12,281 nt of DNA from Lachnospiraceae bacterium (GTDB lineage: Bacteria; Bacillota_A; Clostridia; Lachnospirales; Lachnospiraceae): positions 1-12,281 of the forward strand of contig JAGACI010000251.1 of assembly GCA_017614185.1 (NCBI GenBank). Reading direction: 5' to 3'. Every line of letters starts with the position of its first letter. The stretch's first letter is position 1. The notes below the pieces were generated by a model. That model ran no database searches, was not told the origin of the DNA, and saw only the letters and a list, made by a program, of their open reading frames with translations. Of this stretch, positions 1-12,281 are shown piece by piece. The position numbers were made by a program, and so were the translations under genes.

Positions 1-1
1 C

Positions 2-514
2 GGAGTGTTTTATACGAAGGCAAATCCGAATGAGGTGCAAAGCTATGTTAATGAAGTATGTGATGCTTTGGGAGTTATTCCTGCTTCAAATGTATCCAAT
101 TCTACAAATGCCCAAGTCACTATTACAGGCACAAGCATAAAGACTTTGATAGATGCATTTAAACAACTGTTGATGTTAATATGTATTTTCTCGATTTTGT
201 CGACTATACTCTTTGCTTTTATTAAAGCAAAGAGAAATAAGAAGTACTACGCTGTATTGCTTATCAATGGTTATACCAAGGGAGAACTGTTTTTGATTAT
301 GGCCGGATCGATGCTGCTGATTTTGTCTGTGAGTAATGTGGTTGGGTTAACAGTTGGTAAGATAGTTGGAAAGATGCTTGGAAGCCCTAATGCAATCAGT
401 ATTGATGCCACAGTCTTGGCTGACGCTATAATACTTAACGTTGCAGTGATAACCGCGATGATAATTGTAAAGAAGACAGAGATATGGAGGCTTTTTAAGG
501 AAATAAATGATTAG
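2..514 (+). CDS. FtsX-like ABC transporter permease, C-terminal part (5' end outside window)
   Basis: Carboxy-terminal end of an integral membrane permease of the FtsX/MacB type, presumed partner of the ATPase encoded next. The reading frame is open to the left edge; the GTG at position 5 has no visible SD and is probably internal. Counting from that GTG, there is a polar extracytoplasmic stretch (about residues 1-45), then three hydrophobic segments at about 51-73, 94-118 and 135-154. The loop after the first contains a basic patch and an NGYTKGEL segment, matching the cytoplasmic coupling loop of FtsX domains. One or more N-terminal helices and the rest of the extracytoplasmic domain must lie upstream. 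The stop codon overlaps the start of the ATPase gene by 8 bp, indicating translational coupling. Substrate unknown; such pairs export peptides or lipids, or transmit signals. Family assignment is fairly safe, substrate is not. Confidence 0.85.
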   Translation, partial: GVFYTKANPNEVQSYVNEVCDALGVIPASNVSNSTNAQVTITGTSIKTLIDAFKQLLMLICIFSILSTILFAFIKAKRNKKYYAVLLINGYTKGELFLIMAGSMLLILSVSNVVGLTVGKIVGKMLGSPNAISIDATVLADAIILNVAVITAMIIVKKTEIWRLFKEIND

Positions 515-1160
515 TGTAAAAAACATACATAAGACATATTATGATGGTCTAAAGCCAAACGAGGTTTTAAAAGGTATCTCTTTCGAGGTCAAGGAAGGTG
601 AAATGGTAGCACTTATGGGAAGAAGCGGAAGTGGTAAAAGTACGCTTTTAAACATTTTAGGCGGATTGCTATCGCCTGATGACGGAGAAATAGTAATTGA
701 TGGCGAGGAGATAGATTTCCGAAAGACGGATAGATTAAGACGGGAAAAAATAGGATATGTACTCCAGGATTTTGCTCTCATAAGCAGAAAGGATGTCCTA
801 AGAAATGTGTCTTTTGCCGTAAGAAGCAAAAAGTACAGGGATAAACGATATATGGCGGTCAAGGATTTGCTAAGTGACGTGGGAATGGGAGATAAGCTCT
901 ACAGCTATCCTTTCCAGTTATCAAATGGTGAAAAACAGCGTGTTGCAATCGTAAGAGCATTGGTGGATGATAAAAAAATCCTTTTGGCTGATGAGCCTAC
1001 TGGAGCTCTTGATGCGGATAACGCAGAGAGTATTATGAACATAATCAGAAGTAACGTAAAAAACAGAAACTTAACTGCATTAATTGTTACGCATGACAAG
1101 GAGATTGCAGCAAAGTGTGACCGTGTCATTAATCTTAACTATGGAGTTGTTACTTATTAG
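507..1160 (+). CDS. ABC transporter ATP-binding protein, LolD/MacB-type
   Basis: Cytoplasmic ATPase of 217 aa that would power the overlapping FtsX-like permease. All nucleotide-binding motifs are present in order: Walker A GRSGSGKST (38-46), Q-loop Gln87, signature LSNGE (138-142), Walker B ILLADE (158-163), D-loop around Asp169 and H-loop His196. Length is normal for this class (about 220-230 aa). The signature has Asn in place of the usual second Gly (LSGGE), a mild deviation. The ATG at 507 overlaps the permease stop, so the start is fixed by coupling. Gene order permease then ATPase, followed by a hairpin about 35 bp after the stop, makes this the last gene of its operon. The family is certain; substrate is not readable from sequence. 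No adjacent two-component regulator is visible inside the window, so a BceAB-like antimicrobial-peptide role is only a possibility. Confidence 0.95.
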   Translation: MISVKNIHKTYYDGLKPNEVLKGISFEVKEGEMVALMGRSGSGKSTLLNILGGLLSPDDGEIVIDGEEIDFRKTDRLRREKIGYVLQDFALISRKDVLRNVSFAVRSKKYRDKRYMAVKDLLSDVGMGDKLYSYPFQLSNGEKQRVAIVRALVDDKKILLADEPTGALDADNAESIMNIIRSNVKNRNLTALIVTHDKEIAAKCDRVINLNYGVVTY

Positions 1161-1170
1161 ATATCATATT

Positions 1171-1230
1171 TTACGATTAACATCGTAATAATAGAGGTTG
1201 CCATATTTGATGGCAACCTTTATAATATTT
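1171..1230 (+). terminator. Hairpin pair after the ABC genes; probable weak intrinsic terminator
   Basis: A small perfect inverted repeat TTACGAT/ATCGTAA (1171-1177/1182-1188, loop TAAC) is followed by a perfect 10-bp stem AGGTTGCCAT/ATGGCAACCT (1195-1204/1210-1219, 5-nt loop). The downstream stretch is T-rich but interrupted (TTTATAATATTT), so termination may be incomplete. The same bases form the spacer and -35 of a promoter, described separately. Confidence 0.7.
1198..1226 (+). promoter_or_regulatory. Sigma-70-type promoter for the EAL gene, embedded in the hairpin
   Basis: TTGCCA (1198-1203), a 17-bp spacer, then a consensus TATAAT (1221-1226). Predicted start of transcription is near 1233, giving a leader of about 48 nt before the ATG at 1281. 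The -35 lies in the left arm of the terminator-like hairpin and the right arm fills the spacer. Confidence 0.65.
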
Positions 1231-1280
1231 GTCATAACTCGTAAAAGTCGCAAACGTAAGTAATAAGAGAGAGAACAGCT

Positions 1281-3173
1281 ATGTGGGATACAAGTTTTGC
1301 ATTACCCAGTATGTTCATTATACTTATTATATTGGCGTTCTACTTTTCCTTACCTAGGCTCCCTATCAGAAAGAATCGCGCTTTCCTGCGATTAATCCTG
1401 ATTGAGACCCTGGTTATTTTGTCTGACATTGTGTCCAGTCGCATGGACAACAATTATGAATCGTTCGATCACTTTTTCCTGTGTTTTACAAATACAATAT
1501 TTTTCATGGCATTCTTTTTAAGAACTCTGGCATTCTATGAGTTTACGGAGAGTACTCTGAAACTTGGAATAAAGAAGAAAAAGCTTTTATATGTGCTTTC
1601 AAGAATGCCGATTATTCTGGCTGTTTTGCTTGCCATGACAAGCCATTTGACACATCTTATTTATTATATTGATGAAAACGGCTATCATAGCGGAGCATAC
1701 TATAATGCGCTGTATCATTGCGCGTTTTTCTATCTAGGATTATCATTCGCAATCCTTTTTGCCTTTAGAAAGAGACTTCCCAGAAGGCGAGACAGGTATG
1801 CTTTGATTCTTTTGAATCTTTTAGTTCTTGTGGGCGTTATTGTAAGGCTTGCATTCCCAAGATATCTTCTTATGGACACATTCTGTCTCATAGGAATTAT
1901 TGTCGTATATCTTTCTCTTGAGAATCCGGATTTCTATCTGGAACTTCGCGGCGCGGTTTTTAACAGCAGAGCTTTAAGAGAATTCGTTGAGGAAAATATC
2001 GATAATCTTGAGTACAAATGTATAGGTGTAACAGTCCGTCAATACTATGAGATGCGAGATATATACGGCGCATCACAGATGGATGCCGCACTTAATCTTA
2101 TGGGAAAGCACCTGGCAAACACCTGTAGTGATTGCATGGTCTTTTACACAAGGAAGGGAAGATTTGTACTTTTAGCACCACTTGATATAAGTGTTAACAA
2201 GGTGTGCGACGAAATCTATGAAAGATTCAAGAAACCATGGGAGAGTACAGAGGCAAAGGTTTACGTTAACGTTGGCTTTTCGTCTATAGACATGGCGAAT
2301 ATTCACTATCCTGTGGATATAATTATTGCAACTGTTGCAAGGGTAATAGGAAATGCAGGCGGACTGGTCGGCAGTGGTCTTTATCAGGCGTCAAGAGATG
2401 AGTTTAAGCAGACTGAAAGAGAGACTGAGATTAAGAAATGCCTTGTAAATGCTTTGGAAAATGAAAAGGTGGAAATATATCTGCAGCCGATTGTTGATTC
2501 CTTTACAGAGGAGCCTGTTGGAGCGGAAGCACTTGCAAGAATAAGGGATTCGGAGGGCAATATCATCCCTCCGGGAGAGTTTATTCATATTGCCGAGAAC
2601 AGCGGACGAATCAATGAACTTGGAGAAATCGTTTTTGAGAAGACCTGTCGCTTCATAAAAGCATGGGATATAAGGAAGATGGGACTTAAGTGGATTAATG
2701 TAAATCTCTCGCCCGTTCAGTTCCTAAGCCCTGATATCGCGGACAGATATGGAAGCATAGTTAAGAAATACGGAATTGATCCCGAGTTAATCCATTTGGA
2801 GATTACAGAGGAAGCCATTATAGATACAGACTTTATCCTGAGGCAGACACAGAGAATGGTCGAGAAGGGGTTCAGGTTTGTGCTTGATGATTACGGCACA
2901 GGTCATTCGAATCTGTCAAGGCTTAGAATGTTCCCGTTAGTAAATATCAAACTTGACAGGGGAATAGTATGGGCATACTGTGATGATCCCGATGAGGTTA
3001 CAGCCAACCTGGTTGGGTCGTTTGTAAAGATGGGTATTGATGTTACAGCCGAAGGCGTCGAAGATGAGAACATGGCGATAATGATGAAGGATATAGGGTG
3101 CAATTATCTGCAGGGGTTCTATTATTCGAAGGCGATAGCGGTTGATGAGTTTGTGGGGAAGTATGGGGGGTGA
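1281..3173 (+). CDS. Seven-helix membrane protein with degenerate GGDEF and intact EAL domain (predicted c-di-GMP phosphodiesterase)
   Basis: 630-aa membrane protein predicted to hydrolyse cyclic di-GMP. About seven hydrophobic segments lie at 8-24, 36-52, 62-86, 103-125, 143-162, 173-193 and 198-213, a 7TM sensor-like input module. Residues about 225-375 resemble a GGDEF fold, but the signature position reads RKGRF (291-295), so cyclase activity is very unlikely. The EAL domain (about 390-625) keeps the expected catalytic set: EAL at 416-418, Asn475 in NVNLSP, Glu507 in LEITE, Asp536-Asp537 in DDYGTG, Lys557 in IKLD, Glu591 and Glu594 in AEGVE, and QGFYYSK near the end. The ATG at 1281 follows a weak purine-rich site AAGAGAGAG (1266-1273). 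The gene is monocistronic, with a promoter in the preceding hairpin and convergent repeats after it. Activity is inferred from conserved residues. The ligand of the 7TM module is unknown; the dead GGDEF could be a GTP-binding regulator or a dimerisation spacer. Confidence 0.92.
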   Translation: MWDTSFALPSMFIILIILAFYFSLPRLPIRKNRAFLRLILIETLVILSDIVSSRMDNNYESFDHFFLCFTNTIFFMAFFLRTLAFYEFTESTLKLGIKKKKLLYVLSRMPIILAVLLAMTSHLTHLIYYIDENGYHSGAYYNALYHCAFFYLGLSFAILFAFRKRLPRRRDRYALILLNLLVLVGVIVRLAFPRYLLMDTFCLIGIIVVYLSLENPDFYLELRGAVFNSRALREFVEENIDNLEYKCIGVTVRQYYEMRDIYGASQMDAALNLMGKHLANTCSDCMVFYTRKGRFVLLAPLDISVNKVCDEIYERFKKPWESTEAKVYVNVGFSSIDMANIHYPVDIIIATVARVIGNAGGLVGSGLYQASRDEFKQTERETEIKKCLVNALENEKVEIYLQPIVDSFTEEPVGAEALARIRDSEGNIIPPGEFIHIAENSGRINELGEIVFEKTCRFIKAWDIRKMGLKWINVNLSPVQFLSPDIADRYGSIVKKYGIDPELIHLEITEEAIIDTDFILRQTQRMVEKGFRFVLDDYGTGHSNLSRLRMFPLVNIKLDRGIVWAYCDDPDEVTANLVGSFVKMGIDVTAEGVEDENMAIMMKDIGCNYLQGFYYSKAIAVDEFVGKYGG

Positions 3174-3176
3174 GAT

Positions 3177-3202
3177 GGTCGGCATTGAGCCGCCCACAAT
3201 TC
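3177..3202 (+). repeat. 26-bp intergenic direct repeat, copy A
   Basis: Identical to 3267-3292, exactly 90 bp away. The core CGGCATTGAGCCG (3180-3192) can form its own small hairpin (CGGC/GCCG, loop ATTGA). The copy begins 4 bp after the EAL stop codon. The intervening 32 nt (3203-3234), absent from copy B's unit, show no strong structure. Confidence 0.9.
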
Positions 3203-3234
3203 CTTACGTGATAGCAATGAAAAATGCGCCACTC

Positions 3235-3255
3235 ATAGATTGCGAAGCAATCTAT
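3235..3255. repeat. Palindromic hairpin 1 of the tandem repeat unit
   Basis: Perfect 9-bp inverted repeat ATAGATTGC/GCAATCTAT with loop GAA. It is paralogous to the hairpin at 3293-3313 and, like it, is followed by TTCA. Confidence 0.85.
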
Positions 3256-3266
3256 TTCACCACGGC

Positions 3267-3292
3267 GGTCGGCATTGAGCCGCCCACAATTC
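3267..3292 (+). repeat. 26-bp intergenic direct repeat, copy B
   Basis: Identical to 3177-3202. Here the repeat runs directly into its hairpin, without the 32-nt insert seen after copy A. Confidence 0.9.
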
Positions 3293-3313
3293 ATAGATTT
3301 CTTCGAAATCTAT
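3293..3313. repeat. Palindromic hairpin 2 of the tandem repeat unit
   Basis: Perfect 9-bp inverted repeat ATAGATTTC/GAAATCTAT with loop TTC. Compared with hairpin 1, one G-C pair of the stem is replaced by T-A on both sides, so pairing is preserved. Confidence 0.85.
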
Positions 3314-3329
3314 TTCATCGTAGGCTCTC

Positions 3330-3404
3330 GCCGTATAAAGACAAAAACAAAGAGCAATCCACAAGTAAACTTGCGATTGCTCTTTCCTTTTGTCTTTGCA
3401 CGGC
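3330..3404 (-). terminator. Long bidirectional terminator hairpin between tRNA-Thr and the EAL gene
   Basis: Nested inverted repeats: AAAGAGCAATC/GATTGCTCTTT (3349-3359/3375-3385), an inner CAAG/CTTG stem, and outer arms AAAGACAAAA/TTTTGTCTTT (3337-3346/3388-3397) plus GCCGT/ACGGC (3330-3334/3400-3404). On the minus strand the inner stem is followed by TTTGTTTTTGTCTTT, a good U-rich tail for the tRNA transcript. On the plus strand it is followed by TTTCCTTTTGTCTTT, so it can also stop readthrough from the EAL gene. Confidence 0.85.
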
Positions 3405-3414
3405 TCAATGCCGT
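3402..3414 (-). repeat. Inverted third copy of the 13-bp repeat core
   Basis: CGGCTCAATGCCG is the exact reverse complement of the core in copies A and B. It lies 6 bp downstream of the tRNA 3' end and forms the same mini-hairpin. The repeat-containing region is therefore bounded by inverted cores. Confidence 0.75.
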
Positions 3415-3420
3415 TACGTA

Positions 3421-3493
3421 AGCTGCTGACGGGAATCGGACCCGTGACCTCCGCACTACCAATGCGACGCTCTACCGACTGAGCCACAGCAGC
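3421..3493 (-). tRNA. tRNA-Thr (anticodon GGU)
   Basis: A 73-nt minus-strand cloverleaf. Acceptor arms GCTGCTG/CAGCAGC pair fully (plus-strand 3487-3493 and 3422-3428), with discriminator U at 3421. The D arm has GCTC/GAGC around AGTCGGTA. The anticodon stem TCGCA/TGCGG has one G-U pair. The anticodon loop TTGGTAG gives GGU (plus-strand 3458-3460), reading ACC and ACU threonine codons. The T stem ACGGG/CCCGT encloses loop TCCGATT. CCA is not encoded (the 3' end continues U-TAC), so it must be added by tRNA nucleotidyltransferase. Position 55 is C rather than the near-universal U. It is transcribed from its own promoter at 3524-3552 and ends in the bidirectional terminator. Confidence 0.96.
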
Positions 3494-3497
3494 ACAG

Positions 3498-3513
3498 GGT
3501 TGCTTCCGCAACC
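3498..3513 (-). other. Small hairpin in the tRNA-Thr 5' leader
   Basis: On the minus strand GGTTGC-GGAA-GCAACC forms a 6-bp stem closed by a GNRA-type tetraloop, ending 4 nt before the mature 5' end of the tRNA. It lies within the roughly 24-nt leader that RNase P would remove. Confidence 0.6.
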
Positions 3514-3523
3514 ACCGAATGCT

Positions 3524-3552
3524 ATTGTATCAAACGCATATTGCTTTGTCAA
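3524..3552 (-). promoter_or_regulatory. Strong sigma-70-type promoter for tRNA-Thr
   Basis: On the minus strand a perfect TTGACA (3552-3547), a 17-bp spacer, then TACAAT (3529-3524). The predicted start is near 3517, about 24 nt upstream of the tRNA. It lies in the gap after the 96-aa gene, where no clear terminator is seen, so readthrough from the PBP operon may also contribute. Confidence 0.85.
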
Positions 3553-3590
3553 TTAAAACAATTCGTTTAAAAGCATTAAAATTTGTCTTA

Positions 3591-3881
3591 TTACAGATAG
3601 TCATTATGACTGGGAGTAAGCAGCATATCTATCTCGTTTCGAATCTCTTCGGGCATCTCCAAAATGGCCTGGCTTACTGCATCTTTGCTTGAATTATTGA
3701 TGCAGAAGATGCAGGATTCATCACGTCTTGAGAAAAATCCACGCTTGGGCCACTTAATATAATAGGAAACGCCGTGACCTAAAAGGTAGCTTTCGAGGTG
3801 CTGTTTGGCACGACGATTGTATACCTTGCAAAGTTCGATTTCGTTGTTCACCTTGAGGGGTGTGTAAATGGTAGGTTCCAT
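3591..3881 (-). CDS. Conserved-looking hypothetical protein, 96 aa
   Basis: Product not recognised with confidence. The protein is soluble (no signal peptide or membrane segment), mixed charge, with a CxxC pair (Cys59, Cys62) after a basic segment (GFFSRRDES) and a further Cys19. Its N-terminal half looks alternating beta-alpha (a strand, a helix with EIELCKVYNRRAKQHLESYLL, then HGVSYYIKW). That layout is reminiscent of small ACT-like or DUF2007-like domains, but only weakly. The ATG at 3881 is preceded by a strong GGAGGAA (plus-strand 3887-3893) at 5-nt spacing, and the gene starts 19 bp after the PBP stop, so it is almost surely co-transcribed and translated. The CxxC could bind metal or be redox-active; this is speculation. 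It is real by SD and position, unknown in function. Confidence 0.8.
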   Translation of the reverse strand: MEPTIYTPLKVNNEIELCKVYNRRAKQHLESYLLGHGVSYYIKWPKRGFFSRRDESCIFCINNSSKDAVSQAILEMPEEIRNEIDMLLTPSHNDYL

Positions 3882-3900
3882 GCTGCTTCCTCCGGGAATT

Positions 3901-6600
3901 TTAGTTTGTGGGCTGTGCGGCAGCGGCGGCTGCAGCGGCAGCTTCTGCTGCGGCCTGCATTTCTGCGAGCTGCTGCTGAATTATAACATCGTGGTCAGGA
4001 CTTTCCATGAACTCCCAAGTATGAGGACAGTAGTGGGTTCCGATAGGAACTTCCTCGCCCGTCTCGGGATCAATCGTGGTAGTAGGTACAATATCAACCT
4101 GTTTAAGCTTTCCTGTTTCATCAACACCGGCACTTCCGGGCTGAAGAACTGCGGGCTCAACAGGAATCATCTCGATTACACCTTCAACTTTGAAAGGACA
4201 GCACTCTGTTGCAGGAAGATTACAGTATGCACAGTATTCACCTGCGTAGTGAACATCACATGTCTCTGTGGGTACCGTGCCTTCCGCAAAGTACTCTGTG
4301 ATAAGCGTTCCGTCACAAAGTCCTGGAATCGGAAGCTTACCTGATCTTGAACAAACAGTAGCCTGAACAACATCTGCGGGCTTCTCTGAGAAACCGATAT
4401 CAGGAAGATCCTGATGAACCTGTGACATAACCATGTTCCAAAGTTTCTTGTGGAGGGTCTTGTTCTCACCCTTCATGGGTTCGTTGTTATCAAAACCTTC
4501 CCAAATAGCACATGTATAGTAAGGAGTAAATCCTGCAAACCATACGTCACGGTACTCATTTGATGTACCTGTTTTACCGGCGATGGACATTCCGGGGAAC
4601 TTACAAGGATTACCTGTACCCTGGTTAACTACGTCCTTCATAGCGCTGGTAAGAAGGAATGCAGTTGATTCCTTTAATACTCTTCTTGAGGTATCGCCTG
4701 TGTTATCAAGGATAACATTTCCTTCTCTGTCGAGAACCTTGGTATAAAGCTTAGGAGCGTTATAAACACCATCGTTTGCGATAGAAGCGTAAGCTGCGGT
4801 CATCTCGTAACAGGTTACACCCTTTGTAAGACCGCCGAGTGTAAGTGACTGAACGATATCGGACTTGATTTCACCGTTTACTTCAACGTTGTCAACAAGA
4901 GTAGTGAAACCGAAGTTAAGAAGATAATCATATCCAAGCTGGGGAGTGATTACCGTAAGGTTCTTAACCGCAACAATGTTGACCGAGTTCTGAATACCGA
5001 CTCTGACAGATGTAAGTCCGTTAAAGGACATATCGTAGTTATTAACAGGTGTTCCGTCGTTATAGTTAAACGGAGCATCGTTTCTTACTGTTGCAAGTGT
5101 AAGAAGTCCTGTATCAATACCGGGTGCATAGGTTGCAAGAACCTTGAATGTTGAACCGGGTGAACGGGTGGAAGAAGTAGCTCTGTTAAGAGTACGGCTT
5201 CCTTCTTTCTTACCTCGACCGCCGACCATTGCAAGTACGTAACCGGTCTTCTGATCCATGAGAACCATGCTTATCTGGGGCTGAGGAGTAACTGAAATTC
5301 TCTCTGCCTCGAAATCACCGCCTGTTTCGGCAAGCATTAAGTCTTTGTACTCTGCCGCAAGTGCTTCGGCTTCCTCTTTTGAAGGGAAGAGCATGTCGAA
5401 GTTACGGTCAACGTTTTCTTTGTAATACTTCTGAAGCATCTCGTTACTGTAGTTCTGAGTTGTTCCGTCAGGAAGAGTAATCGAGAGCTGATATGACAAA
5501 AGCCATTGAGTATTGTCAGGATAGTTCTCCTCGTTTGTGAGAACGTCATCCATGATTTTCTGAATACCTGAATCCTGGGTTGAATATACTCTCAAACCGC
5601 CGCTGTAAAGGAGAGACCATGCGGTGTTCTCACTGTAACCTGCATTAAGTAAATCCTTGTAAAGCTGGTCTGTAAGCGCATCTACAAAGTAGGTTGTAGT
5701 CTCGCTCTTTTCAACTATCTGGTTGGCTGCCTGAATACGAGAGTATACGTCATCATCACAGGCTGCCTTGTATTCGTCTTCGCTGATATAACCTTCGGAA
5801 AGCATTGCCTTAAGTACATCCTTACGACGCTTGTCATTCTCCTCGGGATGCGAGATGGGATTGTACTTTGAAGGGTTCTTGGTGATACCTGCGATACAAG
5901 CACACTCGGATATGGTTAATTCCGTTACATCCTTATTAAAATATCTTTGAGCCGCAGCCTGAACACCAAGTGTTCTCTGGCCGAGGTTGATTGTATTAAG
6001 GTATCTTAAAAGGATTTCGTCCTTACTAAGCATCTTTGTGATTTCAAGGGCCAAGTACTGCTCCTGAATCTTACGCTTAATCTGATCTGAGAGACCATCC
6101 TCCTCCATCCAGCCGGTGAACACAGTGTTCTTAAGAAGCTGCTGTGTGATGGTGGAAGCACCCTGTTTGGTTTTAAATCCTGAGGCTACGAACTTATAAC
6201 CTGCACGGATGATACCGGAGATATCAATACCGTTGTGCTCGTAGAAGTTCTTATCCTCGATTGCGATAAACGCATGCTTGATGTTGTCTGTAACCTTGTC
6301 CTGACTGATGGGGATACGGTTGGAGTTCTCTGATACGAGCTTCGCAATCTGATTGCCCTCTGAGTCATAGACAAATGTGGAATATCCACTGGGAGCAACA
6401 TCATTGGGGTCCGGTACGGGAGCTACATCTAGAACCGCTTTAAACATTCCGATTCCGGCTGCTGCGCCCATAACGCCCAAGCCAATGATGGCTATAATCA
6501 ATAATTCTACTGCAAAGAGTCCGAATTTATTTCCCCAACGGGGACCGACAGCCTGAAGTCTTGCCTGTCTCTTCTTGACTCCTCTTTTTCCATAATTCAA
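3901..6600 (-). CDS. Class A penicillin-binding protein (PBP1A-type bifunctional glycosyltransferase/transpeptidase)
   Basis: Membrane-anchored enzyme that polymerises glycan strands and cross-links peptidoglycan outside the cell. Residues are counted from the TTG at 6600 (899 aa). A short basic cytoplasmic tail precedes a transmembrane helix at about 27-50. The GT51 domain follows: catalytic Glu115 in EDKNFYEH, QGASTITQQ (146-154), RKIQEQYLA and ILLRYLNTINLG, and GVQAAAQRYF. The transpeptidase domain has serine motif STFK (Ser483, Lys486), SVN (539-541) and KTGT (676-679). The C-terminus has a Cys-rich segment (spacing C-x8-C-x2-C-x6-CC at 781-801) and ends in a Gln/Ala tail with nine consecutive Ala. 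An alternative GTG start at 6609 is in frame, but it falls inside the SD AGAGGTG. That SD sits 6 nt from the TTG, so TTG is preferred. First gene of an operon with the 96-aa protein. Function is secure; the start is likely. Confidence 0.95.
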   Translation of the reverse strand: MNYGKRGVKKRQARLQAVGPRWGNKFGLFAVELLIIAIIGLGVMGAAAGIGMFKAVLDVAPVPDPNDVAPSGYSTFVYDSEGNQIAKLVSENSNRIPISQDKVTDNIKHAFIAIEDKNFYEHNGIDISGIIRAGYKFVASGFKTKQGASTITQQLLKNTVFTGWMEEDGLSDQIKRKIQEQYLALEITKMLSKDEILLRYLNTINLGQRTLGVQAAAQRYFNKDVTELTISECACIAGITKNPSKYNPISHPEENDKRRKDVLKAMLSEGYISEDEYKAACDDDVYSRIQAANQIVEKSETTTYFVDALTDQLYKDLLNAGYSENTAWSLLYSGGLRVYSTQDSGIQKIMDDVLTNEENYPDNTQWLLSYQLSITLPDGTTQNYSNEMLQKYYKENVDRNFDMLFPSKEEAEALAAEYKDLMLAETGGDFEAERISVTPQPQISMVLMDQKTGYVLAMVGGRGKKEGSRTLNRATSSTRSPGSTFKVLATYAPGIDTGLLTLATVRNDAPFNYNDGTPVNNYDMSFNGLTSVRVGIQNSVNIVAVKNLTVITPQLGYDYLLNFGFTTLVDNVEVNGEIKSDIVQSLTLGGLTKGVTCYEMTAAYASIANDGVYNAPKLYTKVLDREGNVILDNTGDTSRRVLKESTAFLLTSAMKDVVNQGTGNPCKFPGMSIAGKTGTSNEYRDVWFAGFTPYYTCAIWEGFDNNEPMKGENKTLHKKLWNMVMSQVHQDLPDIGFSEKPADVVQATVCSRSGKLPIPGLCDGTLITEYFAEGTVPTETCDVHYAGEYCAYCNLPATECCPFKVEGVIEMIPVEPAVLQPGSAGVDETGKLKQVDIVPTTTIDPETGEEVPIGTHYCPHTWEFMESPDHDVIIQQQLAEMQAAAEAAAAAAAAAQPTN

Positions 6601-6637
6601 AACATTCACCTCTTTAAAACATAACTATACGAAGTAC

Positions 6638-6666
6638 ATTATATCAAAACATTTCCATTTTATAAA
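6638..6666 (-). promoter_or_regulatory. Extended -10 promoter for the PBP operon
   Basis: On the minus strand TTTATA (6666-6661), a 17-bp spacer, then TATAAT (6643-6638) preceded by TGA, i.e. an extended -10 (TGnTATAAT). The predicted start is near 6631, about 30 nt before the TTG start codon. It lies back-to-back with the yigZ promoter. Confidence 0.75.
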
Positions 6667-6703
6667 GAATTTTGCGGAATCTTAATGAAAGATTAATAGA
6701 TTA

Positions 6704-6712
6704 TGCTATTAT
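6704..6712 (+). promoter_or_regulatory. Extended -10 promoter for the yigZ-family gene
   Basis: TGCTATTAT (6704-6712) fits TGn plus a -10 hexamer. A weak -35 (TTAATG, 6682-6687) is 19 bp upstream. Transcription would begin near 6719, about 12 nt before the SD AAGGAGA at 6731. Confidence 0.55.
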
Positions 6713-6746
6713 AAAAAAGGTAGTTTTAAAAAGGAGACCGGACGGC

Positions 6747-7409
6747 ATGGAAACATCGCCTAACAAGGAGTTCGCGGTTGTAACGGAAGGCGGCGTCGGA
6801 GAAGTGGTTGAGAAGAAATCACGCTTCATCGCAACTATTCGCCCCGTATCAAGCGAAGAGGAAGCCACGGCTTTCATAGACGAGATGAAAAAGAAATATT
6901 GGGACGCCAGACACAACTGTTCTGCGTTCATAGTCGGAGAGCACGGTGAGACAACCAGATGCTCTGATGACGGTGAACCATCCGGTACTGCAGGCAGGCC
7001 GATGCTTGAGGTGCTTAGCGGCATGAACCTTAAGAACGTGGCTGTAGTAGTCACAAGGTATTTCGGCGGAGTTCTGCTTGGAACGGGCGGACTTGTAAGA
7101 GCTTACCAGGCGGCTGTCAAAGAGGGCCTTAACAACTCAAAGGTCGGTAAAATGAGCCCCGGAGTTGTCTATCGAATAGGCACCGATTATAACGGCCTTG
7201 GCAAAATAAGATATGTCCTTTCTCAGGAAGGAATCGAGCCTGACGACATTCAATATAAGGAAGATGTTGAGATTGTTTTTACCGCATGGGAAGACAATGA
7301 GAAAAAGGTTCTCAAATCGATTACCGAGTGTACCTCGGGAAGGGCGAAAATAAGCGAAGAAAACAGAGGTTTTTTTCTCAAAAAAATTGACAATGAAAAC
7401 CTCGTTTAG
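6747..7409 (+). CDS. yigZ: YigZ / IMPACT-family protein
   Basis: Cytoplasmic protein of 220 aa related to E. coli YigZ, B. subtilis YvyE and the N-terminal domain family of eukaryotic IMPACT. Its biochemical role in bacteria is not firmly established; a link to translation or stress regulation is suggested for the family. Hallmarks are RHNC (55-58), SDDGEPSGTAGRPML (73-87), VVVTRYFGG (100-108) and GTGGLVRAY (112-120). The region from about 140 corresponds to the smaller C-terminal domain (DUF1949-like). A longer in-frame reading starts at 6672, but the ATG at 6747 is preferred: it has SD AAGGAGA (6731-6737), gives the normal family length, and the upstream extension covers the promoter. Divergent from the PBP gene. 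Its last seven codons contain the -35 of the mgtE promoter. Confidence 0.92.
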   Translation: METSPNKEFAVVTEGGVGEVVEKKSRFIATIRPVSSEEEATAFIDEMKKKYWDARHNCSAFIVGEHGETTRCSDDGEPSGTAGRPMLEVLSGMNLKNVAVVVTRYFGGVLLGTGGLVRAYQAAVKEGLNNSKVGKMSPGVVYRIGTDYNGLGKIRYVLSQEGIEPDDIQYKEDVEIVFTAWEDNEKKVLKSITECTSGRAKISEENRGFFLKKIDNENLV

Positions 7410-7415
7410 TATATT
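7387..7415 (+). promoter_or_regulatory. Sigma-70-type promoter for mgtE, overlapping the end of yigZ
   Basis: Perfect TTGACA (7387-7392), a 17-bp spacer that ends on the yigZ stop codon, then TATATT (7410-7415). The predicted start is near 7422, so the transcript would open almost directly with the hairpin at 7424-7446. Confidence 0.8.
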
Positions 7416-7421
7416 TTTATA

Positions 7422-7557
7422 TGGGCCTTTTGACAGCTAAAAGGCCTTAAAGCATTTCGAAAGGTGGTGGTTTTATGAAGAGTCGAAGTACGAACAATAC
7501 TGAAAATCCTCTCCCACATATATGGGATAAAACCACTGTAACCAAAGGAGAAATGCT
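7422..7557 (+). promoter_or_regulatory. Structured mgtE 5' leader, candidate cis-regulatory RNA
   Basis: About 136 nt between the predicted start and the mgtE ATG. Visible pairings: a 5' hairpin GGCCTTTT/AAAAGGCC (7424-7431/7439-7446, 7-nt loop); an outer stem AGCATTTC/GAAATGCT (7451-7458/7550-7557) whose 3' arm abuts the mgtE ATG; a nested 10-bp stem GTGGTTTTAT/ATAAAACCAC (7467-7476/7527-7536); and inside it AGAG/CTCT (7479-7482/7509-7512), AGTA/TACT (7487-7490/7498-7501) and CCCA/TGGG (7513-7516/7523-7526). TCTCC (7510-7514) could instead pair with GGAGA (7547-7551) in the mgtE SD. No ykoK (M-box) consensus segment is recognisable. The 5' hairpin lacks a following T-run, so it is more likely leader structure than the yigZ terminator. 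A regulatory role is inferred. Confidence 0.6.
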
Positions 7558-7579
7558 ATGGATGAGATCAAGGTATTAG
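7475..7579 (+). CDS. Candidate 34-aa leader peptide (uORF) upstream of mgtE
   Basis: Short ORF inside the mgtE leader. The ATG at 7475 follows a purine/GT-rich SD-like AAAGGTGG (7460-7467) at 7-nt spacing. The peptide begins MKSRSTNNTENPLPHIWDK and ends in RSRY. It runs past the mgtE ATG in another frame and stops at 7579, overlapping mgtE by 22 nt. Codons 10-14 (Glu-Asn-Pro-Leu-Pro, 7502-7516) cover the leader segment that could pair with the mgtE SD. Pro- and acid-containing leader peptides of Mg2+ transporter genes are known in enterobacteria (MgtL), which makes a stalling or coupling role plausible but unproven here. It could also be a chance ORF, being too short for statistical support. 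Confidence 0.45.
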   Translation: MKSRSTNNTENPLPHIWDKTTVTKGEMLWMRSRY

Positions 7580-8907
7580 ACGAGATCTTAGAGCTTCTAA
7601 AGACCAAGCAGTACACTGCGCTTCGCCAGAGACTCTCAGAGATTAATCATGCGGATATCGCTGATATCCTCGAGGAGATGGAGGAGGATGACAGACTCAA
7701 GGTCTTCAGAATTCTGCCCAAAGATCTTGCTGCTGACGTCTTCTCATACTTGGAGGTTGACAATCAGCAGACAATCATTACTTCCTTGTCAGATAAGGAA
7801 GCATCCAACATCATCAACAACCTGATGGCCGATGATGCTACAGACCTTTTGGAGGAGATGCCCGCAAGTGTAGTTAAAAGACTCCTTGCCGGTGCCAACG
7901 CCGCAACGAGAAGAGACATCAACCACCTGTTAAGATACCCCGATCAGTCGGCCGGTAGCTTAATGACAGTGGAGTACGTTGACTTAAAGGAAGGTCAGAC
8001 AGTCTCGGAAGCACTTGCCAGACTCAGAAAGAACGGCAGGGACAGTGAGACAATTGAGACAATGTACGTCCTCGACCCCAGCAGAAAGCTGGTGGGTATC
8101 GTCACCTTAAGGGATTTGCTTTTTGCCGACCCTGATTCAATAATCGGTGACATCATGGAGGAGAACGTTATCTCGGTAACGACTCTTACGGACCAGGAGG
8201 AAGTTGCCTCCCAGTTCAAAAAATACGACTTTACCGCAATGCCAGTTGTCGATAACGAGAACAGACTTGTCGGTATCATAACAGTCGATGATATCGTGGA
8301 TATCATGGAAGAAGAGACCACAGAGGATATGGAGAAGATGGCAGCTATCATGCCTTCCGACAAGCCATATATCCGTACCGGTATCTTTGAGACGTTCAAG
8401 AAGAGAATTCCCTGGCTGCTTCTTCTCATGGTTTCCGCAACATTTACAGGCAAGATTATTCAGTCCTTTGAAGATGCTCTCGCAGCATGTGCAGTACTTA
8501 CAGCCTTTATTCCCATGCTTATGGATACGGGCGGTAACGCAGGCGGACAGGCATCCGTTACCATCATTCGTGGACTTTCACTTGAAGAGATTGAATATAA
8601 AGATACTTTAAGGATTATCTGGAAAGAGATAAGAGTTGCGGTACTTTGCGGAGTGACCCTTGCGGTTGCCAATTTTGCAAAGCTTATGCTCTTTGACAGA
8701 GTGGGACTTATGGTTTCACTGGTGGTATGCCTTACACTTGTTTTGGTTGTAAGCATGGCCAAGGTTGTGGGATGTACCCTTCCGATATTGGCTAAAAAAC
8801 TGGGATTTGACCCGGCAGTAATGGCAAGCCCGTTTATCACTACAATTGTGGATGCACTTTCACTGTTGGTTTATCTTAGAATAGCCACCAATCTTTTACA
8901 TCTGTAA
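7558..8907 (+). CDS. mgtE: Mg2+ transporter/channel MgtE
   Basis: 449-aa homodimeric inner-membrane Mg2+ channel, gated by cytosolic Mg2+. Domains in order: helical MgtE N domain (about 20-130, with repeated acidic motifs such as ILEEMEEDD and LLEEMPA); two CBS domains (about 136-195 and 201-256); a connecting helix; and a pore domain with five hydrophobic segments (about 285-305, 311-330, 356-378, 382-405, 423-446). The hallmark GGNAGGQ is at 325-331. An Asp at 432 in the last helix (TTIVDALSLL) matches the position of the selectivity Asp known in Thermus MgtE. Length is typical. The ATG at 7558 has a strong SD AAAGGAG (7544-7550). It has its own promoter and a long structured leader with a uORF, which points to Mg2+- or translation-dependent control. 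It is followed after 24 bp by a YhfC-like gene, probably co-transcribed. Confidence 0.97.
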   Translation: MDEIKVLDEILELLKTKQYTALRQRLSEINHADIADILEEMEEDDRLKVFRILPKDLAADVFSYLEVDNQQTIITSLSDKEASNIINNLMADDATDLLEEMPASVVKRLLAGANAATRRDINHLLRYPDQSAGSLMTVEYVDLKEGQTVSEALARLRKNGRDSETIETMYVLDPSRKLVGIVTLRDLLFADPDSIIGDIMEENVISVTTLTDQEEVASQFKKYDFTAMPVVDNENRLVGIITVDDIVDIMEEETTEDMEKMAAIMPSDKPYIRTGIFETFKKRIPWLLLLMVSATFTGKIIQSFEDALAACAVLTAFIPMLMDTGGNAGGQASVTIIRGLSLEEIEYKDTLRIIWKEIRVAVLCGVTLAVANFAKLMLFDRVGLMVSLVVCLTLVLVVSMAKVVGCTLPILAKKLGFDPAVMASPFITTIVDALSLLVYLRIATNLLHL

Positions 8908-8931
8908 ATTTGGAAACGAAAGTATTAATAT

Positions 8932-9759
8932 ATGGAAGAATTATTTAACACCTGGAAGTTGGGAGCCATGCTCCTCGATATTATCGTGGGCTTTGGGCTT
9001 CCGATTTCTATGATAATGATAATAAGAAAGAAATATCAGATAAGGTTTGCCGTAGGCATTATAGGTGTCGGAACCTATATCATCGTTAATTCCCTGCTTT
9101 GCGGAATCTTTGATGTACTTATTTACCAGCTTAAGCTTTCAGACTATCTTGAAGGCATTCCTTCGGCTGAGGCTGTTTTTTACGGAGTATTCCACGGACT
9201 TATCCAGTTTGCAGGCTACTACGTAGTGATGAGATTTTTTATGAGAGGCTATGAGCGCAAAGAGAATGCCCTCATGTTCGGTGTAGGTCTTTCGTTTATC
9301 GATTGCTTTTACTACAATGCGGTTGGCGGCTTTTCCAACTATATAACAGCTACCGAAGTCGGTGAGTGGGGAAGAGAGAGCTACCTTGGAAGATTCCCCG
9401 AAGACCAAAGGGAAATGGCGGAGTCAACGCTTAACCAGCTTTTGGATTTAACTGTTTCCGATATTGTCGGAAGCGTTATATTTATGATTCTTGAGATGGT
9501 ATTTATGATTGCGATTTCCATTCTGCTTTTTGAAGCCACGAAGAGAGTCGGTAAGAAGTATCTTTTGCCCACAATCGGTGCAGCCATCGTTGCCGTTAAT
9601 CTTATCATCTGCTTCAGAAGTGTTGAGAGGCTTTCGCAGGTTGCATATCTTGTTCTTATCGGAGTTGTTGCAGCACTCACAGGTTTTGGAGCCTACATTT
9701 TCTACACTGCCGATAAAGAGGAGATTAAAGGCAAAGGCGATTTTATAAAGAAGAAATAG
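8932..9759 (+). CDS. Polytopic membrane protein resembling the YhfC intramembrane metalloprotease family, ligand positions substituted
   Basis: 275-aa integral membrane protein with about seven hydrophobic segments and a basic C-terminus. The pattern GLIQFAGYYVVMRFF (89-103), FGVGLSFID (116-124) and an LEMVFMIAIS-like third helix resembles the layout I recall for YhfC/CPBP-like proteins: a Glu-Glu-x-Gly-Arg motif, a Gly-His-x-x-x-Glu motif and a late His helix. Here the corresponding residues appear to be Gln92-Phe93, Leu120 and Asp124, with no His in the third, so proteolytic activity is doubtful. A non-catalytic membrane role is possible. The family call rests on recalled motif spacing, not a search; it may be a different polytopic family. 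The SD is weak (GGAAACGAAAG, spacing long), 24 bp after mgtE, suggesting translation partly coupled to mgtE. A terminator follows. Confidence 0.6.
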   Translation: MEELFNTWKLGAMLLDIIVGFGLPISMIMIIRKKYQIRFAVGIIGVGTYIIVNSLLCGIFDVLIYQLKLSDYLEGIPSAEAVFYGVFHGLIQFAGYYVVMRFFMRGYERKENALMFGVGLSFIDCFYYNAVGGFSNYITATEVGEWGRESYLGRFPEDQREMAESTLNQLLDLTVSDIVGSVIFMILEMVFMIAISILLFEATKRVGKKYLLPTIGAAIVAVNLIICFRSVERLSQVAYLVLIGVVAALTGFGAYIFYTADKEEIKGKGDFIKKK

Positions 9760-9767
9760 ATTTCATT

Positions 9768-9796
9768 GGCGTCCGGGTTTATGGGCGCCTTATTTA
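9768..9796 (+). terminator. Intrinsic terminator after the mgtE-yhfC-like operon
   Basis: GGCGTCC/GGGCGCC (9768-9774/9783-9789) forms a 7-bp GC-rich stem with one G-U pair and an 8-nt loop, followed by TTATTTAT. It starts 8 bp after the stop codon. Confidence 0.8.
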
Positions 9797-9825
9797 TGCC
9801 CTAAAGCGAAATGAAAAGACGATGC

Positions 9826-9854
9826 TTGCCATGGGGCGAGGATGGTGCTATACT
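9826..9854 (+). promoter_or_regulatory. Extended -10 promoter for typA
   Basis: TTGCCA (9826-9831), 17-bp spacer, TATACT (9849-9854) preceded by TGC (extended -10). The predicted start is near 9861, leaving a leader of about 60 nt. The leader contains a direct repeat TGGCGCA at 9887-9893 and 9897-9903. Confidence 0.75.
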
Positions 9855-9921
9855 GTAACAGTTTTGAGTAAATATTGAAAGAGTTTTGGCGCAATGTGGC
9901 GCAGTTTGAAAGAAGGATAAG

Positions 9922-11766
9922 ATGTTAACCAAGAGAGAGGACATTAGAAACGTAGCAATCATCGCGCATGTAGACCACGGCAAAACAACTCTGGTCGATG
10001 TGCTTTTAAAACAAAGTGGTGTATTCAGAGACAACCAGGAGGTTGCCGAGAGAGTCATGGACTCAAACGACCTTGAGAGAGAGCGTGGAATCACAATTCT
10101 CTCAAAGAACACCGCAGTTACATATAAGAATACAAAGATTAACATCATCGACACCCCCGGCCATGCGGATTTCGGCGGTGAGGTAGAGCGTGTACTTAAG
10201 ATGGTAAACGGCGTAATCCTTGTGGTTGACGCTTTTGAGGGTGCTATGCCTCAGACCAGATTCGTACTCCAGAAAGCCCTTGAACTTAAGCTTCCCGTTA
10301 TTGTCTGCATCAACAAGATTGACAGACCGGAGGCAAGATGCTCAGAGGTTATCGATGAAGTTTTGGAGCTTTTCCTTGAACTTGATGCCGATGATGAGCA
10401 GCTTGACTGTCCTTTCGTTTATGCTTCTGCCAAGGAAGGAGTTGCTTCCCTTGACCCCGAAGTAAGGGGTACGGACATGAGCCCTCTTTTTGAGACAATC
10501 ATTGATTATATTCCTGCTCCTCAGGGTGATCCCGAAGCAGGCACACAGGTACTTATCAGTACAATAGATTATAACGAGTATGTCGGAAGAATCGGTGTCG
10601 GCAAGGTTGATAACGGAAGCGTAGCCGTTAACCAGGAAGTGGTAATCGTTAACCACCATGAACCCGACAAGCAAAGAAAGGTTAAAATCAGCAAACTCTA
10701 CGAGTTTGACGGCCTTAACAAGGTTGAGGTCAAGGAAGCGGGAATCGGTTCCATCGTAGCAATTTCCGGCATTCAGGATATCCATATCGGTGATACGCTT
10801 TGCTCACTTGAGAATCCCGTGCCTATTCCTTTCCAGAAGATTTCAGAGCCTACAATTTCAATGAACTTCATTGTAAATGATTCGCCCCTTGCAGGTCAGG
10901 AAGGAAAGTACGTTACAAGCCGTCACCTTCGTGACAGACTCTTTAAGGAGCTTAACACCGACGTTTCATTAAGAGTTGAAGAGACTGATACAACCGAGGC
11001 ATTCAAGGTTTCGGGACGTGGTGAGCTTCACTTATCCGTCCTTATCGAGAATATGCGTCGTGAGGGATATGAGTTTGCGGTAAGCAAGGCTGAGGTTATC
11101 TATCACCAGGATGAGCGCGGCAAAAAGACAGAGCCCATGGAGCTTTGCTATGTTGACGTTCCCGATGAATTCTCAGGTACTGTTATCGAGAAATTAAGCC
11201 AGAGAAAGGGCGAACTTAAGAACATGGGTACCGGCAACGGCGGCTACACAAGACTTGAGTTCTCAATCCCTTCAAGAGGTCTTATCGGATACAGAGGAGA
11301 ATTCCTCACAGATACAAAGGGTAACGGTATCATCAATACAATTTTTGATGGTTACGGCCCTTATAAGGGAGATATCCAGTATCGTAAGCAGGGTTCACTT
11401 ATCGCTTTCGAAGCAGGTGAGGCAATTACTTACGGACTTTTCAATGCACAGGAGAGAGGAACACCCTTTATCGGACCCGGTGAGAAAGTTTACTCCGGAA
11501 TGATAGTCGGACAGAACGGTAAGGCTGAAGACATCGAGCTTAACGTTTGTAAGAAGAAACAGCTTACCAATACACGTTCTTCAAGTGCTGATGAGGCATT
11601 AAGACTTACGCCTCCTAAGATTCTTTCACTTGAGCAGGCATTGGAGTTTATCGATACGGATGAGCTTTTGGAAGTTACTCCGAAGTCATTAAGAATCAGA
11701 AAGAAGATTCTTGATCCCATGCTCAGAAAGCGCGCAGCTTTCAAGCAGGCTCAGCAGAATCAGTAA
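9922..11766 (+). CDS. typA: Ribosome-associated translational GTPase TypA/BipA
   Basis: 614-aa translation-factor GTPase related to EF-G and LepA. It binds the ribosome and supports 50S assembly and growth under stress, especially in the cold, as known for E. coli BipA. GTPase motifs are complete: AHVDHGKT (15-22), RGITI (55-59), DTPGH (77-81), NKID (131-134) and SAK (169-171). After the G domain come a beta-barrel domain 2 (about 205-290), EF-G III/V-like domains, and the BipA-specific C-terminus (from about residue 480) ending in a basic, Gln-rich tail. Length is normal for the family. The ATG at 9922 follows AGAAGGATAAG, an acceptable SD. Monocistronic: own promoter (9826-9854) and a terminator at 11788-11826. 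Convergent with the 63-aa ORF, with only 5 bp between the stop codons. Confidence 0.97.
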   Translation: MLTKREDIRNVAIIAHVDHGKTTLVDVLLKQSGVFRDNQEVAERVMDSNDLERERGITILSKNTAVTYKNTKINIIDTPGHADFGGEVERVLKMVNGVILVVDAFEGAMPQTRFVLQKALELKLPVIVCINKIDRPEARCSEVIDEVLELFLELDADDEQLDCPFVYASAKEGVASLDPEVRGTDMSPLFETIIDYIPAPQGDPEAGTQVLISTIDYNEYVGRIGVGKVDNGSVAVNQEVVIVNHHEPDKQRKVKISKLYEFDGLNKVEVKEAGIGSIVAISGIQDIHIGDTLCSLENPVPIPFQKISEPTISMNFIVNDSPLAGQEGKYVTSRHLRDRLFKELNTDVSLRVEETDTTEAFKVSGRGELHLSVLIENMRREGYEFAVSKAEVIYHQDERGKKTEPMELCYVDVPDEFSGTVIEKLSQRKGELKNMGTGNGGYTRLEFSIPSRGLIGYRGEFLTDTKGNGIINTIFDGYGPYKGDIQYRKQGSLIAFEAGEAITYGLFNAQERGTPFIGPGEKVYSGMIVGQNGKAEDIELNVCKKKQLTNTRSSSADEALRLTPPKILSLEQALEFIDTDELLEVTPKSLRIRKKILDPMLRKRAAFKQAQQNQ

Positions 11767-11771
11767 TAGAG

Positions 11772-11963
11772 TTATTTAAGTCCAAACAAAGCAAGAAACA
11801 TCTTTTTAAGTTGTTTCTTGCTTTTTGATTGTGTAAAAGCGGAAGGAGCGGGATGAGTATACTCGTCAATCAATGCTTTCTCAGCAGCGTACTCATCATA
11901 GTTTCCGAAATAGTCGGATGCTTTGGTTCCGTATTCATTTTGCGGAGAATGGTATTCAGACAT
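11772..11963 (-). CDS. Hypothetical small protein, 63 aa
   Basis: Not recognised. A hydrophilic, Tyr/Glu-rich N-terminal half (SDYFGNYDEYAAEKALIDEY) is followed by a Pro/Ser linker and a short cationic-amphipathic end (SKSKKQLKKMFLALFGLK). The end could touch the membrane, or could be the beginning of a membrane helix in a longer ancestral protein. The ATG at 11963 follows AGGTG at 7-nt spacing, and that SD overlaps the MscS-type gene's stop codon, so translation would be coupled. The final third coincides with the typA terminator on the opposite strand, which constrains or may even explain part of its composition. It could be a genuine operon partner, a truncated remnant or a spurious ORF. 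Confidence 0.5.
   Translation of the reverse strand: MSEYHSPQNEYGTKASDYFGNYDEYAAEKALIDEYTHPAPSAFTQSKSKKQLKKMFLALFGLK
11788..11826 (+). terminator. Terminator of typA, probably bidirectional, inside the 63-aa ORF
   Basis: Perfect 12-bp stem AAAGCAAGAAAC/GTTTCTTGCTTT (11788-11799/11813-11824) with a 13-nt loop. The right arm ends in a run of five T (11822-11826). The minus-strand product is also followed by a T-rich stretch (TTTGTTTGG), so it may end the minus-strand operon as well. Confidence 0.85.
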
Positions 11964-11973
11964 GGAATAACAC

Positions 11974-12281
11974 CTACTTCATGTGAACGTCAAGCTGAGG
12001 GAATGCGATTTCAATTCCCGCATCATCAAAGGCACACTTTAGTTCCTTGTTAAGGAGACGCTTACCTGTGAAAATGTCAGCTTCTTTCACATCTGCAACA
12101 AACTTAAGAATAACGGAAGAATCTCCAAGATTATCTACACCAAGATAAGTGATATCTCCTTTGAAAATCTTGGGATTGCGTTCCTTTATTCCTTCAAGAA
12201 TGCCATCAATCACTTCGTCTATTTTTCTAAGATCCGTGCCGTAAGATACTCCGACTTCAACTACGGCAACGGAAGTGCTTC
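11974..12281 (-). CDS. MscS-family mechanosensitive ion channel, C-terminal part (5' end outside window)
   Basis: The minus-strand frame is open to the right edge. The first visible residues (STSVAVVEVGVSYGTDLRK) and the segment GDITYLGVDNLGDSSV fit the cytoplasmic alpha/beta domain of MscS-type channels, which release osmolytes on hypo-osmotic shock. The protein ends with FDDAGIEIAFPQLDVHMK, matching the common MscS ending in which a helix leads to IPFPQ.DVH. The pore helices and start lie outside the window; a GTG at 12213 is internal and should not be taken as a start. The stop codon TAG (11974-11976) overlaps the SD of the downstream 63-aa ORF. The family call is strong from the C-terminal pattern. 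Confidence 0.88.
   Translation of the reverse strand, partial: STSVAVVEVGVSYGTDLRKIDEVIDGILEGIKERNPKIFKGDITYLGVDNLGDSSVILKFVADVKEADIFTGKRLLNKELKCAFDDAGIEIAFPQLDVHMK

Follow-up and report, generated by a model that had tools for sequence, protein, structure and literature searches.

In a 12,281 nt contig from a Lachnospiraceae bacterium (JAGACI010000251.1, analysed in full and hereafter termed the window), the Mg2+ channel gene mgtE is preceded by a short leader that combines a conserved RNA architecture with an upstream open reading frame (uORF), which, judging by the coding selection acting on it, is translated as a leader peptide. Two nested helices, P1 and P2, are conserved in Lachnospiraceae leaders, and the peptide contains a core of acidic and proline residues. 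The preferred reading, to which a probability of roughly 0.6 can be attached, is that this is an MgtL/MgtQ-like, Mg2+-dependent translation-abortion leader that controls mgtE translation in Lachnospiraceae. Ribosome destabilisation as a sensor of Mg2+, the principle of MgtL and MgtQ, is described from enterobacteria in the accessible portions of the literature. A leader of this kind would explain how Mg2+ uptake is controlled in Lachnospiraceae, which are major gut bacteria, where no M-box was found.

The features of the locus are collected in Table 1. The product of mgtE has MgtE_N, CBS and MgtE domains according to Pfam, and is 96% identical to that of the nearest genome found, Lachnospiraceae bacterium G11 (L001). 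The gene lies downstream of a UPF0029/DUF1949 gene, presumably yigZ-like, and its leader would be ~136 nt long if transcription starts near 7422, the position suggested by the placement of the promoter. An earlier note on this DNA had identified a near-consensus promoter at the end of yigZ, and this holds up well, with 11 of 12 matches and with hexamers identical in the two closest relatives (L001 and L002). The same note had described a 5' hairpin, an 8 bp outer stem reaching the mgtE ATG, a 10 bp inner stem and a 34-codon uORF starting at 7475, overlapping mgtE out of frame and including Glu-Asn-Pro-Leu-Pro codons; all of these were recovered where it had placed them. It had called the ribosome binding site of the uORF 'SD-like', and here the site stands while the wording is too cautious: AAAGGTGGT is a strong Shine-Dalgarno (SD) sequence. 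As with MgtL-type leader peptides, the gene that follows is for a Mg2+ transporter, and the short uORF ahead of it, with this strong SD, is judged from coding selection to be translated. The folding energy of the window leader is -43.3 kcal/mol, compared with -31.1 +/- 4.0 for shuffled sequences (z = -3.1; one of 200 shuffles as good). The 5' hairpin has 56-61% identity in L001 and L002, where the arms are still complementary by inspection of the alignment. An intrinsic terminator was considered as the platform of the window's leader and rejected, none being found in 6700-9200.

Table 1. Features of the mgtE locus in the window
Feature	Position	Strand	Comment
UPF0029/DUF1949 gene	6747-7409		Upstream neighbour of the mgtE leader
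Sigma-70-type promoter, TTGACA-17-TATATT	7387..7415	+	11/12 matches; overlaps end of yigZ-like gene
5' hairpin, 10 bp	7423..7447	+	Arms 7423-7432/7438-7447
P1 5' arm, AGCATTTC	7451..7458	+	8 bp outer helix
uORF Shine-Dalgarno, AAAGGTGGT	7460..7468	+	Inside most conserved block of the leader (alignments)
P2 5' arm, GTGGTTTTAT	7467..7476	+	10 bp inner helix; overlaps uORF SD and start codon
uORF/putative leader peptide, MKSRSTNNTENPLPHIWDKTTVTKGEMLWMRSRY	7475..7579	+	34 codons and stop; 22 nt out-of-frame overlap with mgtE
Acidic-Pro core codons, E10 N11 P12 L13 P14	7502..7516	+	
P2 3' arm, ATAAAACCAC	7527..7536	+	Starts 13 nt after first base of last core Pro codon
mgtE Shine-Dalgarno, AAAGGAG	7544..7550	+	
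P1 3' arm, GAAATGCT	7550..7557	+	Adjoins mgtE ATG at 7558
mgtE, Mg2+ channel	7558..8907	+	Pfam PF01769 (1.6e-37), PF03448 (3e-30), PF00571 (5.8e-22)

Leaders of this type were collected in two ways. Among 80 mgtE loci fetched by protein similarity, the leader is present at 52, which were chosen because a uORF longer than 20 codons comes after a pattern resembling an SD, with the core playing no part in the selection; one (L042) was missed by this pattern and added by eye. The recognised leader was not found at 28 of these 80 close mgtE loci. A covariance model built from 25 leaders recovers the leader in seven of eight genomes tried, with a single match in each except for a weak second match in a flagellar region (L088). 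Applied to 250 sampled genomes of the family under strict filters, which make the figure an undercount, the model has matches in 23, of which 18 are at mgtE, including every match with E < 0.003. Four of these 18 (L083, L089, L093 and L097) duplicate loci already fetched by similarity and 14 were added, giving, with the window and the 52, a total of 67 leaders after removal of duplicates. In the class sample, matches were found in 6 of 341 genomes, four of them at mgtE. Matches lacking mgtE (L088, L105, L107-L110, L113 and L114) were treated as false and dropped. Two loci appear to have suffered deletions of the leader: L038 (2896-3003) retains the promoter and 3' arms while missing the P1 5' arm, uORF SD and core, and L062 (427-472) is missing the interior of the uORF.

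Both the uORF and the nested stems of the earlier note proved to be conserved in these leaders. The frame of the uORF is open from its own ATG to that of mgtE in 64/64 leaders, three with insertions having been left out, as against 0/64 and 1/64 for the other two frames. In 14 disjoint pairs of near relatives, pN/pS is 0.37 in the uORF frame versus 1.35 and 1.47 out of frame, and differences at the three codon positions number 22, 25 and 50. The core, defined as [DE]x0-3P, occurs in frame at codons 6-16 in 67/67 leaders, which thus all have the early acidic and proline residues characteristic of MgtL, although 14 of the leaders come from covariance-model matches and the model includes core positions; the other forward frames have it in only 10 and 3 of the 67 and the reverse frames in 22, 9 and 13, while shuffled peptides give a mean of 31 and a maximum of 40. 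Examples include TENPLPHI in the window, TDNPLPAR, DNPLPGRS, SDPAPGRS, TDIPPHERS, SDVPGRS and NDDDLHPRS.

The uORF stops 16-91 nt inside mgtE in 64 of the 67 leaders, with both out-of-frame registers represented. In the remaining three (L072, L075 and L106) it ends upstream of mgtE, with inserted sequence separating the two, and only in L072, where the uORF ends 120 nt upstream, is it in frame with the gene; this same locus has a hairpin followed by a T-run between uORF and mgtE, perhaps reflecting a switch to transcription attenuation. Across the 67 leaders, the median distance from the start of the last core Pro codon to the P2 3' arm is 14 nt, with quartiles of 14-17 and extremes of -7 and 57, and it lies within 3 nt of 14 in 50 of them, a constancy that may partly reflect a scarcity of indels, as the distance from the uORF ATG to the Pro is also fairly constant (quartiles 36-42). 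A spacing of ~14 nt is roughly that of the front edge of a ribosome holding the codon in its P site, given the size of the ribosomal footprint. Where an Arg codon after the core Pro can be scored, in 41 of the 67 leaders, it is CGA (21) or CGG (18) in 39, with examples in L046 and L041; codons of this type also follow the core at L305:1232-1285, and the window's peptide is without such an Arg. CGA and CGG make up 4.2% and 13.7%, respectively, of Arg codons in the mgtE genes and are possibly slow.

Pairing in P1 and P2 is specific to each leader. When both P1 arms come from one leader, their pairing energy averages -10.5 kcal/mol, against -7.93 +/- 0.26 when arms are swapped among 53 leaders, and those of P2 at -14.4 against -11.6 +/- 0.20 for 67 leaders; neither value was reached in 5000 permutations, which leave the relatedness among leaders in place. 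Individually, 43 of the 53 P1 helices have p <= 0.05 against shuffled arms, as do 42 of the 67 P2 helices. When 25 leaders are aligned by sequence with MAFFT, 92.6% of cells are paired and covariation scores 0.186, compared with 0.131 in shuffles (0/500) and at most 0.082 in slid registers. Two-sided changes in this alignment affect three of 21 pairs, all in P1 and none in P2, a count reached by 47 of 500 shuffles and by the +1 and +2 slides. They affect 16 of 21 pairs, versus 7.6 in shuffles and 7-11 in slides, in an alignment of 61 matches, all fitted to the P1/P2 structure itself and some of them weak or doubtful.

The earlier note had also proposed that TCTCC, within the core codons, alternates between pairing in the leader and pairing with the mgtE SD, and this was not supported by comparison among leaders. 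Pairing of TCTCC with GGAGA is possible in the window (-7.6), and the core pairs with the mgtE SD at -6.74 compared with -5.86 in synonymous shuffles, yet just 3/64 leaders reach p <= 0.05 (mean rank 0.43), not clearly beyond the expectation for synonymous coding. Pairing of the core with the uORF SD, at -7.29, is weaker than in the shuffles (-8.47; 0/67 leaders). Neither comparison supports TCTCC as a selected anti-SD switch, and this candidate was set aside.

No Rfam family matches the window leader at gathering score, the only hits being two sub-threshold eukaryotic families with E values of 2 and 4.1. In agreement with the absence of an M-box (ykoK, RF00380) proposed beforehand, this riboswitch was not found in the window leader, at 20 leader-bearing loci, or in any of the 37 genomes searched from the close mgtE set, nearly all labelled Lachnospiraceae, of which 20 have the leader and 17 lack it, while the Bacillus subtilis and Lactococcus lactis controls were positive. 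M-boxes occur in Clostridia before mgtE, before corA and before genes for P-type ATPases. The accompanying remark that ykoK is the usual device in such bacteria needs qualifying, because peptides of the kind found in the window extend to many other clostridial mgtE genes, to CorA genes and to one P-type ATPase gene, often behind an M-box, so that the two devices can coexist. M-boxes are present in 31 of 148 class genomes and, counting by hand, a uORF led by an SD and bearing the core or an acidic residue 2 lies between aptamer and gene at 20 of 30 M-box loci read, two of which (L233 and L234) share the same peptide. The genes behind M-boxes include those for CorA, confirmed by Pfam in 7/7 tested, five of these with the uORF, as well as one for a P-type ATPase of putative Mg2+ specificity and two whose products have the MgtE_N and CBS domains. 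Among these loci (L205-L234), an M-box followed by an acidic-Pro uORF is seen ahead of mgtE, corA or a P-type ATPase gene in, for instance, L227, L228, L222 and L229. Such arrangements are candidates for two Mg2+ sensors in tandem, raising the question of why some genes have both.

Uptake genes elsewhere in the Clostridia have similar peptides. Ahead of mgtE genes whose products have 45-67% protein identity, SD-led uORFs encode MDYPDPLPCSKN, MDYDPLPIL, MDSGPLPNSY, MDTVPLPCF and MDNIPGRSS. The frequency of such peptides was compared between 88 class-level mgtE loci, which are the higher-scoring matches, lower-scoring ones lying outside the sample, and 69 TypA controls, from 69 of 148 genomes of the same sample. 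The former exclude two loci already counted (L115 and L116), as well as G370, which is a fragment, and G382, a second copy beside another; the latter exclude L235. By one fixed rule, uORFs with an acidic residue 2 occur at 38/88 mgtE loci and 0/69 controls (Fisher p = 4.5e-12), and those with the core at 34/88 and 0/69; a looser test, accepting an acidic residue at position 2 or 3, gives 42/88 and 4/69. Dinucleotide shuffles are the stricter control, since the upstream regions of TypA have fewer uORFs of any kind (15/69 loci versus 63/88), though shuffling also halves uORF number. Over 60 rounds with shuffled mgtE upstream sequences, the mean was 3.1 (maximum 7) for acidic residue 2 and 5.2 (maximum 11) for the core. 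On these two controls, chance uORFs were rejected as an explanation of the class-level counts. No uORF with an acidic residue 2 or core was found by the search rule at 39 of the 88 loci.

A P2-like arrangement, in which the SD and AUG of the uORF pair with downstream sequence (p <= 0.05), is found for 26 of 50 class-level uORFs, two starts being included at each of five loci, versus 2 of 69 TypA starts, and a terminator-like hairpin follows the uORF in 8 of 49 uORF-bearing loci. A second flavour of uORF, with an acidic residue 2 followed mostly by Gly/Ser runs and with no core Pro (such as MDAGGSSST and MESGGSSSG), occurs at L121, L148, L150, L163 and L166, and uORF-like peptides with a PKPEPEP[DE]PQP run lie upstream of mgtE at L190 and L191. 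The core is also present at 17 of 30 CorA genes examined, out of matches in 43 genomes, with several of these being the M-box loci again and two (L315 and L316) doubtful, in that they resemble the end of the upstream gene. When M-box neighbours are assigned by hand, 22 of the CorA genes have none, and the core or an acidic residue 2 is found at 12 of these, including the two doubtful cases; the peptides include MDTDPYPNRS, MDADPRACM, MDCDPGGSS and MSTDPYPNL. Peptides of this sort, such as MDADPGEK, MDCDPDSN and MDSGPLPN, are encoded ahead of CorA genes and of the gene for one P-type ATPase, and are similar to MgtL of E. coli.

One kind of peptide therefore accompanies more than one family of Mg2+ transporter, whether or not an M-box is present. 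Its occurrence at mgtE genes, at CorA genes and at the gene for a P-type ATPase would support a link between the peptide and Mg2+. The class-level peptides may be related to that of the window or convergent with it. The balance tips slightly towards a Clostridia-wide system of nascent-chain Mg2+ sensing, independent of MgtL and MgtQ, in which MDxDP, MDxGP and DNPLPGRS peptides, with their SD held in a helix, would control MgtE, CorA and P-type transporters through either a translational platform (overlapping uORF and P1) or a terminator. The peptides would often be paired with an M-box, and would act by themselves in groups that lack one, such as Lachnospiraceae. If this is true, the use of the same peptide logic with a different architecture across the Clostridia, and ahead of several families of transporter, would suggest that it is a general, repeatedly used means of reading Mg2+, and the dozens of natural variants would provide material for testing the rules of ribosome abortion at acidic-Pro sequences.

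Among known systems, the earlier note had drawn a parallel with MgtL, the leader peptide of enterobacterial mgtA, and this is well founded: the sequence of MgtL from Escherichia coli K-12 was confirmed and has early acidic and proline residues. According to the accessible text of PMC11282234, ribosome drop-off at its EPDP sequence at low Mg2+ raises mgtA expression. Like MgtL, and CorL of corA, the window has a short uORF with early acidic and Pro codons ahead of a Mg2+ transporter gene, and in MgtL the Arg codons CGA and CGG come after Pro-Leu-Pro, an arrangement shared with many Lachnospiraceae cores but not with that of the window. For E. coli, PMC11552253 describes a stem, predicted to exist when Mg2+ is high, that sequesters the SD of the uORF, in the manner of P2, which encloses that of the uORF in the 67 leaders. 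However, MgtL works by Rho-dependent termination, and its reading frame ends 140 nt before mgtA, whereas the window's uORF overlaps mgtE, in a short leader that leaves little room for termination of this type downstream. The window also differs in having a second helix over the mgtE start region and in its phylum and transporter, the gene being mgtE and the relatives Lachnospiraceae, rather than mgtA in Enterobacterales; the likeness is one of features rather than of demonstrated descent. The closest mechanism is that of MgtQ, an eight-residue uORF between Salmonella mgtC and mgtB, for which the available text of PMC8092293 describes a transporter ribosome binding site held in a stem and freed when acidic codons destabilise the ribosome, Asp2 and Glu5 being needed to free that of mgtB. 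P1 would play the equivalent part here, covering in the window only the last base of the mgtE SD and the bases from there to the ATG. MgtQ uses three alternative stems (1:2, 2:3 and 3:4), and an equivalent pairing was sought in the window's family and not supported. By analogy, the leader would work like MgtL and MgtQ without, as far as tested, being a member of either by descent.

Other uORFs and RNAs linked to mgtE can be set beside the window by description. A ribosome-protected uORF, described as a vcgB homologue, together with an M-box ahead of mgtE in Mycobacterium abscessus (PMC4974804, accessible text) provides a precedent both for a uORF at mgtE and for the tandem arrangement. At pe20 in M. 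tuberculosis, a conserved uORF (uORF2, Rv1805A) lies behind an M-box, encoding a mycobacteria-specific peptide with an invariant Pro7 and a proposed function for the product (PMC12810186, accessible text). The same portions of these two papers describe no acidic-Pro abortion for either uORF. The mgtE motif SRC-65-1 (Breaker group, 2024) is an RNA structure that includes both the SD and the AUG of mgtE, reported only from Thioalkalivibrio and as a riboswitch candidate, with no uORF mentioned in the accessible text of PMC11109978. No description of uORFs of the present kind at clostridial Mg2+ transporters was found in the open-licence text of PubMed Central that was searched.

We infer that the leader senses Mg2+, and likewise the sign of the response and the switch, which could operate as follows. 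P2 closes over the SD and AUG of the uORF itself and P1 over the start region of mgtE as far as its ATG, and ribosomes would load on the uORF co-transcriptionally; mgtE would depend on this loading because the P1 5' arm adjoins the uORF SD. With enough Mg2+, ribosomes would pass the core, cross the mgtE SD and stop within mgtE, and P1 would re-form between their passages, keeping mgtE translation low. When Mg2+ is short, ribosomes would pause or drop off at the core, the last Pro codon of which is usually ~14 nt before the P2 3' arm, such that ribosomes keep the start of the uORF, and with it the neighbouring 5' arm of P1, occupied without reaching the mgtE SD, and mgtE is translated. In other Clostridia, the related or convergent peptides found before MgtE and CorA genes, and before the gene of at least one P-type ATPase, would have different downstream platforms.

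Folding with the positions of ribosomes masked gives a measure of this switch. In 64 leaders, the median probability of the mgtE SD being unpaired is 0.40 when the RNA is free and 0.65 with ribosomes at both the uORF start and the core, and exceeds 0.5 in 22 and 48 leaders, respectively. A single ribosome barely changes the mgtE SD, with medians of 0.45 for the start alone (25 leaders above 0.5) and 0.40 for the core alone (22 leaders); release by one ribosome was consequently rejected, and the model needs two. In the window itself the effect runs the wrong way, from 0.79 free to 0.57 with two ribosomes. The coding capacity and structure of the leader are firm and the identity of the sensor occupies a middle position, with the switch the weakest step, because masked folding requires two ribosomes and fails for the window.

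Other readings account for parts of these data. The peptide might sense a different state of translation (charged tRNA-Pro or tRNA-Arg, EF-P, ABC-F or general slowing), with mgtE induced as a consequence; the Pro-rich core and the CGA or CGG Arg after it (39/41 scorable leaders) would suit this, as would tRNA-Pro control by mgtP and the action of EF-P and EfpL on MgtL, described in the accessible texts of PMC8092293 and PMC11611912, respectively. It is nevertheless unlikely, as the association with several families of Mg2+ transporter and with M-boxes points to Mg2+, and many of the class-level MDADP and MDCDP peptides have few Pro and no shared Arg. Less probable still is a constitutive coupling devoid of sensing, whereby the uORF does no more than feed ribosomes into mgtE: by translating across P1 they would expose the mgtE SD, and after terminating 16-91 nt within the gene they would reinitiate. 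A uORF overlapping a gene can also couple to it positively, and the conserved overlap (64/67) and the location of the mgtE start region within P1 are as such coupling would predict, but it leaves unexplained both the acidic-Pro core in 67/67 leaders and the similar peptides of other Clostridia, which stop before the gene begins.

The remaining alternatives concern what is selected in the leader. The conserved helices and the highly conserved GAAAGGTGGTGG block could belong to a new class of Mg2+-binding riboswitch in which the uORF is incidental; this is very doubtful in view of the strong selection at the protein level in a single frame, the identity of the conserved block as the uORF SD, and the alignments, which by inspection contain no conserved junction or aptamer-like core outside the coding and SD sequence. 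Only a slight chance attaches to the uORF product being a small protein with a function of its own, acting in trans on MgtE. Its N-terminal half is conserved, and a function of the product is preferred by the authors for the M. tuberculosis M-box uORF in the available part of PMC12810186, yet the C-terminal sequence tracks the pairing of the RNA and differs among clades in its frame relative to mgtE, and the peptide has no Pfam match.

Several other RNAs were encountered in the course of the Rfam searches. L053 has two TwoAYGGAY RNAs near mgtE, at 6579-6744 on the minus strand and 7176-7340 on the plus strand, and a skipping-rope RNA and a lysine riboswitch lie near mgtE in the relatives L068 (4971-5042) and L035 (7163-7314). 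The window itself contains a tRNA gene at 3421-3493 on the minus strand (Rfam RF00005, 66.1 bits).
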